A stretch of 64,000 nucleotides of DNA from an uncultured Balneola sp. GTDB lineage: Bacteria; Bacteroidota; Rhodothermia; Balneolales; Balneolaceae. The position numbers were made by a program, and so were the translations under genes. Under the pieces are notes generated by a model. It was not told where the DNA came from. It saw only the letters and a list, made by a program, of their open reading frames with translations, and did no database searches. Position 1 is the first letter of the stretch; each line of letters opens with the position of its first letter. The DNA lies in assembly GCA_913058495.1 (NCBI GenBank), contig CAJXQC010000005.1:62001-126000 (forward strand), given 5' to 3'. Shown piece after piece: positions 1 to 64,000 of this stretch.

Positions 1-462
1 GTTAAATCATTTGTAAGTAGTGATCACACAGTTATCAGAATTCATTTTGATAACGTTTCTTTGAGAAACCGTGTTATAGAAACACTAAAGAAAAAAAGCG
101 AGAACATTGAAGACTTACTCAAAAGTCATGATGAGTTCGTAATGAAGTTTAAGAAAGATGAAAATGGTGAGATCTACTGCAGCTATGTATCAGAGTCATA
201 CCAGACTATTACAGGGCTCTCGCAGGAAACTTTGTTAGATCAGGGAATCGAATCTGTAGTTTCCAGAAAGACAGCAGACGTAATAAGAGCAAGCCTGACC
301 AAAGCTTTTGGTGGAAAGCGTTGTTCCGAAAAATGCGAGTATGTAGGGAAAAATGATGGCACTATTGCTATGATACAATCATTCAAGCCTATCGTAAACG
401 AAAAAGAAAATAAAGTGGAAGCAGTAAAATCTGTAGCTCTTTTAGAGTTAGGAATAGATTAA
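1..462 (+). CDS. PAS-domain protein, C-terminal part (5' end outside window)
   Basis: The reading frame is open from the first base of the window, so only the last 153 codons of a longer gene are seen; the TTG at 61 need not be the start. The visible part resembles one PAS fold: a short helical lead (KKKSENIEDLLKSHDEF), then strands and helices with ISYVSESYQ-like spacing (CSYVSESYQTITGLSQETLL) and a final strand pair ending VEAVKSVALLEL. PAS domains sense ligands or redox state or mediate dimers. No kinase, GGDEF or helix-turn-helix domain follows, so any output domain would lie upstream. sufE follows 52 bases later on the same strand. The PAS assignment rests on overall pattern and is moderately sure. 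Confidence 0.6.
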   Translation, partial: VKSFVSSDHTVIRIHFDNVSLRNRVIETLKKKSENIEDLLKSHDEFVMKFKKDENGEIYCSYVSESYQTITGLSQETLLDQGIESVVSRKTADVIRASLTKAFGGKRCSEKCEYVGKNDGTIAMIQSFKPIVNEKENKVEAVKSVALLELGID

Positions 463-514
463 GAAATAAAGCTCTGAGGGTTAATTTAATGCTCTCCTTT
501 CATTACCTTTAGGT

Positions 515-943
515 ATGGATATACAAGAAGTACAGGATAGAATAGTTAAAGAGTTTAGTTTATTTGAAGACTGGACCGAGCGTTATAAATATATCATCAA
601 ACACGGCGAGAAGCTCGAAGAACTGCCTGATGAAGACCGGATTGAAGACAATTTAGTTAAGGGCTGTCAAAGTCAGGTTTGGCTTACTGTTGATCTGGAT
701 GGTAATAAACTGATTTTTAAAGCAGATAGTGACGCTGCAATAACAAAAGGTTTGGTTTCTTTGGTGGTGAGATTATACTCTGATCAAACACCTGAAGAGA
801 TATTGACTACAAACCCGGAGTTCATTTCTAAGATCGGTATGCAGCAGCACTTATCTCCAACCAGAGCTAACGGTTTGGCTTCCATGGTGAAACAAATGAA
901 AATTTATGCCATGGCTTACAAATCAAAGTTGCAAACGTCTTGA
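515..943 (+). CDS. sufE: SufE family cysteine desulfuration protein
   Basis: SufE accepts persulfide sulfur from the cysteine desulfurase SufS and passes it to the SUF scaffold during iron-sulfur cluster assembly in the cytoplasm. The 142-residue length is normal for the family. The diagnostic segment VKGCQSQVW places the sulfur-accepting cysteine at residue 51, the same position as in Escherichia coli SufE. The C-terminal LSPTRANGLASMV segment is also characteristic. No sufS, sufB, sufC or sufD is present in the window, so the gene stands apart from a suf operon, which is common in this group. It lies 42 bases before a hybrid histidine kinase on the same strand. Confidence 0.95.
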   Translation: MDIQEVQDRIVKEFSLFEDWTERYKYIIKHGEKLEELPDEDRIEDNLVKGCQSQVWLTVDLDGNKLIFKADSDAAITKGLVSLVVRLYSDQTPEEILTTNPEFISKIGMQQHLSPTRANGLASMVKQMKIYAMAYKSKLQTS

Positions 944-985
944 CCAATAGAGAATAATTGCCGTACTTAATTCAATATTTCAAGT

Positions 986-2815
986 ATGGCAAATAACTTC
1001 TCACTTACAGGTATAACAGATACTCAATCTGTTAATTTACAAGACTATCAGAAAGACGATGGTAAGTTATTCAGATTACCGGTTCTTGATGTTGTTTCTT
1101 ATTCAATTGCTCTCATTTGTACTCTTTTCTTTTTGATCTTTGCTATTGATGAATCCATGTCAGTTTCATGGTTCTTTATATCAGAGATCATTGCACTGTG
1201 TTTAATTCCGGTTCTTTCGAAACAAGGATTTGAAACAATTGCTAAATTTCTGCTCATTCTTTATGTAGATATAGCGATAATTATACTCAGCTCTATTTTT
1301 GATGGTAAAGCAGAGATACAATATTTCCTGATTCCTGCTATGGGATTATCCATTCTTCTTTTTGAGTCCGGACACAACAGGATCAGAAATGTTTCCATAT
1401 TTATATCTGTAATTTCATACTTTATCATAGATTTTATAGCTATAGACAGAGTATCTCTCAGCCCGGAAACAATTGATTACGTAAGATGGGGAGTAATAGC
1501 TGCAGCCTTTGTAACTACATGGATTATATTCAATACGTTTTCAGAATCTAAAGAAAGAGCTGAACAAATTACCAGAGAGTTTTTAGAGAAAGAGAAAGAA
1601 TTGAATAGGCAGTTAAGCCTTAAACAGGATGAGCTTCAGGAATATATCGAAAAACTGGAATCAACCAGTGAGCAGCTAAAGAAGAGTTCTTCGGCAAAAT
1701 CTGATTTTCTTGCAACAATGAGTCATGAAATCAGAACGCCAATGAATGCTATTTTGGGGATGACAAATTTCCTTAAAGAGGATAATCCCAGAAAAGATCA
1801 GCTTGAATCAATTAACATTGTAGATTTTTCTGCCAAAACGCTTCTGAGTTTGATCGATGATATTCTTGATTTCTCAAAAATAGATGCCGGAAAAATTGAG
1901 TTTGAGCAAACTGATTTTGAACTAAAAGAACTGGTTAGTACGGTATCAGAATCATTTAAAACCACTGCTGTAAATAAGAAGGTTGAGTTAATAACAGAGA
2001 TAGGTGAAAACCTTCCGAAATATCTGACAGGAGATCCGTCAAAGCTCATTCAAATACTTAATAATCTTGTTAGCAACGCTCTGAAATTCACTAACAAAGG
2101 TTATGTGAAAATTTTTGTACAATGTGTTGCAGAAAAAAATAAAAAAGTAGATGTTGAGTTCAAGGTTACAGATACCGGAATTGGGATTGAGGAGTCCAGA
2201 TTGGACTCGATATTTGAAAGCTTTGTGCAAGCTGATAAAAAAACAAAAAGGTTGTATGGCGGCACCGGCTTAGGATTAAGCATCAGTAAAAAGTTAGTTG
2301 AACTACAGAATGGTTCAATTATGGCCAAAAGTACTATGGAAAAAGGCAGTGAGTTTACTGTTCTGCTTACATTTGGTAAACCCGAAAATAAAGAAAATAC
2401 AGACGCAGGTAGAGTGGAAATTCAGGAAGAACACATAGAAGGGCTAAAAGTGATAGTCGCGGAAGATAATCTTGTGAACCAAAAGGTTATGCAAAGCTTT
2501 CTGAGAAAATGGAAAGTGGATGCTACCATTGTTTCCAATGGAGTTGAAGCCATAGAAGCATTGAAGAATAATGAGGTCGATTTGATTCTTATGGACCTGG
2601 AAATGCCTGAAATGGATGGATATGAAGCTGCAACTGCTATACGTAATCTGGAGGATCCGACTAAAAAGAACATCCCTATAATAGCCTTGACAGCGGCTGC
2701 GCTTAACGAAGTAAAAGAAAGAGTGTATTCGGTGGGAATGAACGACTTCGTTACCAAGCCTTTTAATCCGGTTGAACTCAGAAGAAAACTGTCCGAAATA
2801 AATAAAGCTATTTAG
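986..2815 (+). CDS. membrane hybrid sensor histidine kinase with receiver domain
   Basis: A 609-residue two-component sensor. Residues about 30-185 hold roughly six hydrophobic segments with almost no loops, so the sensing part is probably membrane-buried. A coiled coil (about 190-235) leads into a HisKA domain with SHEIRTPMNAILG, phospho-acceptor His247. The ATPase domain has the N box (NLVSNALKF), DTGIGI and GGTGLGLSI. A C-terminal receiver (about 485-605) has the acidic residues VAEDN, phospho-acceptor Asp537 in LILMDLEMPEMDG, and the KPF lysine. No Hpt or DNA-binding output domain is attached and no response regulator is adjacent. Its 3' end overlaps the convergent PaiB-like gene by 8 bases. 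The ligand is unknown. Confidence 0.93.
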   Translation: MANNFSLTGITDTQSVNLQDYQKDDGKLFRLPVLDVVSYSIALICTLFFLIFAIDESMSVSWFFISEIIALCLIPVLSKQGFETIAKFLLILYVDIAIIILSSIFDGKAEIQYFLIPAMGLSILLFESGHNRIRNVSIFISVISYFIIDFIAIDRVSLSPETIDYVRWGVIAAAFVTTWIIFNTFSESKERAEQITREFLEKEKELNRQLSLKQDELQEYIEKLESTSEQLKKSSSAKSDFLATMSHEIRTPMNAILGMTNFLKEDNPRKDQLESINIVDFSAKTLLSLIDDILDFSKIDAGKIEFEQTDFELKELVSTVSESFKTTAVNKKVELITEIGENLPKYLTGDPSKLIQILNNLVSNALKFTNKGYVKIFVQCVAEKNKKVDVEFKVTDTGIGIEESRLDSIFESFVQADKKTKRLYGGTGLGLSISKKLVELQNGSIMAKSTMEKGSEFTVLLTFGKPENKENTDAGRVEIQEEHIEGLKVIVAEDNLVNQKVMQSFLRKWKVDATIVSNGVEAIEALKNNEVDLILMDLEMPEMDGYEAATAIRNLEDPTKKNIPIIALTAAALNEVKERVYSVGMNDFVTKPFNPVELRRKLSEINKAI

Positions 2816-3431
2816 ATGAATCGAGGTTTCGTTTCATTATTTCACTTATATCCTCTCTTCCTGAATCGTCCATCTTAGCAATTACACTTTCCTGATCCTT
2901 GTCAGACTTGTTCTGATTAAATTTCAATTTACCTTCCATTTTTGAGATCTCAATTTCCAATCCCACGATCGCTTTTAAATCAGTGTTATATTCCTTTTCG
3001 GGTACTTCATCAAGTTTCCAGCCTGTGTTTTCCTGATTTTCATGAAAATGTGTGAGTTCTTTAACCATTTTGTTCAGTTCATCCGGATCTTTGATGATCT
3101 TAGGTTTGCCGAACACATGAACAGTTGCGTAATTCCAGGTAGGCACTTCAGCACGATTTTCATACCAGGCCGGCGAGATATAACTGTGTGGACCTTGAAA
3201 AACCACTAATACACCTTTTGCCTCATCTAACTTTTTCCAGTGCTTATTTGCCTTCGCAAAATGAGCGATCAAAGTTCCGTGCTTGCCTTTTTGTCTGTGC
3301 ACTAAAAAGGGGAGGTGAGTAGCTTCAGGTTCATCTTGATGCTGACTAAAGATAATTCCGAAATTATGTTCTTCGATCAGGTCAAAAAGCACATCCGGAT
3401 TTTCTTCTTTAAAGGAAGCGGGTGTATACAT
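2808..3431 (-). CDS. PaiB-type FMN-binding negative transcriptional regulator family protein
   Basis: A 207-residue protein of the PaiB/YdbP-like split-barrel family, which binds FMN. The start MYTPASFKEENPDVLFDLIEE and the middle segment GPHSYISPAWY followed by VPTWNYATVHVFG are hallmarks of the family. Bacillus PaiB is described as a negative regulator of sporulation and protease genes, but for most members the cellular role is not established and enzymatic use of the flavin is possible. The gene is transcribed towards the hybrid kinase gene and overlaps its end by 8 bases. No DNA-binding domain is evident beyond the barrel. The family call is firm; the regulatory role is not. Confidence 0.9.
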   Translation of the reverse strand: MYTPASFKEENPDVLFDLIEEHNFGIIFSQHQDEPEATHLPFLVHRQKGKHGTLIAHFAKANKHWKKLDEAKGVLVVFQGPHSYISPAWYENRAEVPTWNYATVHVFGKPKIIKDPDELNKMVKELTHFHENQENTGWKLDEVPEKEYNTDLKAIVGLEIEISKMEGKLKFNQNKSDKDQESVIAKMDDSGREDISEIMKRNLDSSK

Positions 3432-3494
3432 ATGGTTTTTCAGCGAAGATACTACTTAATTTATTTTTGTACCTATATGTATTCAGAGCAAAAA

Positions 3495-3524
3495 AAAGCC
3501 GATTCTTATTTACGAACCGGCTTT
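3495..3524 (-). terminator. Rho-independent terminator for the small basic-protein gene
   Basis: AAAGCCG at 3495-3501 pairs with CGGCTTT at 3518-3524. Read on the minus strand the hairpin is followed by a run of seven T (complement of 3491-3497). It sits 22 bases beyond the stop of the 39-residue gene, which supports that tiny gene being real. Confidence 0.7.
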
Positions 3525-3545
3525 GTGTAAAAAATTTAGTCTAAA

Positions 3546-3665
3546 TTATTTACGACCACTTTTCTTTGCTTGACCAACTTTCTTCGCAGGAGCTGCATTC
3601 TTAGCTGAAGATTTAGTTTGGTTGACAGCAGGCTGTTTAAATTTATTAGCCATTGCTTTATCCAT
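3546..3665 (-). CDS. small very basic protein, 39 residues
   Basis: An open frame of 39 codons on the minus strand, MDKAMANKFKQPAVNQTKSS then a Lys/Ala-rich tail ending KKVGQAKKSGRK. About a quarter of the residues are Lys or Arg, and there is almost no acid or aromatic content. The composition resembles a nucleic-acid-binding tail (histone H1-like or ribosome-associated), but no family is recognised. ATG at 3665 is used here; a second in-frame ATG at 3653 would give MANKFKQP, which is an equally natural start. A terminator with a T run follows at 3524-3491, and a 238-base gene-free stretch lies upstream. Function is unknown. The coding call rests on composition and the terminator. Confidence 0.55.
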   Translation of the reverse strand: MDKAMANKFKQPAVNQTKSSAKNAAPAKKVGQAKKSGRK

Positions 3666-3903
3666 TGGATGTTTTGGTTATGTTCTCTCGCCTGTTTTGG
3701 CGAAATCGTAACCCATGATCAGACTGTTTTAATTCTGACCATTAAATAATGGTACGAAGAATTTTGATCATTTCAACTAGTTTTAAAGTCGGATAAAAAA
3801 TATTTTTTTGATCATTGAATATTTCAGGCATTAACTTTTTCTGTTATTTTAAAACTGCTAAAGGCGAAAGATTTTAATAGTTGAATAAACACAATAACCG
3901 GGG
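3666..3903. other. intergenic region, divergent promoters expected
   Basis: These 238 bases lie between the divergent small basic-protein gene and the YwaF-like gene. The stretch is AT-rich with a short CGCC/GGCG hairpin near 3690-3703. It should hold the promoters for both genes, but I cannot place a convincing -33/-7 pair. Confidence 0.3.
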
Positions 3904-4653
3904 TTGATAGAACATCAGATCAAATTGAATTCATTTTTCGAGACTACATATTTGTTTTCTTCATATTCAACTGAGCATCTGTTCTTGTTGGCCGGATTCG
4001 TAGTTTTCTTTGTGTGGTTTATTCGCTTTCTGAAACAAAAACCGGAACCGGTTCAGCAAAGGATTCTGCTTGTTCTCGCTCTGTTTCTGACAGTTCTGCA
4101 ATTGGCTAAGATTCCTTTGAATCACTACACAGGTGTTTTTGATGTTACCAAAGATATTCCTTTACACATGTGTAATTTCCTGCCAATGATCATGGTTTGG
4201 GTGTATGCAACCAAAAACAGAACCGTTTGGGCTACGATCTTTTTCTGGATCATATTAGGAGTTTCACAGGCCAATTTTACTCCTTCCGTTGAGTTCTCAT
4301 TATTTCATTATGATGCCATTCGGTATTGGATGGTTCACCTGATATTGGTTTTGCTGGGATTGTATCCGGCTATCGTATGGGGATGGGATCTGGAACTGAA
4401 AGATGCGGGAAGATCATTTATAGCTCTGAATGTGGTAGCAGGAGTGATCTATTTTTTAAACCTGATCCTGGACAGCAATTATCTGTATGTAATGGATAAA
4501 CCACACGGAACCACTTTCTTCACTTTATTGCCTGAATGGCCAATCTATATTCTGGTTCTGGAAGCGATCATCATCGTTTGGTCGCTGATGGTTTGGGGAG
4601 TATTTAGGATGGTTAAAAAGCGAGTAGTGAATTCTAATCAAGCTAAATTGTAA
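3904..4653 (+). CDS. TIGR02206/YwaF-like integral membrane protein
   Basis: A 249-residue protein with about seven hydrophobic segments and short loops. The pattern LHMCNFLPMIMVW around residues 83-95, with a following LFHYDAIRYWMVH segment, is typical of the YwaF/TIGR02206 family, whose function is not known. The start is a TTG at 3904; no in-frame ATG lies close by, and the downstream TTG at 3925 would trim seven residues. A small two-helix membrane protein follows 42 bases later on the same strand. The family assignment is fairly sure from the helix order and the His-Met-Cys-Asn motif. No transport or enzymatic role can be read from the sequence. Confidence 0.75.
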   Translation: MIEHQIKLNSFFETTYLFSSYSTEHLFLLAGFVVFFVWFIRFLKQKPEPVQQRILLVLALFLTVLQLAKIPLNHYTGVFDVTKDIPLHMCNFLPMIMVWVYATKNRTVWATIFFWIILGVSQANFTPSVEFSLFHYDAIRYWMVHLILVLLGLYPAIVWGWDLELKDAGRSFIALNVVAGVIYFLNLILDSNYLYVMDKPHGTTFFTLLPEWPIYILVLEAIIIVWSLMVWGVFRMVKKRVVNSNQAKL

Positions 4654-4695
4654 TTTAACATGAATCCAATTTTCAATCTTTAAGTTCAATCAGAG

Positions 4696-4959
4696 ATGAA
4701 GGAAAAAGTTAAAGAAGAATTACAGGTCGCTATTATAGTAATCTCATTTCTAGCACTGTTCTTTATTGGAATAGTAATTCTAACAATTATAGATGGAGAA
4801 ATAAATTTCTTAGACAGGTTACAGTACAAGGATCAGGTCTTATCAAATATTATGATCTGTCTTTTTATAGTAGTTTATATTTTCTCGTTATTTAAGATTT
4901 CAGCTTCACTCTCATATAAGTTGGTAGATAGGATTTTTAAGAAAGTAAATACGAAATAA
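4696..4959 (+). CDS. small membrane protein with two transmembrane helices
   Basis: An 87-residue protein not recognised as any family. It has two strong hydrophobic stretches (about residues 11-32 and 50-70) separated by a charged loop with RLQYKDQ, and a basic C-terminus ending in KKVNTK. The lysine- and glutamate-rich N-terminus and lysine-rich C-terminus suggest both ends face the cytoplasm. It begins 42 bases after the YwaF-like gene and is followed by a hairpin at 4992-5034 that could end the transcript. It may be co-transcribed with the YwaF-like gene. Function is unknown. Confidence 0.6.
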   Translation: MKEKVKEELQVAIIVISFLALFFIGIVILTIIDGEINFLDRLQYKDQVLSNIMICLFIVVYIFSLFKISASLSYKLVDRIFKKVNTK

Positions 4960-4991
4960 TAACTTTTAGATATGTTTATATCCCTAAACGA

Positions 4992-5034
4992 AAATAAGCC
5001 CTCAGCGCTGTGAAGACACGTTTTGGGCTTATTT
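4992..5034 (-). terminator. hairpin terminator after tRNA-Arg, possibly bidirectional
   Basis: AAATAAGCCC (4992-5001) pairs with GGGCTTATTT (5025-5034). On the minus strand it begins just past the tRNA 3' end and is followed by a T-rich stretch. On the plus strand it follows the small membrane-protein gene. Confidence 0.6.
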
Positions 5035-5039
5035 AGGTG

Positions 5040-5113
5040 TACACCCGACAGGAGTCGAACCTGTAACCGCCTGATTCGTAGTCAGGTACTCTATCCAATT
5101 GAGCTACGGGTGC
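5040..5113 (-). tRNA. tRNA-Arg, anticodon ACG
   Basis: The minus strand reads GCACCCGTAGCTCAATTGG at the 5' end and folds as a full cloverleaf. It has a seven-pair acceptor stem closed by a G-U pair, a D arm (AGCTCAATTGGATAGAGT), an anticodon arm with loop CTACGAA giving ACG, and a T arm with GGTTCGACTCC. The terminal CCA is not encoded. The sequence closely follows bacterial tRNA-Arg(ACG), where A34 is normally deaminated to inosine to read CGU, CGC and CGA. Confidence 0.96.
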
Positions 5114-5188
5114 ATTTCAATAAAATTAATTGAGAGCCTTAAAGATAAGGACTTCTTTGTGGCTTCACAATCATTTTTTCCAATAAAA

Positions 5189-5219
5189 AAAGCCTTTCTG
5201 TGAAACACAAAAAGGCTTT
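5189..5219 (-). terminator. Rho-independent terminator of ahcY
   Basis: AAAGCCTTT (5189-5197) pairs with AAAGGCTTT (5211-5219). On the minus strand the hairpin is followed by a run of T, 35 bases after the ahcY stop. Confidence 0.8.
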
Positions 5220-5253
5220 GAAATTTGATGCTTGAAAATTGTTATTTAAGCTA

Positions 5254-6561
5254 TCAATATCTGTACTGATCAGACTTATACGGTCCTGTGATCGGAACAC
5301 CAATATATTCAGCTTGTTCTTCAGTCAGTGTTTCCAACTCAACGCCAATTTTAGATAAGTGCAATCGTGCTACTTTCTCATCTAAAGATTTAGGCAGCAC
5401 GTGAACACCCGGTTCAAATTCTTCCGGTCTGTTCCAAAGTGCGATCTGAGCTATAGTCTGATTTGTGAAACTGTTACTCATCACAAAAGATGGATGTCCG
5501 GTTGCATTACCAAGATTCATCAATCTTCCTTGTGAAAGAAGTACTACTTGCTTTCCTGATTTCAGAGTAAAAATATCAACCTGTGGTTTGATGTTTTCTT
5601 CTTCAGAATTTGCTTTCAACCAGGCTACGTCAATTTCATTATCGAAATGACCAATGTTACCAACGATCACTTTGTCTTTCATGCTTTCAAAGTGGCGTCC
5701 TTTAACGATGTCTTTGTTTCCGGTTGCTGTAACAACGATGTCAGCACGTTTAGCAGCTTCATCCATGGTTTTAACTTCAAAGCCATCCATTGCAGCTTGT
5801 AATGCACAGATCGGGTCAATTTCAGTTACAATAACGCGGGCACCGGCTCCTCTCAAAGAAGCAGCGGTTCCTTTTCCTACATCACCGTATCCGGCAACCA
5901 CGGCAACTTTTCCTGCCATCATAACATCGGTAGCTCTGCGAATTGCATCCACAGCTGATTCTTTACAACCGTACTTGTTATCAAACTTAGATTTGGTAAC
6001 AGAGTCATTTACGTTGATCGCAGGAAGTGTAAGTGTTCCTTTTCGCTCTCTTTCGATCAAGCGAAGAACACCGGTGGTGGTTTCTTCAGAAATTCCGTTA
6101 ATGCCATCCACTAATTCAGGATATCTGTCCAGAACCATGTTGGTAAGATCGCCACCATCATCCAGAATCATGTTGAGAGGTTGTCCGTCAGGGAAGAATA
6201 AAGTTTGCTCAATACACCAGTCAAATTCTTCTTCGGTCATTCCTTTCCATGCATAAACCGGAACTCCGGAGTCTGCAATAGCTGCAGCTGCATGATCCTG
6301 AGTTGAATAAATATTACAAGATGACCAGGTTACATCTGCTCCTAATTCAACAAGAGTTTCAATGAGTACGGCAGTCTGTATAGTCATGTGAAGACATCCT
6401 GCAATTCGGGCACCTTTTAAAGGCTGCTCAGATTTATACTCTTCTCTCAATGCCATTAATCCGGGCATTTCAGCTTCAGCAAGTTCTATTTCCTGTCGGC
6501 CGTATTTGGCTTGAGAAATGTCTTTTACTTTGTATGCTAATTTTTCTTTTACTTCTGGCAT
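5254..6561 (-). CDS. ahcY: adenosylhomocysteinase (S-adenosyl-L-homocysteine hydrolase)
   Basis: Splits S-adenosylhomocysteine into adenosine and homocysteine in the cytoplasm, relieving product inhibition of methyltransferases and feeding methionine recycling. The 435-residue length is full. Visible signatures are [17 protein letters not shown], the cysteine-containing [15 protein letters not shown], the NAD-binding glycine loop [10 protein letters not shown] near residue 225, [10 protein letters not shown], and the conserved C-terminal KSDQYRY that reaches into the neighbouring subunit's NAD site. It ends in a clear terminator. The TlpA-like gene lies 15 bases upstream on the same strand, so the two are probably co-transcribed. 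No SAH riboswitch is visible in front of it. Confidence 0.98.
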
Positions 6562-6576
6562 AATTTATTGTCTAAT

Positions 6577-7119
6577 CTATGATTGTTTATTGTCTTCTAT
6601 AATTACTTTGGCTTTCATATAATCTCCAGCGGTTCCATTTGACCCTACTTCAGCCTTTATAAGATAACCATTTGGATCTATAAATATCTTAAATGGAATC
6701 CCAAAGCTGATCACCTTAGGTCCTACTGCATTTTTGTCCAGAACGAAATTAAAATCGTAATTTTTGTCGTCCTTAAAAGCTTGCACATCTTCAGGTGTAT
6801 CGCTGTCCTGTAGATTAACAGCAAGTACCACAAAGTCGTCTTTATATTCTTTTCTTAAAGAATCCATGGCCGGAAAAACTTGCAGACAAGGTCCACACCA
6901 GGTTTCCCAGAAATCTATCAAAACAACTTTACCTTTATAATCCTGAATAGAAACTTCATTTCCATTCAAGTCAGTAAAAGTCGAGTTCCAGATGATCTCG
7001 CCAATTTTTAATTGTTCATCACTCAGTTCTCTGGGATTTTTTCGAGACTCAGTGCACGAAGAGATTAAGAGTGTAATAAAAAGTAGTCCGGGTAAAATAT
7101 AGTTTTTCGTCATTTTCAT
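6577..7119 (-). CDS. TlpA-like thioredoxin-fold lipoprotein
   Basis: A 180-residue secreted redox protein. The N-terminus is a lipoprotein signal with lipobox LLISSC, giving a mature N-terminal cysteine at about residue 22. The thioredoxin fold follows, with active site WCGPC in IDFWETWCGPC and a cis-proline in the FGIPFKIFID segment. This matches the TlpA/ResA/AhpC-TSA group of membrane-anchored thiol-disulfide oxidoreductases that reduce or shuffle disulfides outside the cytoplasmic membrane. It precedes ahcY by 15 bases. Its specific partner (cytochrome c maturation or another protein) cannot be told from the sequence. ATG at 7119 and an in-frame ATG at 7113 are both possible starts. Confidence 0.9.
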   Translation of the reverse strand: MKMTKNYILPGLLFITLLISSCTESRKNPRELSDEQLKIGEIIWNSTFTDLNGNEVSIQDYKGKVVLIDFWETWCGPCLQVFPAMDSLRKEYKDDFVVLAVNLQDSDTPEDVQAFKDDKNYDFNFVLDKNAVGPKVISFGIPFKIFIDPNGYLIKAEVGSNGTAGDYMKAKVIIEDNKQS

Positions 7120-7290
7120 ATTTGATTAAACAATAAAAGATAAGGCAAAGTTCTGTTAAATGAGATAACAGTTCTGTAACACTTTAAAGAATATGAACTC
7201 CTGAAAGTGGCTCTGAGTAATAATTGAATGTTTAGGTTTTTTTCCTAACATTAAGAGGAGCAAGTTATAAACCCAATAAAATAGATACTT
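7120..7290. promoter_or_regulatory. divergent intergenic region with a short dyad before susC
   Basis: The 171 bases separate the divergent TlpA-like and SusC genes. CTGTTA (7153-7158) and TAACAG (7166-7171) form a dyad with a 7-base spacer, inside a direct repeat of TTCTGT. It could be an operator for the SusC/SusD operon. There is no functional evidence. Confidence 0.3.
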
Positions 7291-10200
7291 ATGAAGAGAA
7301 AGAGATATTATAAAATAGCATGCTTAGCACTGTTAGGTTTGCTTTTTGCGGTGCAGTCTACTGTAGCGCAATATACAGTAAGCGGAAAAATAACAGATTC
7401 TGAGACCGGGAGAGCCCTGATCGGAGTAACAGTTTATCATGAAGCTTCAGGCTCCGGAGTAGCATCGGATATAGATGGAAGCTATAGTTTAGAAGTACCA
7501 AGCGGAGATGCAGTGTTGCGTTTTACATCTGTCGGGTACTTAAATCAAAATATTGATGTTACAGGAACAGATGGAGAATTGGTAACTCTGGATGTTCAGA
7601 TGAAAGAAGATGTTGCGAACTTAGATGAGCTGGTAGTTACCGGTTTAGCTTCATCAGTTAAGAGGTCCAATGTCGCAAATGCTGTTTCATCTATTTCAGC
7701 CGAAAAATTAACAGGATCCACAGAGCCTCAAACAATAGATGGAGCTTTACATGGCAAATTAGTAGGGGCAAATATTGTCCAAAACTCAGGTGCCCCGGGC
7801 GGTGGTATTTCCATAAAACTAAGAGGAATTACAACAGTAACCGGAGCTTCAGAACCACTTTATATAATAGATGGTGTCTATGTTAATAACTCAGCGATTT
7901 CGAATGGTGCAAATCCCGTGACTTCTGCTGATACAGATGGTGGTCTTGCATCCTCGCAAGATAATCCGGCTAACAGGATTGCCGATTTAAACCCAAATGA
8001 TATTGAGAGTATTGAGGTGCTGAAGGGAGCGTCTGCGGCCGCAATATATGGAGCAAGAGCAAATGCGGGTGTTGTTATTATAACAACCAAGAAAGGATCT
8101 GCCGGCAGAACAGAAATTAATTACTCTCAAAATATTGGGTTTTCCAGTATTTTGAATAAAGTTGGAACAAGAGAATTTACTGAGCAAAGAGTACGTGACA
8201 CTTTTGGCGATGATGCAGCTGATAATTTTTTAAGCGCTCAGGAAAATGGTACGCTTCGTGATTACGAGGAACTGGTGTATGGTAGAGAAGGATTGCTTAC
8301 CAATAGCAGATTGAGTGTTTCCGGTGGAAGCGAGAAAACACAGTTTTTCATTTCAGGTAATATTCAGGATGAAGAAGGCATCGTAGAAAACACTGGTTTC
8401 GATCGCAAAACTTTCAGAGCAAATGTAGATCATAATCTGTCAAAGGTTGTAGATTTCTCTGTTCAGACTAACTATATAAATTCCGGAGCTCAAAGAGGAG
8501 TAACAAACAATGATAATGCCGGTGTTTCTTATGGAGTGGCACTAACATCCACGTTACCCTGGAATAATTTACTTCCGGACGAAAACGGTAACTACCCCAA
8601 CAACCCTACTGCAGGTTCAAATCCGTTACAAACCATTGCACTTTCAACAATTGATGAGACAACAAACAGATTCATTGGCGGTGCAAATATAAGATTGAAC
8701 TTATTAAATGATTCAGGCAATTCACTACAGGTAAATCTAAGTGGAGGTGTAGATTATTATTTATTAGAATCGGTTTTATACTTTCCAGAGTTACTCCAGT
8801 TCCAACAAGGTGGAGCAACTGCTACAAACGGGTTTTTTTCAAGAGGAAATACAACAGTACTAAATACTAATTTATCTGCAACAGCATTATTTTCTACCCA
8901 AATTTCAGAGTTAGGGCTTACTTCTCAATTGGGAATTACAAGACTTGATTTTGATGAAGACAGAGAGCTTACACAGGCTACAAATTTGGTAGCAGGTCAG
9001 GCTAATCTTGAGCAGGCAGGAAATACTTCCGTTTTTAACAGAGTATTAAACCAAAAAGATATTGGATACTTTTTTCAACAGGAAGCAAACTTTGAAGACA
9101 AGTTAATAGGAACAATTGGAATAAGATTCGATCAATCTTCATTAATCGGAGATCCCAATAAACTATATGCATTTCCTAAAGCCTCATTAGCTGCTAATAT
9201 TAATAATTTTGAATTTTGGAGTACTGATGAAGTTTCGCAGTTGAAATTAAGAGTTGCTTATGGTGAGTCTGGAGGTATTCCAAATCCTAATCGAGTCTCA
9301 TTACAACAGCCTCGTTTCACGGTACTAGGCCCTGCTAACATAGGTGGGCAAACAGGCTCGTTAATAGGAGGAACAAGAGGAAACAATGAAATAAAGCCGG
9401 AAAGATCTAAAGAGTTCGAAGCAGGATTTGATCTGGGTTTTTATGAAAATCGGATTAATCTTGAAGCAACTTATTATAACAAAACGGTTGAAGACTTAAT
9501 TTTAACTGCAAATGTTCCCCAATCAACAGGATTTGTAAACCAAATAGTAAACGCAGGAACGTTAGAAAATAATGGCGTTGAACTTGCATTAAATGTAAAT
9601 CCGGTTAGAAACCCAGATATTTCATGGAACTCCAGAACCAGTTTTTTCATGAATAGAGCTGAAATTACCAGTTTGGGAGTGCCTGCATTTATTACAGGAG
9701 GATTCTCAACAACATTAGGAGCGTTTAAAATCGAAGAAGGGGAATCGCCTACTCAAATTATAGGTAGAACACCTTCTTCACCCGATACAGATGTAAAGTT
9801 GGGAGATGCTGAACCTGATTTCAGAATGTCATTTTTTAATGAGATCAGTTTTCTGGGGAGCTTCGACTTTTCAATGCTATGGGATCTAAAACAAGGTGGA
9901 GAAGGTATAAACCTAACCAATTTGTTGTCAGATTTCGGAGGAACAACTTTTGATTATGATCAAGATTCCAATGGAGATGGAGTTTTAAACTCAACAGAAA
10001 GGATAAATGCTTTCTTTAGCGGAACAAACACAGCAGTATTTGTGGAAGATACCGGCTATCTGAAATTAAGAGAGGTAGCCTTGTATTATACTCTACCCGT
10101 TTCATCATTAAGGAATATCTATGATGGCATCAGAAACGTCAAAGTTGGTGTTTCAGCTCAAAACCTTCTGCTCATTTCAGACTACAGTGGCTATGACCCG

Positions 10201-10302
10201 GAGGTTTCAAATTTCGGTAACAACGGAATTTCAACCGGAGTTGATGTAGCACCCTTTCCTTCTTCAAGAAGGGTGTTCTTCCATTTTTCAATAGGACTAT
10301 AA
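7291..10302 (+). CDS. SusC/RagA family TonB-linked outer membrane receptor
   Basis: A 1003-residue outer-membrane transporter. A signal peptide ends VQSTVAQ at about residue 26. A carboxypeptidase-regulatory-like beta domain follows (about 28-110, VSGKITDSETG...GVASDIDGSY), then the plug (LNPNDIESIEVLKGASAAAI with GARANAGVVIITTKKG) and a large beta-barrel ending in a C-terminal aromatic strand (FFHFSIGL). There is no STN domain, so it should not signal to a FecR/sigma pair, unlike the second SusC in this window. SusD follows 20 bases later. The substrate is unknown; the pair precedes 2-hydroxyglutarate enzymes but a strong terminator separates them. Confidence 0.95.
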   Translation: MKRKRYYKIACLALLGLLFAVQSTVAQYTVSGKITDSETGRALIGVTVYHEASGSGVASDIDGSYSLEVPSGDAVLRFTSVGYLNQNIDVTGTDGELVTLDVQMKEDVANLDELVVTGLASSVKRSNVANAVSSISAEKLTGSTEPQTIDGALHGKLVGANIVQNSGAPGGGISIKLRGITTVTGASEPLYIIDGVYVNNSAISNGANPVTSADTDGGLASSQDNPANRIADLNPNDIESIEVLKGASAAAIYGARANAGVVIITTKKGSAGRTEINYSQNIGFSSILNKVGTREFTEQRVRDTFGDDAADNFLSAQENGTLRDYEELVYGREGLLTNSRLSVSGGSEKTQFFISGNIQDEEGIVENTGFDRKTFRANVDHNLSKVVDFSVQTNYINSGAQRGVTNNDNAGVSYGVALTSTLPWNNLLPDENGNYPNNPTAGSNPLQTIALSTIDETTNRFIGGANIRLNLLNDSGNSLQVNLSGGVDYYLLESVLYFPELLQFQQGGATATNGFFSRGNTTVLNTNLSATALFSTQISELGLTSQLGITRLDFDEDRELTQATNLVAGQANLEQAGNTSVFNRVLNQKDIGYFFQQEANFEDKLIGTIGIRFDQSSLIGDPNKLYAFPKASLAANINNFEFWSTDEVSQLKLRVAYGESGGIPNPNRVSLQQPRFTVLGPANIGGQTGSLIGGTRGNNEIKPERSKEFEAGFDLGFYENRINLEATYYNKTVEDLILTANVPQSTGFVNQIVNAGTLENNGVELALNVNPVRNPDISWNSRTSFFMNRAEITSLGVPAFITGGFSTTLGAFKIEEGESPTQIIGRTPSSPDTDVKLGDAEPDFRMSFFNEISFLGSFDFSMLWDLKQGGEGINLTNLLSDFGGTTFDYDQDSNGDGVLNSTERINAFFSGTNTAVFVEDTGYLKLREVALYYTLPVSSLRNIYDGIRNVKVGVSAQNLLLISDYSGYDPEVSNFGNNGISTGVDVAPFPSSRRVFFHFSIGL

Positions 10303-10322
10303 TTTAACTTGAGAGTATTATT

Positions 10323-11678
10323 ATGAAATTTTTAAAATTAGCATTTACAATTTGCGCAGCCAGCTTGATATTTCAAGCTTGTGATATAACAAAACCAGTT
10401 AATCCAAACCAACCAGGCCCAGACAGCTTTACAGAGAACTCAACAAATCAACAATTGAATTTGTTAGTTGTTGGAAGTTTATCTCAAATGAGAACCAATT
10501 ATGGTACCTATATTGATGCTGTTGGTATAATTGGAAGAGAGCACTATCGGTTTTCCGGTTCAGATCCTCGGTTTGTAGGAGATCTTTTAGGAGCTCAAGG
10601 TGGTCAACTTGATGACAACGCGTTTTATACAACAAATCCATATACGGCGCGCTATGCAACAATAAAGAATACTAACCTTATTATTGAAGGAGCAACAAAT
10701 ACAACATCTAATACAGTATCAGATTCAGATCGCGAGGCTTATTTAGGTTTTGCAAAAACCATAAAAGCACACGAACTACTGTTAGCTCTTAACCAACAAT
10801 TTCAAAATGGAATAAGAGTGGATGTTGACGAGCCTGATAACTTAGGTCCGTTCTTAAATTACGATGATGCACTAGCTAACTTGGCAAGTCTTTTAAATGA
10901 AGCTCAGACTAACCTTCTGGCGGCAGATTCGTTACTTCCATTTCCATTAACAAATGGATTCAGTGATTTTGACACTCCTTCCGCTACAATGGACAGAGAC
11001 TCATTTGTACAATTAAACAGGTCTTTAGCTGCAAGAATAGCGCTTTATAGAGAAAATTACGATGAAGCCATTACGTTTGCAGAAGATAGTTTTCTGGATT
11101 TGACAGGTAATTTAGAAACAGGAGCTTACCATGTTTTTTCTGCAAACTCAGGAGATCAATTAAATCCATTATTTTTGGCGTTAAATTCAACCGGGGATTT
11201 AAGAACTGCACATCCGGATTGGTTAGATGATGCCGAAGCTGGAGATAATAGATTAGATAATGCCGTTGCAAGAAATGAGCCATTTTCTAATTCAGGTCTT
11301 ACAGGAACTCATGACGTATTCGTTTACACATCAAATACCGATGCCATTCCGTTTATTAGAAACGGTGAGCTTGTATTAATTTATGCTGAGGCTAAGATCC
11401 AGAGAAACCAAGGTACAGACCTTGCGGATGCTGTGGATGCATTAAACCTGGTAAGGAATAATGCGGATCTGCCGGATTATTCAGGGCCAATTACACAATC
11501 GGATCTTATCACTGAAATGTTGAAGCAAAGAAGATATGAACTTTGGTTTGAAGGACATAGATGGATAGATGCCAGACGTTACGATATCTTAGATGACCTG
11601 ACTATAGATCGAGCCGGTGATATTGTTCACGAACAATTCCCGCGACCATTCAATGAGAAAGGTGTACAAGGTGGTTAA
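10323..11678 (+). CDS. SusD/RagB family outer membrane lipoprotein
   Basis: The surface-exposed partner that lids the SusC transporter and binds its substrate. The 451-residue protein begins with a lipoprotein signal and lipobox IFQAC (Cys near residue 20). The helical TPR-like body is followed by the family's C-terminal signature: RNGELVLIYAEAKIQRN, then LKQRRYELWFEGHRWIDARRY. It lies 20 bases after its SusC partner and is followed by a strong terminator, so the pair is a two-gene unit. At 451 residues it is slightly shorter than many SusD proteins. The ligand cannot be predicted from the sequence. Confidence 0.94.
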   Translation: MKFLKLAFTICAASLIFQACDITKPVNPNQPGPDSFTENSTNQQLNLLVVGSLSQMRTNYGTYIDAVGIIGREHYRFSGSDPRFVGDLLGAQGGQLDDNAFYTTNPYTARYATIKNTNLIIEGATNTTSNTVSDSDREAYLGFAKTIKAHELLLALNQQFQNGIRVDVDEPDNLGPFLNYDDALANLASLLNEAQTNLLAADSLLPFPLTNGFSDFDTPSATMDRDSFVQLNRSLAARIALYRENYDEAITFAEDSFLDLTGNLETGAYHVFSANSGDQLNPLFLALNSTGDLRTAHPDWLDDAEAGDNRLDNAVARNEPFSNSGLTGTHDVFVYTSNTDAIPFIRNGELVLIYAEAKIQRNQGTDLADAVDALNLVRNNADLPDYSGPITQSDLITEMLKQRRYELWFEGHRWIDARRYDILDDLTIDRAGDIVHEQFPRPFNEKGVQGG

Positions 11679-11694
11679 AGTATATTAACGATTA

Positions 11695-11727
11695 AAAGCC
11701 CTCTTATTTAAGAGGGCTTTTTTTTTG
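11695..11727 (+). terminator. Rho-independent terminator after the SusC/SusD pair
   Basis: AAAGCCCTCTTA (11695-11706) pairs with TAAGAGGGCTTT (11709-11720) and is followed by a T run to 11726. A 12-pair stem with a minimal loop; one of the strongest terminators in the window. Confidence 0.9.
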
Positions 11728-11747
11728 AATATGAATTATCTTAAAAA

Positions 11748-12959
11748 ATGCAGAATAAAATATATGACTTCACAATTGTTGGAGCAGGAATAGTAGGGCT
11801 CTCTACCGCATACAAACTTTCATTGGCAATACCAGAAGCAAAGATTTTAGTTCTTGAAAAAGAGAATAAAGTTGCTGCTCATCAAACTGGAAAGAATTCA
11901 GGGGTGATACATTCAGGAATTTACTATAAACCCGGAAGTTATAAGGCTAAGAATTGCATTAATGGTCGTCATCAACTAGTGGATTTCTGCAATGAGAATA
12001 ACGTCAATATTGATATATGTGGGAAAGTTATTGTAGCAACCGAAGAAGATGAGCTTACGAGGCTGGATACGATTTATAATCGTGGTCTAGAAAACAAGAT
12101 AGAAGGTTTAGAAAAAATTGATCCATTACAATTAACTGAAATAGAGCCATATGCTAAAGGAGTGGGAGCGATTAAAGTACCTTGCGCAGGTATCGTAGAT
12201 TATGCCGGAATGTGTGTAAAGCTAAAGGAAAAGATCGTTCAGGCTGATGGAGAAGTATTTTTTGGAGAGCAGGTTGTTAATATCAAAACCAAAAAAGATT
12301 ATGTCGAGATAGACACGAAAAAGAATAAATACAGAACCGGTTTTGTAATTAATTGTGCCGGTTTGTATTGTGATCATGTAGCAAGATTAGCCGGAGTAAA
12401 ATCACCAATTCAGATAGTCCCTTTTAAAGGAGAATACTACGAACTAAAATCCGAAGCTGAATATTTAGTAAATCATTTGATCTATCCTCTTCCGCACAAA
12501 GATTTTCCATTTCTGGGCGTTCATTTCACTCGGATGGCAAACGGAGGGATAGAGTGCGGGCCCAATGCTGTTCCGGTTTTTAAACGAGAAGGATATAATA
12601 AGTTATCTTTCAATATGAATGAGGCGTTGGAGATGATGAACTTCTCAGGGTTTTGGAAGCTCTCTTTTAAACACTGGAGAATGGGATTAGATGAGTATCA
12701 CAGGTCTCTTTCTAAGTCCGCTTTTGTTAAAGGTCTTCAGAAATTAATTCCCAGCATAAGAAAAGAACATCTAAAAGTGGCGCCATCAGGAGTCAGAGCA
12801 ATGGCTTTGAAAGAAAACGGAGAAATTCTTGACGATTTCTATTTTGAGATTGCAGAAAGACAAATTCACGTTTTGAACGCACCAAGTCCGGCTGCAACTG
12901 CAGGTTTGGCAATTGGAGATGAGATTGTTAGTAAAGTAAAAGATTCGTTCGCAGTTTAG
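11748..12959 (+). CDS. lhgO: L-2-hydroxyglutarate oxidase/dehydrogenase
   Basis: An FAD enzyme of the LhgO (YgaF)/L2HGDH family that oxidises L-2-hydroxyglutarate to 2-oxoglutarate and hands electrons to oxygen or the quinone pool. The 403-residue protein opens with the dinucleotide-binding motif IVGAGIVGLSTAY and continues with the family signature HQTGKNSGVIHSGIYYKPGS. Later come the substrate-pocket segments IECGPNAVPVFKREGY and APSGVRAMALKENGEIL, and a C-terminal SPAATAGLAIGDEIV. The start follows directly after the SusD terminator. The next gene, 36 bases on, is a probable D-2-hydroxyglutarate dehydrogenase, which supports the assignment. Confidence 0.93.
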   Translation: MQNKIYDFTIVGAGIVGLSTAYKLSLAIPEAKILVLEKENKVAAHQTGKNSGVIHSGIYYKPGSYKAKNCINGRHQLVDFCNENNVNIDICGKVIVATEEDELTRLDTIYNRGLENKIEGLEKIDPLQLTEIEPYAKGVGAIKVPCAGIVDYAGMCVKLKEKIVQADGEVFFGEQVVNIKTKKDYVEIDTKKNKYRTGFVINCAGLYCDHVARLAGVKSPIQIVPFKGEYYELKSEAEYLVNHLIYPLPHKDFPFLGVHFTRMANGGIECGPNAVPVFKREGYNKLSFNMNEALEMMNFSGFWKLSFKHWRMGLDEYHRSLSKSAFVKGLQKLIPSIRKEHLKVAPSGVRAMALKENGEILDDFYFEIAERQIHVLNAPSPAATAGLAIGDEIVSKVKDSFAV

Positions 12960-12995
12960 ATTTCGTTATAATAAAAAAAATAAAACTGAATAAGA

Positions 12996-15833
12996 TTGAT
13001 CAATAAAGACGCACTCAACAGACAACTCTATGCACAGGACGCATCCATGTATCAGGAATTACCTGAAGGGGTAGCGTTTCCTAAGTCAATAGCTGATATC
13101 CAATATCTCGTTAAGAAAGCAAATAAAGAACAGTTTTCTATAACGGCAAGGAGTGCCGGAACCAGCTTGGCAGGGCAAGCCACCGGGGCGGGGGTAATCA
13201 TGGATGTTTCAAAATTCATGACAAAGATCGTAGAAATAGATCGTGAAAATAAAAAAGCAGTTGTTGAACCCGGGGTAATCCGAGATTCTTTAAACGGGGA
13301 AGCAGGTGAGTATAGTCTTTTATTCGGACCGGATACATCCACCACTAACCGATGTATGATTGGAGGGATGATTGGGAATAATTCGTCAGGTTCATTTTCT
13401 ATAAAGTATAAGACAACAAGAGAGCATGTGTTATCGATGGATGTTGTTTTAAGCGATGGAAGTCGGGCCAAATTTGAGCCTCTTTCTATGTCGGAATTAG
13501 AAGAAAAGAAAAAACTTGGGAACTTAGAAGGAAGTATTTACCGGGGAATGATCTCTTTACTTGAAAAAAATAAAGAGCTTATAAGAGCAAATTATCCGCA
13601 TCCGGAGATAATCAGAAGAAACACAGGATACGCTCTGGACAGGTTACTTGAGATGGAGCCTTTTTCTCCCGGCGGGCAAGCTTTTAATTTATGTGAATTG
13701 CTGTGTGGTAGCGAAGGAACACTGGCAATGACAGGATCAGCTACTTTAAATCTTGTTGAAACAGATTCTATTCAAAAGATAGTGATACCTCATTTCAATA
13801 CTATTCATGAGTCGATGTTAGCCACTATTGAGGCAGTAAAATATGAACCTAGTGCCGTTGAGCTTATCGACAATATTATTCTGAACGCTACAAAAGGAAA
13901 TCCGGAGCAATCTCAAAACAGATTTTTTCTGGATAAGGAGCCTAATAGTATACTTGTAGTACAATTTATAGGTAATGATGAAGCCGAAATCGATTTGAAA
14001 ATAGATCAATTGATACAATCTCTCAGCAAAAAAGGGCTGGGCTATTCATACCCTGTGCTATCGGACGCATCAGAGATGAAAAGCGTTTTCGACCTGAGAA
14101 AAGCAGGGCTTGGACTGTTAATGGGGTTAGGAAAAGAAGCAAGGTCACCAACTTTTTGCGAAGATACAGCAGTTCGGGTTCAGGATTTACCTGAATATGT
14201 GAAACGTTTTCAGAAAATTCTGGATAAGCACGAAACAACGTGTGTTTTCTATGCCCACGCTTCAGTTGGTGAGCTACACCTTCGTCCGATGATAGATACG
14301 ATGACTGATGAAGGTATTGAAAAAATGAAAGTGATGGCCGAAGAAATAGCCGAGCTTGTTGGAGAATTCAGAGGTTCTTTATCCGGGGAACATGGAGATG
14401 GAAGAGCAAGAGCTCCATATATTGAAAAAGTTCTTGGGAAAGAAATGATGCCGGTTTTGAAGCAGGTAAAAGAAATCTGGGATCCCAACTACATATTCAA
14501 TCCGGGCAAAATTATTGATGCAAAACCTATTGAAGAAGATTTAAGATTCTCACCAAAATATTATTCTGAATCTGTTAGCACAGAATTTTATTGGCGAAAG
14601 GAAGGTAGTTTAAATGAAGCTTTAGAACTTTGTAATGGTGCCGGGGTATGCAGAAAACTTTCTGTCAGTGGTGGCACAATGTGCCCATCTTATATGGCAA
14701 CTACCGATGAAAAAGATAGCACAAGAGGCAGGGCAAATGTATTCAGGCAAGTTTTTGAAGGCCAAGAGCCGGATAGGTTCAAATCCAAAGAACTAAAGGA
14801 AGCTCTGGATCTTTGCCTGAGCTGCAAAGCTTGCAAAAGTGAATGTCCGGCCAACGTGGATATGGCTAAAATGAAGGCGGAGTTCATGAATGGGTGGCAT
14901 CAAAATCACAGAAGTACAGTCGGAGAAAAGTTCTTTGTAAACTCATCAAAACTGTATCCTTTGGCGGCTTTATTTCCGGGATTTTCAAACTGGGTATCAG
15001 GTCTTGAGATAACTAAAAAGTTGTTGGAAAATATTGCAGGAATATCTTCATCAAGAACACTTCCTGAATTTTCTGATCAAACTTTCAGGTCATGGTGGAA
15101 ATCTTATAAAAAGAAAGAAGCACCTGAGAAAGTAGCGCTAGTTGTAGACCTCTTTACAAACTATCACGAACCTGAAGTGGCTAAATCAGCAGTATTTGTA
15201 TTAGAAAAAATGGGATTTCAGGTTATAGTTTCGGAAGTAGAAGAACTTGGCCGACCTCAATTATCAAAAGGATTTTTGAAAGAGGCTAAAAAGATCGCTC
15301 ATCATGCCATTTCAGAATTAAAGGAATTTGCAAATAACGAGATCCCTGTAATAGGGTTGGAGCCATCCGAGATATTAACGGTAAAAGATGAATTCCTGGA
15401 TCTGTGCGATGCGCAATATTTAAAAGATGCACATCAAATAACTAAACTATGCTATACTTTTGAAGAGTTTTTGGCTTCAAACATAGAATTGCTTCCTGTA
15501 TCAGAACCTAATGAATCTGTAATTGTTCATGAACATTGTCATGCTAAAGCGCTTACCAAAAAACGATTGTCAAAAAAAGTACTAGAGCATGTTGGGTTTA
15601 AGGTGACAGAATTAGATGCAGGCTGTTGTGGTATGGCGGGAAGTTTTGGATATGAAAAAGATAAGTTTGACTTGTCTATGGAAATCGGAAGCCAACGACT
15701 ATTCCCTGCAATTAAAGAGGATGATAATCGTAGTAATGTATGTGCTTCGGGGTTCTCTTGCAGACATCAGATATTTGACGGAACAGGAACGAAAGCAAAG
15801 CATATAACTCAATTGGTTTCCGATAAAATTTAG
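12996..15833 (+). CDS. FAD-linked oxidase with iron-sulfur domain, probable D-2-hydroxyglutarate dehydrogenase (YdiJ-like)
   Basis: A 945-residue fusion. An FAD_binding_4 domain (about 20-230; RSAGTSLAGQATG, FGPDTSTTNRCMIGGMIGNN) is followed by an FAD-oxidase C-terminal domain (about 240-510; FYAHASVGELHLRPMI, LSGEHGDGRARAPY). Then comes an Fe-S region with a first cysteine group in NGAGVCRK...GTMCPSYMATT and the cluster motif C607-x2-C610-x2-C613-x3-C617-P. A C-terminal CCG-type domain has EHCHAKAL and C877/C878 in GCCGMAGSFG. This is the architecture of E. coli YdiJ, a D-2-hydroxyglutarate dehydrogenase; lactate or glycolate oxidation is the alternative. The TTG start at 12996 lacks a clear ribosome site. 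Adjacent lhgO favours 2-hydroxyglutarate. Confidence 0.85.
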   Translation: MINKDALNRQLYAQDASMYQELPEGVAFPKSIADIQYLVKKANKEQFSITARSAGTSLAGQATGAGVIMDVSKFMTKIVEIDRENKKAVVEPGVIRDSLNGEAGEYSLLFGPDTSTTNRCMIGGMIGNNSSGSFSIKYKTTREHVLSMDVVLSDGSRAKFEPLSMSELEEKKKLGNLEGSIYRGMISLLEKNKELIRANYPHPEIIRRNTGYALDRLLEMEPFSPGGQAFNLCELLCGSEGTLAMTGSATLNLVETDSIQKIVIPHFNTIHESMLATIEAVKYEPSAVELIDNIILNATKGNPEQSQNRFFLDKEPNSILVVQFIGNDEAEIDLKIDQLIQSLSKKGLGYSYPVLSDASEMKSVFDLRKAGLGLLMGLGKEARSPTFCEDTAVRVQDLPEYVKRFQKILDKHETTCVFYAHASVGELHLRPMIDTMTDEGIEKMKVMAEEIAELVGEFRGSLSGEHGDGRARAPYIEKVLGKEMMPVLKQVKEIWDPNYIFNPGKIIDAKPIEEDLRFSPKYYSESVSTEFYWRKEGSLNEALELCNGAGVCRKLSVSGGTMCPSYMATTDEKDSTRGRANVFRQVFEGQEPDRFKSKELKEALDLCLSCKACKSECPANVDMAKMKAEFMNGWHQNHRSTVGEKFFVNSSKLYPLAALFPGFSNWVSGLEITKKLLENIAGISSSRTLPEFSDQTFRSWWKSYKKKEAPEKVALVVDLFTNYHEPEVAKSAVFVLEKMGFQVIVSEVEELGRPQLSKGFLKEAKKIAHHAISELKEFANNEIPVIGLEPSEILTVKDEFLDLCDAQYLKDAHQITKLCYTFEEFLASNIELLPVSEPNESVIVHEHCHAKALTKKRLSKKVLEHVGFKVTELDAGCCGMAGSFGYEKDKFDLSMEIGSQRLFPAIKEDDNRSNVCASGFSCRHQIFDGTGTKAKHITQLVSDKI

Positions 15834-15863
15834 TTAGATTGATATCAATCTAAATGACCCTAT

Positions 15864-16529
15864 ATGAAGAATATTGCACTAATTTTTGGAATCAGTTTGA
15901 TAAGCTATACTGCGAATGCGCAAATCGATTATTCTACTGAGATAGCTCCAATTTTCACCAATAACTGTAATAGTTGCCACGGAGGTGGAGCGAATAATTT
16001 TGATTCATCTCCCTATGATGATTTGATTTCAAGTACAAGCCCGTCGAACAGGTATAATAAAAAACATATTATCCCAAATGATGCTGCAGGAAGTCCATTG
16101 GTAGATAAAATAGAAGCAAGTCCGGATTTTGGAAGCAGGATGCCACAAGGGGGGCAGCTTTCAACCGATGAAATTGCAAAAATAAAGCAATGGATCAACG
16201 AAGGGGCGAATGAACAAGTCCAAACATCAAACGAAGTTGTGACTGATTATCCCGATAAGTTTGAACTTCTTGGTAATTATCCAAACCCGTTTAATCCTAG
16301 TACAGTGGTTCAGTTTCGCTCACCGGTAAGTTCTGAGTTTAAGATCACTGTTTATAACGCGAATGGTCAACAAGTGAATTCATTGGTTGGAAGAGCTGTT
16401 GTTGGACAAAACGATTTCTCAGTCAACCTTTCCGATCAACCAAGCGGGGTTTATTTTTACAGGATCAGAGCAATTTCGAATGTATCAAGCAGTATGATAG
16501 GTTCCGGAAAAATGACTTTGATCAAATAG
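15864..16529 (+). CDS. secreted single-heme c-type cytochrome-like protein with T9SS sorting domain
   Basis: A 221-residue exported protein. After a signal peptide (cleavage near SYTANAQ) comes a short cytochrome-like domain with heme motif C35-N-S-C38-H39 and a candidate axial methionine in SRMPQGGQLS. A linker leads to a C-terminal Por-type sorting domain (about 140-221) with NYPNPFNPST, SGVYFYRI and final MTLIK. Such tails are cleaved and the protein anchored at the cell surface or released by the type IX system. The domain resembles the planctomycete-type cytochrome family. It follows the Fe-S dehydrogenase by 30 bases, so it might take electrons from outside, but a direct link to that cytoplasmic enzyme is only speculation. 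Confidence 0.85.
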   Translation: MKNIALIFGISLISYTANAQIDYSTEIAPIFTNNCNSCHGGGANNFDSSPYDDLISSTSPSNRYNKKHIIPNDAAGSPLVDKIEASPDFGSRMPQGGQLSTDEIAKIKQWINEGANEQVQTSNEVVTDYPDKFELLGNYPNPFNPSTVVQFRSPVSSEFKITVYNANGQQVNSLVGRAVVGQNDFSVNLSDQPSGVYFYRIRAISNVSSSMIGSGKMTLIK

Positions 16530-16530
16530 C

Positions 16531-18237
16531 TTAATTCTTAAAGGTATTCCGTGAGATCAATTCTTCGGCGCTTTTAAGAGAATTTTCTGAAATCTCAGAA
16601 CCACTCATAAGGCTGGCAACTTCGCGAATATGTTCTTCATTGGAAAGTGAAAGTATTCGTGTAATGGTTCGATCTTCAGTTTCCTGCTTATCAACTTTGT
16701 AGTGATGGTGCGCCTGACTGGCGATTTGTGGCTGATGAGTAATAGCTATGATCTGACAATGGTTGGATAACTTCCGCATCGCCCGACCTACTTTCTCGGA
16801 AACTTCCCCACTTATACCGGTATCAATTTCATCAAAAATCATGACCGGCAGGCTTTGTTCTTTTGCCAGAATAGATTTTAATGCCAGCATTACTCTGCTG
16901 ATTTCTCCACCTGATGCAATTTTAGCAAGAGGCTTAGGTTCTTCACCTTTATTTGTTGAGATGAATATTCGGATATCATCGCAGCCTAACTCGGTGCATT
17001 CTATTTTTTGACCGTCTATTTCTACCCAGCCGTTATTTGCAAATTGCCATTCAACAGAAACCTTCAAATTTGCATGTTGAATTCCTAATTGAGCAAGCTC
17101 GATCTGAATTTGATCGGATAAATGCTCTCCGATCTGTGTTCTTTTATCATGAAGTTGTTTAGCAGCATGAGCTAATTTTAGCTGCTGATCTGAAATAGTT
17201 TGTTCAATTTTTTCAATCTCCAGATCAAAATTATCTGCAATCGACAATTCTCTTTGAATCTCATTCAGGTAGTTGATCAGATCAGGGATATCTCGCTGAT
17301 ATTTCTTTTGAATTCGGTTTAATTCACTTTGACGTTGACGAAGTTCTTCTAATCTGTTCGGATTGAACTCGATCGTGCTTCGGTATCGTTCTGCAAATTG
17401 AATGGCTTCATTGATACTTACACGAGCAGCATTAATTTCTTCTAGGTAAGTTGAAAATTCAGGCTCAATTCTGGTAAGATCTTCCAGATTTAATTTCAAG
17501 TGATTTAAAAGATGAGAAATATTCCCATCATCACTGTCTTCCATTTCAGAAATAGCAGCTGCTTTTTGATCGAGTAGTTCTGCATTGTCCAGAAGGTTCA
17601 TTTCAGCTTCCAGTTCTTCCTCTTCTTCTGCCGAAAGCTTGGCGTTTTCTAACTCATTTACCTGAAAGCGATAAAGCTCTGTTTTTTCCTGTAGTTCTGA
17701 TTCTCGTTTTTTTAAAGAAGACAATTCTTTTTGAAGGGTCTTCATCTTTGCAAATTCTGTCTGATAGGATTTCAAAACTGGATCAATTTCTCCAAAACCA
17801 TCTATCACACTGCGATGATTTTCTTCTTTCAACAAGAGCTGATGATCGTGTTGTCCGTGCAGATCCACTAGCTGATCTCCAACTGCTTTCAGAACGCCAA
17901 TGTTGACAGGTGTGTCATTAATGAAAGCACGACTCCCGGTTTGGCGAATTTCTCTTCTAAGGATCAAATAATCAGCAAGCTCAACTTCATTATCGGTGAG
18001 TAAATTCTTCAGAGCTTCGTTTTCAAAATACTTTATAGTCGCCTCAGAGATAGCTTTATCAGCTCCTCGACGGATAACTTCTGTATCAGCTCGTTCACCC
18101 AGTATCATATTCAACGCACCAATGATGATCGACTTTCCGGCTCCCGTTTGTCCGGTGAGGATATTTAACCCCTGCCCGAAACTAACTTCCAGCTCGTCAA
18201 TTAAAGCAAAATCTTTTATGTGCAATGATTGTATCAT
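16531..18237 (-). CDS. recN: DNA repair protein RecN
   Basis: An SMC-like ATPase that acts at double-strand breaks. The 568-residue protein has an N-terminal ATPase half with Walker A in LTGQTGAGKSIIIGAL (the family usually has GETGAGKS), then two long coiled-coil arms (about 150-350). The C-terminal half carries the signature LAKIASGGEISRVMLALK, Walker B in PVMIFDEIDTGISGEV, and a final HQPQIASQAHHHYKV switch region. Slightly longer than average but complete. It is convergent with the cytochrome gene and ends one base after it. Upstream lies the small inverted-repeat cassette. Confidence 0.97.
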   Translation of the reverse strand: MIQSLHIKDFALIDELEVSFGQGLNILTGQTGAGKSIIIGALNMILGERADTEVIRRGADKAISEATIKYFENEALKNLLTDNEVELADYLILRREIRQTGSRAFINDTPVNIGVLKAVGDQLVDLHGQHDHQLLLKEENHRSVIDGFGEIDPVLKSYQTEFAKMKTLQKELSSLKKRESELQEKTELYRFQVNELENAKLSAEEEEELEAEMNLLDNAELLDQKAAAISEMEDSDDGNISHLLNHLKLNLEDLTRIEPEFSTYLEEINAARVSINEAIQFAERYRSTIEFNPNRLEELRQRQSELNRIQKKYQRDIPDLINYLNEIQRELSIADNFDLEIEKIEQTISDQQLKLAHAAKQLHDKRTQIGEHLSDQIQIELAQLGIQHANLKVSVEWQFANNGWVEIDGQKIECTELGCDDIRIFISTNKGEEPKPLAKIASGGEISRVMLALKSILAKEQSLPVMIFDEIDTGISGEVSEKVGRAMRKLSNHCQIIAITHQPQIASQAHHHYKVDKQETEDRTITRILSLSNEEHIREVASLMSGSEISENSLKSAEELISRNTFKN

Positions 18238-18312
18238 TGAATTATGAATTTTGGATTATTAATTCTGAATTGAGGATTGTGATTTTAAGATTGATCAAAT
18301 TAAAAATGAAAG

Positions 18313-18702
18313 ATGTAAGATGAAAAATTATTTGATTCTTGTTTTGGTAGTTTTAACTATGGAGGAAAGAATATTTATAATAGAAAGAATTTCCTTCTGA
18401 TAATTGGATACATCAATTTGAGTAAGTTCGCTTTCTTGTAATAATCTTAACCAATATCTGGTTTCCCGAGCTTCTTTCAGTGAAATTGAAATTTTAGCAA
18501 GGAAATCTCTTTTCGACTGACCTCCAATCGCTTCTTCAATATTCGCACCTATACTTGTAGAAGAACGCAATAATTGTTTTGAAATGATATATTCTCTTTC
18601 ATTCTGAAGTAATTTATATAATGAAACTATTGACAGTGAGAACTCAAAGCTTTTGGATTGTATCAAATTGTCTTTCATGATCTTTAATTTTTCATCTTAC
18701 AT
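18313..18702. repeat. 18-bp inverted repeats bracketing the four-helix-bundle gene
   Basis: ATGTAAGATGAAAAATTA at 18313-18330 has an exact inverted copy at 18685-18702. Similarity continues outside through a further AATTAAAAATG block on each side. The left copy contains the stop codon of the enclosed gene (18328-18330); the right copy begins 7 bases beyond its start codon. The arrangement looks like a compact mobile cassette. Confidence 0.75.
18328..18678 (-). CDS. four-helix-bundle protein of the 23S rRNA intervening-sequence family
   Basis: A 116-residue all-helical protein with the usual family blocks: SFEFSLSIVSLYKLL, then ISKQLLRSSTSIGANIEEA, then FLAKISISLKEARETRYWLRLL. Relatives occur as open frames inside intervening sequences of 23S rRNA and, much more often, as stand-alone genes in FCB genomes. 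They assemble as ring-like pentamers and may bind nucleic acid, but the role is not established. Here the gene lies between recN and rluD, tightly enclosed by perfect 18-bp inverted repeats, which suggests that the gene and repeats move or are maintained as one unit. Confidence 0.92.
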   Translation of the reverse strand: MKDNLIQSKSFEFSLSIVSLYKLLQNEREYIISKQLLRSSTSIGANIEEAIGGQSKRDFLAKISISLKEARETRYWLRLLQESELTQIDVSNYQKEILSIINILSSIVKTTKTRIK

Positions 18703-18765
18703 TTTTAATTCTGATAAGTAAGACAGTTTCAAAGTTAATTCCTTACAAAATCCTTACTTTTCAGT

Positions 18766-19773
18766 ATGAATAAAGAAGAAGAAAAGAAAACCACAGTTTA
18801 CGAATTCAAAGTACCGGAAGGGCAACAGGAATCGATTCGCCTTGATGTGTATATAACCAATTTCGTAGAAAATGCTACACGGACTAAAGTTCAGGAAGCT
18901 ATTAAGGATGGATATGTTCAGGTAAACGGGAAAAAAGAGAAACCATCTTATAAAATGTTGCCAGGCGATGAGATCTTTATCGAATTACCAAAGGCTCCGC
19001 CACCCGAAGCAGTCGCTGAAAAGCTAGATATCAATATTGTATATGAAGATGATGATATCATTTTGGTAAATAAAGAAGCAGGAATGGTGGTTCATCCTGC
19101 ATACGCCAACTGGACAGGCACGTTAGTCAACGGATTGATGTATCATGTGGATGAACTTGCCGAAAATGAGGATAATGACCTTCGTCCCGGAATCGTGCAT
19201 CGTCTGGATAAAGACACCAGCGGATTACTGGTAGTTGCTAAAAATGACGAAGCTCTTGCCAATCTCTCCGCTAAGTTTGCTGAAAAAGATGTAGAGCGAA
19301 CATATTGGGCGATAGTTTGGGGGACTCCAAAAGAAGAAGGAACTATTGAAGGAGACATCGGACGTTCCCGACACGATCGCAAATTAATGACGGTGTTGCC
19401 CGAAGGAAAAGGAAAGCATGCCGTCACACACTGGAAAGTTCTGGAATATTTCGATTATCTGAGTTTAGTGGAAGTAAAACTGGAAACAGGTCGAACACAT
19501 CAGATCAGAGTTCATTTTAATCATATTGGACACAATGTATTTGGGGATAAAACCTATGGTGGAACTTCCGTTCGTTATGGTTCCAACACCGGGTCGAGAA
19601 AAGTGATGTTCCATAAACTGATCACCGGCTTAAACCGACAAGCACTACACGCTAAAACTTTGGGATTTGAACATCCCACCACCGGCGAAAAAGTTAGTTT
19701 TGATTCTGAACTACCGGAAGATTTTTCTCATGTATTGAATACACTGAGGGAGAATTGTAAAGCGGAATACTGA
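18766..19773 (+). CDS. rluD: RluD-type 23S rRNA pseudouridine synthase
   Basis: Converts uridines to pseudouridine in helix 69 of 23S rRNA if a true RluD. The 335-residue protein has an N-terminal S4 RNA-binding domain (about 20-85; LDVYITNFVENATRTKVQEA). The catalytic domain follows, with HRLDKDTSGLLV holding the active-site Asp148, and the C-terminal motif LETGRTHQIRVHF. RluA, RluC and RluD share this layout; the S4 domain excludes RluA-type. An extra charged N-terminal leader (MNKEEEKKTTVYEFKV) is present. It is divergent from the four-helix cassette, and a 226-base structured gap follows it. Confidence 0.9.
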   Translation: MNKEEEKKTTVYEFKVPEGQQESIRLDVYITNFVENATRTKVQEAIKDGYVQVNGKKEKPSYKMLPGDEIFIELPKAPPPEAVAEKLDINIVYEDDDIILVNKEAGMVVHPAYANWTGTLVNGLMYHVDELAENEDNDLRPGIVHRLDKDTSGLLVVAKNDEALANLSAKFAEKDVERTYWAIVWGTPKEEGTIEGDIGRSRHDRKLMTVLPEGKGKHAVTHWKVLEYFDYLSLVEVKLETGRTHQIRVHFNHIGHNVFGDKTYGGTSVRYGSNTGSRKVMFHKLITGLNRQALHAKTLGFEHPTTGEKVSFDSELPEDFSHVLNTLRENCKAEY

Positions 19774-19999
19774 ATGAATATTGGATAATGAATATTCAAT
19801 CATGAATGATGAAGTAGAACTCGCGCGGCATACTACATTCCGACGCAGAATGTGCGGAACGAGGAATAAATAGACAATCCATCCGACGGATACGCCGTCT
19901 GATGGATTTCTCTTCTTTGGAGGGAACGGCATCGGTCAGATGGGCTTTAGACGTCAGACCGATTCATCTCGTTATTATACTCTGCGTCGGAGCGGTTAA
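19774..19999. repeat. structured, gene-free intergenic island with nested inverted repeats
   Basis: This stretch has no supported gene and is richer in CG dinucleotides than its surroundings. Outer arms CCGACGCAGA (19840-19849) and TCTGCGTCGG (19981-19990) are exact inverses. Between them lie two hairpins. One spans 19877-19907 (ATCCATC/GATGGAT, then GACGG/CCGTC with one mismatch). The other pairs ATCGGTC (19931-19937) with GACCGAT (19957-19963). The layout is that of a three-way junction. Confidence 0.6.
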
Positions 20000-20413
20000 T
20001 CAAGACTCCACATACTTCTTGAAATTATTCAAAATCGCTTGCCAGCCGTCGCGCTGCATTTCGATCGGGTTTTCGGATTCTGCTTCAAAGGTTGTTGTAA
20101 CTTTAGTTATGCCATTCAGTTTTTCAAAAGTAGTGGTTACTTTTCTGCCGTCCGCAATGGTATAAACGATCTTTTCGTATTCGATGATTTCATCGTACAC
20201 AGCTTCAAAATCGAAGCCGAAGCTCCCGTCTTTAGCTTCCATTCGGGCTTTGTATTTGCCACCGACAACCAGATCATTTTCAGCACTTGGACAGAACCAG
20301 TCATCCGAGGCAAAATTCCACTTTGTGATATGATCCGGCTCGGTCCAGTAGTTCCATGCTTTTTCCGGAGTTGCAGTGATAGTTGAATCAATGGTTATTG
20401 TTGAAGTACTCAT
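20000..20413 (-). CDS. SRPBCC (AHSA1-like) domain protein, second of the pair
   Basis: A 137-residue START-like hydrophobic-pocket protein of the AHSA1 family. The N-terminus (ITIDSTITATPEKAWNYWTE) and the helix-grip ending DGWQAILNNFKKYVE are diagnostic. Such proteins bind hydrophobic ligands, and paired with ArsR-type regulators they are very common in soil and marine bacteria; their ligands are mostly unknown. It is the last gene of a three-gene minus-strand operon behind a second SRPBCC protein (36 bases) and the ArsR regulator. The two SRPBCC proteins are clearly different from each other. Confidence 0.9.
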   Translation of the reverse strand: MSTSTITIDSTITATPEKAWNYWTEPDHITKWNFASDDWFCPSAENDLVVGGKYKARMEAKDGSFGFDFEAVYDEIIEYEKIVYTIADGRKVTTTFEKLNGITKVTTTFEAESENPIEMQRDGWQAILNNFKKYVES

Positions 20414-20449
20414 AGCAAAGTTTTTTAATTGGAGAGTTGATCAATGTAA

Positions 20450-20953
20450 TTAGTTGGTTAAAGTCTCAAGCAGTTCATCTAACCTTTCAAGAGTTGAAGT
20501 CATGCCTTCTTCCATTCCCATGTTTACGACAGTTTCCAGATCTTCGAGAGATTCATAATTAACCACAGTTGTTACTACCGCATGATCATTCGAATCCGAA
20601 AATTGAACATGCCATTTCGCTTTTGGAAGATCGGGATTAATGTTGCCTTCACTATCAGAAAAAGCATCAACAGTTCGGTAATCATCTATGGGGTTTATCT
20701 CATAATATTCAGTGTAACCCCAATATTCCGTTCCGTTTGGTTCCACCATAGCATAATGCCAATGACCGCCCTCACTAAAATCCATGGATTTGGTTTTAGT
20801 TGTAAAAGGTTTTGGGGCAAACCATTGGTTCAGAAGTTCTGCTTTGGTATAGCAGTCCCAAACTAATTGTCGGTTAGCAGCAAATTCCCGTTTTATAGTA
20901 AGCGTGTTGTTTTCCTTGTCTGCAAGGAAGTCGAATTGAAGATTAGCTTTCAT
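20450..20953 (-). CDS. SRPBCC (AHSA1-like) domain protein, first of the pair
   Basis: A 167-residue SRPBCC protein. The opening strand and helix ([20 protein letters not shown]) and the following [11 protein letters not shown] match the AHSA1 family, and [17 protein letters not shown] is the usual second block. Its start codon overlaps the end of the ArsR-type regulator by 11 bases, so translation is likely coupled. The conserved gene order regulator-SRPBCC suggests the SRPBCC protein binds a small hydrophobic effector or acts on the same stress as the regulator. The ligand is unknown. Confidence 0.9.
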
Positions 20954-21269
20954 CGTTTTCTGATTTTAGTTTAGTTAATAAGTCATCAAGTTGATCAAAT
21001 CTGTTTTCCCAGATCTTTCGGAATTGCTCCAGCCATTGATCAACTTCTTTCATTTTATCGATTTTAAGTTCGTAGTAAATTTCTCTGCCCACTTTTTCTT
21101 GTTCCAGTAATTCACATTCATTGAGGATCTTTATGTGTTTTGATACAGCTTGTCGTGTAATGTCAAATTGATCAGCAAGTGCATTTGGCGTTAATGCTTG
21201 TGTAGCAATTAAAACCAGTATCGCTCTTCTGGTTGGATCTGCAATGGCTTGAAAAATATCTCGTTTCAT
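20943..21269 (-). CDS. ArsR-family winged-helix transcriptional regulator
   Basis: A 108-residue repressor-type regulator. [20 protein letters not shown] is the standard start of this ArsR subfamily; the helix-turn-helix lies in [19 protein letters not shown] and the wing in [15 protein letters not shown] at 21269 is chosen: the longer frame uses a TTG at 21290 whose extra seven residues would run through the probable operator. No ArsB/SmtB metal cysteines are seen, so metal sensing is unlikely. It probably represses its own operon with the two SRPBCC genes through the direct repeats at 21287-21326. Confidence 0.92.
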
Positions 21270-21286
21270 AAAAGTCGGTTGATGAT

Positions 21287-21326
21287 GCAATCATTTGGTT
21301 GCATAAATATACGCAACCATTTGGTT
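21287..21326 (-). promoter_or_regulatory. probable autoregulatory operator of the ArsR-SRPBCC operon
   Basis: GCAATCATTTGGTTGC (21287-21302), an imperfect dyad, is followed by GCAACCATTTGGTT (21313-21326). The two copies are 26 bases apart centre to centre, about two and a half helical turns. They lie 18 to 57 bases upstream of the regulator's start codon, as expected for an autorepressor site. Confidence 0.6.
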
Positions 21327-21362
21327 TCTCAAAATTATTTTTCCACTTTTTCTAAAATCTTT

Positions 21363-21390
21363 ATTTAGTGGCTTCTAAAAGTCACTAAAT
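21363..21390. repeat. short palindrome of the CACTAAAT family
   Basis: ATTTAGTG (21363-21370) and CACTAAAT (21383-21390) form an 8-pair hairpin in the gap downstream of the HisKA_2 kinase gene. The arms match the core of the larger CACTAAAT palindromes near 29042 and 44590. It may serve as a weak terminator. Confidence 0.45.
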
Positions 21391-21468
21391 CGTATGTACT
21401 TGGTGGTGTTTACAGATCAGGAGAGATGGAGAACTTTTGTGCTGATTTCCTTTGTCATGAGATTAATA

Positions 21469-22719
21469 CTATTCTGAGAAGAGGAAGTCACTTTTGGTTA
21501 GCTCGACCGGGAACTCAAAGGTAAGTTTGAATTGGTTTTCAGTTTCATAATCATACTTTGCCTCAATCTGCTGCATCAACGACTTAATGAGAGTAAATCC
21601 GAGGCTCTTTTCTGAAGAGATTTCAAAATCTTCGATACCAATGCCATTATCGGAATAAACTACCTCAATATTTTTTCCTCTAGGTCTTACAATGATTGTG
21701 ATTTCATTTCCTTCTTCTTTTTCAAAACCGTACTTAACCGAGTTAGTGATTAATTCGTTAAAGATGATTCCCAAAGGAACACCTTGGTTAATACTCAGTT
21801 GATCAACAGAGATATCAGTTTTAAAATCAATGGACTTGTTTTCTTCATTCATGCTCGAAAGTATAATTTCAGAGAGTTCTTTTATATAAGTATCAAACGG
21901 GATGTTGTTGAATTTCTTTGATTCATAAAGCATTTCATGAACTTTTGCGATGCTTAGAATTCTGTTCATACTTTTATTCAACACGGTTTTTAGTTGGTCA
22001 TTTTCAACATGGTAAGATTGTAGAGAAAGTAGCCCCGAAACTACAGCAAGATTATTTTTAACTCTATGATGGATCTCCTGAAGAAGTACGTTTTTTTCGT
22101 TCAGGTTTTCTTCAATTAGAGTTTGTGAAGTATGAAGTTGATTGTTTTGATTTTCAAGATTTTGAATCAGATTGTATACTCTGTCATTAAACTTATTGAC
22201 AAAAAGAGTAATCACAAAAGTAACTACAGATATCATTAATAGAGTCTCGTACCATCTGAAAATAGAAGTTTCAGCAGCATTGTAATCTGGAGAGGTGATC
22301 ATCTCAAGATGGTAAAGGTGTCCAATGCATAAAAATACAACAGAGCAAAATCCATAAATAAGCAGAGTGATCTTAAGATCGTAGATCAAAATAGCAAAGA
22401 AGGGAATTAGCACCATTAGAATAAAATCAGGAGTGTTAATTCCGTTTTCCAGCAGATCAGATATCAAAAGAATTACCAACATTATATTAATGGCATTCAT
22501 TTTTATTTTTACATCAATTTTATCTCTAAAGAAGTAGGTGCCAAACAGAATTGAGAGCGCAAAGATGTCAAAGAAAAAATCCGCATTTATATGAAATTCA
22601 TTCAGCGGAAATAGGGAAATCAAGAAGACACCAACACCTATTGAAGTACCTACCAAAAGTACTTTATCCACTAAATCCTGTTTTAAATCAGAACTGTTTT
22701 CTATTTGAGAGATTGTCAT
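21469..22719 (-). CDS. membrane sensor histidine kinase of the HisKA_2 type
   Basis: A 416-residue sensor. Six or so transmembrane helices fill residues 20-175 with little periplasmic loop. A short coiled coil (180-212) joins them to a HisKA_2 dimerisation domain with EIHHRVKNNLAVV, phospho-acceptor His217 or His218. The ATPase domain shows NELITNSVKYGF (N box), YSDNGIGI and LGFTLIKSL. HisKA_2 kinases in other groups act with PhyR-like or single-domain receivers. No response regulator is adjacent here, and the gene is divergent from gldC. The ligand is unknown. Confidence 0.92.
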   Translation of the reverse strand: MTISQIENSSDLKQDLVDKVLLVGTSIGVGVFLISLFPLNEFHINADFFFDIFALSILFGTYFFRDKIDVKIKMNAINIMLVILLISDLLENGINTPDFILMVLIPFFAILIYDLKITLLIYGFCSVVFLCIGHLYHLEMITSPDYNAAETSIFRWYETLLMISVVTFVITLFVNKFNDRVYNLIQNLENQNNQLHTSQTLIEENLNEKNVLLQEIHHRVKNNLAVVSGLLSLQSYHVENDQLKTVLNKSMNRILSIAKVHEMLYESKKFNNIPFDTYIKELSEIILSSMNEENKSIDFKTDISVDQLSINQGVPLGIIFNELITNSVKYGFEKEEGNEITIIVRPRGKNIEVVYSDNGIGIEDFEISSEKSLGFTLIKSLMQQIEAKYDYETENQFKLTFEFPVELTKSDFLFSE

Positions 22720-22876
22720 AAGCTTTTATCGTCCGATATGGATAATATATTTAGTATCTGTCCATAGATAAGGGTACATAATATTCTTCATTAAAAAAGC
22801 ATAATTCAAATTCATGTAAACCTCTTCTAATAAGCAGAAAAAAAACCTTTATCTTTTGACAAAACAAAAGAATTAT

Positions 22877-23206
22877 ATGAAAAAGAAGAACATCAATATT
22901 GTAGTAGAACTTGATCAAGATAACGTACCCGAGAACATCATATGGAATGCCGACGATATGGATGGAATGGGAGAAGCAAAATGCAGAGCAATGCTACTTT
23001 CGCTTTGGGATTCTGAAGCTAAGGATACTTTAAAACTGGATCTGTGGACGAAAGACATGACCGTAGATGAGATGAAGATCTTCTTCCATCAAACACTGGT
23101 AACAATGGCAGATACTTTAAAACGTGCTACTAATGACGAACGCATTTCAGGAGATATGATGGATTTCTGTAATTATTTTGCTGAGAAGATGGAGATTAAA
23201 GGGTAG
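22877..23206 (+). CDS. gldC: gliding-motility family protein GldC
   Basis: A 109-residue cytoplasmic protein of the GldC family. The signature LWTKDMTVDEMKIFFHQTLV followed by MADTLKRATNDE and DMMDFCNYFAEKMEI is characteristic. GldC is linked to gliding and GldB in Flavobacterium but is found in many non-gliding FCB bacteria, and its biochemistry is unknown. ATG at 22877 is chosen; the frame opens earlier at a TTG (22856), but the family starts with a short basic leader as in MKKKNINIVVEL. No other gld gene is adjacent. A large palindrome follows. Confidence 0.9.
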   Translation: MKKKNINIVVELDQDNVPENIIWNADDMDGMGEAKCRAMLLSLWDSEAKDTLKLDLWTKDMTVDEMKIFFHQTLVTMADTLKRATNDERISGDMMDFCNYFAEKMEIKG

Positions 23207-23234
23207 AAGGCGTGATGATGAAGAAGGTGCGATA

Positions 23235-23284
23235 GTGTTAAGGTGTTATAGGGTTTAAGCTTCGCCCCTATAACACCTTAACAC
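23235..23284. repeat. large palindrome with a 19-bp stem (TATAACAC family)
   Basis: GTGTTAAGGTGTTATAGGG (23235-23253) is exactly inverted at 23266-23284 around a 12-base loop. It lies between convergent genes and could terminate both. Related sequence blocks recur in the palindrome at 62441-62514. Confidence 0.8.
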
Positions 23285-23291
23285 CGCAATA

Positions 23292-23813
23292 CTACCTAGT
23301 TTCATTCAGAGATTTAAGCTCATTAATACTTTTATAAACGCCTTTTCTTATACCTGGCGAAAGTGCATTGACAAAATGAGGTTGAGTTAGGGATATAATC
23401 TCATTCTTCAATTCGGGATATTTTTCTACTACCTTCATCATCCCTTGAAAAGCATAATAACGCACTGAAGATTGCTTCCGAACTTGTTCCCATAGAGTTA
23501 CTGAAATGTCAAAGAGCAGGCTTTCGAAGTCTTCATCTAAATCTATTTTCAGTAGAATTTTCAAAAGCTCTCTTTGGTGTCCATCGTCCCGATTGGGGAG
23601 TACATTTATTATTTTTTGAATAAAAGGTTGAACTCTGGGATCATTTTTTTTCATAATACCGGCAACAAGCCATGCTGCTCTCCATGATAAATTCTCTTCA
23701 TTTTCGAGAGCCAGCTTAATTGCTTGATCAAAAGATTCCGGATGATTGCTCATAAACTCTACCATCTCAGACTTTCTTCTTCTAATTAAAACAGATCGAA
23801 GAGTATCACTCAT
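23292..23813 (-). CDS. HEAT-repeat-like helical protein
   Basis: A 173-residue protein rich in paired amphipathic helices (MVEFMSNHPESFDQAIKLAL, NLSWRAAWLVAGIM, HQRELLKILLKIDL, VRYYAFQGMMKVVEKYP), the pattern of short HEAT-like repeats. Such proteins usually serve as scaffolds or adaptors. No catalytic motif is visible and no named family is recognised. It starts only 3 bases after the YfcC-type transporter gene ends, so the two are almost surely one operon, though a functional link is not evident. It ends 8 bases from the large palindrome at 23235-23284. Confidence 0.65.
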   Translation of the reverse strand: MSDTLRSVLIRRRKSEMVEFMSNHPESFDQAIKLALENEENLSWRAAWLVAGIMKKNDPRVQPFIQKIINVLPNRDDGHQRELLKILLKIDLDEDFESLLFDISVTLWEQVRKQSSVRYYAFQGMMKVVEKYPELKNEIISLTQPHFVNALSPGIRKGVYKSINELKSLNETR

Positions 23814-23816
23814 ATC

Positions 23817-25151
23817 TTACAAACCAATAAAGATTGCAACGAAGATCGCGACTAATGAGATTCCCATGATTATTAAAAATGGTTTTATACAAAATGAGAA
23901 CCATTCTTTAAAGCTTACTCCTGCAGCAGTTATCATGGCTAGCAATGCTCCGTTTGTTGGAGAGATCATGTCCATCATCGCTGCTCCGTACTGGTAACAG
24001 AGAATCATTACCTGACGAGACATTCCTATTAAATCAGACAGCGGAGTTAACAGAGGCATGGTCAATACAGCCTGACCTGAATTACTTGCAACCGGTATAT
24101 GAAGTAAAGCTTGAGAGACAGTCATTCCAACCGCTGAAACTGCAAGAGGCAGATCTTTTAGTGGATTAAAAAGTCCGTATACAATGGAGTCAATGATTCT
24201 GCCTTCGTCAAGAACTAAAAATATACTTCGGGCTAATCCAACTACAACTGCAGCAAAGGCAAGTTCCTTAAATCCGGTTGCGTACGCTCTTGAAGTTCCG
24301 TTCATACCAAGTTTGCCAATAATTCCGCAAACAATACCCATCACAAAAAACAAAGCAGACATTTGGTTGTAATCCCAATCCCATACCAGAATTCCATATA
24401 CCATAGTAGCAAAAGTGACTGCTACTAAAATGAGAATAAAAGCAGAACGTAAAGGAAGTTTGAAGTCTTTTTCAGGGGCTTCGATTTCTGTCTTTTCATT
24501 AGATTTTCCTTTTTTGATCACCCAATAGATCCAGAAGCTAAGTACGATTGCAAAAACGATCATTCTGAAAAGGGTACCCGAAAATGTTTGAACTTCAGCA
24601 ATTTTTTGAGCCAGTAAAACAGCAAATGGATTCATGGGGCTAAATGCAGCGCCAATGATCGCAGAACCTGCACTTATGGCAAGTACGCCTGTTTTGGTGT
24701 ATCCAATTCTCTTTCCCATCACGATCAGAAACGGAACCATAGCTATTATTTCTTCGAAGGTGTTATTGAGTAATCCCACTGTAGCAAAAGTAATTCCAAC
24801 AACAATGATCACACGATCTTGTGTATGTTCGAACTTAGTCACCAATGCGTTTATGCCATCTGTGAACGCACCGGTTTTATCTACAACTACGAAAGCACCA
24901 CCGATGATCAGAATTAAAACGACAATATCTGCACCAAAAATAAGCCCTTCCGGAACTTTCAGAATGGTTTCAAATATCCCAACCGGGTTCGCTTCAATTT
25001 CCTGATAGCTGTTAGCAACCACGACTTCCCGACCGGTAGTTTCATCGGTAACTCTATCATATTGTCCGGCTGGAATAATGTGAGTAAGTACAGCAGCCAG
25101 TGTGATGAAGATCAACAGAATGGCCAATGGATGTGGAAACTCAAATTTCAT
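23817..25151 (-). CDS. YfcC/DcuC-like secondary transporter
   Basis: A 444-residue integral membrane protein of the C4-dicarboxylate-anaerobic-carrier-like family (YfcC, DcuC-related). It has about 12 hydrophobic segments. Diagnostic segments are LTHIIPAGQYDRV after the first helix, GLLNNTFEEIIAMVPFLIVM, GAAFSPMNPFAVLLAQKIA and the late MISPTNGALLAMI. The substrates of this subfamily are poorly known: C4-dicarboxylates, basic amino acids or peptides derived from them have been proposed. It is the first gene of a pair with the HEAT-like protein. A nested palindrome lies upstream, at the end of the MEMO-family gene. Confidence 0.88.
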   Translation of the reverse strand: MKFEFPHPLAILLIFITLAAVLTHIIPAGQYDRVTDETTGREVVVANSYQEIEANPVGIFETILKVPEGLIFGADIVVLILIIGGAFVVVDKTGAFTDGINALVTKFEHTQDRVIIVVGITFATVGLLNNTFEEIIAMVPFLIVMGKRIGYTKTGVLAISAGSAIIGAAFSPMNPFAVLLAQKIAEVQTFSGTLFRMIVFAIVLSFWIYWVIKKGKSNEKTEIEAPEKDFKLPLRSAFILILVAVTFATMVYGILVWDWDYNQMSALFFVMGIVCGIIGKLGMNGTSRAYATGFKELAFAAVVVGLARSIFLVLDEGRIIDSIVYGLFNPLKDLPLAVSAVGMTVSQALLHIPVASNSGQAVLTMPLLTPLSDLIGMSRQVMILCYQYGAAMMDMISPTNGALLAMITAAGVSFKEWFSFCIKPFLIIMGISLVAIFVAIFIGL

Positions 25152-25198
25152 AAATACCCCGTTTATTTAGTTTGAAGAAAGTAGGTAAAAATAGAGCA

Positions 25199-25262
25199 AT
25201 TAAGAATTAGGCAATTAACAATGTAAAAATCATTGTTAATTGGTTATGGAATAATTCTTAAT
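25199..25262. repeat. nested palindrome overlapping the MEMO-family stop codon
   Basis: Outer arms ATTAAGAATTA (25199-25209) and TAATTCTTAAT (25252-25262) enclose inner arms CAATTAACAATG (25212-25223) and CATTGTTAATTG (25231-25242). The right outer arm contains the stop codon at 25258-25260. It probably terminates the minus-strand gene upstream. Confidence 0.7.
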
Positions 25263-26499
25263 CGAACAAAATACTTCCAAAACTAACAGCACTTTCTCGT
25301 TCAGTCTCATCCCAAAGTTCTCTGGAAAGTATTTTCCCATCTAACTCAGGAAACGCATTCAGAAAAGCATAAAGAGGAGGAAATCCACAAATTCGGTAAG
25401 GATCATAATCAGAACTCATAATTTCCAGCATAGTTTTAGAGCCGTTATTTGCACTGACTTCCAGAAAGGCTTCATCAAAGGCTTTTACTTTATCGAATAG
25501 TTCAGAAGCTGGTTCCTGATCTCCGAATTTCTTCCCAAAGTGAGCCAGATCTCCGCTTATAAGAAAAAAAGTATCTTGATCATTGAATTGTTGATTCAGC
25601 AAATAAGTAAAGGCTTCTATCTGATGAGCTAGAAACCCATCTTTGGCATAATATAGCTGATCAAAATTACCAACGAGAATAGGAACGATCTCAAAATCAT
25701 GTTGCCAAATGTGATTCAGAAATAAAAGAGGTAGTTCAATGCTGTGTTCAATTCTGTGGGCCCGATCAGAAAATGAAGTTCCAAATATTTCGTCATGGGA
25801 GGTTTGTTCTTTAATCAGAGAAATGGCTTTTTTGTCTGCTTTTACCAAGCCATTTGGCAAGTCAAAGTCTTTGTTTGAAATAATGAAAGGCTTGTTGGGG
25901 TATTCATTATTGTACAATCCAGAATAATGAGAAGTCGCCAGGATAAATATCCGCTTAGGCTTTAAATTCCTGATTGCAGAGAAAGCTTTAACGTAGGATG
26001 CCATTCCAAAACGTGGATCTATATGCGGAGCATAAAGTGCTTTAGCGGTATTGACCGAGTCGGAATGGTCATAATTTTCAAAAGCTTCATTTAGAAATTC
26101 AGTGAGCTCTTCAGGATCGGCAGGATAAGAAGTTCCTGCAGTAACGGATCGATGAACTTCAGCTCTTTCATATTCACTTTCTATAAGTTCTGCATGTTCA
26201 GTAAAATATTCGGAATCCAGTAATCCATTTTCATCCAAAAACCGGGCATAACCCAAAATTTGTTCTTTGGTAACTTCATCAGAGCTGAATTTAATAATGT
26301 CGTTAACTGAACGTGTTCCATCCATCAAAGAAAGAATGGGCTCGGCATCAGTAGGCAAAGCAAAATCAGGAGTTGAATATCCTAATTGATCATAAAAGTA
26401 GATAAACGATCTTCCATTATCCTGAATGGGGATGCGTTGAATATCGTACCTGAGACTCGGGATTGGATCGGAATATGAATCGAACAACTTTTCTGACAT
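25258..26499 (-). CDS. MEMO-family protein (AmmeMemoRadiSam system protein B-like)
   Basis: A 413-residue protein. Residues about 130-413 form the MEMO domain, opening VTAGTSYPADPEELTEFLN and continuing with APHIDPRFG, FILATSHYSGLY, HRIEHSIELPLLFL and ISGDLAHFG; the histidines line a metal site as in dioxygenase-like folds. The first 125 residues form an extra domain with PILSLMDGTRSVNDIIKF, like the winged-helix or PqqD-type leader seen in some MEMO proteins. The AmmeMemoRadiSam system normally has AMMECR1 and a radical SAM protein, and neither is in the window. The biochemical role is not known. Confidence 0.85.
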   Translation of the reverse strand: MSEKLFDSYSDPIPSLRYDIQRIPIQDNGRSFIYFYDQLGYSTPDFALPTDAEPILSLMDGTRSVNDIIKFSSDEVTKEQILGYARFLDENGLLDSEYFTEHAELIESEYERAEVHRSVTAGTSYPADPEELTEFLNEAFENYDHSDSVNTAKALYAPHIDPRFGMASYVKAFSAIRNLKPKRIFILATSHYSGLYNNEYPNKPFIISNKDFDLPNGLVKADKKAISLIKEQTSHDEIFGTSFSDRAHRIEHSIELPLLFLNHIWQHDFEIVPILVGNFDQLYYAKDGFLAHQIEAFTYLLNQQFNDQDTFFLISGDLAHFGKKFGDQEPASELFDKVKAFDEAFLEVSANNGSKTMLEIMSSDYDPYRICGFPPLYAFLNAFPELDGKILSRELWDETERESAVSFGSILFD

Positions 26500-26542
26500 G
26501 CGCAGAAGATAGTCGATTTAGATTATGAATTCAGGTATAAAA

Positions 26543-26570
26543 GTAGGGACGCAAAAACTTGCGTCCCTAC
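26543..26570. repeat. GTAGGG palindrome, copy 1
   Basis: GTAGGGACGCAA (26543-26554) is exactly inverted at 26559-26570 with a 4-base loop. A second member of the same family is at 37760-37791. Confidence 0.8.
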
Positions 26571-26595
26571 GGTGGTGTATATGACGCTAAATAAA

Positions 26596-26625
26596 AAAGC
26601 TCTGACACTTTCGTATCAGAGCTTT
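26596..26625 (-). terminator. Rho-independent terminator of the DUF2188 gene
   Basis: AAAGCTCTGA (26596-26605) pairs with TCAGAGCTTT (26616-26625) around loop CACTTTCGTA; a T run follows on the minus strand. The dnaK terminator at 26989-27014 has nearly the same loop. Confidence 0.85.
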
Positions 26626-26645
26626 AAAATGTGATCGACTTTAAA

Positions 26646-26885
26646 TCAGCCGGGAACATTTACAGGATCATTACCGGGAGCAATGGTGTTTTTTTCCCTT
26701 ATTTGCCCGTCAAGACCTTTAATACTTATCTCTCCACCGCCTTGATTGTGTAACATTTCTTTGGCAGCTTCATAAGCTTCTTCCTGAGTGTCATGCAAGG
26801 TGCTCGCTTTACCGGCTTCATGCTTTTCATTTACCCACTTTCCATCTTCATTTTTATAAATTGTTCTGTCTTGTGGCTTACTCAT
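26646..26885 (-). CDS. DUF2188 family small protein
   Basis: A 79-residue hydrophilic protein. IYKNEDGKWVNEKHEAGKAS followed by TQEEAYEAAKEML and GGGEISIKGLDGQI matches DUF2188, a small beta-beta-alpha-beta domain common in bacteria and sometimes linked to stress. The function is unknown. It has its own terminator with a T run and sits between the MEMO-family gene and dnaK on the same strand. It lies a little downstream of dnaK in transcription order, but dnaK has its own terminator, so it is probably transcribed alone. Confidence 0.85.
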   Translation of the reverse strand: MSKPQDRTIYKNEDGKWVNEKHEAGKASTLHDTQEEAYEAAKEMLHNQGGGEISIKGLDGQIREKNTIAPGNDPVNVPG

Positions 26886-26988
26886 TGTCTCTTGTATTAA
26901 GTTATAATTCGCTATTCATTTAATGAAAGGCGTTTATAGGATGATTTGTTTCAAATTCTATTCTTGAAAAACTGGGAAGGACAAAAAA

Positions 26989-27014
26989 AGCTCCGACACT
27001 TTCGCATCGGAGCT
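26989..27014 (-). terminator. Rho-independent terminator of dnaK
   Basis: AGCTCCGA (26989-26996) pairs with TCGGAGCT (27007-27014) around loop CACTTTCGCA and is followed on the minus strand by a run of seven T (complement of 26983-26989). The stem differs from the neighbouring terminator by one compensated pair. Confidence 0.85.
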
Positions 27015-27075
27015 CTTAATATGAATTAGAGATTTAGATTAAGATGTCTTACATCTTAAGTCTTATATCTAAAAT

Positions 27076-29007
27076 CTATTTTTTCTCGTCTTCTTCGTCT
27101 ACAACTTCGTAATCAGCATCAACAGCTTCTTCGCTTTCAGCTGATTCACCATCGGCAGATGCTTGTTCACCAGCGCCTTCAGCACCGGCTGCTTCAGCTT
27201 CTGCTTGAGATGCAGCATAGATTTCCTCAGAAGCACCGGTCCAGGCAGCGTTCACCGCTTCGATTCCGGTATCAATTGCTTCTAGGTCTTCGGCTTTATG
27301 AGCTTCTTCCAACTTAGCAATAGCGTCTTCGATTGCTGTCTTGTTGTCTTCAGAGATCTTATCTCCGTACTCATCAAGTTGCTTTTTGGTTGAGAAGATC
27401 AGACCATCAGCCTGATTCATTTTCTCTACTTTCTCACGAATTTGCTTGTCTTCTTCTTCATGCTCTTTAGCAGCATTTTTCATCTTTTCGATTTCCTCAT
27501 CAGATAATCCTGAAGAAGATTCGATTCTGATTGTTTGCTCTTTTCCTGTTCCTTTGTCTTTTGCTTTGATGTTGATCACACCGTTTGCATCAAGATCGAA
27601 AGTAACTTCAATTTGTGGCATTCCACGAGGAGCAGGAGGAATTCCGTCTAAGTGGAAACGTCCTAAGGTTCTGTTATTTCCAGCTTGAGCGCGCTCACCT
27701 TGTAATACATGAATTTCCACACTGCTTTGGTTGTCTGCAGCAGTAGAGAATACCTGTGATTTACTAGTTGGGATCGTACTGTTTGCTTCAATAAGTGGAG
27801 TCATAACGCCACCAAGAGTCTCAATACCTAAAGTAAGAGGAGTTACATCCAGAAGAACTACATCTTCAACATCTCCTGAAAGAACACCACCCTGAATGGC
27901 AGCACCAACGGCAACAACTTCATCAGGATTTACACCTTTACTTGGATCTTTACCAAAGAACTCTTTAACAGCTTCCTGAATTCTTGGAATACGAGTTGAA
28001 CCACCAACCAGAATTACTTGATCGATATCGCTCTTGCTCATTCCCGCATCTTTAAGCGCTTTCTCGCATGGAGTGATGGATCTTTTTACAAGATCGTCAA
28101 CTAATTGCTCAAATTTAGCACGGCTTAAGTCAACATTTAAATGCTTTGGTCCGTCGTTGGTTGCAGTAACAAATGGTAAGTTCACATTTGTTTTAGCTGA
28201 ACTTGAAAGTTCGATCTTAGCTTTCTCTGCAGCATCTTTAAGACGTTGCATTGCCATTGGATCTTTGCGAAGGTCAATTCCTTCGTCTTTCTTGAATTCA
28301 TCTGCTAAGAAATCAATGATACGAGCATCGAAATCGTCACCACCAAGATGCGTGTCACCATTGGTTGATTTTACTTCAAATACACCATCACCAAGATCAA
28401 GGATAGAAACATCAAATGTACCACCACCAAGGTCATACACTACGATAGTTTGATCAGTTTCTTTTTTATCAAGGCCGTAAGCAAGTGCAGCTGCAGTTGG
28501 CTCGTTTATAATTCTTTTAACTTCAAGTCCGGCAATTTTTCCGGCTTCCTGAGTTGCTTTACGTTGAGCATCGTTGAAATAAGCAGGAACTGTAATTACA
28601 GCTTCTGTTACTTTTTCACCGATGTACTCTTCTGCAGTCTGCTTCATTTTTTGCAGTACCATTGCAGAAATTTCTTGTGGAGCATATTTACGGTCGTCGA
28701 TCTCAACACGAGCTGTACCGTCATCGCCTTTAACAACTTTGTATGCAACCTGCTTGGATTCATCTTTTACTTCGTCGAACATACGACCCATGAATCGCTT
28801 AACAGAAGCAACTGTTTTATCCGGGTTAGTAATAGCCTGACGTTTTGCAGGAGCACCTACCAAACGTTCGCCATCTTTTGAAAATGCTACAACAGACGGG
28901 GTTGTGCGTCCACCTTCAGCATTCTGAATTACAACCGGCTCGTTTCCTTCCATTACAGAAACGCATGAGTTGGTAGTTCCTAAGTCAATTCCTATGATTT
29001 TTCCCAT
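27076..29007 (-). CDS. dnaK: molecular chaperone DnaK (Hsp70)
   Basis: The ATP-driven cytoplasmic chaperone that works with DnaJ and GrpE. The 643-residue protein starts [23 protein letters not shown] at 29007 is chosen over a GTG 13 codons upstream because all DnaK proteins begin here. It has the ATPase signatures [26 protein letters not shown] and [12 protein letters not shown], the linker [16 protein letters not shown], the substrate domain, and an acidic helical tail ending [12 protein letters not shown]. dnaJ and grpE are not adjacent. A small heat-shock protein lies 156 bases upstream on the same strand. No CIRCE operator is visible in the gap, so control may be by sigma factor. Confidence 0.98.
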
Positions 29008-29041
29008 TGGTCTAAAATCTGATTTTAATTGTGTGATTTGA

Positions 29042-29153
29042 GCCACTAAAGCACAAAATCACGAATGTTTATTGTTTACTTGTTTAATATTCTTTTAAAA
29101 CCACAGACACACAAAGTTGTCATTTGAATTTTGTGTATTTGTGATTTAGTGAC
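29042..29153. repeat. CACTAAAT-type palindrome between dnaK and hsp20
   Basis: The left arm at 29042-29062 (GCCACTAAAGCACAAAATCA...) is inverted with a few changes at 29133-29153. The same arm sequence recurs in the palindrome at 44590-44646 and, as a half unit, at 43788-43802. The middle is AT-rich with ACAGACACACAAAG. Confidence 0.6.
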
Positions 29154-29163
29154 ATTGACAATG

Positions 29164-29598
29164 TCACTTTACCGGGATTGATTGAGTGTCCTTCAAATTT
29201 TCTGATTTCGGCATACTCACTGTCAATACTCCGTTTCTGAAACTGGCGTTTACTTCTGCTTTGTTTACATTTTCAGGTAAAGCAAAAGAACGGGCAAAAG
29301 CACCACGAGTTCTTTCCTGTCGTTTAAATTCTTCTCCTTCTGATAATGTAACTTCGCGTTCACCTTTTATAGTGAGAACGTTGTCTTTCAGAGAAATTCC
29401 GATCTCCTTTTTTGAAAGCCCCGGAAGATCGATCAGAATCTTGAATTCATCATCACTTTCAACGATGTCACAATCAGGAGCAAAGTCTTTATCTTCATTG
29501 GTCAGCGGAACTACTTTTTCCACAAACTGTTGGATGTCTTTTCCGAGTTTGGAAAGATGTTTTTCCACCTCAATACCGAATTCTGTAAAATCTCCCAT
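29164..29598 (-). CDS. small heat-shock protein of the Hsp20/alpha-crystallin family
   Basis: An ATP-independent holdase chaperone, 144 residues. After a short N-terminal arm the alpha-crystallin domain (about 45-135) has PDCDIVESDDEFKILIDLPG, NVLTIKGERE, and the closing GVLTVSMPK. The C-terminal Ile-x-Val assembly motif appears as SIPVK. ATG at 29598 is chosen: a good ribosome site GAGGTG lies 6 bases before it and contains the alternative GTG start (29607). It is adjacent to dnaK, consistent with a heat-stress pair, though a repeat palindrome lies between them. Confidence 0.94.
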   Translation of the reverse strand: MGDFTEFGIEVEKHLSKLGKDIQQFVEKVVPLTNEDKDFAPDCDIVESDDEFKILIDLPGLSKKEIGISLKDNVLTIKGEREVTLSEGEEFKRQERTRGAFARSFALPENVNKAEVNASFRNGVLTVSMPKSENLKDTQSIPVK

Positions 29599-29783
29599 GA
29601 TGCTCACCTCATTAAATTAATTTCAAGGAAAATAGAGCAAGCACAATGCCAACTTAGATGGGTTTAAGACAAACTGTCGCTTTGGCAGGCCACGCTATGC
29701 GTGGGATTAAAAATTATAGAATGAAAAATTAAGAATTGGTTGGGTTTTGGTGCTAAAAATAAGTATGATAAATCGAATCAATA
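29599..29783. other. gene-free stretch with a small hairpin
   Basis: The 185 bases lie between divergent genes and should hold their promoters. A CCACGC/GCGTGG hairpin at 29690-29704 sits in an otherwise AT-rich stretch. No gene is seen. Confidence 0.3.
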
Positions 29784-30128
29784 ATGAGAAGAGGGATTAT
29801 GACTATTTCAATCGAATTTTTGAAAGACTCGGGTAGAAGTGTCGTTACTGATAAAAATACCGAAACAGCTATCGAAATCTTGTTAGCTGCTATAAATGAT
29901 TGGCCAAGTCCTGTTGAAAATCTTAATGATTTTAAAAGTCAAGTATCGAAAACTTTAGGCGGTTCAGTTACTAAGGAAAAGATTGAAGCTTGTGTTGCTA
30001 ATTTGAATGTGGTTTCTGATGCTTGGAAAATTGAATCTCTAACGCAGTTGTTAGATATATTCAATTTGAATAAGAAGTATTCACTTTTAGAAGAATTCAT
30101 CACCGATATAAATCTACAGCTTGGTTAA
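29784..30128 (+). CDS. uncharacterised small protein, 114 residues
   Basis: Not recognised. The protein is predicted soluble and mostly helical: TETAIEILLAAINDWPSPVE, then NDFKSQVSKTLGGSV, KEKIEACVANLNV and IESLTQLLDIFNLNKKY. There is no signal peptide and no catalytic motif. Start at ATG 29784 is uncertain; an in-frame ATG at 29799 follows an AGAGGG sequence too closely to be an ideal ribosome site. The gene stands alone. The structured repeat element at 30199-30332 follows between it and the convergent CotH gene. Confidence 0.55.
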   Translation: MRRGIMTISIEFLKDSGRSVVTDKNTETAIEILLAAINDWPSPVENLNDFKSQVSKTLGGSVTKEKIEACVANLNVVSDAWKIESLTQLLDIFNLNKKYSLLEEFITDINLQLG

Positions 30129-30198
30129 CCAGTAGGTGAAACTTTATTGATCAAAGGTTCTACTTTTAAGTTACCAGCTAAAAGCTCTTAAAGAAGTT

Positions 30199-30332
30199 CC
30201 TCCCTTGAGGGAGGTGCGATTTTCGACTTGTCGAAAAAGCGGAGGGTGTCAATTGCCATGGTTGGCAAAGTGGACACCCCTCAGAAAGTTCAAAGAACCT
30301 GTTTGAACTTTCATCTCCCCTCGAGGGGAGAT
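30199..30332. repeat. five-hairpin structured element, copy A
   Basis: Five successive hairpins. H1: CCTCCC/GGGAGG (30199-30214). H2: TTTTCGAC/GTCGAAAA (30220-30237). H3: GGGTGTC (30244-30250)/GACACCC (30273-30279), with an inner TTGCCA/TGGCAA. H4: GAAAGTTCAAA (30284-30294)/TTTGAACTTTC (30302-30312), loop starting GAACC. H5: the perfect palindrome ATCTCCCCTCGAGGGGAGAT (30313-30332). Copy B at 41010-41140 has the same plan with different stems in H2-H4. Confidence 0.85.
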
Positions 30333-30337
30333 TTTGG

Positions 30338-33307
30338 TTACTTAACCAACACCATTCTTTGAGTCAGAGAAGTAGTAGGCGTTCTTAACTGGTAGATATA
30401 AATACCACTGGAAAGATTGCTCGCATCAAATCTTACGGTGTGACTTCCGGATGTTAAGTTGCCATCAACCAAAGTTTCAACTTTTTGACCGAGCATATTG
30501 TATACGGTAAGTTGAACTTTCGCGCTTTGCGGAAGCACAAAGGAAATATTTGTGGATGGGTTAAAAGGATTCGGATAATTTTGCTTGAGGACAAAACTAT
30601 CCGGACTGTCTTTTCCTTCATTTTCAATAGAAACAGGAACAGTTCCGTTTGCCCAACCCGGAGTTCCGCCCAATCTTGACGAAGCCATCCAGCTTTCTGC
30701 TAATGTGTTATCAGAACTAGCATCAGTAAGTTCTAATGTAGAACCATCACCATCAGCTTCAATTGGCCATGGAGCATCATCTGAATAGGTAAGAACATCT
30801 ACAAGTCCACCCAGAGCATTGAAAAGTCTTAGTTCTTCTCCGGAACCTGAAAGGTTAAATGAAAAATCCCCGATATAGTTTCTAGCATCAGAATTTACGG
30901 ATTTGAGCTTGGTAGTGTCATCTGCAATTACAATGTAGCCCTGTGCTTTCAGGATGGTATTGTCAGGTACAACATAGGCGTTAGAATCTACATCGTCTTT
31001 GAATACCCAGCCTGATATATCTACATCAGAATCCATAGTATTAAAGATCTCTACCCAATCTCCGGTTCCGAAATCATCAGAAGAATTGTAATTGATCTCG
31101 TTAATAACCAAGACGTCAGTGATCTCTGAGAACTGAGCCTCTACTGTTACCGGATTATCCGATAATGGAATCGTTAAAGTTTGAGATGCAGGTTGAGATT
31201 GACCGTTTACAACCCAGGCAGAAATCTGGTAACCGAGCTGAGGGTTGGCTTGGAGTGTCGCGTCTGTTCCCTGAAAATATATTCCACTCCAGTTTGAAGA
31301 TGAAATGTCAGGATTGATCGAATTAATTTGTACGGTTCCGTTTGCGGATGAAAGCAAAGTAACACTGGTTGTATCATTTCCAAGCGTGTCTGCTATTTCT
31401 GAGTAAATGAAATCAGGAATATCTTCTACATACCACTCGGTGACGGTTTTAATATATTCCATATCATAATTTGTTGGCCCTCCAATATCGTACCAGCCAT
31501 CTGTCCAGCGAGCAATATCCCGTGACATTTCCGGATTAATTGCAGTATCAATAGAGTCGATCAAACCCATCATGTATTCAGGCTGAAAAGAGGTATTCAG
31601 AAGATCTGCCAGACGATTTAAAAAAATCTCTTTATAGCGATCATTTTCCAACATTCTGCCTAAAATTTTATAACCGCCTGTACTTCCGCTCATGAAATCT
31701 CTCAAAGAACTGTAGAACTCGTTTGGTTCATCGCCGAGGTTTCTCCACCAATCAAAATCATAGGAGATATAATGCCATTTTCCATCCTGCTGACGTGGTC
31801 TCCAATAGCGAACATTGTTGGGATCACCGTGAGAAGTATAAAGTTGATAGACCCAGTGATCTGTAAAACTGTCAAAGTCTATCACAGATTCAGCATAATT
31901 GAAGAAAGCATCTCCGGTCAGAGTTTCGTCATTAAAATTATCAAGAAGTTCATCGTAAGCAATCGCATCACCGTCGGTTACTTCGTCATAATCTTTGATC
32001 ATATCAATGTCATTAAAACCATATCGGGATTCCACAAAATCATCATTTTTTCTTTCGTAGATATTATAAATACCCCAATACTGCCCGTTTATGTAAAGTA
32101 CAGCAGGTTTGTAAGACTGCATTGCATTTTTATGATCCCATTGGATATTTATGGTTCTCATAAGTTCATTTAATAATCTAGAGCGTTCTTCAGCACCGGC
32201 TCTTAAAGAGAAGCCATCGTATTCCTGATAATCATTTTCCGGGAAAAGAGGATAATTCAGACGATCTAGACCAAACCGGTCATTGTTATTAATAATGAAA
32301 GATTTCTTTGGGAATCCGCGACTGAAATTTCCACCGATCTCTGCTTCTGCCATAAATTCGAATTCCGGATTTCCGAACTCGTTCATGTATTCGATATGGA
32401 GAGGATATTGAAAATCTTCCCAAAAATTAGCTCCGAAGAAAGGATACTGACCATTGGTTTCAGAAGAATCACCAATCACATACATTCCTTTATCATAATC
32501 GAATAGCGAATCAGGTTCCATCACAAAAGAAACAACCGGTATAGTGTGTTGCTCTTCAAATAAGTACGTATTTGTAATGGTTTCACTAGCTTGTTTTCCG
32601 GATTCAATTGCGATAGCGCGAATCACAGTAGAAGTATCCAAAGAAATAGGTGATGAATAAAGAGGCGAATTTGGAGTAGGCACTGAACCTCCAGTCTCAT
32701 ATCTGATCTCAGCACTACCCGAAGCTGAAAGCCCAACAGTTACTGTTCCTGAATAGAATCCGGTTTCCAGAGAAAAGGAGGGAGCATCAGAAACTTCAGC
32801 TACAACGCTGCCATCATTCATAGCATTTGGAGTTGGGTTTAAGAAAGCAAAAGAGCCAACACCATCAGTTTTACGTCCCAAAGAAATATCAGTGGTTTGT
32901 TCACCGAAAGAGAGAGAGTCCAAAACGGTTGTACCGTCAGTATCAACAAGTGCGATGTGCTCCCCGCCGGCACTTAACTTAAATTCAACGTGATGAGCTC
33001 CTTGCTCAGAATCATTGTCCAGCCAAATGATCAAATAACCGTTCGCATTTATAGTAGTCTGTGCACTGGATGTACTTGGAATCTGCCATTTTGTAAGATC
33101 GTCCGGATCATCTGATAAATATAATCCTGCAAGGTTAATAGAAACATTTCCGGCATTATAAATTTCAATCCAATCATCGAACTCTCCTTCATTATCAGCT
33201 ATAATTGTGGAGTTTGAAGCCATGATCTCATTAATAGAAAGCTGTGCGAAAGCAGGGGCAGAAATAAAAATTAGAAGTAGCGTAGCTAGGGTGTAGCGAA
33301 TATTCAT
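30338..33307 (-). CDS. secreted CotH-like protein with lamin-tail domains and T9SS sorting domain
   Basis: A 989-residue exported multidomain protein. A signal peptide ends SAPAFAQ (about 22). A lamin-tail domain follows (LSINEIMASNS...DDWIEIYNAG, about 23-155), then a chitobiase/hexosaminidase C-terminal-like strand domain (about 165-250). A CotH kinase-like domain (about 255-640) has RGFPKKSFIINN and WHYISYDFDWW; an InlB-B-like repeat (about 690-750) and a second lamin-tail (about 760-890, VINEINYNSSDD...DWVEIFNT) follow. The tail is a T9SS domain with NYPNPFNPST and final MVLVK. CotH domains can phosphorylate proteins or polysaccharide. The substrate is unknown. It probably ends up on the cell surface. 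Confidence 0.9.
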   Translation of the reverse strand: MNIRYTLATLLLIFISAPAFAQLSINEIMASNSTIIADNEGEFDDWIEIYNAGNVSINLAGLYLSDDPDDLTKWQIPSTSSAQTTINANGYLIIWLDNDSEQGAHHVEFKLSAGGEHIALVDTDGTTVLDSLSFGEQTTDISLGRKTDGVGSFAFLNPTPNAMNDGSVVAEVSDAPSFSLETGFYSGTVTVGLSASGSAEIRYETGGSVPTPNSPLYSSPISLDTSTVIRAIAIESGKQASETITNTYLFEEQHTIPVVSFVMEPDSLFDYDKGMYVIGDSSETNGQYPFFGANFWEDFQYPLHIEYMNEFGNPEFEFMAEAEIGGNFSRGFPKKSFIINNNDRFGLDRLNYPLFPENDYQEYDGFSLRAGAEERSRLLNELMRTINIQWDHKNAMQSYKPAVLYINGQYWGIYNIYERKNDDFVESRYGFNDIDMIKDYDEVTDGDAIAYDELLDNFNDETLTGDAFFNYAESVIDFDSFTDHWVYQLYTSHGDPNNVRYWRPRQQDGKWHYISYDFDWWRNLGDEPNEFYSSLRDFMSGSTGGYKILGRMLENDRYKEIFLNRLADLLNTSFQPEYMMGLIDSIDTAINPEMSRDIARWTDGWYDIGGPTNYDMEYIKTVTEWYVEDIPDFIYSEIADTLGNDTTSVTLLSSANGTVQINSINPDISSSNWSGIYFQGTDATLQANPQLGYQISAWVVNGQSQPASQTLTIPLSDNPVTVEAQFSEITDVLVINEINYNSSDDFGTGDWVEIFNTMDSDVDISGWVFKDDVDSNAYVVPDNTILKAQGYIVIADDTTKLKSVNSDARNYIGDFSFNLSGSGEELRLFNALGGLVDVLTYSDDAPWPIEADGDGSTLELTDASSDNTLAESWMASSRLGGTPGWANGTVPVSIENEGKDSPDSFVLKQNYPNPFNPSTNISFVLPQSAKVQLTVYNMLGQKVETLVDGNLTSGSHTVRFDASNLSSGIYIYQLRTPTTSLTQRMVLVK

Positions 33308-33452
33308 AAGTGTTGATGCTTAATAATGATTTCCAATGAAAGAAAAATTCTCTCTATAACAATGAATTTTAACTAAATATAGGAAGAAATCTAAGCATGA
33401 AATTGTGAAAAGTCGTTTCCTGACCCCTTTTTGGATTAGAATCGCATAATAA

Positions 33453-34838
33453 TTAGTTGGTAGTCATCCAATCAATAATGTAATCAAGAAAGCCATTAAC
33501 AAATTTTTTGTCCAGTTGAGGGTATTCGTTTGCCAAACCGGTATTTGCTTTTTGAAATAGATGATTGGCATCATCAAAGATCTTAATTTCGAATTCAGTT
33601 CCTGAAATTTCCAGAGCTTTTCTGGTTCTTGACTGATTTTGAGTAATGGTGACCTGGGTATCTTTCCCTCCAAATAATACTAAAGTTGGTATATTAATTT
33701 TCTCTAGATCATCAGTAGGTACATAAAAAAGTAATGATCTCACCTGAGGAGAGCTGTAAATTTGAGCCAATTGTTCAGTCTGATTGTTGACCATCGCATC
33801 GATATCAGGGATAGAATTTTTTTGAGCGTCAGGTAATGCATTTAATAATTCAGAATAAGCCTGATTGTAACCAACTTTGGCTGCTTCTATATCTTTTTTG
33901 AATGCAATGGCTTTCATCAGGTCTTCTCTTGCATCGATCTCTTTTTCAACAAGGCTTTTCTCAACAGGAGAAGCTGCATATGCAAACTCAACCTGATAAC
34001 GAAGTATCTCGCTAAGAGAAGGAGCAGTAGATCCCATAAGTATAAGTTGATCGACAGCTACATTTTCAGCAGCCACTTTCCCGGCTACAACGCCGCCCTG
34101 ACTATGCCCTAGTAGCGCAAAGCGTTGGAATTTATTTTCCGCATTGTTTTGAAAATATGACATAATAGCTTCCACATCTGAAGCCAGATCCTCTAAAGTG
34201 GTGTTTCCAAAATTTCCTGTAGACTTACCAACACCCCTGTCGTCGTATCTGAAACTTGGAATTCCTTCTTCTGCCATACGTTGTGCCATATCAGAGAATA
34301 TCTTGAAACCAAAAACCTCTGAATCACGATTTTGTGCACCACTACCTGAGCTCATTATCATAAGAGGCGCTTTAATATTGCCTGTAGGTAGTGTGAGTGT
34401 TCCACCAATTTGTATTTCACCATTAGAAATGATCAAATCTGTTTCATTTTCAGGTTTTGATGTTGTAGTTGTCAATGAAGTTCTCTCTACAGAAAAAGGA
34501 GTGGTAGGACCGCCTTGAGAATAACTTCCTGATATCTTCTTTTCTGAATCAAAACTCCCTGAAAAAATACCCGTAATTTGTCCCGCTTTGAAAGTCAGGG
34601 AAACAGAGTCTCCGGCTTGTGAAACAGGATCTAAATTTAAACCTATAGCTCCTTGTTGGGGTATATCTAATGTTCCCGAGTAACCCTCAGAAGTTTTATC
34701 AATTTTGAAAATGATCTTCAATTCACCTCCGGGAACAGTTATACCGCCTTCCCAAATTCCCTGAAGAGAATTCTGAGCAAATAATGGCATAGAGAATAGA
34801 ATAAGCAGGATAAAAACAGAGAAACTAGATTTTAACAT
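33453..34838 (-). CDS. secreted alpha/beta-hydrolase (esterase or peptidase-like)
   Basis: A 461-residue exported hydrolase. The start at ATG 34838 gives a clean signal peptide MLKSSFSVFILLILFSMPLF ending AQ; a longer frame from a TTG at 34895 would bury it. Residues about 20-135 form a beta domain (LQGIWEGGITVPGG) often found in front of such hydrolases. The alpha/beta-hydrolase domain has the oxyanion segment SSGSGAQNRDSE, the nucleophile elbow GHSQGG, an acid in LVLFGGKDTQV, and a late histidine in DDANHLFQ. The substrate is unknown; the family includes acyl-peptidases and esterases. No operon partner is obvious. Confidence 0.88.
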   Translation of the reverse strand: MLKSSFSVFILLILFSMPLFAQNSLQGIWEGGITVPGGELKIIFKIDKTSEGYSGTLDIPQQGAIGLNLDPVSQAGDSVSLTFKAGQITGIFSGSFDSEKKISGSYSQGGPTTPFSVERTSLTTTTSKPENETDLIISNGEIQIGGTLTLPTGNIKAPLMIMSSGSGAQNRDSEVFGFKIFSDMAQRMAEEGIPSFRYDDRGVGKSTGNFGNTTLEDLASDVEAIMSYFQNNAENKFQRFALLGHSQGGVVAGKVAAENVAVDQLILMGSTAPSLSEILRYQVEFAYAASPVEKSLVEKEIDAREDLMKAIAFKKDIEAAKVGYNQAYSELLNALPDAQKNSIPDIDAMVNNQTEQLAQIYSSPQVRSLLFYVPTDDLEKINIPTLVLFGGKDTQVTITQNQSRTRKALEISGTEFEIKIFDDANHLFQKANTGLANEYPQLDKKFVNGFLDYIIDWMTTN

Positions 34839-34929
34839 AGGAGATCTTACTATTATGGCTAATATTTTTTCAGAACAAAAATATAGTCTAAACAATCAGA
34901 AAACCATGAATCTAATTTTGAAATAAAGA

Positions 34930-35469
34930 CTACTTCCCGGCTATCCCAATAACACCACAAGCAATACGAGCTCCGGCATCTCCGGAAGGTTGAGAAGTCA
35001 AATCATCTTCTCCGGCATGTATGATAATTCCGCGACCGATGATTTCTTCCAAAAAGATATGATTATCTATATAGCTAAGAGTGGTTGTAAATTGCTCCCC
35101 TTCACTTACTAAATTTCCCATATCTCCGACATGACGTTTTTCCGCATCTCTTGAATTGTGTTGCATTTCGTCAGGATCAAAGTGTCCGCCTGCTGAAGTG
35201 GCGTCCGAAGCGGAGCAATCACCATATTGGTGGATGTGAAATCCATGTTCACCTTTGGAAAGACCGGTTATCTGAGCAGTGATCTTAGTTCCGTTATCAG
35301 TCTTGCCAAAATTGACAGTTCCTGAAATATCGCTATCACCTACAGAATGGATTACAGCTACAGCTTTTTGAATCTGAGGTCCGTCAAATTCTTTAACTAC
35401 CTCAATTCTCTCTGTTTTGGTGCAGTTTAAAATTAGTGCAAGTGCTAAAAATGTTAATAAATTCTTCAT
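34930..35469 (-). CDS. sodC: Cu/Zn superoxide dismutase, lipoprotein
   Basis: Dismutates superoxide outside the cytoplasm. The 179-residue protein has a lipoprotein signal with lipobox LILNC (Cys near 16). Copper ligands lie in GFHIHQYGDCS, and zinc ligands in GGHFDPDEMQHNSRDAEKRH with the bridging histidine. The later GRGIIIHAGEDDL and GDAGARIACGVI are standard; the two cysteines in GDCS and RIACG form the intramolecular disulfide. All expected ligands appear to be present. It lies between the hydrolase and acyltransferase genes on the same strand, with gaps of about 45-90 bases. Confidence 0.96.
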   Translation of the reverse strand: MKNLLTFLALALILNCTKTERIEVVKEFDGPQIQKAVAVIHSVGDSDISGTVNFGKTDNGTKITAQITGLSKGEHGFHIHQYGDCSASDATSAGGHFDPDEMQHNSRDAEKRHVGDMGNLVSEGEQFTTTLSYIDNHIFLEEIIGRGIIIHAGEDDLTSQPSGDAGARIACGVIGIAGK

Positions 35470-35512
35470 GTCAGTTAATTTAGTTTTTTAATTAACAAAG
35501 AGAATTATTACT

Positions 35513-36793
35513 TCATTCACCTTTAATAACAACTTTTCTGAACTCAGCAATTCTTGCTAATTTAGCTTTCAGATCATTAAAAATATCAGGATTGGATAAT
35601 TTGAATCGCTGAATTTTCTTTTTCTCCTTTAGATTTCGGACCAGCTCGTTCGCTCTTTTAAACATGGTAGAAGTAAATAAACTTACCAGAAAATATCCCC
35701 ATGCCCAGATCGCAGGTACTCCGGCAATTAAAAGAATACAAGTCACCAATAGATAGAAAAGTGGGAAGAGAAACAAGCCCAGAACGAATTTGATGGAAAC
35801 ATCGAAAGCTTTGTCTTGGATCTTATTTTTGATGATATAGCGAGCAGGTTGGTACGGGATAATTCCATTCAGCCATACAAGCAGGTAAACCGGTGCCAGA
35901 AGAATTCTTTTGATCATGGGTAGTTTTACTTCAGATAAAGCTCTGACGCTCAACTTATTTTTCTCGGCTACTTCCAATACCTGCTCTGCATCTGATATCA
36001 GTTCAGGTGTTTGCAGCTCTTCCGCATTCTGAACCAAGGTATTCATGTACTCATTATTCGAAAGTTTTGCTCTGTCGTATTCCATTTCATCCAGTGCGAT
36101 CTTTATAAGAGGATACTGATCCAGTTTAGGGACATGCATGATTAACGGTTTCAGATTATCTGAAGTCTGATTTTTCAAACTGTTTGCAGCACTTCGCTCA
36201 CTTTCTTCATATTCTTTTCTGTAGTCCGAAACCTTGATGGGATCTCCAAAGACCACACGTACTTCATTTCTGGAATTTTGATGATCACTGTAATTAACTC
36301 CAACAGGCTGAACATACAGATCCAGATTCCAGTCATTTTTGATTTCAGCATCAAAAGCTATTCGTGTGAACCCTTTGCTGAAAGGACGAAGCCGGCGCTT
36401 CAGATCATGGTTTGCTTCAGCAAATACCAAAACAGCTTCGTTGTTGCTTAAAAACCTGATACAGGTCTCAAAAATCTCATTGTTCTTTTGGATATTGCTG
36501 ATGCCGTCTCGAACTCTGTAAACGGGCAGTAAATTCAGAGACCGTAGAAACCAATCCATAAATTTAGATTCGAATGCCTGAGCTCGGGTCAGAAATGAGG
36601 TGGTTTTATAGAAATGTGTAGTTACCAACAATGCATCCATAAAAGAATTCTGATGATTGGGAACCAGTAAGATGGGTTTGCCTTTCGGGATCTTATGCTT
36701 ATCTATAATTCGGATCCGTTTATAGAAAAACTTTAGTCCTGTTCTTACTACACCAAGACGAATAAAATTGTACCAAAGAAAATTTTTACGCAT
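35513..36793 (-). CDS. PlsC-type phospholipid acyltransferase with C-terminal membrane region
   Basis: A 426-residue membrane enzyme of the glycerolipid acyltransferase family. The N-terminal 220 residues hold the acyltransferase blocks: PNHQNSFMDALL (a His-x5-Asp form, one residue longer than the usual His-x4-Asp, as in yeast Gpt2/Gat1-type enzymes), VYRVRDGISN, and AVLVFAEANH (replacing the usual FPEG). A helical linker and two or three hydrophobic segments (about 300-390) follow, with a basic tail. It would acylate glycerol-3-phosphate or a lysophospholipid; which one is not clear. The start overlaps the end of the SBF symporter gene by 8 bases, suggesting one operon. Confidence 0.86.
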   Translation of the reverse strand: MRKNFLWYNFIRLGVVRTGLKFFYKRIRIIDKHKIPKGKPILLVPNHQNSFMDALLVTTHFYKTTSFLTRAQAFESKFMDWFLRSLNLLPVYRVRDGISNIQKNNEIFETCIRFLSNNEAVLVFAEANHDLKRRLRPFSKGFTRIAFDAEIKNDWNLDLYVQPVGVNYSDHQNSRNEVRVVFGDPIKVSDYRKEYEESERSAANSLKNQTSDNLKPLIMHVPKLDQYPLIKIALDEMEYDRAKLSNNEYMNTLVQNAEELQTPELISDAEQVLEVAEKNKLSVRALSEVKLPMIKRILLAPVYLLVWLNGIIPYQPARYIIKNKIQDKAFDVSIKFVLGLFLFPLFYLLVTCILLIAGVPAIWAWGYFLVSLFTSTMFKRANELVRNLKEKKKIQRFKLSNPDIFNDLKAKLARIAEFRKVVIKGE

Positions 36794-37712
36794 TAGTAAT
36801 CACGCGTTGAATTGATTTTTTTCCGACCGACCAGTACCAACCTAAGCTCATTCCTGCAAGTATATGCCAGATTCCCCACCAGGCTGTAATAAGAGCCATG
36901 CCTCCAAGTCCGTCAAAAAAGTTGAAAATTAAAAGTAAACCCAATCCCGAGTTTTGAATTCCTGTTTCAATGGAAATCGAACGTCTGTCAGCTTCAGGAA
37001 GATTAAAAGCTCTGGCAAGCCCATATCCTGAAGTTAAAGCTACAGCATTATGGATAAATACCAAAAGCAGAACAAACTCTACATATGCAATAAAATTGTC
37101 AAAGTTGGTCCAAAAGGCAACGATCACAAATCCGGCAAAGAAAATCACACCGAAACCCTTGATCCAAGGACTGATCTTTTCAGCTATTGCTGATTTAAAA
37201 TGACGAACGATCATCCCCAAAACAAGTGGAATTCCAAGAATCAAAACTATGATCTCAAAAACTTTGCCAAGGTCCAAACTGATCTCCTGAAGGATCGCAT
37301 TTGTTGGAGAATACAAACTTGCCCAAAAAGTGAAATTCAACGGTGTCATTACAATAGCAAGTAATGTGGCAATGGCTGTCATGCTTACTGAAAGTGCAGC
37401 GTTTCCTTTTGCTAACAAAGAAAAAAAGTTAGAAATATTACCACCCGGACAAGCGGCTACCATAAACATTCCTAAAGCAATACTGGGAGCGGGTTGCATA
37501 ACCCAAACTAAAACGAATGTCAGCAATGGAAGTAACAAAAACTGAGAAAAGGAACCTATGAGGGTAGATTTTGGATTTTTTGCGATGTCTTTAAAGTCTT
37601 GGATGGTAAGCTCTAAAGCTACACCAAACATGATTACGGCAAGTGATACATTCATCACCATCAAGCCGCCTTCCCCGAGATTTAATTGCAGAGCGTCAAT
37701 AGATTCAGTCAT
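36786..37712 (-). CDS. bile acid:sodium symporter family (SBF) transporter
   Basis: A 308-residue membrane protein with about nine hydrophobic segments. MFMVAACPGGNISNFFSLLA carries the family's CPGG motif, and the later GIQNSGLGLLLIF matches the crossover region EtGxQN that binds sodium. Bacterial relatives carry organic anions by sodium symport, often not bile acids; pantoate, keto acids and sulfonates have been shown in related members. The substrate is not predictable here. It overlaps the acyltransferase by 8 bases and is preceded by a palindromic repeat at 37760-37791. Confidence 0.92.
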   Translation of the reverse strand: MTESIDALQLNLGEGGLMVMNVSLAVIMFGVALELTIQDFKDIAKNPKSTLIGSFSQFLLLPLLTFVLVWVMQPAPSIALGMFMVAACPGGNISNFFSLLAKGNAALSVSMTAIATLLAIVMTPLNFTFWASLYSPTNAILQEISLDLGKVFEIIVLILGIPLVLGMIVRHFKSAIAEKISPWIKGFGVIFFAGFVIVAFWTNFDNFIAYVEFVLLLVFIHNAVALTSGYGLARAFNLPEADRRSISIETGIQNSGLGLLLIFNFFDGLGGMALITAWWGIWHILAGMSLGWYWSVGKKSIQRVITNA

Positions 37713-37759
37713 GCAGTGAATGTAAAAAATAAGTGGGTTTTATTTAGGGAGAATTTTAC

Positions 37760-37791
37760 AAGTAGGGCCGCAAAATTTTGCGACCCTACTT
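37760..37791. repeat. GTAGGG palindrome, copy 2
   Basis: AAGTAGGG (37760-37767) pairs with CCCTACTT (37784-37791) and CGCAAAA (37769-37775) with TTTTGCG (37776-37782); a single C-A mismatch (37768/37783) interrupts the stem. Same family as 26543-26570. Confidence 0.8.
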
Positions 37792-37805
37792 GATATCAAT
37801 AAAGG

Positions 37806-38855
37806 CTACCCTAAAAAACCTTTAACTTTTAATAATTCCGCATTCAGGATTGCGCCACCTGCAGCACCCCTGATGGTGTTATGAGCCATGGCTACGAAAC
37901 TGATATCGAATACTTCTGATTCCCGAAGTCTTCCCATATGTAGTTGCATTCCGCCTTCTTGATCAGCATGGAGTCTGGGTTGTGGAAATCGGTCATCCTC
38001 GTGCAGTTTGATCACTTCTTTGGGTGAAGAGGAAAGGTCCAGATCAGCAATCGGGTTTTCCCAGTTCTGAATTGCTCGTTTTACTTCGTCGATGGATGAA
38101 GGAGTTTTTTTAAATTTTACTGTTGCCGAGATCATGTGTCCGTTGATGGCAGGAACACGAGTTGCAGTTGCACTTAAGTTAATTTGTGGTTCAGAAAGTT
38201 TTCCGTCGGTCAGTTCAGATAACAACTTCTGAGTTTCCGGTTTGATCTTCGACTCTTCTCCTGAAATAAAAGGAACCACATTGCCTAAAATATCTAAACT
38301 GGCAACGCCCGGGTAACCAGCTCCGGAAATGGCTTGCATTGTGGTTAAGATCACGGTATCAATTCCAAAGGCATCATGAAAAGGTTTCAATGCCAATGAA
38401 AGTGGAACTGCAACACAGTTGGGATTGGTAACAATCCAGCCGGAGCCATCTGCAGTAAATTTCTGAGTTTTGATGAGGTCTATATGATCAGGATTTACTT
38501 CAGGAACCAAAAGTGGAACAGTGTTATCCATACGGAAGTTTTTGGCATTCGAGATCACAGGAATACCCGCTTTAGCAAAAGCTTCTTCAATCTCTCCGGC
38601 AACGGAAGAATCCAGACCGGAGAATACAAAATCAACGTTTCCGAATTCCTCCGGTTTACAATTAGCCACGGTCATTTCTGCAATAGAGGACGGAAGATTG
38701 ACATCTTCGATCCAATTAGTGGCGTCTTTGTATTTTTTACCTGCGGAGCGTTCTGAAGCACCCAAAGCATCAATTTCAAACCAGGGATGATCTCGAAGTA
38801 AACGTATAAATTTTTGTCCAACTGCACCTGTAGCGCCTAGAATACCAACTTTCAT
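37806..38855 (-). CDS. asd: aspartate-semialdehyde dehydrogenase
   Basis: Reduces aspartyl phosphate to aspartate semialdehyde with NADPH, the branch point to lysine/diaminopimelate, threonine and methionine. The 349-residue protein opens with the NADP loop VGILGATGAVGQKF. The catalytic Cys147 lies in VTNPNCVAV, and His240 in ATRVPAINGHMI. The overall layout follows the archaeal/fungal-type subfamily (long VPEVNPDHIDL and IRGAAGGAILNAELL end) rather than the enterobacterial type. The gene stands alone on the minus strand, divergent from glyS, with a palindrome in the shared upstream gap. Confidence 0.96.
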   Translation of the reverse strand: MKVGILGATGAVGQKFIRLLRDHPWFEIDALGASERSAGKKYKDATNWIEDVNLPSSIAEMTVANCKPEEFGNVDFVFSGLDSSVAGEIEEAFAKAGIPVISNAKNFRMDNTVPLLVPEVNPDHIDLIKTQKFTADGSGWIVTNPNCVAVPLSLALKPFHDAFGIDTVILTTMQAISGAGYPGVASLDILGNVVPFISGEESKIKPETQKLLSELTDGKLSEPQINLSATATRVPAINGHMISATVKFKKTPSSIDEVKRAIQNWENPIADLDLSSSPKEVIKLHEDDRFPQPRLHADQEGGMQLHMGRLRESEVFDISFVAMAHNTIRGAAGGAILNAELLKVKGFLG

Positions 38856-38866
38856 GTGTTCAATTA

Positions 38867-38919
38867 AGAATGATTCAATGTAGAATTAAGAATGGCTAAA
38901 AATAGCATTCTTAATTCCT
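38867..38919. repeat. GAATTAAGAATG palindrome between asd and glyS
   Basis: GAATTAAGAATG (38883-38894) is inverted at 38906-38917 around a short loop, and the core ATTAAGAATG also occurs directly repeated nearby (from about 38864). The same ATTAAGAATT core is in the palindrome at 25199-25262. Confidence 0.6.
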
Positions 38920-39004
38920 AATTCTCAATTATTCATTCAAATTTGGTTAAACTAAATTCTTATCTTAAAAGCTTATTCAAAATCAAAAACAGAGTTAGAA
39001 CTCA

Positions 39005-40456
39005 ATGTCGAACTTAGATAGCCTGGACAAGATCGTTTCACTGGCAAAAGCACGTGGTTTCATTTTTCAATCTTCAGAAATTTATGGCGGACTCAGCGCT
39101 GTATATGATTACGGCCCATTAGGTGTGGAATTGAAGAACAATATCCGCAATACCTGGTGGAAAGAAATGACGCAGCGACATGATAACATTGTTGGTGTTG
39201 ATGCAGCTATCTTTATGCATCCGAAAGTGTGGGAAGCGAGTGGTCACGTAGGTGGATTTAACGATCCTATGATCGACGACAAGCAGTCCAAGAAACGCTA
39301 CCGCGCAGATATGCTGATAGAGCAGTATATCGCTAAACTTGAAAAGGACGGCAAGCAAGATGAGGCTGATAAAATTCAGGAGCAGTTAGATACTACCGGA
39401 ACCCGCAAAAGCCTGACTGAAGATCTGTATGACATTATCATGGAAAACGAAATTCGTTCTCCTGACTCCGGCGCTTTCGACTGGACCGAAGTTCGTCAGT
39501 TTAATTTGATGTTCAAGACGCAGTTTGGTTCTACATCTACCGAAGAAGACGGTGTGTATTTACGCCCGGAAACTGCACAGGGAATTTTTGTGAATTATAA
39601 GAATGTACTGGATACCGCAAGAGTTCAGGTTCCTTTTGGCATTGCTCAAACCGGTAAAGCATTCAGAAATGAAGTGGTAGCCCGGCAGTTCATCTTCCGC
39701 ATGAGAGAATTCGAACAAATGGAGATGCAGTATTTTGTAGAGCCGGGTACAGATGGTGATGCTTATGAAGAATGGCTTGAAAAGAGATTGGCGTGGCACA
39801 AAAGCATTGGAATCAGAGAAGAGAATTTAAGAACAGTTCCACATCCGGAAGATAAGCTTGCGCACTACGCCAGAGCAGCTGCCGACATTCAATATAAATA
39901 TCCGATTGGCTGGCAGGAAGTGGAAGGAATTCATAACCGCTCTGATTTCGATCTTACTCAGCATCAGGAGTTTTCCGGAAAGAAACTAGAGTATTACGAT
40001 CAGAAGAATCAAAAACGATACATGCCCTTTGTTATCGAGACTTCTGTTGGTTTAGACAGATTAACTTTAATGGTTCTTTGTGATGCGTATCGGGAAGAAG
40101 AAATAGACGGTGATTCCAGAACAGTTCTAAAATTGGATCCGAGATTAGCTCCTGTGCAAGTTGGCATTTTTCCATTGATCAAAAAACCTGAATTGCAGGA
40201 AATAGCTCATAAAATTGAGAAAGAACTCCGAGAAGATTATTCTGTTCAATACGATGAATCCGGATCTATCGGAAAGAGATACCGAAGATTAGACGAAGCA
40301 GGAACACCGTTTTGTATCACCGTAGATTTTGAAACGATAGAAGATGATAACAAGGTTACTATCCGATACAGAGATGATATGAGTCAGGTTCGAATTCCAA
40401 TTGAGAAAGTGGGAGAGGTAATTAGGGATGGTATTAAGGATTGGAAGGTTAGTTGA
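39005..40456 (+). CDS. glyS: glycine--tRNA ligase (single-chain type)
   Basis: Charges tRNA-Gly. The 483-residue class II synthetase is the homodimeric type used by most non-proteobacterial lineages. It starts LVSLAKARGFIFQSSEIYGG-like and shows SAVYDYGPLGVELKNN, motif 2 region VPFGIAQTGKAFRNEV with RMREFEQMEMQYF, and motif 3 FVIETSVGLDRLTLMVL. The anticodon-binding domain follows (LAPVQVGIFPL to end). Its stop overlaps the start of a secreted protein gene in TGATG, implying translational coupling. Full length. Confidence 0.97.
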   Translation: MSNLDSLDKIVSLAKARGFIFQSSEIYGGLSAVYDYGPLGVELKNNIRNTWWKEMTQRHDNIVGVDAAIFMHPKVWEASGHVGGFNDPMIDDKQSKKRYRADMLIEQYIAKLEKDGKQDEADKIQEQLDTTGTRKSLTEDLYDIIMENEIRSPDSGAFDWTEVRQFNLMFKTQFGSTSTEEDGVYLRPETAQGIFVNYKNVLDTARVQVPFGIAQTGKAFRNEVVARQFIFRMREFEQMEMQYFVEPGTDGDAYEEWLEKRLAWHKSIGIREENLRTVPHPEDKLAHYARAAADIQYKYPIGWQEVEGIHNRSDFDLTQHQEFSGKKLEYYDQKNQKRYMPFVIETSVGLDRLTLMVLCDAYREEEIDGDSRTVLKLDPRLAPVQVGIFPLIKKPELQEIAHKIEKELREDYSVQYDESGSIGKRYRRLDEAGTPFCITVDFETIEDDNKVTIRYRDDMSQVRIPIEKVGEVIRDGIKDWKVS

Positions 40457-41001
40457 TGTTTAAAAGGTTTTCACTAATTATTGTCACTCTTATAATTCTC
40501 ACTAACATACTTTCTGCACAGAGGTATGAATTTAAAGAAGCTCTAATTAGATATTCTTTTGAAGATTCAACCTTTAATTATAAGTCAATTGTAGAGGGAA
40601 AACTTGGGTTATTTGATTCTGAAAAAGGAGTTTTAGTTTTTGGAATTCCTTTACAATATGTAATCACAGTAAGTGATTCCTTAGGCATGGTTCATAATTT
40701 GAATTCAAATATCATGTTAAATCATCAAGGTCTTTTTTGGGGAGACTACGATATGAATTCTAATGGGAAATATAAGGGCGATACTAGAGGTCTTTTAGGT
40801 GTGCAAGGAAATAAGGTAACAAGAGGTTTTGCGTCTCAAACTCTAATATCAGTTGAAGAAGAATTAGACTTTATTGAAACGAAATTAACCTTCAAGTTGG
40901 AGTCTGTACCCAGTCTGGAAGTATTTGGTAATGAAAGTTCTTTTCTCAATGAAGAAATTGAAATTTCAGTAACAATTACCAAATTCAGTGAATCAAATTA
41001 A
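40456..41001 (+). CDS. secreted protein of unknown function
   Basis: A 181-residue exported protein, not recognised. ATG at 40456 shares a base with the glyS stop (TGATG). A signal peptide covers about residues 1-22 and ends LSAQ. The mature part is rich in beta strands (YEFKEALIRYSFEDSTFNYK, GKLGLFDSEKGVLVFGIPLQ) and ends with an acidic strand-rich part. The layout resembles small outer-surface or periplasmic domains, but there is no motif to name it. It is followed by structured element copy B and another secreted protein of similar size. Confidence 0.6.
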   Translation: MFKRFSLIIVTLIILTNILSAQRYEFKEALIRYSFEDSTFNYKSIVEGKLGLFDSEKGVLVFGIPLQYVITVSDSLGMVHNLNSNIMLNHQGLFWGDYDMNSNGKYKGDTRGLLGVQGNKVTRGFASQTLISVEEELDFIETKLTFKLESVPSLEVFGNESSFLNEEIEISVTITKFSESN

Positions 41002-41009
41002 CTGGAAAT

Positions 41010-41140
41010 CCTCCTTCGAAGGAGGTGTCACGCGGAGAGCGTGACGGAGGATGTTGTAAAGACCAACATTACTGAGCTTTACAACACCCCTCAGATCAAA
41101 TCGAGAACCATCGATTTGATCATCTCCCCTCGAGGGGAGA
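41010..41140. repeat. five-hairpin structured element, copy B
   Basis: Same plan as 30199-30332. H1: the perfect palindrome CCTCCTTCGAAGGAGG (41010-41025). H2: GTCACGC/GCGTGAC (41027-41045). H3: TGTTGTAAAG (41052-41061)/CTTTACAACA (41077-41086). H4: GATCAAATCGA (41094-41104)/TCGATTTGATC (41111-41121), loop GAACCA. H5: TCTCCCCTCGAGGGGAGA (41123-41140). Backbone GGAGG-TG, GGAGG-TGT, ACACCCCTCAGA and H5 are shared with copy A. Confidence 0.85.
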
Positions 41141-41179
41141 ATTATATGACAAACTTTTTATGTAGCTGTATATTCTTAT

Positions 41180-41773
41180 ATGATTCGTCTGATTTTCATT
41201 CTTTTAATTTTTACAGTTCCTAATTGGGCTCATCCAAACTATATCCATGAAGATGAAACCGATCAGCCGGAAATAGTTCTCAGGGAAGATTCAATTGATA
41301 AGTTTAGCTTGCCGTTTCCAGAAAAGAAGATGTTTAATGAACTGGCATTGTTTTACAAACGATTTGTTGTTAAGGAAGAAATCGGGATGCAAGACGGACC
41401 AGGTTTTCCATTAATCAGCCTTTATGATAACAATAATGAAGTATTATTTTTCAAGTTTGATCCCGAAAATAGCTTACTACTAGAAAAGATAATTGCATCG
41501 AACCCAATAGTAAGAGATGAATATGGGTTGCAAGTCGGATTAACAGTTTCTGATATAATAAAGATTAGAGCTGTTGATTTTAGAATCATTACAGATACTC
41601 ATCAACATACCTACTTAAAGAATAAAAATTCAAAGATAAGTTACGAGATAAATGTTGGTACTTTTATCGATGATGCAGAGCTTGATTCGATTAGTTCTAC
41701 TAAGTTTAATACTTTGGAAGAAGCAACAATCGAGAGGATTATCTGGACTAATAAAAAGGTTGATATTAATTAA
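41180..41773 (+). CDS. secreted protein of unknown function, 197 residues
   Basis: Not recognised. A short signal peptide (MIRLIFILLIFTVPNWAHP) precedes a soluble part with alternating strands: QPEIVLREDSIDKFSLPFPE, GPGFPLISLYDNNNEVLFF, and YGLQVGLTVSDIIKIRAVDF, which reads like a domain of calcium- or metal-independent beta type. There is no cysteine motif or catalytic triad. It starts 40 bases after the end of structured element copy B, on the same strand as the other secreted protein and glyS, and could be part of the same transcript. It faces the convergent histidine kinase gene. Confidence 0.6.
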   Translation: MIRLIFILLIFTVPNWAHPNYIHEDETDQPEIVLREDSIDKFSLPFPEKKMFNELALFYKRFVVKEEIGMQDGPGFPLISLYDNNNEVLFFKFDPENSLLLEKIIASNPIVRDEYGLQVGLTVSDIIKIRAVDFRIITDTHQHTYLKNKNSKISYEINVGTFIDDAELDSISSTKFNTLEEATIERIIWTNKKVDIN

Positions 41774-41838
41774 ATTTTACTATGTAAGTTTAATCTGATT
41801 TTTCAGAAAATTCCCTTAAGCAATCAAATACATATAAG

Positions 41839-42762
41839 CTAATCAGCCACACTGCCCGGAAGGTCGATAATTACTTTTGTGCCTTTTCCGGGAACGCTTT
41901 CTATTTGCAATTTGCCATCCATAATTTCTATGTATTTGGCAGCTGCCTTAAGACCAAATCCGGTTCCTTTTTCGTCATTAGTGCCAACGGTGGTTACCCA
42001 TTCTTTACTAAACAGGATTTTATTCAGCTTTTCCTCAGTTATTCCAATTCCATTATCCTCAATCGTTGTAATGGTACGATTCCCTTTTCTTGTCAGATCA
42101 ATTAAAATAGATCCGTTTTTTGGGGTGAACTTTATAGCGTTATGAAGAATATTACGCGTGACAAAAGAATAGCTTCCCTGGTCTGCATAAATTGGCTGTT
42201 CTAAATTGTTTGCAACGAGATTTATATTTTTGGATTCTATGTTGTGATGATAAAGAGCCAAAACCTGAGTCCATACTTTTTGAGTGTTGAAGAGCTCAGG
42301 TTCGATCTCTTTATTTTCGATCTGTGCTTTTGACCATTGTAAAATATCGTCTAAAAAACTAAGGAGGTTATCAACTGTTCCGGAAAGGTCATTGATATAG
42401 AAGCTTAATTCTTCTTTCGAAAATGTTTCTAACTCGATCAGATCAAGAATTCCGTAGACGCCTGAAATCGGGCTTCTGATATCATGCGCTATAATTGAGA
42501 TAAGGCGGTTATTGATTTCATTTAATCGCTGCAATTCATCTTTCTGAATCTCAATTTTTTTGTAATACCGGATCAAAAGATAGGACATGGGATATGAGAT
42601 CAGCGCCGGAATTATCATAGATATGGACAGACCAAAAGTATTTATCTCAAAGCCCCATATTGTGCTTAAGACCAAGTAACATACTAGTGAAATAATTATT
42701 GAAATAACCATCACCTTTAATGGTGATAGCATCAGCTTTGCTAATGTGTCTCTTTTTGGCAT
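41839..42762 (-). CDS. sensor histidine kinase with two membrane helices
   Basis: A compact 307-residue kinase. Two hydrophobic segments (about 15-35 and 42-65) with a very short loop leave almost no periplasmic sensor. A short coiled coil leads to the HisKA motif IAHDIRSPISGVYG, phospho-acceptor His93. The ATPase domain has NILHNAIKFT, IEDNGIGI and GTGFGLKAAAKYIEIM. The motif sequence is of the IAHD-R-P type common in Bacteroidota. No response regulator is adjacent. Sensing within the membrane or by another protein is likely. The signal is unknown. Confidence 0.92.
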   Translation of the reverse strand: MPKRDTLAKLMLSPLKVMVISIIISLVCYLVLSTIWGFEINTFGLSISMIIPALISYPMSYLLIRYYKKIEIQKDELQRLNEINNRLISIIAHDIRSPISGVYGILDLIELETFSKEELSFYINDLSGTVDNLLSFLDDILQWSKAQIENKEIEPELFNTQKVWTQVLALYHHNIESKNINLVANNLEQPIYADQGSYSFVTRNILHNAIKFTPKNGSILIDLTRKGNRTITTIEDNGIGITEEKLNKILFSKEWVTTVGTNDEKGTGFGLKAAAKYIEIMDGKLQIESVPGKGTKVIIDLPGSVAD

Positions 42763-42933
42763 CTATGAAATTTTTTCCATACGAACATAAGTTTTTATGG
42801 TACTTGTACCAACTCACTTATTGTTAAATGATTTTACCTCTATTATTAATTATAAAACTCATTTAAAATCGGTTCGGTCTTATTGAGTTTTACTGTTCAA
42901 GTGCCGTTCTTTACATAAAAAGTTAAATTACTT

Positions 42934-43815
42934 ATGGAACCTTTTGTAGAATTTTTTGAGAATATCCCGACTGTATTTAGGGCAGGATTATTGGTTGGAG
43001 GTATTTTTCTGTTCTGGATCATTGAAGGAGTATTTCCACTCTTCGAATTCGGATATAAGAAAGTTCGTCATGCCGGAATAAATTTATTTCTGAATGGATT
43101 GTTTCTGGCAATCGGGCTTGCCTTTGCGGGATTGTTAGTTTGGTCGTCTGATTGGGTTACTGCTGAAGGTTTCGGAGTCCTTCAATGGATCGAAATGCCG
43201 TTGTGGGCACAAGCAGTTGTTGGAGTTCTGCTACTCGATTTCTTTGGAGCTTATCTGATTCACTGGATAGAGCATAAAGTGGTTTTTATGTGGAGATTTC
43301 ATTTGGTTCATCACAGCGACACTACCGTTGATGTAACTACAGGTTTACGTCATCATCCGGGAGAAGCAGTTTTTAGAATGGTGTTCACTATAATTGGAGT
43401 GATTTTGGTTGGGGCTCCAATTTGGATCATCTTTTTATATCAAAGCATTTCGGCGCTGTTTGCACATCTTACACATGCTAACATCAATATGCCCAGAAAG
43501 ATCGATCGGGCGCTATCATGGATTTTCATTACACCGTTGATGCATAAAGTTCATCATCACTACACTCAGCCTTTAACGGATACCAATTACGGTAATATTT
43601 TCTCTATTTGGGATCGCCTGCTCGGCACGTTCGCTCAGGTTGATGAAATGACTGAGTTGAAATATGGAATTGATACCCATATGGATCCCAAAGAAAATGA
43701 TAATCTTGGGAATTTGTTAAAGATTCCTTTCCAGCAATATCGCCCGCCGGTGGGTTCTAAGTTTGGTGAGGGAGAAAATGATGCCACTAAATCACAAAAA
43801 CTCGGAAAAGAGTGA
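42934..43815 (+). CDS. sterol desaturase/fatty acid hydroxylase superfamily membrane protein
   Basis: A 293-residue membrane di-iron enzyme of the fatty acid hydroxylase superfamily. The histidine boxes are visible: HWIEHKV, FHLVHHSD, LRHHPGE, HLTHAN and HKVHHHY, followed by TDTNYGNIFSIWDRLLGTF. About five hydrophobic segments cover the first 190 residues. Members hydroxylate or desaturate lipids, carotenoids or sterols; the substrate here is unknown. The last 17 residues (from GSKFGEGENDATKS) are an extension whose sequence, at DNA level, is repeated downstream at 44560-44609, past the toxin-antitoxin module. That end probably arose by an insertion event. Confidence 0.9.
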   Translation: MEPFVEFFENIPTVFRAGLLVGGIFLFWIIEGVFPLFEFGYKKVRHAGINLFLNGLFLAIGLAFAGLLVWSSDWVTAEGFGVLQWIEMPLWAQAVVGVLLLDFFGAYLIHWIEHKVVFMWRFHLVHHSDTTVDVTTGLRHHPGEAVFRMVFTIIGVILVGAPIWIIFLYQSISALFAHLTHANINMPRKIDRALSWIFITPLMHKVHHHYTQPLTDTNYGNIFSIWDRLLGTFAQVDEMTELKYGIDTHMDPKENDNLGNLLKIPFQQYRPPVGSKFGEGENDATKSQKLGKE

Positions 43816-43844
43816 AAGAGAAAACCTTTCAGCTTATATTCTGA

Positions 43845-44267
43845 TCACAAAAATGGATTGATAATCTGGACTGAGTAAATTTTTTGTTTATGTTGCAAAT
43901 CTTCGGAGTAAAGGGTGGAACAACCGGCTTCAAGTGCAGCAGCAATAATTAAAGAATCGTAGAATGAATAATTGTATTGTTCTTTGATTCCGATTCCTGA
44001 GAGAATTAAATCTTGACTGGCATATACCTCCCAAAAATGAATCAACGTATCTTCTATGAAACGAGTTAGTTCAGTTTGGTTCATTGGTGAAGAGAACTTT
44101 CGGTACGAAACGTTTATAAATTCTTGAACAACTTGATAGCTAATTACACCCTTACCGTTTTGTAATAATTCTTTTATTAGATTAGTCGCTATCTTTTTCT
44201 TCTCGGGAGCTGTAAAATCAAATGAATAAGCAAAAATATTGGTGTCTAAGAATATTTTATCGCTCAT
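43845..44267 (-). CDS. PIN-domain ribonuclease toxin (VapC-like)
   Basis: A 140-residue PIN-domain protein. The first acidic residue is in KIFLDTNIFAYSFD (Asp8), a central acid is in VVQEFINVSYRK, and the C-terminal set lies in SFYDSLIIAAALEAGCSTLYSEDLQ; four acidic residues coordinate magnesium as in VapC-type ribonucleases. The gene overlaps the upstream antitoxin by 11 bases, the standard toxin-antitoxin layout. RNA cleavage is known for the family; the target RNA is not predictable. The module is on the minus strand inside a region flanked by a duplicated 3' gene end. Confidence 0.93.
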   Translation of the reverse strand: MSDKIFLDTNIFAYSFDFTAPEKKKIATNLIKELLQNGKGVISYQVVQEFINVSYRKFSSPMNQTELTRFIEDTLIHFWEVYASQDLILSGIGIKEQYNYSFYDSLIIAAALEAGCSTLYSEDLQHKQKIYSVQIINPFL

Positions 44268-44475
44268 TCATTTCTTCCCGAGTGAATTTTCCACCAGAAT
44301 TGATATGACTAAATTCATCCATCATTTTTTCATAGTTTTTGGCAGCATCATTTTGTTTGGCATAGCTCGAAAGCCACTCTCTGAACCGTTGATTGAGCGT
44401 TGTTTTTTCTTTAGCCGCTTTTAATCGGGCTTTTTCAATAAGCTTTTCGTCAGCGCTGAATGTGATATTCTTCAT
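44257..44475 (-). CDS. antitoxin of the PIN toxin module
   Basis: A 72-residue antitoxin. The N-terminus MKNITFSADEKLIEKARLKA has the ribbon-helix-helix pattern, strand then two helices, with RFREWLSSYAKQND as the second helix region. The C-terminal half (KMMDEFSHINSGGKFTREEM) is charged and probably wraps the toxin. It precedes the PIN gene with an 11-base overlap. Two adjacent 15-bp repeats start 4 bases upstream of its start codon and look like its operator, so the complex probably represses its own promoter. Confidence 0.88.
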   Translation of the reverse strand: MKNITFSADEKLIEKARLKAAKEKTTLNQRFREWLSSYAKQNDAAKNYEKMMDEFSHINSGGKFTREEMNER

Positions 44476-44478
44476 AAT

Positions 44479-44508
44479 ACACGAGTTTAGTGTACACGAA
44501 TATAGTGT
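44479..44508 (-). promoter_or_regulatory. operator repeats of the toxin-antitoxin operon
   Basis: Two abutting 15-bp units, ACACGAGTTTAGTGT (44479-44493) and ACACGAATATAGTGT (44494-44508), each with ACAC/GTGT dyad symmetry. They sit just upstream of the antitoxin start (44475), the expected place for a ribbon-helix-helix operator. Confidence 0.75.
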
Positions 44509-44550
44509 ATAATTTCAAAATTAGCTACTTTCTGATTTTAGAATGATACC

Positions 44551-44613
44551 ATGCAAATAGGTTCTAAGTTTTCTGAAGAAGAAGGTGATGCCACTAAATC
44601 AGAAAAACACTAA
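44551..44613 (+). pseudogene. duplicated 3' end fragment of the desaturase-family gene
   Basis: Bases 44560-44609 repeat 43753-43802, the end of the desaturase-family coding sequence, with about 84 percent identity. Read in the same frame it gives GSKFSEEEGDATKSEKH and a stop, against GSKFGEGENDATKSQKLGKE in the intact gene. The toxin-antitoxin genes lie between the two copies. The fragment has no ribosome site and is probably not expressed on its own. Confidence 0.65.
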
Positions 44614-44646
44614 GTTTATAAATTTTGTGATTTAGTGTTTCTGTGG
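44590..44646. repeat. CACTAAAT-type palindrome reaching into the SSS gene end
   Basis: The left arm from GCCAC at 44590 (with CACTAAATCAGAAAAACACT) is inverted at about 44629-44646 (TTTAGTGTTTCTGTGGC). The right arm includes the stop and last codons of the SSS transporter gene, encoding its WPQKH end. Related arms are at 29042-29153. Confidence 0.65.
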
Positions 44647-46362
44647 CCAAACCAAACTAACCCCAACCCCAACCACTACCACAACAAAAGCGCCCAGCGG
44701 GTTTAGCCACAAAAACTCAATGGCTTTGGAATATCCTTCCGGAGTTTGGATCCATGGGAAAAAGAAAGAATAGTCAGCAGTAGTAGCATTGTAGAATAGT
44801 CGATCAAAAGTAAATACAGAGGCCATTCCCGAAAGAAGCCCGATCAATGCTCCGTTTCCATTCGCTTTCTTCACCCAAAGCAGGAGAATAAAAACGCCTA
44901 AAATAGAACCATAGAAATAGCTTCCAATCTGGTTGATCAGTTCAATGATAGAACGTGTTTCACCGAGAACGAGCGCTGAGCCTGTGGCGATGACTCCCCA
45001 TAATACAGTAACAGATCTGGAAGATTTAAGGAAATGTAATTCCCCAGGATCATCAGGACGGAGTCGTTTGTACCAGTCCACAATGGAAACCGTAGTAAGA
45101 GCATTCAATTCTGAATCAATGGAACTCATAGCTGCTGCAAAAATTCCGGCTACGATCAATCCTACCAGACCAATAGGAATATATTTCAAAATGAAATAAG
45201 GGAAGATGTAATTTGTGTCGTTTACATCCGTCTGACGAATTTCTGCTTGAAGCGCCAGTTCTTTTTGTCGGGCGGTATTCAGATCAACATCTGCTTTCAA
45301 GAATGCCTGCTGAGAAATCATGTCTCGATTTCTAGCAGCTTCAACTGCTAATCTTTGTCGATTTTCTCGAGCTTCTAAATATTGTTGTTCTATGATCTGT
45401 TCTCTGTTCAGTTGCTCTTCAGTTTGGGCAACAGGATCGGTGGAGCGGAAAGAGATTGGGGCATCATTAAAGATAAAGAATACATACAACATCACACCCA
45501 GCAACAGAATAAAGAACTGCATGGGTACTTTAGCATAGGCCGAAAGCAATAGGGATTTCTTGGCTTCTTTTGTATCAGAAGTGGTTAAATATCGCTGAAC
45601 CTGAGTTTGATCCGTGCCAAAATAGGAAAGCATCAAAAACAAAGCTGCAAAAACACCACTCCACACATTGTACTTTTCGCTTAGATCAAAATTCAGGTCG
45701 AGGGCGGTTAATTTATCCAGGCTTCCGGCAAGATAGAGAGCGTCACCAAAGCCAACATCTTCAGGAAGATTTACCATCACCACAAAAAAGCAGAATACGA
45801 GACCGAACATCATTACAGCCATTTGCTTTACATCTGTTTGGATCACTCCGGCAACTCCTCCGTACATGGTGTAAAGAGTGGCGATCAATCCAATAATGAG
45901 AATTGTAGCGGTAAGCGGAAGCCCTAAAAGCAAAGCCAGTACATAACTTGGAGCTGCAATTACAGCTCCCAAAGCTAATCCTCGGGAGATCAAAAATAAT
46001 CCGCTTGTGGTAAGTCGTGTTTTTAATCCAAATCGTTCTTCTAAAACTTCATAAGCGGTAAAGGCTTTCATCCTGCTGAAGAAAGGAACCAAAAACATAC
46101 ATATCAGGATCATCGCAAAGGGAATAGCTAAATAAACCTGTACAAATCGCATGTCTTCTACATAGGCAATTCCGGTAGTTCCGATAAAAGTGATGGCGGA
46201 AGCTTGTGTTGCCATGATCGAAAGACCCGCTGCCCACCAGGGCATATTTCGTCCGGCAAGTAAAAACCCTTCGATGTTTTCAGCATCTTTACCACGACGG
46301 GTTCCATCCCAAATCGTATACAATAAAAAAAGTGAGAGTACTGCCCAGTCTATCCAATGCAT
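44632..46362 (-). CDS. sodium:solute symporter (SSS family) with charged insertion
   Basis: A 576-residue SSS-type transporter. The first 300 residues show the family pattern: AGRNMPWWAAGLSIMATQAS, then SRGLALGAVIAAPSY and YGGVAGVIQTDVKQM. Residues about 305-382 are an unusual hydrophilic coiled-coil insertion (QTEEQLNREQIIEQQYLEAR followed by Ala-Glu-rich repeats) between membrane segments. The C-terminal half continues with IFAAAMSSIDSELNALTTV, the sodium-site region, and four or more further helices. The solute is unknown; sugars, amino acids and sialic acid are all carried by relatives. The gene is convergent with the desaturase-family gene and precedes nagB divergently. Confidence 0.92.
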   Translation of the reverse strand: MHWIDWAVLSLFLLYTIWDGTRRGKDAENIEGFLLAGRNMPWWAAGLSIMATQASAITFIGTTGIAYVEDMRFVQVYLAIPFAMILICMFLVPFFSRMKAFTAYEVLEERFGLKTRLTTSGLFLISRGLALGAVIAAPSYVLALLLGLPLTATILIIGLIATLYTMYGGVAGVIQTDVKQMAVMMFGLVFCFFVVMVNLPEDVGFGDALYLAGSLDKLTALDLNFDLSEKYNVWSGVFAALFLMLSYFGTDQTQVQRYLTTSDTKEAKKSLLLSAYAKVPMQFFILLLGVMLYVFFIFNDAPISFRSTDPVAQTEEQLNREQIIEQQYLEARENRQRLAVEAARNRDMISQQAFLKADVDLNTARQKELALQAEIRQTDVNDTNYIFPYFILKYIPIGLVGLIVAGIFAAAMSSIDSELNALTTVSIVDWYKRLRPDDPGELHFLKSSRSVTVLWGVIATGSALVLGETRSIIELINQIGSYFYGSILGVFILLLWVKKANGNGALIGLLSGMASVFTFDRLFYNATTADYSFFFPWIQTPEGYSKAIEFLWLNPLGAFVVVVVGVGVSLVWPQKH

Positions 46363-46546
46363 ATGATCTAGTTTTCCGAAAGGATAAATGAAGTTAAAAT
46401 GGGATAATTATAAGTCATCAAGGCTCAACTTAAGTAATTATTTAAAAATAGAGTAAAAGAACTTGATTTTTAATTAGGGGTAATGGCCTTTTTGCTTGTC
46501 GTATGTAAACAAAGAGGTGATAAAAAATAAAACCCTTAAAGAGTTC

Positions 46547-47326
46547 ATGGAAGTACTTGTATTTGAAAATAAAGAATCCGGTTCTTTATATGCTGCTCAG
46601 GTTATTGCAAATAAAGTGTTGATGAACAATTCTGTAAATGAAGAAACTGTACTTGGATTGGCAACAGGGTCAACACCGACTGATATGTATAAAGCGTTGA
46701 TAGAAATTAATAAAAGTGGCGTCAGCTTCAGCAGAATTATTACATACAATCTTGATGAATACTATCCAATGAAAAAATCGTCACCTCATAGTTATCATTA
46801 TTATATGTACGATCATTTTTTTCAGCATGTTGATATACATGAAGAAAATATCTTTATACCAAATGGTGAAAACAAAAATGAGGATCTCTCAAAGTTTTGT
46901 GAAGAATATGAACTATCTATAAGGAGAAATGGAGGAATAGATATTCAGGTTTTAGGCCTTGGATTAAATGGTCATATCGGATTTAATGAACCCGGTTTTA
47001 GTATGGATTCATTAACTCAGAAAGTAACCCTTAGTGATACTACCCGAACAGCTGCAGTGAAGTATTTCGGAAAAAAAGAAGAAGTGCCTTTTCAAGCTAT
47101 TTCTATGGGAATAAGTACGATTCTGAGTGCAGACCATATAATGATGATGGCCTGGGGAAATGAAAAAGCAGAAATTGTAAAGGAAAGCATTGAAGGACAG
47201 TTAAGCAAAGATGTTCCCGGTACCTATTTACAAACACATAAAAATGTAACGATAATTCTTGATGCAGAATCGGCTTCTAAGCTAGACAATGACAGAATTT
47301 CACTAATAGAAAGTAAGTTATCATAA
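46547..47326 (+). CDS. nagB: glucosamine-6-phosphate deaminase
   Basis: Converts glucosamine 6-phosphate to fructose 6-phosphate and ammonia. The start at ATG 46547 gives 259 residues beginning MEVLVFENKESGSLYAAQVI, which lines up with the normal NagB start; the frame is open further upstream (TTG 46496) and a 17-residue leader cannot be excluded. Active-site blocks are present: LATGSTPTDMY, YNLDEYYPM with the proton-transfer aspartate, and GLGLNGHIGFNEPG with the histidine. No nagA is nearby, which is notable. The PIG-L deacetylase follows 18 bases later, so both are probably one transcript. Confidence 0.95.
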   Translation: MEVLVFENKESGSLYAAQVIANKVLMNNSVNEETVLGLATGSTPTDMYKALIEINKSGVSFSRIITYNLDEYYPMKKSSPHSYHYYMYDHFFQHVDIHEENIFIPNGENKNEDLSKFCEEYELSIRRNGGIDIQVLGLGLNGHIGFNEPGFSMDSLTQKVTLSDTTRTAAVKYFGKKEEVPFQAISMGISTILSADHIMMMAWGNEKAEIVKESIEGQLSKDVPGTYLQTHKNVTIILDAESASKLDNDRISLIESKLS

Positions 47327-47344
47327 ACCAAATCACGGAGTAAT

Positions 47345-48211
47345 ATGAAAAAAATAAAATCAATCATTTTAACTGCATGCATGATTATGCCTGTTGTTTT
47401 GATGGCTCAACCGGAAACACCAATCGAGGAGTGGACAGGAAGAACTGTTTTGTTTATCGGGGCTCATCCTGATGACGATGGAGGTTCTCACGGAACAATG
47501 GCAATGTTGCAGGCAAACGGAAACGAAGTATATGTAATGCTTTTAACAACAGGTAATGTTGGAACCGGTGATCCTACAATGACACGCGATCGCTTATCAA
47601 AAATTCGACGCCAGGAAGAAGTAGACGCTTTAAAAGAACTTGGTATACCTGAAGAAAACTACATCAATTTAGGTTATACAGATGGAATGGTTGAGTTTGC
47701 CGACAAAGAAGAAGTGGTAAAGCAAATTGTATGGTGGATCAGAAAATTAAAGCCAACAACAATGATGGCTTTTGATCCGGGATATGGATATCAGCAATGG
47801 CATAAAGCAGATCACAGAGCAGCGGCCTACTTAGCAGTTGATGCAGCAAGAGCAGCAGAATGGAGACTGATTTTTCCCAGTCAGATCATAAATGAAGGTC
47901 TTGAGCGTCATAGCGTTACAGATTATCTGTTTTACAGTACTACCGCCAATGCATCTAACACAACTGTAGATATTTCTGAATATGCCGAGAACAAGGTGCA
48001 GTCGCTGTCTAAATATATTAGTCAGTTTACTTCTGCATTTGATAATTATGTCGGTCCAAATATATCTGACCTGCCCGGTAATGAAGGCAAGGAATTTATG
48101 GACAGACTAAGAAGAAGAGTATTCGAACGTGGAGCTGTAGATGGAAAGCCTACTGAAAGCTTCAGATATTATAAAGGCGCTCCGGATGGAGCCGGCTCAA
48201 GAAGAGATTGA
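47345..48211 (+). CDS. secreted PIG-L family deacetylase
   Basis: A zinc-dependent N-deacetylase of the PIG-L/LmbE (CE14) fold. The 288-residue protein has a signal peptide (MKKIKSIILTACMIMPVVLM, cleaved near AQPE). The zinc motif GAHPDDDGGSHGTM is followed by TMTRDRLSKIRRQEEVDAL and the third-ligand region WHKADHRAAAYLAV. Relatives remove acetyl from N-acetylglucosamine in GPI precursors, mycothiol, bacillithiol or chitobiose. Export implies an extracellular or periplasmic substrate. Adjacency to nagB suggests that it makes free glucosamine units for that pathway. A likely terminator follows at 48240-48272. Confidence 0.9.
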   Translation: MKKIKSIILTACMIMPVVLMAQPETPIEEWTGRTVLFIGAHPDDDGGSHGTMAMLQANGNEVYVMLLTTGNVGTGDPTMTRDRLSKIRRQEEVDALKELGIPEENYINLGYTDGMVEFADKEEVVKQIVWWIRKLKPTTMMAFDPGYGYQQWHKADHRAAAYLAVDAARAAEWRLIFPSQIINEGLERHSVTDYLFYSTTANASNTTVDISEYAENKVQSLSKYISQFTSAFDNYVGPNISDLPGNEGKEFMDRLRRRVFERGAVDGKPTESFRYYKGAPDGAGSRRD

Positions 48212-48239
48212 GTAAATTTTTTCTGAGGTTAATTTTCTA

Positions 48240-48272
48240 AAGTAAGCAATAACCTTGTGTTGTTGCTTACTT
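48240..48272 (+). terminator. probable terminator after the PIG-L gene
   Basis: AAGTAAGCAA (48240-48249) pairs with TTGCTTACTT (48263-48272), followed by CCTTT. The tail is short, so it may be weak. Confidence 0.55.
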
Positions 48273-48413
48273 CCTTTAAGGAACTTCTCATAAATTCAGG
48301 TTTCAATTTCACGAATATTTGACTAATTAATTAGAATGACATCAGTTGACTTGTGGGTGAAATAATAAATTAGTTGACGATAATTAAATAGGAAGGACTA
48401 GCTACAAATAAGC

Positions 48414-49013
48414 ATGTTACTATTGGCAATTTTAGCAAATAGTAAAGGAGATAACCGATCCAGTGATTTAAGTCGGGTGGAAAGAATACGTAAAGGAGAC
48501 AAAAAAGCATTTGAAGCTTTATTCTTTGAGTACCATGAGCAGTTAAGCAGGTTTGCAAATTCTATTACAAAATCCAGAGAGTTTGCCAGGGATGCTGTTC
48601 AGGATGTATTTCTGAAAGTCTGGAGAAACAGAAAAGAACTAGATATAAAAGTATCGGTAAAAGTTTATTTGTATCAGGCTGTCAGAAACCAGTCATTAAA
48701 TTTACTAAGTAAGCAGAAAAATCAGCAGCGATTAAGAGAGGATTTCCTGAGTGAAGTCAAAAGTATTCGTAGCGAGGAATATGTAGAAGTCGCTTCGAAC
48801 AATGAGCATCTGGAATTAATAAAAAGGGTGTGGGAAGTTGTTAGTCAAATGCCGGAAAGAAGAAGGTTAGTTTTTGAATTGCACAGAAAGCATGGTTTCA
48901 GTTATAAAGAAATTGCAAGGATTCTTGAAATAACAAGAAAGACGGTAGAAAATCATATGTCTCAAGCGTTGCAATACCTCCGAGACAATATTGAAATAAA
49001 TAAATTAAAATAA
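48414..49013 (+). CDS. ECF-type RNA polymerase sigma factor
   Basis: A 199-residue group IV sigma factor of the Bacteroidota FecI-like set. Region 2 is AFEALFFEYHEQLSRFANSI and AVQDVFLKVWRNRKEL; region 4 is VVSQMPERRRLVFELHRKHG and SYKEIARILEITRKTVENHM, with the helix-turn-helix. It has the usual arrangement upstream of a FecR anti-sigma and an STN-type SusC, so it likely transcribes the SusC/SusD operon when the receptor detects its substrate. The ATG at 48414 gives a short extra N-terminus (MLLLAILANSKGDNRSSD). The gap to FecR is 51 bases. Confidence 0.95.
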   Translation: MLLLAILANSKGDNRSSDLSRVERIRKGDKKAFEALFFEYHEQLSRFANSITKSREFARDAVQDVFLKVWRNRKELDIKVSVKVYLYQAVRNQSLNLLSKQKNQQRLREDFLSEVKSIRSEEYVEVASNNEHLELIKRVWEVVSQMPERRRLVFELHRKHGFSYKEIARILEITRKTVENHMSQALQYLRDNIEINKLK

Positions 49014-49064
49014 TTATAGGGGTATTGGTTTTTGCCTCTGTCTAATAATAAACAAACTTAAAAA

Positions 49065-50126
49065 GTGAAGTCAGAATTGGATATAAGCCTTTTAGCAAAA
49101 TTTTTAGCTGAAGAATGTGATAACAAAGAAAAACAGTTAGTGTCTGACTGGTTATCTGAAAGTTCAAAGAACCGTGAAACAATGAAGGAATTTGAAAAAA
49201 TATGGGAAGCTTCTGAGCATTCCGATTCCTCCGAAGATGTTTTTGACAGCAACTTAGAATGGGTTGTATTGCAGAATAGAATTGAAGATGAAACTTTGAA
49301 CTTTAATACTAAGCATGTAAATCGCAGCACCTGGTTGTCTTTATATAATCCTCTTTTACCAACATTAAGTAAAGTTGCTGCTTTATTTCTAATAGCAGCT
49401 TTCGTGGGTCTGTTCTTTATTGATCGTTTTTATGTTGAAGAAGTACAGCCTCAGGAGCCAACGCTTAACGAGATTTCAATGGAGAAGGGGTATCGCGGAG
49501 GAGTAACTCTTTCTGATGGGACAAAAGTATATATAAACTCCGACAGCAAAATTATTATTCCGAAAGTTTTCAAAGCAGATAGAAGAGAAGTTTTCTTAGA
49601 AGGTGAAGCGTTTTTTGATGTAGCTAAAAATCCTAACAAGCCATTTCTTATCAAAACAAAAGGAGCTGTTGTGGAAGTTCTGGGGACTTCCTTTGCCGTT
49701 CGTAATTATCCCGGAGATAATGTAATTCAGACAGTAGTTAGAGAAGGAACGGTTTCTTTTAGTTCAGATGATAAATCAAAGAAGAATAGTGTGATTCTTA
49801 CTGCCGGGAATCTGGGAAGGTTGAACCTGGAAAACAATGAGATTAAAACAGAGTATGTCAGTGATGTTGATTTCTACCTTAGTTGGAAAGAAGGGTATTT
49901 GACCTTTAAGAACGAAAAGATGAAGGAAGTCGCAAAACAACTAGAAAGAAAGTATGACATCGAAGTTGTTTTTGATTCAAAAGAAATTGCAGACATGAAT
50001 TTAACAGCAGAATTAAGAAGCAGATCATTAGCAAGGGTTTTGGAAACAATATCTATGTCATTAAAGATCGATTATACTCTGCTTAAAGATCGAGTAAGTT
50101 TTGAGTTATCTGATAGCTCAGATTAA
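49065..50126 (+). CDS. FecR-family anti-sigma factor
   Basis: A 353-residue membrane regulator that holds the ECF sigma factor until signalled by its TonB receptor. The cytoplasmic N-terminus (LLAKFLAEECDNKEKQLVSDW) is the sigma-binding part, and one transmembrane helix lies near residue 110-125 (VAALFLIAAFVGLFFI). The periplasmic FecR domain has KGYRGGVTLSDGTKVYINSD, EVFLEGEAFFDVAKNPNKPF and VEVLGTSFAVRNYPGD. A C-terminal STN-like/secretin domain (FKNEKMKEVAKQLERKYDIE) closes it. The start is a GTG at 49065. It lies between the sigma gene and the frameshifted SusC gene. Confidence 0.94.
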   Translation: MKSELDISLLAKFLAEECDNKEKQLVSDWLSESSKNRETMKEFEKIWEASEHSDSSEDVFDSNLEWVVLQNRIEDETLNFNTKHVNRSTWLSLYNPLLPTLSKVAALFLIAAFVGLFFIDRFYVEEVQPQEPTLNEISMEKGYRGGVTLSDGTKVYINSDSKIIIPKVFKADRREVFLEGEAFFDVAKNPNKPFLIKTKGAVVEVLGTSFAVRNYPGDNVIQTVVREGTVSFSSDDKSKKNSVILTAGNLGRLNLENNEIKTEYVSDVDFYLSWKEGYLTFKNEKMKEVAKQLERKYDIEVVFDSKEIADMNLTAELRSRSLARVLETISMSLKIDYTLLKDRVSFELSDSSD

Positions 50127-50212
50127 TAATCAGTTTTAAATAAAAATATTCTGGAAGCGCTTTTTTTTCGCGAGTTCAAAATATCAATATTAACAAGTTA
50201 CAGAGGAAACGT

Positions 50213-53200
50213 ATGAGACCATTAGTTAATAAAATGATACGGGTTACTTCTTGCTATTGTCTAATTGGAGTATTTTTGCTTCAGTTCGGGAATCCATCAA
50301 ATGTAAGAGCTCAGTTAATAGCTTCTTCATCAAATAGCATTCAAGCAAATAGTTATTATCCTGTTCATATATACAAAAACAGTATACCTGAGCTACAGAG
50401 CTTAATTTCTATTGACAAAGACAATGCTTTGCTAAAAGATGTGCTAAAAGAAATAGCAAAGAAAACCAAGCTTGGTATCGCTTATAATTCAGATCTTCAG
50501 GTTCTTGATAAAAAGGTCTCGGTTAAATTTGATAAAACCAGAGCTGCAGAAATTCTGGAATATGTTCTTATCGGGACAGAATATGAAGCAGCAATATCAA
50601 ATACCCGTGAAATATTATTGATAAAAAGAAAGGCGCTTAATGATAAAAAAGTTCTTGAAATAGAAATTTCAGGTGTGGTAAGAGATGCTGACACCGGAGA
50701 GCTTTTGCCAACAGTAAGTGTGTTTGTAAAAGGAACCAGTATTGGTGTCACTTCAAATATAGACGGAGAGTTTGAAATAACCGTCCCTGATGACTCTGAA
50801 ATACTTGTATTCAGATTTGTAGGGTATAAGGAACTGGAGATTCCTATAACCGGAAACATGTCGAATTTGCAAATTGAAATGGAACCGGATTTACTGATCT
50901 TTGAAGATGTAGTTGTTGTAGGTTATGGTACTCAGCAAAGAGAAGAGGTTACAGGTTCAGTTGCTTCTATACGAACTGAAGTTCTTGAAAATATACCGGT
51001 TTCCAGTTTTGAAAATGCTTTACAGGGTAGACTGGCAGGAGTAAATGTAGTTGAACCTACAGGTGAGCCGGGCGCCAGTCCTGAAATTACCATTCGTGGA
51101 GGAGGCTCAATTACAGCAAGTAATGGACCTCTATATGTTATTGATGGAGTGCCGCTTTCACGAAACTCGGATTTGCAGGTAAACATCCAATCTCAAAGAG
51201 GTTCATTTCAGGCGCCAAAATCGAACGCATTCAGTTCATTGAATCCTAACGATATAGAATCTATAGATGTTTTAAAAGATGCTGCATCAGCCGCAATATA
51301 TGGATCCAGGGGATCAGGCGGTGTAATATTGGTAACTACCAAAAAAGGAACACCCGGTATAAACCGAGTAACAGTAAGTATGTACGGCGGGGGCTCATCA
51401 GTTGTAAATAAACCTGATATGATGAACGCTGAGGAATTAATTGCTTACACAAAGGATGCAAGAAATAACAATTATCTTCAGGAAATTGATCGGGGCAATC
51501 AACCGGCAAATCCAAACTATGATCCCAACACAAATGCTGGAAGGCCAGATGTTGCAAACTTTTTGATTCCTGAACAGTATGTAAATTGGAATGGAACAGA
51601 TACAGATTGGCTGGATGTGGTACTCAGCTCTTCTGCACAACAAAATTACCACGTATCAGCAAGCGGAGGTACGGACAAAGCTACTTACTTTCTTTCAGCA
51701 GGATATTTAGATCAGGAAGGGATCATTGATGGTTCATCATTTACCAGATATAATTTCAGAGCAAATGTCAGTTATGACATTTCGGATAAAGTTAAAGTAG
51801 GTTCAGTAACCAATGCCGCTCTTTCTAACCATGATCGTTTACCGGCTAATGCTCCTTATTTTGGGCAACCACCAGGGATTATTTATTCAGCATTGGTGCA
51901 CTCACCTGTTGTAGCTCCTTATAATCCAGATGGAACTATTAATCAATTAAATAATCAATCCTATCTAGGTGGAGGTACAACCACAGCGAGTAATCCATTG
52001 GCTATCCAAGAGTTTATTTCTGAAGAAATAAAAAATAACAGACTCTATGGTAATGTATATGGTACTGTTGATATAAATGAGAACATGACATTTAAGTCAC
52101 TGATAGGATATGATGTAGACGATTATCAGTCTTCATTTTATAGAGGAACGCAATTCTTATACAGAAACCAAACCACCCCTCAGCCATTTGCACAATCAAG
52201 TGGAGCAAATGGATTTAACTGGTTATGGGAAAACACAGTTAACTACCAAAAGACTTTTAAAGTAGATCATAAGGTTGGAGTTTTGGTAGGATATACTGCT
52301 CAAAAACAAACTAACGAAGTAAATCTGGTTACAGCCAATGGTTTTGTAGATGATCAAATACCAAATATTGCCGGAGGTATCGTTACAGGTGGAGGAGTAA
52401 ATGAATCTGAATGGACTTTAGCTTCTATGTTAGCTCGCCTAAATTATGGTTATAAAGGAAAATATCTGGGAACATTTACAATCAGATCAGACAGGGCCTC
52501 AAGATTCGGTTCTGATAACCAGACAGGTATATTTCCATGGTTGGAGGTTAACAGAGGAATCGTTTATGGAATCTATGGACGCATTCAATGAACTTAAGTT
52601 AAGAGCCAGTTATGGGGTAGCAGGTAATTTTGAGATAGGAAACTATAATTCAATCAGTTTGCTGAATAGTGTGAATTATCCTGAGAACGGAGTTTTATTT
52701 CCAGGATCTTCACTAGCTACTTTAGGTGATAGCGAATTAACATGGGAAACCAGTTATCAATCAAACTTAGGAGTTGATTATGCTTTACTGAATGACAGGA
52801 TTTATGGTAGTATTGATTATTACTTTACTATCACAAAAGATTTGCTATTATCAGTTCCTGTACCCCCATCAACCGGGTTTGATCAAGTTTTAACAAATGT
52901 TGGAGAAGTTGAAAATGAAGGTTTTGAATTTTCAATAACATCAAGAAATTTGGTTAATGATTTTCAATGGTCAACCGATTTTAATTTTTCTACCAATAGA
53001 AATACTGTTAATAAGTTGGGACCTTCTGGAAATGCAATTTTACCATCGGGTGCTGCCGGAGTAAGACATATTACACAAGTCGGATCTGCTGTAGGTAGTT
53101 ACTACGGATATTTGGTAGATCGTATTTATCAAAATCAGGCAGAAATTGATGCGGACAATAATAGTGCTCCTGGTGGAGATTATGACCTGCTTGCTGCGGA

Positions 53201-53798
53201 CCCAAGACCGGGTGACTTCAGGTTTAAAGATGTGAATGGTGACGGAGTAGTGAATGCTGATGACCGTACTGTTTTAGGAAGTTATCAGCCGGACTTCATT
53301 TACGGAATCTCAAACAGATTTAACTACAGAAACTTTGATCTGAAAATATTTATTCAGGGGGTAGTAGGTAGGGAAGTGTTGAATTTAACAGCACGTCACT
53401 TGCTAAACGGTGAAGCAAATTTCAATTCTTATGCTGTGCTGAATGACAGATGGATTTCTGAAAGTGACCCCGGAAACGGAAAGTATCCGCGTGCAGACAG
53501 AAGCACCGGAACACACGGAAATAATAACAGGGCGTCATCATATCAGGTTCAGGATGGTAGCTATGTTAGCTTAAAGAATATTCAGATCGGATATAATTTG
53601 CCGGTAGAAAAGCTGAATAATATTGCGAGGAAGGCAAGAATTTATATTTCTGCAACAAACTTAGCGATTTTTACAGATTACATAGGATTTAATCCTGAAG
53701 TAAACTTGCAGTCATCAAGCAGTCTAACACCTGGTGAGGATTACGGTGCATATCCGCTTGCCAGAACAGTTCAACTTGGTATCAACCTTGAATTTTAA
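50213..53798 (+). pseudogene. STN-type SusC/RagA TonB-linked receptor, frameshifted
   Basis: A SusC receptor of about 1194 residues if read through. It has a signal peptide (to NVRAQ), an STN domain (DNALLKDVLKEIAKKTKLGI, about 65-135) for signalling to FecR, a carboxypeptidase-like domain (VRDADTGELLPTVS), and a plug (FEDVVVVGYGTQQREEVTGS; LNPNDIESIDVLKDAASAAI). Then comes the barrel. The frame breaks at 52538-52541: frame A reads GIFP at 52526-52537 then runs to a stop at 52591, while frame B resumes at WRLTEESFM from 52542. Compared with the usual FPSVALGWRL spacing, only 4 bases remain where about 15 are expected, as if 11 were deleted. It could also be a sequencing error. SusD follows intact. 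Confidence 0.85.
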
Positions 53799-53823
53799 AA
53801 GCATACTTATAACAGGAGACATT

Positions 53824-55194
53824 ATGAAGAAACTAATATTAACACTGTTCATTCCGCTTTTATTTATTTCATGCGGAGATGATTTTACAAACCTGGGACC
53901 TCTTACAGAGAGAAACGTCAACAATTTTTACAAAAATGAAACGGATTTCCAGCTGGCAATTCGAGGTGCTTTGGATGGACTGCAAAGCAGGGAAACATTT
54001 GGAGTAAACTTTGTTTTGTTTATGGAGATGAGGGCCGATAATGGTGCCAACGGCGGTGGAGCAACCGGCCTGGCTGCAAGTCTGGAGCAACTGGATACTT
54101 TTACTGATTTACCATCGGGTGAAGAGATATCGGCAACGTATAACGCAGTATATAAGGTTATTGCAGGAACCAATAATATTATTGCAAGAATAGACGATGC
54201 CAGCTTTGATAATGAAACAGTTCGGGATCAGATTAAAGGAGAAGCATACTTTATCAGATCGTTACTTTACTACCATATGGCAGTAATATTCGGAAATGTG
54301 CCGCTGCAACTAGAAGAGGTCACCTCCCCTGATGTTGAAGTAAATCAGGTAAGTGCAACAGCAATATATGATCAAATCGCGATTGATCTTGCTATGGCTG
54401 AAGATCTTTTACCTGAAACCGGAAGAATCACAAAGTGGGCTGCCGCTTCTTTATTAGGAAGAGTGCATCTTTCCAACGGCAATAACTCTGCCGCAGTTGC
54501 TCCTCTTCAAAGAGTGGTGGATTCAATGCAGTTTGAACTGGTTCCCGACTATTCTAATCTGTGGGGCGCTGCAAATGAAGGTAACATAGAATCTATTTTT
54601 GAAATAGAATATATAACCGGCAATGTTGGAGAAGGCAGTTCTTATACAGATAACTACACACCTCTTGGTTTTGGTGGTGTTGGTGGAGGTGGAGCACCTC
54701 AAAATGTAACAGATGATATTATCGGAGCTTATGAAGCCGGAGATGAAAGATTTGATGCTACTATTGATACAACAGATCCGGCTAATCCCTGGGTAAGAAA
54801 GTTTATCAGTAACCCAACTGTATCTTCCGATGGCGATAATAATTGGATGGAACTTCGTTATGCTGAGGTTTTATTGAATCTTGCAGAAGCTTTAGGTGAA
54901 TCTGATGCTGCATATGACCTTATTGACGAAGTCAGAGATCGTGCGGATTTAGGGGGCGTTGATCGGACACCGGCAGGAGGTACTTTCGAAGAAAAACTAC
55001 TTCAGGAAAGAAGAGTTGAATTTGCTTTTGAAAATAAGCGATGGGCTGATCTTAAAAGATTTGATGCAGCTAAATCTGTGATGTCGGCTCATTTAGGAAT
55101 CCCTGAAGCCCAGGTTACTTTATTGTTTCCAATACCTCAGGCAGCAATTGATGCGTCTCCGGATGATATGACGCAAAACCCAGAACATCAGTAA
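53824..55194 (+). CDS. SusD/RagB family outer membrane lipoprotein
   Basis: The partner of the frameshifted SusC, 456 residues. ATG at 53824 is chosen because AGGAG lies 6-7 bases before it and it starts a lipoprotein signal, MKKLILTLFIPLLFISCGDD, with cysteine 17; the longer frame upstream is in the SusC gene. The body has the usual helical layout: YFIRSLLYYHMAVIFGNVPL, WAAASLLGRVHLSNG, and near the C-terminus ELRYAEVLLNLAEALGES and LLQERRVEFAFENKRWADL. The ligand is unknown but is predicted to be the same glycan the locus targets. A strong terminator follows at 55206-55238. Confidence 0.95.
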   Translation: MKKLILTLFIPLLFISCGDDFTNLGPLTERNVNNFYKNETDFQLAIRGALDGLQSRETFGVNFVLFMEMRADNGANGGGATGLAASLEQLDTFTDLPSGEEISATYNAVYKVIAGTNNIIARIDDASFDNETVRDQIKGEAYFIRSLLYYHMAVIFGNVPLQLEEVTSPDVEVNQVSATAIYDQIAIDLAMAEDLLPETGRITKWAAASLLGRVHLSNGNNSAAVAPLQRVVDSMQFELVPDYSNLWGAANEGNIESIFEIEYITGNVGEGSSYTDNYTPLGFGGVGGGGAPQNVTDDIIGAYEAGDERFDATIDTTDPANPWVRKFISNPTVSSDGDNNWMELRYAEVLLNLAEALGESDAAYDLIDEVRDRADLGGVDRTPAGGTFEEKLLQERRVEFAFENKRWADLKRFDAAKSVMSAHLGIPEAQVTLLFPIPQAAIDASPDDMTQNPEHQ

Positions 55195-55205
55195 AGTGTA
55201 GCTTT

Positions 55206-55243
55206 ATAAGCCGGAGTCTGCATTTGTCTCCGGCTTATTTTTA
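55206..55243 (+). terminator. Rho-independent terminator after the second SusD gene
   Basis: ATAAGCCGGAG (55206-55216) pairs with CTCCGGCTTAT (55228-55238), followed by TTTTTATTATTT. It separates the receptor genes from the transport and kinase operon. Confidence 0.9.
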
Positions 55244-55323
55244 TTATTTGGGATATAAATCTCAATCGACGTGTTGGAATATCCTTTTCAGTAAAGACTT
55301 ATTTAACCTTTTAGAATCACATT

Positions 55324-56568
55324 ATGGAACGCAATCGTTATTTAGTTGGGCTTATTGTATTAACATTTTTTGTTATATCGTTTTTGACAAATATAATCGG
55401 GCCTTTAGTTCCTCAAATTATTGAGGACTTCGATTTAAGTCTTACTTTGGTTGCCGTACTTCCGTTTGCTTTCTTTATAGCATATGGAGTAATGTCGATT
55501 CCATCAGGAATATTGATTGAAAAATATGGTGAGAAAAAAGTCATGATTTTGGCTTTTCTGATCGCTTTTTCCGGTGCCTTATTATTTGCTGTGTTCCCGC
55601 AATATATTGTAGCGGTATTGTCACTGTTTTTTATCGGGTCCGGGATGGCAATGTTGCAGGTTGCAATAAATCCATTATTAAGAGTTTCGGGAGGCGAAGA
55701 AAATTTTGCTTTTAACTCTGTTATGGCTCAGCTTTTCTTTGGACTGGCATCCTTTTTAAGCCCGTTAGTGTATTCCTATCTGGTATTGAATATCGGGACA
55801 GATGATATGGGTTTCTTCTTATCAATACTGTCAGACTTAGTTCCACCAGAACTTCCCTGGATCTCTTTGTATTTGATTTTTGCATTGGTTTCTATCCTGA
55901 TGGTGATTGTAATTATTCTGTCCAAGTTTCCTGAAGTACTTAAAAACGAAGACGAAAAAGTTGGAGCTTTAGAAACACATCTGGAAATGCTGAAGAACAA
56001 AAAAGTAATATTGTTCTTTTTGGGAATATTCGCATATGTAGGTGCAGAACAAGGCGTTGCAAACTGGATCTCGGAATTTTTGTCTTCATATCACGGATAT
56101 GATCCACAAACGACAGGTGCAACTACGGTTTCATGGTTTTGGGGAATGATGACAGCAGGTACCGTGCTGGGACTGTTTTTATTAAAGATCATGGACAGTA
56201 AGAAAATTCTGGTGGGCTTCACTTCAATGGTACTTCTTTGTTTGGCTACAGCATTATTTGGTAGTGGAGAAATTGCACTCTACGCATTTCCCGCGATCGG
56301 TTTCTTTATTGCTGTTATGTGGCCAATTATTTTTTCACTTGCACTCAACTCTGTTGAGGAACATCATGGAACCTTCTCCGGGATTTTAGTAACAGGAATT
56401 GCAGGGGGTGCTGTTGTGCCGCTTATTGTTGGTTCTATTGGTGATATGTTCGGGTTGAGAGTAGGTATGTTATTTTTATTTATCGCTTTTGGATACATAC
56501 TAAGTATTGGTTTTTGGGCTAAACCTCTGGTAAATAATAAAACCATCGATTTTGCCGGTAAAGAATAA
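55324..56568 (+). CDS. FucP-like sugar transporter of the major facilitator superfamily
   Basis: A 414-residue membrane transporter of the FucP/FGHS sugar-proton symporter subfamily. About 12 helices are seen. IPSGILIEKYGEKKVMIL is the family's loop 2-3 motif, GSGMAMLQVAINPLLRVSGG and AQLFFGLASFLSPLVYSYL match FucP-like proteins of Bacteroidota, and YVGAEQGVANWISEFL is the seventh-helix signature. It should import a monosaccharide across the inner membrane by proton symport. It is the first gene of an operon with a ROK kinase (32-base gap), so the sugar is probably phosphorylated right after entry. Confidence 0.92.
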   Translation: MERNRYLVGLIVLTFFVISFLTNIIGPLVPQIIEDFDLSLTLVAVLPFAFFIAYGVMSIPSGILIEKYGEKKVMILAFLIAFSGALLFAVFPQYIVAVLSLFFIGSGMAMLQVAINPLLRVSGGEENFAFNSVMAQLFFGLASFLSPLVYSYLVLNIGTDDMGFFLSILSDLVPPELPWISLYLIFALVSILMVIVIILSKFPEVLKNEDEKVGALETHLEMLKNKKVILFFLGIFAYVGAEQGVANWISEFLSSYHGYDPQTTGATTVSWFWGMMTAGTVLGLFLLKIMDSKKILVGFTSMVLLCLATALFGSGEIALYAFPAIGFFIAVMWPIIFSLALNSVEEHHGTFSGILVTGIAGGAVVPLIVGSIGDMFGLRVGMLFLFIAFGYILSIGFWAKPLVNNKTIDFAGKE

Positions 56569-56600
56569 CATCAATTAGAAATAAAAGAGAGAGGAGAGTC

Positions 56601-57461
56601 TTGAGCACGGGAACTCTTATAGGAATTGATTTAGGTGGTACGAATGTAAGAGCAGCTTGTATTCTTGATGATGAGATTGAAGAAATGATTTCAGAACCTA
56701 TCTCTGGGAAAGAAAATGCTGAATTACTGATTAATCAGATTAAAGAGATGATTTCAAATTTATGGAACTCAAATATTGAAGCAATCGGAATAGGAGTTCC
56801 AAGTGTAGTGGATGTAGAAAAAGGGATTGTCTATGATGTTCAGAATATTCCTTCATGGAAAGAGGTTCCCCTTAAAGAAATTCTGGAAGAAGAATTTGGC
56901 AAACCGGTTTTCATTAACAATGATGCTAATTGTTTTACACTCGGCGAAAAATACTTTGGCGAAGCGAAAAACTATAAATCTATTGTGGGCTTGATTTTGG
57001 GTACGGGCTTTGGTTCCGGATTAATACTTAACAATATCTTGTATTCCGGGAATAACTGCGGAGCAGGAGAAGTGGGAATGCTTCCTTATAAAGATTCAAT
57101 ATTTGAGCACTATTGTTCAGGACAGTTTTTTGAGATTCATAAAAATACAACTGGACAAGAGCTTTTTAACAGAGCCCAAAAAGGAGACAGAGAGGCTATG
57201 GAAGCTTATAATGAATTTGGTGCACACCTCGGAAATGCAGTGAAAGTGATTATGTATGCATATGATCCGGAGGTGATAGTTCTGGGCGGAAGCGTTTCAA
57301 AAGCTTTTTCTTTTTTTCAAGAAAGTATGTTCAAGGCTATGGAAGATTTTGCCTATCCAAACTCCATCAGAAATTTAAAAATTAAAACTACAGAACGGAA
57401 ATCGGTCGCGGTATTAGGGGCAGCAGCGCTTGTATTAGACCATCAGTTTCTAAATAACTAG
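56601..57461 (+). CDS. ROK-family sugar kinase
   Basis: A 286-residue ROK kinase. LIGIDLGGTNVRAACI is the ATP phosphate-binding start, FINNDANCFTLGEKYFG contains the catalytic aspartate, and ILGTGFGSGLIL the second phosphate loop. The usual ROK zinc motif (ExGH then CxCGxxGCxE) is absent: the glutamate is in GAGEVGML, where the His is Met, and the Cys-rich segment is replaced by EHYCSGQFFEIHK. The TTG start at 56601 is supported by a ribosome site GAGAGGAGAG just before it. It lies in the transporter operon. Candidate substrates are glucosamine, N-acetylglucosamine or glucose; the neighbouring nagB favours an amino sugar. Confidence 0.9.
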   Translation: MSTGTLIGIDLGGTNVRAACILDDEIEEMISEPISGKENAELLINQIKEMISNLWNSNIEAIGIGVPSVVDVEKGIVYDVQNIPSWKEVPLKEILEEEFGKPVFINNDANCFTLGEKYFGEAKNYKSIVGLILGTGFGSGLILNNILYSGNNCGAGEVGMLPYKDSIFEHYCSGQFFEIHKNTTGQELFNRAQKGDREAMEAYNEFGAHLGNAVKVIMYAYDPEVIVLGGSVSKAFSFFQESMFKAMEDFAYPNSIRNLKIKTTERKSVAVLGAAALVLDHQFLNN

Positions 57462-57468
57462 GAATGTC

Positions 57469-60156
57469 ATGAAATCATCATTATTAAAATTAAGCGGTAA
57501 AAGATTTCTATTTGTGGGAGTTGTTCTAGCCTTTTTGAGCTGTACAATGCCATCCGATTCAACTTTGATCCCTATAACTGTAGAAAATAATACACCGGGA
57601 ACGCCTCAGCTTTTTGGAGTCCCTGTTCCTGAAGGCGATTTGTATTCTCCTGACCGTGTAAGAGTGTTAGACAACAATGGAAATGAAGTTCCTTCTCAAA
57701 TCACTAAAGTTACGACATGGGAACCTTCTGATAACAGTATAAAGTGGCTTTGGGTGTTCTTTTTTACAGAAGAGGGAAATGAATACAGCGTTGAGTATGG
57801 AAATGAAATAAGAAATGCCCGGGATTATGATCAGAAATTAGTAATACGGAATAACCAAAGACAGAATGGTGAGGTTGAAATAAACACAGGCCCTCTCAGG
57901 TTTGTAGTAAATAAAGGTGAAGGTGGCGGGTTTCAAAATTCTCCGGCAGGCAGTGGTTTTCTTGATAAGGTAGAACTGGATATTGATGGAGATGGATTTA
58001 CAGATGATGATATCATAGCAATGGGAGAAGCTGGAAGAAGTTCTTTTCTGGATCTTCTTGACGATGCAGGAATAGACAAGTCAAAAGCGGTAGTACTGAA
58101 AACAGTAAAAGAGTTAGGAACAGGTCCGTTGCATGCCATTATCCGTATTGAAGGAGAATATGAATACAAGCGTGGTGACAACAATAAAGCTCCTTTTACA
58201 ACCAGAATTCATGCTTATGCCGGTAAGAGCTATATAAAAGTTCAACATACATTTGTATACACCGGAGAACCCGATCAGCATAAGAAACAAGAAGGAGAGT
58301 ATGAAGCCATTGCAACCGAAAACGGTAAAATAATTGATGAATCTATACTTAGGAAAGATGCCGGATTCACAAAACCAAATGACAGAATTGAAGCTACCGG
58401 TTTATCTCTGAAATATAATATGGATGAATCAAGGACGGTAACCTCAGCTTACTATGACGGTAAATGGTGGGATACTTCAACAAGCACAGTAGTTCAAAGT
58501 CCTTTATCTGATTTTGCATCAGTTCTGCAAACAGGACCGAACACATCTCAAATTCCGGAACTTAAAAATTCATCTCCCGAGGAAAGAATGGAGAATGAAT
58601 TCAGTTCAACGATAAATGTTGACGGCACTACTGATATGAAGAAAGAAAGATCGCCGGGATGGTTAGATATTTCAGACAACAAGTGGGGAGTTACTGTTAG
58701 TTTTCAAAGCTTCTTTGAAGAATATCCGAAAGAGATTGCAGTAGATGGAAATAACAATAAAGTAACAGCCTACATCTGGACACCGTCTGTAGACCCTATG
58801 AGTTTTGCAAGAAAAGACAGCGATAATGATAGCGGTATGATCGCCAATTTTGCTCAAGGTCTGGCTAAAACAACAGAGATGGTATTTAACTTCCATAAGA
58901 AAAGTGCAGTCGAAGATATTTCAAAAGATGTACAACGCTTTATGGACTCACCGGTAACTCACGCTTCTCCGGAATGGTATGCTGAAAGTGAAGCATTTGG
59001 TAAAATGACAGAGAGCCTTGATAAGTACGCTGCATATGAAAGAGGTATAGATTATAAGTTGAACTGGATGCAGTTCAATCAACAGTGGGAACCTTGGTTC
59101 GGTATGCTTAACTACGGTGATAACCTGACCTATTTTTATGGGTATGAGTGGTTTCAGTGGACAAATAATGAGCCTGGGAATGATTATATGTGGTGGTTAC
59201 AGTTTATGAGAACAGGAAACCCCATGTATTATAAAACAGCAAAAGCAGCGAGTGCACACACAATGGATGTTGATAATATTCATTGGCCTAAGGATCCGGT
59301 TTATTTTGGAGATACAAATGAATCGTTGCACGCTTTTCAAAATGAGGACCTTCCTGAAGGATCGCCTTATGTAGGTATGGGACGGAGGCACGCATCACAG
59401 CACTATACATCACTATTGAGTGCACATGTATGGGTTCCCGGATGGACTACTTCATACTATTTAGATGGCAACCACAGAGGTCTTGAAGTAGCTAAACAGA
59501 CAGGAGATTATTACATGAAAAGGGTTTTTGGTGATCACGGATTAAGAGGAAGAAGACTGTATCTGTCTGTGTGGAACTTAGCTGAGATCTACGACGCAAC
59601 AAAGTCAGAGAAATACTATAAAGAACTGGAAGACCGGGTAAACTTAATGCTTGAATTACAAAAACATCCTGATCAGGGAGGAGAGTTGGTAATTAACCGA
59701 TACGGATATGCTCAGGTTTACGCTAGTAATGGTTTACGTAAATACTATCAGTTCACCGGTAGTCAGGAAGTAAAAGACGCAGTAGTAGATCATGCAAGAA
59801 CTCTCAGAGATGTCCCTCCACTTAATCATGACATGGAATCATACCTATCTTCAATAAGCAGCTTGGTTTTAGGATATGAATATTCCGGTGAAAAGAGTTT
59901 ACTTGATGAAGCAGTTAGCCGGGCCCGATATTTAAAAACCGAAGAACTGGTCCAGGATTTTAATTCATATCAAAATCAAAAGATCCTGGCAGATGCTTTG
60001 GAAGAAGCAAGTAATTTCCCAAAAGACCCGGGAGCAAGAAGGCCTCCTATCTGGCAGATAACTAACGGTTTAAGAGTTTTTGGCTGGACAAGTATTTATA
60101 ATGTACCTTATCTGGAATATTGGATGGAAAAAGAAAACTATCCTGCAGAAAAGTAA
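57469..60156 (+). CDS. PcRGLX/YetA-like lipoprotein, probable polysaccharide lyase or glycan hydrolase
   Basis: An 895-residue exported protein. A lipoprotein signal has lipobox LAFLSC (near residue 25). The first domain (about 35-150; TPGTPQLFGVPVPEGDLYSP) looks like the RIFT-barrel domain of PcRGLX/YetA-like proteins. A beta-rich central domain follows, then a C-terminal alpha/alpha-toroid (about 490-895) with WYAESEAFG, GWTTSYYLDGNHRG and ISSLVLGYEYSG. PcRGLX is an exo-rhamnogalacturonan lyase, but most relatives are uncharacterised, so activity on pectin is not assured. It lies 7 bases after the ROK kinase. The surface location fits a role in degrading or trimming the glycan before uptake. 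Family call from pattern, moderately sure. Confidence 0.75.
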   Translation: MKSSLLKLSGKRFLFVGVVLAFLSCTMPSDSTLIPITVENNTPGTPQLFGVPVPEGDLYSPDRVRVLDNNGNEVPSQITKVTTWEPSDNSIKWLWVFFFTEEGNEYSVEYGNEIRNARDYDQKLVIRNNQRQNGEVEINTGPLRFVVNKGEGGGFQNSPAGSGFLDKVELDIDGDGFTDDDIIAMGEAGRSSFLDLLDDAGIDKSKAVVLKTVKELGTGPLHAIIRIEGEYEYKRGDNNKAPFTTRIHAYAGKSYIKVQHTFVYTGEPDQHKKQEGEYEAIATENGKIIDESILRKDAGFTKPNDRIEATGLSLKYNMDESRTVTSAYYDGKWWDTSTSTVVQSPLSDFASVLQTGPNTSQIPELKNSSPEERMENEFSSTINVDGTTDMKKERSPGWLDISDNKWGVTVSFQSFFEEYPKEIAVDGNNNKVTAYIWTPSVDPMSFARKDSDNDSGMIANFAQGLAKTTEMVFNFHKKSAVEDISKDVQRFMDSPVTHASPEWYAESEAFGKMTESLDKYAAYERGIDYKLNWMQFNQQWEPWFGMLNYGDNLTYFYGYEWFQWTNNEPGNDYMWWLQFMRTGNPMYYKTAKAASAHTMDVDNIHWPKDPVYFGDTNESLHAFQNEDLPEGSPYVGMGRRHASQHYTSLLSAHVWVPGWTTSYYLDGNHRGLEVAKQTGDYYMKRVFGDHGLRGRRLYLSVWNLAEIYDATKSEKYYKELEDRVNLMLELQKHPDQGGELVINRYGYAQVYASNGLRKYYQFTGSQEVKDAVVDHARTLRDVPPLNHDMESYLSSISSLVLGYEYSGEKSLLDEAVSRARYLKTEELVQDFNSYQNQKILADALEEASNFPKDPGARRPPIWQITNGLRVFGWTSIYNVPYLEYWMEKENYPAEK

Positions 60157-60174
60157 CTTTAGCAATATAATTTT

Positions 60175-61635
60175 ATGCAAGATTTAGGGAAAAGAGCAGG
60201 CTTAATTGGTGGGATACTGGTATTTGTGATCCTCCTTTTTTTACCTGTTCCGGAAGGACTTTCTGATGCTGCCTGGAAAACAGCTGCAGTTACTATTCTA
60301 ATGGGTATTTGGTGGATAACGGAAGCTATCCCAATTTCTGCAACAGCACTGCTGCCTATTGTACTTTTTCCTGTTCTGGGTGTATTCAGTATTGGGGATG
60401 CAACAGGCCCTTATGCAAACCCGCTTATCTTTTTATTTATGGGAGGGTTCGTTATTGCACTGGCGATGGAGAAGTGGAATCTGCATAAACGAATAGCGAT
60501 TTCTATTGTAAATTATGTAGGGATCAAACCATCTTCAATTATTATTGGATTTATTATCGCATCCGCTTTTTTGAGTATGTGGGTAAGTAATACGGCAACG
60601 GCAATTATGATGCTCCCCATTGCTATGTCAATTTTGGAGTTGCTGGACAAGAACGATAAATCTGCTAAGATCAACTTCGAGATCGTTTTAGTTCTTACTA
60701 TTGCTTACGCTTGCAATATTGGAGGTATGGGAACTTTGATTGGGACACCTCCAAATGCATTATTGGCTGGATTCGTACTTGAAAACTATAATATAGAAAT
60801 CAGTTTTTTGGATTGGATGATGGTAGGTGTGCCGATCATGCTTGTATCACTGCCACTGATGTACTTTATACTTACAAAATTTGTTTATCCGATTAAGATC
60901 AAAGAATTGCCCGGCGGGAAAGAACTAATTCAATCCCAAATGGAGAAGCTTGGTAATATTTCCAATCAGGAAAAGAAAGTAGCCGTAGTGTTTGTTTCCG
61001 CTGCATTGTTGTGGATGTTCAGGCCGTTGCTGTCCTCGGTAATACCTGGCTTGTCGGATGCTGGAATTGCGATCGGCGCAGCCGTTGCCTTTTTTATGAT
61101 CCCTGCAAATTCAGAAGAGAACCGATTTTTGCTTAAATGGTCTGATACAAAACGATTGCCATGGGGAGTGTTAATTCTTTTTGGTGGAGGGTTGAGTATG
61201 GCATCAGCTATAAGTAGTACCGGACTGGCAACATGGATTGGTTCGGGAATTGGAAGTCTGAATACCTGGCCGATCATTTTGATCATTTTAATTGTAATTG
61301 CGCTGATCGTATTCCTGACAGAAATGACAAGTAATACCGCATCTACAGCGGCATTTTTGCCAATTTTAGCTTCCGTTGCTATTGGATTGGGTGAAAATCC
61401 ATTTTTACTGGCGATCCCAACGGTATTGGGTGCAAGCTGTGCTTTCATGCTTCCGGTTGCTACACCCCCGAATGCAATTGTTTACGGAAGTGGAAAAATA
61501 AGTATTCCTGAAATGTCTAAAGCAGGATTATGGCTCAATCTTATGTTTATACTACTGCTTACTCTCGCCTCTTTAACACTGGTAAGTTGGGTATTTGGAA
61601 TTGAAATAGGTGTTTTACCCGAGTGGGTTAAATAA
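60175..61635 (+). CDS. DASS (SLC13) family sodium-coupled anion transporter
   Basis: A 486-residue membrane protein of the divalent anion:sodium symporter family. Two Ser-Asn-Thr motifs that bind sodium and carboxylate are visible, MWVSNTATAIM and EMTSNTASTAAF, along with IGTPPNALLAG and CAFMLPVATPPNAIVYG. About 11-12 helices. Members carry succinate, malate, citrate or sulfate. Its place as last gene of an operon with sugar import and a glycan-active lipoprotein suggests uptake of a carboxylate produced from the glycan, or excretion of an end product. It ends one base before the convergent small membrane-protein gene. Confidence 0.94.
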   Translation: MQDLGKRAGLIGGILVFVILLFLPVPEGLSDAAWKTAAVTILMGIWWITEAIPISATALLPIVLFPVLGVFSIGDATGPYANPLIFLFMGGFVIALAMEKWNLHKRIAISIVNYVGIKPSSIIIGFIIASAFLSMWVSNTATAIMMLPIAMSILELLDKNDKSAKINFEIVLVLTIAYACNIGGMGTLIGTPPNALLAGFVLENYNIEISFLDWMMVGVPIMLVSLPLMYFILTKFVYPIKIKELPGGKELIQSQMEKLGNISNQEKKVAVVFVSAALLWMFRPLLSSVIPGLSDAGIAIGAAVAFFMIPANSEENRFLLKWSDTKRLPWGVLILFGGGLSMASAISSTGLATWIGSGIGSLNTWPIILIILIVIALIVFLTEMTSNTASTAAFLPILASVAIGLGENPFLLAIPTVLGASCAFMLPVATPPNAIVYGSGKISIPEMSKAGLWLNLMFILLLTLASLTLVSWVFGIEIGVLPEWVK

Positions 61636-61752
61636 TCAGGGTAAATTAAAAAGGGAAGTAAAAATCCAAAAGATCAGGATAAACACAATTCCTGTTATAA
61701 AAACAGCTGTGTAGATCTTTGTCCAGTTGGTGGTTGAGTTTTCTTCTTTCAT
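61636..61752 (-). CDS. 38-residue single-helix membrane protein
   Basis: An open frame of 38 codons: a hydrophilic start MKEENSTTNWTKIYTAV, then one strong transmembrane helix (FITGIVFILIFWIFTSLF) and LNLP. The stop TGA at 61638-61636 is immediately next to the DASS stop codon. Its start (61752) lies 22 bases after the WbqC-like gene on the same strand, so it could be the last gene of that operon. The profile is like small accessory subunits of transporters or oxidases. No family is recognised. Real coding is plausible because of the clean helix and spacing. Confidence 0.6.
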   Translation of the reverse strand: MKEENSTTNWTKIYTAVFITGIVFILIFWIFTSLFNLP

Positions 61753-61774
61753 GACGGATGATAGGGATTGAAGG

Positions 61775-62434
61775 TCACAATTTCTCTAAAATTCTGAAAC
61801 TCTCAACGCCTTTATTCAAGAGCAGATCCAGAACTGAACAACCTTCTACGAATCCGGGATAAGCTTGATTGTAAATAGGATGTTTACCAAGGGCTGTTTC
61901 TGCTTGCTTGCTTTGACGTTGATAGTTTTTGGATTGATGCTCCAGATATAAAGCATCAGCAGATAAGTTTTTCTTAGTCTCATCCGGAAAAGTACTGTAA
62001 CAATCTATTTTGCCGGCAAGCTCATACTCAATTTCAATTTCCAGATAGCGAAGTAATCGCTCAAAGAAGTAGAGATTGAACTCCATCAAATACTCAAATT
62101 CATTCGCTTGTTGAATGTCATGATAGAGTTCATCTTCAAAATGATCGAAGTAAGTAGCGTTTCTATAATTGTGAAGGATGGCATTCCAGAAAGGCTCAAA
62201 CCATTGCTGATCATGATCTAGTCGTACATCTTTGATGGCTTTTTTACGATCTTCTGAAACTACTGGAAGGTTGATCCACTGAGAATCCTCTTCATTTCTA
62301 ATTTCCGCCCGATGCGTTCTCCCTTTACGAGACCATTTTTCCAAATCCGTAAAGATAACCCGATCTGCTTTCAGCATAGAAGCCAAGTCATAGAGATTAG
62401 GAGCAAATTGGGGTGTAAGAATCGTCAGAATCAT
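61775..62434 (-). CDS. WbqC-like family protein
   Basis: A 219-residue cytoplasmic protein of the WbqC family. The opening ILTPQFAPNLYDLASMLKAD with a following VIFTDLEKWSRKGRTHRAEI and INLPVVSEDRKKAIKDVRLD are the hallmark blocks, with EFNLYFFERLLRYLEIEI and YNQAYPGFVEGCSVLDLLLN in the C-terminal half. Members sit near lipopolysaccharide or polysaccharide genes, but the reaction is not established. It is divergent from gltX with a palindromic repeat between, and precedes a 38-residue membrane protein on its own strand. Confidence 0.88.
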   Translation of the reverse strand: MILTILTPQFAPNLYDLASMLKADRVIFTDLEKWSRKGRTHRAEIRNEEDSQWINLPVVSEDRKKAIKDVRLDHDQQWFEPFWNAILHNYRNATYFDHFEDELYHDIQQANEFEYLMEFNLYFFERLLRYLEIEIEYELAGKIDCYSTFPDETKKNLSADALYLEHQSKNYQRQSKQAETALGKHPIYNQAYPGFVEGCSVLDLLLNKGVESFRILEKL

Positions 62435-62440
62435 AATTTT

Positions 62441-62514
62441 ATAGAGCTATAACACCATAACACTTTAACACAAAAGGTAAGTGTTAAAGTGCAAAAGTGT
62501 TATAGTCGCTCTAT
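62441..62514. repeat. large palindrome of the TATAACAC family in the gltX upstream gap
   Basis: Three pairs of arms nest: ATAGAG (62441-62446)/CTCTAT (62509-62514), CTATAACAC (62447-62455)/GTGTTATAG (62497-62505), and CACTTTAACAC (62461-62471)/GTGTTAAAGTG (62481-62491). It shares CTATAACACC and TTAACAC blocks with 23235-23284 and lies between divergent genes. Confidence 0.75.
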
Positions 62515-62601
62515 TAAAATGAATGCCTGATTCTGAACCTTATTATTCCTTATCTTTAGAACTTAGAAATAATAGAATTCATCAAAATTTAGTTAGAAAA
62601 T

Positions 62602-64000
62602 ATGAGCGTTCGCGTACGTTTTGCTCCATCACCAACAGGATTTCTTCACATCGGCGGTCTCCGCACGGCATTATATAATTATCTGTTTGCCAAACATCAT
62701 GGCGGAACTTTTGTTCTTAGAATTGAAGACACCGATCAATCTCGTTATGTAGAAGAAGCCGAACAGGATATTATCGATTCTTTGGAATGGGCCGGAATGA
62801 CGATCGATGAAGGTCCGACCAATCCCGGAAAAGTTGGTCCGTATCGACAGAGTGAGCGTAAGGAAATGTATCACAAGTATGCCAAGCAGTTGATAGAAAG
62901 TGGTCATGCGTATTATGCATTCGATACTACCGAAGAGATCGATCAGATGAGAGAGCGATTGAAGGCTTCCGGAAATCCATCTCCGAGCTACGATTCCATC
63001 ACCCGTCAGTCCATGAAAAACAGTTTGACGCTTCCTCAGGATGAAGTAGAAAAAAAGCTGGAAAACGGCGATGAGTATGTGATCCGTTTAAAAGTACCGA
63101 GAAGAGAAACCGTAAAGTTTGAAGATCTTATTCGCGGAGTAGTTTCTTTTGAAACAGCTGGATTGGACGATCAGGTGTTGATGAAATCGGACGGAATGCC
63201 AACCTATCATTTAGCGAATGTAGTGGATGACCATACGATGAATATCACACACGTAATCCGTGGTGAAGAATGGCTGAGTTCAGCTCCAAAGCACATGTTG
63301 TTATATAATGCTTTTGGATGGGAGCCGCCAACGATGGCACATCTGCCTTTGATCATGAGTCCAAGCGGTGGAAAGCTTTCCAAAAGAAAAGCAGAAAGCG
63401 AAGGAATCCCGGTAAATACCAAAGATTATATAGCCGGAAACTACGAGCCGGAAGCATTGATCAATTTCTTAGCGTATTTGGGATGGAGTCCGGGTGATGA
63501 TTCTGAAATCCATGATATGAAAGAATTGTGTGAGCTGTTCACACTTGATCGCGTGAGTAAAGGTGGTGCGGTATTCAATTACAAGAAGTTGATGTGGTAC
63601 AACGAACATTACATTCGCGAGACTTCTGTTGCTGACTTACTTCCAAGAGTAAAAGAATTAGCTGAAAATGCAGGATTTGATACCAAAGATGAAGAGTACT
63701 TAGAAACCGTAGTAGGTTTACTGCACGAACGCGTTTCTAGAGTAGATGAATTTGTAGAAATGGGGTCATTCTTCTTTGAAGCTCCGAAAGAATACGATGA
63801 GAACGCTCTCAAAAAATGGAAAGACGACAGTGCAGGATTAGTGACTTCGTATAAAGAAAAAGTTGAAGCGCTATCTGATAACGAATTTGAAGCAGCTACC
63901 CTGAAATCCAAGCTTGAAGAAACCATCGAAGAACATGAAGTTGGTTTTGGAAAACTGATGATGCCACTTCGGATTGCGGTAACGGGACAAGGTTTTGGGC
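62602..64000 (+). CDS. gltX: glutamate--tRNA ligase, 5' part (3' end outside window)
   Basis: Charges tRNA-Glu. The frame is open from ATG 62602 to the end of the window (466 codons), so the C-terminal anticodon-binding end is missing. The class I HIGH-type motif is in RFAPSPTGFLHIGGLRTALY, with FVLRIEDTDQSRY next. The second signature KMSKS-type loop is in SPSGGKLSKRKAESEG. HVIRGEEWLSSAPKHMLLYN and WSPGDDSEI also match. The visible end LMMPLRIAVTGQGFG is typical. No stop codon lies in frame. Nothing in the sequence suggests a non-discriminating form either way. Confidence 0.97.
   Translation, partial: MSVRVRFAPSPTGFLHIGGLRTALYNYLFAKHHGGTFVLRIEDTDQSRYVEEAEQDIIDSLEWAGMTIDEGPTNPGKVGPYRQSERKEMYHKYAKQLIESGHAYYAFDTTEEIDQMRERLKASGNPSPSYDSITRQSMKNSLTLPQDEVEKKLENGDEYVIRLKVPRRETVKFEDLIRGVVSFETAGLDDQVLMKSDGMPTYHLANVVDDHTMNITHVIRGEEWLSSAPKHMLLYNAFGWEPPTMAHLPLIMSPSGGKLSKRKAESEGIPVNTKDYIAGNYEPEALINFLAYLGWSPGDDSEIHDMKELCELFTLDRVSKGGAVFNYKKLMWYNEHYIRETSVADLLPRVKELAENAGFDTKDEEYLETVVGLLHERVSRVDEFVEMGSFFFEAPKEYDENALKKWKDDSAGLVTSYKEKVEALSDNEFEAATLKSKLEETIEEHEVGFGKLMMPLRIAVTGQGFG

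Follow-up and report, generated by a model that had tools for sequence, protein, structure and literature searches.

A conserved SusCD cassette in Balneola with a PL26-like lipoprotein and secreted PIG-L deacetylases, possibly for an amino sugar–acid substrate

How might a bacterium that carries nagB and lacks nagA remove the acetyl group of an amino sugar? The question is raised by a locus of a marine Balneola-type bacterium (genome 99.4% complete), in which nagB and a gene for a secreted PIG-L protein stand beside genes for a SusC/SusD system, a sugar permease, a kinase, a PcRGLX-like lipoprotein and a dicarboxylate transporter. The first-pass annotation of the window (the whole 64,000-nt stretch of DNA analysed) had proposed, by analogy with chitin-degrading archaea, that the sugar is deacetylated outside the cytoplasm, imported, phosphorylated by the ROK kinase and deaminated by NagB; it assigned no role to the PcRGLX-like lipoprotein or the dicarboxylate transporter. 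New relative to that annotation are a frameshift in susC, a full NagB–PIG-L fusion encoded elsewhere in the genome, and a second PIG-L of the cassette in relatives.

Gene content of the locus

Profile searches confirmed the gene identities and positions of the first-pass annotation, with ten genes from nagB to the DASS symporter all on one strand (Table 1). A gap of 18 bp separates nagB from PIG-L1, the N terminus of which resembles a signal peptide. The MFS permease scored under every equivalog cut-off (TIGR01272, TIGR00885 and NagP); as first noted, it shares one operon with the ROK kinase, an arrangement that is conserved among relatives. The locus has the SusC/SusD pair, the dedicated degrading enzyme (predicted) and the regulator that define a PUL, with susC frameshifted in this copy. 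The window susC lies in two overlapping ORFs because 11 bases are missing relative to a close relative; in other relatives the gene is a single ORF of about 1198 aa. The break may reflect a locus that is impaired in this strain or an assembly error, and it counts against the function proposed below. A divergent sodium:solute symporter gene (44632–46362) adjoins nagB and keeps this position in several congeners. The count of promoter-like sites was not above that of shuffled sequence.

Table 1. Genes of the locus. Coordinates are positions in the 64,000-nt stretch of uncultured Balneola sp. contig CAJXQC010000005.1 (GCA_913058495.1), + strand.
Gene or product	Position	Strand	Basis
nagB, single-domain glucosamine-6-phosphate deaminase	46547..47326	+	TIGR00502 274 bits vs cut-off 237
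PIG-L1, secreted PIG-L/CE14-type N-deacetylase (predicted)	47345..48211	+	PF02585 90 bits
ECF sigma factor	48414..49013	+	TIGR02985 above cut-off; kept in cassette
FecR-type anti-sigma factor	49065..50126	+	PF04773 + PF16344
SusC-type TonB-dependent transporter	50213..53798	+	two overlapping ORFs, frame broken near 52.5 kb
SusD-type surface lipoprotein	about 53824..55194	+	PF07980 + PF14322
FucP/GluP/NagP-type MFS sugar permease	55324..56568	+	TIGR01272 156 bits, TIGR00885 107, NagP 96
ROK sugar kinase	56601..57461	+	PF00480 178 bits
PcRGLX-like (PL26-fold) lipoprotein, probable extracytoplasmic lyase	57469..60156	+	Pfam PcRGLX domains
DASS-family sodium:dicarboxylate (anion) symporter	60175..61635	+	TIGR00785 323 bits vs cut-off 199

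Conservation across lineages

Orthologues of the PcRGLX-like protein were found in 28 of 92 family (Balneolaceae) genomes at 46–96% identity. A search of named genomes yielded 131 relatives, and the 80 loci retained from these span Balneola, Gracilimonas, Flagellimonas, Maribacter, Pedobacter, Chitinophaga-type MAGs, KSB1, Acidobacteria and Gemmatimonadota-like MAGs. Gene content was counted at the 56 of these loci with near-full flanks, which encode SusC (52), SusD (51), a ROK kinase (49), an MFS permease (49), a second secreted PIG-L, PIG-L2 (46), and either DASS or DctA (38; DASS in 32 and DctA in 6); the two carriers never occur together in any of the 80 loci. Balneolaceae, other Bacteroidota and KSB1 all have cassettes with a core set of sigma/FecR, SusC/SusD, secreted PIG-L, FucP-like permease, ROK kinase, PcRGLX-like lipoprotein and dicarboxylate transporter, to which several lineages add NagB or a NagB–PIG-L fusion; the grouping of these genes is not due to chance. 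The window and its closest congeners keep PIG-L1 in the locus, without PIG-L2. The cassette is apparently undescribed so far and common to Bacteroidota and a few other phyla; literature searches, with most subscription papers outside their coverage, returned nothing on point on PcRGLX, on glucosaminyl-malate catabolism or on the function of NagB/PIG-L fusions.

NagB stands beside the PcRGLX-like gene in Balneolaceae (alone or fused), KSB1 and Flavobacteriales, which supports the amino-sugar route first suggested for the window. In one KSB1 locus (L128), a single operon carries NagB alone, both PIG-Ls and DASS, and a NagB-like gene scoring under the cut-off occurs in Gemmatimonadota-like loci. 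Three observations count against this route: NagB adjoins the cassette in only 11 of the 80 named loci (a count limited by flank length), a group of relatives with small genomes has no nagB at the locus, and in one congener (L044) nagB is absent from between PIG-L and the symporter, with the remaining cassette intact. Balneola, Gracilimonas-type and KSB1 genomes have a single-domain NagB in the locus, whereas in other Balneolaceae and some Flavobacteriales the in-locus protein is fused to PIG-L. In a NagB tree the in-locus copies fall in several separate groups, suggesting, weakly given the long branches, that NagB was recruited to the cassette repeatedly; for the same reason, the tree does not settle whether in-locus NagB is a plain truncation of the fusion.

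Some cassettes carry additional genes. Four Pedobacter/Daejeonella loci (L117, L133, L136 and L140) encode an extra secreted PIG-L protein of approximately 830 aa adjoining the DctA-type carrier (that of L136 scored best on Mca), and L117 has two PcRGLX paralogues. Cytophagales cassettes (L116, L131 and L132) contain a gene resembling an FAD-dependent N-methyl amino acid oxidase, accompanied in L116 by a glyoxalase-like gene. In L153, L162 and L130 a further gene lies immediately downstream of PcRGLX, with a metallo-beta-lactamase fold in L162 and L130 (the two scanned).

The PL26-like lipoprotein

An AF2 model of the PcRGLX-like protein (pLDDT 86, pTM 0.90) could be superposed on PL26 structures along some 706 residues (VIA-align Z 30, rmsd 3.0, 16% identity; Foldseek E 1e-29) and contains the RIFT barrel, beta-sandwich and alpha/alpha toroid of PL26 architecture. 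Across 37 family members, Asp551, Glu568, Arg581, His597, Asp602 and Arg640 do not vary, and canonical PL26 paralogues have the same six residues at the aligned positions. The enzyme is assigned to a new subfamily of PL26 (rhamnogalacturonan exo-lyase), a distant relative of pectin lyases, and the modelled lipoprotein is probably an extracytoplasmic lyase. More distant PL26 paralogues within the same family (L068 and L069) appear among genes that, judged by eye from their sequences, resemble other glycan esterases and hydrolases. PL26 polysaccharide lyases cleave at the glycosidic linkage positioned beta to the carboxylate of a uronate; the substrate thus probably contains an amino sugar joined to an acid, and is probably not chitin. 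Chitin, the model behind the earlier proposal, was rejected: the genome has no GH20 (GH18 was outside the search), and the sole secreted glycan enzyme resembles PL26.

Site of deacetylation

Among solved structures, the best relatives of PIG-L1 are the Pyrococcus diacetylchitobiose deacetylases (E 1e-23), which are likewise nearest to PIG-L2. Pch-Dac has a His-Asp-His metal triad and a catalytic Asp (PMC9779004). The corresponding triad H41-D44-H157 and base D43 of PIG-L1 are invariant in 10 orthologues and align with Dac His40-Asp43-His151 and Asp42. For Dac His259*, contributed by the neighbouring subunit, the profile alignment ends before the region, and the C terminus of PIG-L1 has no obvious equivalent His. 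As PIG-L1 is secreted, closest to Dac enzymes and intact in its metal triad, the data favour deacetylation outside the cytoplasm, as originally proposed, although a NagB–PIG-L fusion encoded elsewhere in the genome could deacetylate within the cytoplasm.

The cassette PIG-Ls have the BshB/Bca bacillithiol enzymes as their best curated NCBIfam match (below cut-off), and these enzymes act on a GlcNAc-core substrate. BshB uses Arg109 in substrate binding (PMC4101496); its position is occupied by Trp in PIG-L1 (WHKADH) and Tyr in PIG-L2 (YHPDH), whereas a BshB-like protein of the window genome (L188) retains Arg (RHPDH). With this key residue missing from both, the cassette PIG-Ls were rejected as BshB (GlcNAc-malate deacetylase).

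A whole-genome search with TIGR00221 (cut-off 226 bits) found nothing above 33 bits, and nagA is thus absent from the entire genome as well as from the locus, where its absence had first been noted; together with the single-domain NagB of the window, this agrees with the first-pass proposal. Absence of nagA is, however, a family trait: nagA exceeds the cut-off in 4/92 family genomes and the NagB–PIG-L fusion (PRK02122) in 74/92, including the window genome, where a full-length copy (L066; G000:C4:78548-80452, 1075 bits) lies outside the locus. Because nagA is rare in the family and the fusion common, the absence, although real, is a weak argument and by itself no proof of extracellular deacetylation. 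Among 40 further cassette genomes, reached through the named loci, the fusion is above cut-off in 36, a NagB-type match of some kind is present in all 40, and nagA is present in only 13; the general presence of NagB and the scarcity of nagA favour the pathway proposed below, and the 13 genomes with nagA count against it. The PIG-L half of the fusion retains the SPHPDDD and HGTH metal-binding motifs and its nearest solved structures are diacetylchitobiose deacetylases, making it a credible candidate for a cytoplasmic NagA substitute. The fusions resemble the window genes in pairing a glucosamine-6-phosphate deaminase with PIG-L; in the window, however, the genes are separate and the PIG-L has a signal peptide. 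PIG-L1 was rejected as a split-off of the fusion: its lineage is secreted and distinct, and other cassettes contain both it and the fusion.

Considering the family-wide absence of nagA and the near-universal fusion, deacetylation could be cytoplasmic: the same cassette would import GlcNAc, ROK would yield GlcNAc-6-phosphate, the PIG-L half of the fusion would replace NagA and its NagB half would deaminate, and the secreted PIG-L would serve another step. The fusion occurs in 27 of the 28 cassette-bearing family genomes and lies within the cassette in many relatives, and its metal motifs and structural kinship agree with such a role. Against it, the in-locus NagB of the window lacks the PIG-L half, the association of secreted PIG-Ls with the cassette is closer than that of the fusion, and we know of no PIG-L protein that acts on a sugar phosphate. 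We consider this route unlikely, though less so than the alternatives below.

Kinase, carriers and the acidic product

The ROK kinase is without the zinc motif (ExGM instead of ExGH, no CxCG), and GAGE.GM is conserved across an alignment of 61 cassette ROK proteins. Its best solved matches are glucokinases, followed by NanK/NagK; the best score on glucokinases is a point against an amino-sugar pathway. In Pedobacter and Chitinophaga-type cassettes a DctA-type carrier replaces DASS (the L136 copy, the one scanned, is above the curated DctA cut-off). No KDPG aldolase was found in the window genome, nor in 16 of the 23 further Balneolaceae with a cassette that were tested. The replacement of DASS by DctA and the lack of KDPG aldolase in the window genome hint at a C4-dicarboxylate as the second product, and without this aldolase a uronate was rejected as second product in the window organism. 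A Gemmatimonadota-like locus (L175) conflicts with this pointer: its PcRGLX-like and NagB-like genes lie by those for D-mannonate oxidoreductase, UxuA, KDPG aldolase and KDG kinase, a glucuronate-to-KDPG neighbourhood that suggests a uronate as the acid. Parts of this set are also present in L178 and L181 (UxuA in L181). A PQQ dehydrogenase gene accompanies the PcRGLX-like and uronate genes in the Gemmatimonadota-like loci (L175, L176, L178 and L181), and L175 and L176 carry an Nramp-like carrier gene with the NagB-like gene.

Two alternatives turn on the identity of the acid. In a glycosaminoglycan-like exo-lyase system, the PL26-like enzyme would cleave an alternating hexosamine–uronate polymer. 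A fungal PL26 relative cuts alternating rhamnose and galacturonate, so an alternating uronate polymer has precedent as a PL26 substrate, and the Gemmatimonadota-like neighbourhoods fit. The Bacteroidota cassettes inspected, in contrast, have no adjoining uronate genes, no GH88/GH105 lies within the cassette and KDPG aldolase is missing as described above, which leaves this system rather improbable. Quite improbable, too, is scavenging of a bacillithiol-type glucosaminyl-malate, in which the PL26-fold enzyme would beta-eliminate the malate glycoside to fumarate and GlcN(Ac), DASS/DctA would import the C4 acid, the permease, ROK and NagB would use the sugar, and the PIG-Ls would remove the N-acyl group. 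The swap of unrelated carriers that never co-occur and a genome without KDPG aldolase for uronates fit this scheme, these phyla are expected to contain bacillithiol commonly (PMC6282198) and bshA is present in 83/92 family genomes; the cassette PIG-Ls, however, are missing the substrate-binding Arg of BshB, and SusCD would be unusual for so small a substrate. If true, a thiol that ranks among the most widespread in bacteria would gain its first route of catabolism.

Proposed function and relation to known systems

With middling confidence, we read the locus as a copy of a conserved SusCD cassette whose target would be a small glycan or glycoside containing an acid joined to an amino sugar, most probably N-acetylglucosamine. 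Directly observed are which genes are present and conserved, that nagA is absent, to which families the proteins belong, and that the metal ligands are retained and PL26 residues shared; from these we infer every substrate, the order of the steps and the site of deacetylation. SusCD, controlled by the ECF sigma factor and FecR, would bring the glycan across the outer membrane, and the PL26-fold lipoprotein would cleave the amino sugar–acid bond, probably through beta-elimination. The secreted PIG-L would strip the N-acetyl group ahead of cytoplasmic entry, with the amino sugar then entering through the FucP-like permease and the acidic fragment through DASS. ROK would then form glucosamine-6-phosphate, which NagB would convert to fructose-6-phosphate and ammonia. 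The core of the first-pass proposal, PIG-L deacetylation without NagA, is plausible and is strengthened by conservation in several lineages, whereas chitin is unlikely and the nagA argument carries little weight.

The proposed pathway shares with the archaeal chitin route (Pyrococcus Dac and the glucosaminidase GlmA) a PIG-L/CE14 enzyme with a His-Asp-His triad, a deacetylate-first order and a dispensable NagA; here, in contrast, the deacetylase is secreted and part of a SusCD system, the cleaving enzyme is PL26-like and the locus has no chitinase or GlmA partner. ROK kinase and NagB are shared with classical NagK–NagA–NagB catabolism of GlcNAc, but the genome has no NagA, and the family commonly has the NagB–PIG-L fusion instead. 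The likeness to the exo-rhamnogalacturonan lyase PcRGLX (5xq3) covers the whole multi-domain fold and several aligned conserved residues, but the neighbours here are PIG-L, ROK and NagB, and this neighbourhood argues against rhamnogalacturonan as the substrate. A locus for pectin (rhamnogalacturonan) or another neutral sugar, with nagB and PIG-L as mere neighbours, would draw on the remote kinship to PL26 and the setting of the more distant paralogues, but is very improbable given the low identity to PcRGLX, the recurrence of PIG-L and NagB with the cassette in several lineages and a cassette without rhamnose or uronate genes.

These results define a widely conserved, apparently uncharacterized cassette centred on PIG-L deacetylases and an enzyme representing a new subfamily of PL26, with an accompanying dicarboxylate transporter that suggests an unusual amino sugar–acid substrate. 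For nagA-less Bacteroidota and their relatives, they suggest that amino sugars may be handled through deacetylation outside the cell or through the near-universal NagB–PIG-L fusion.
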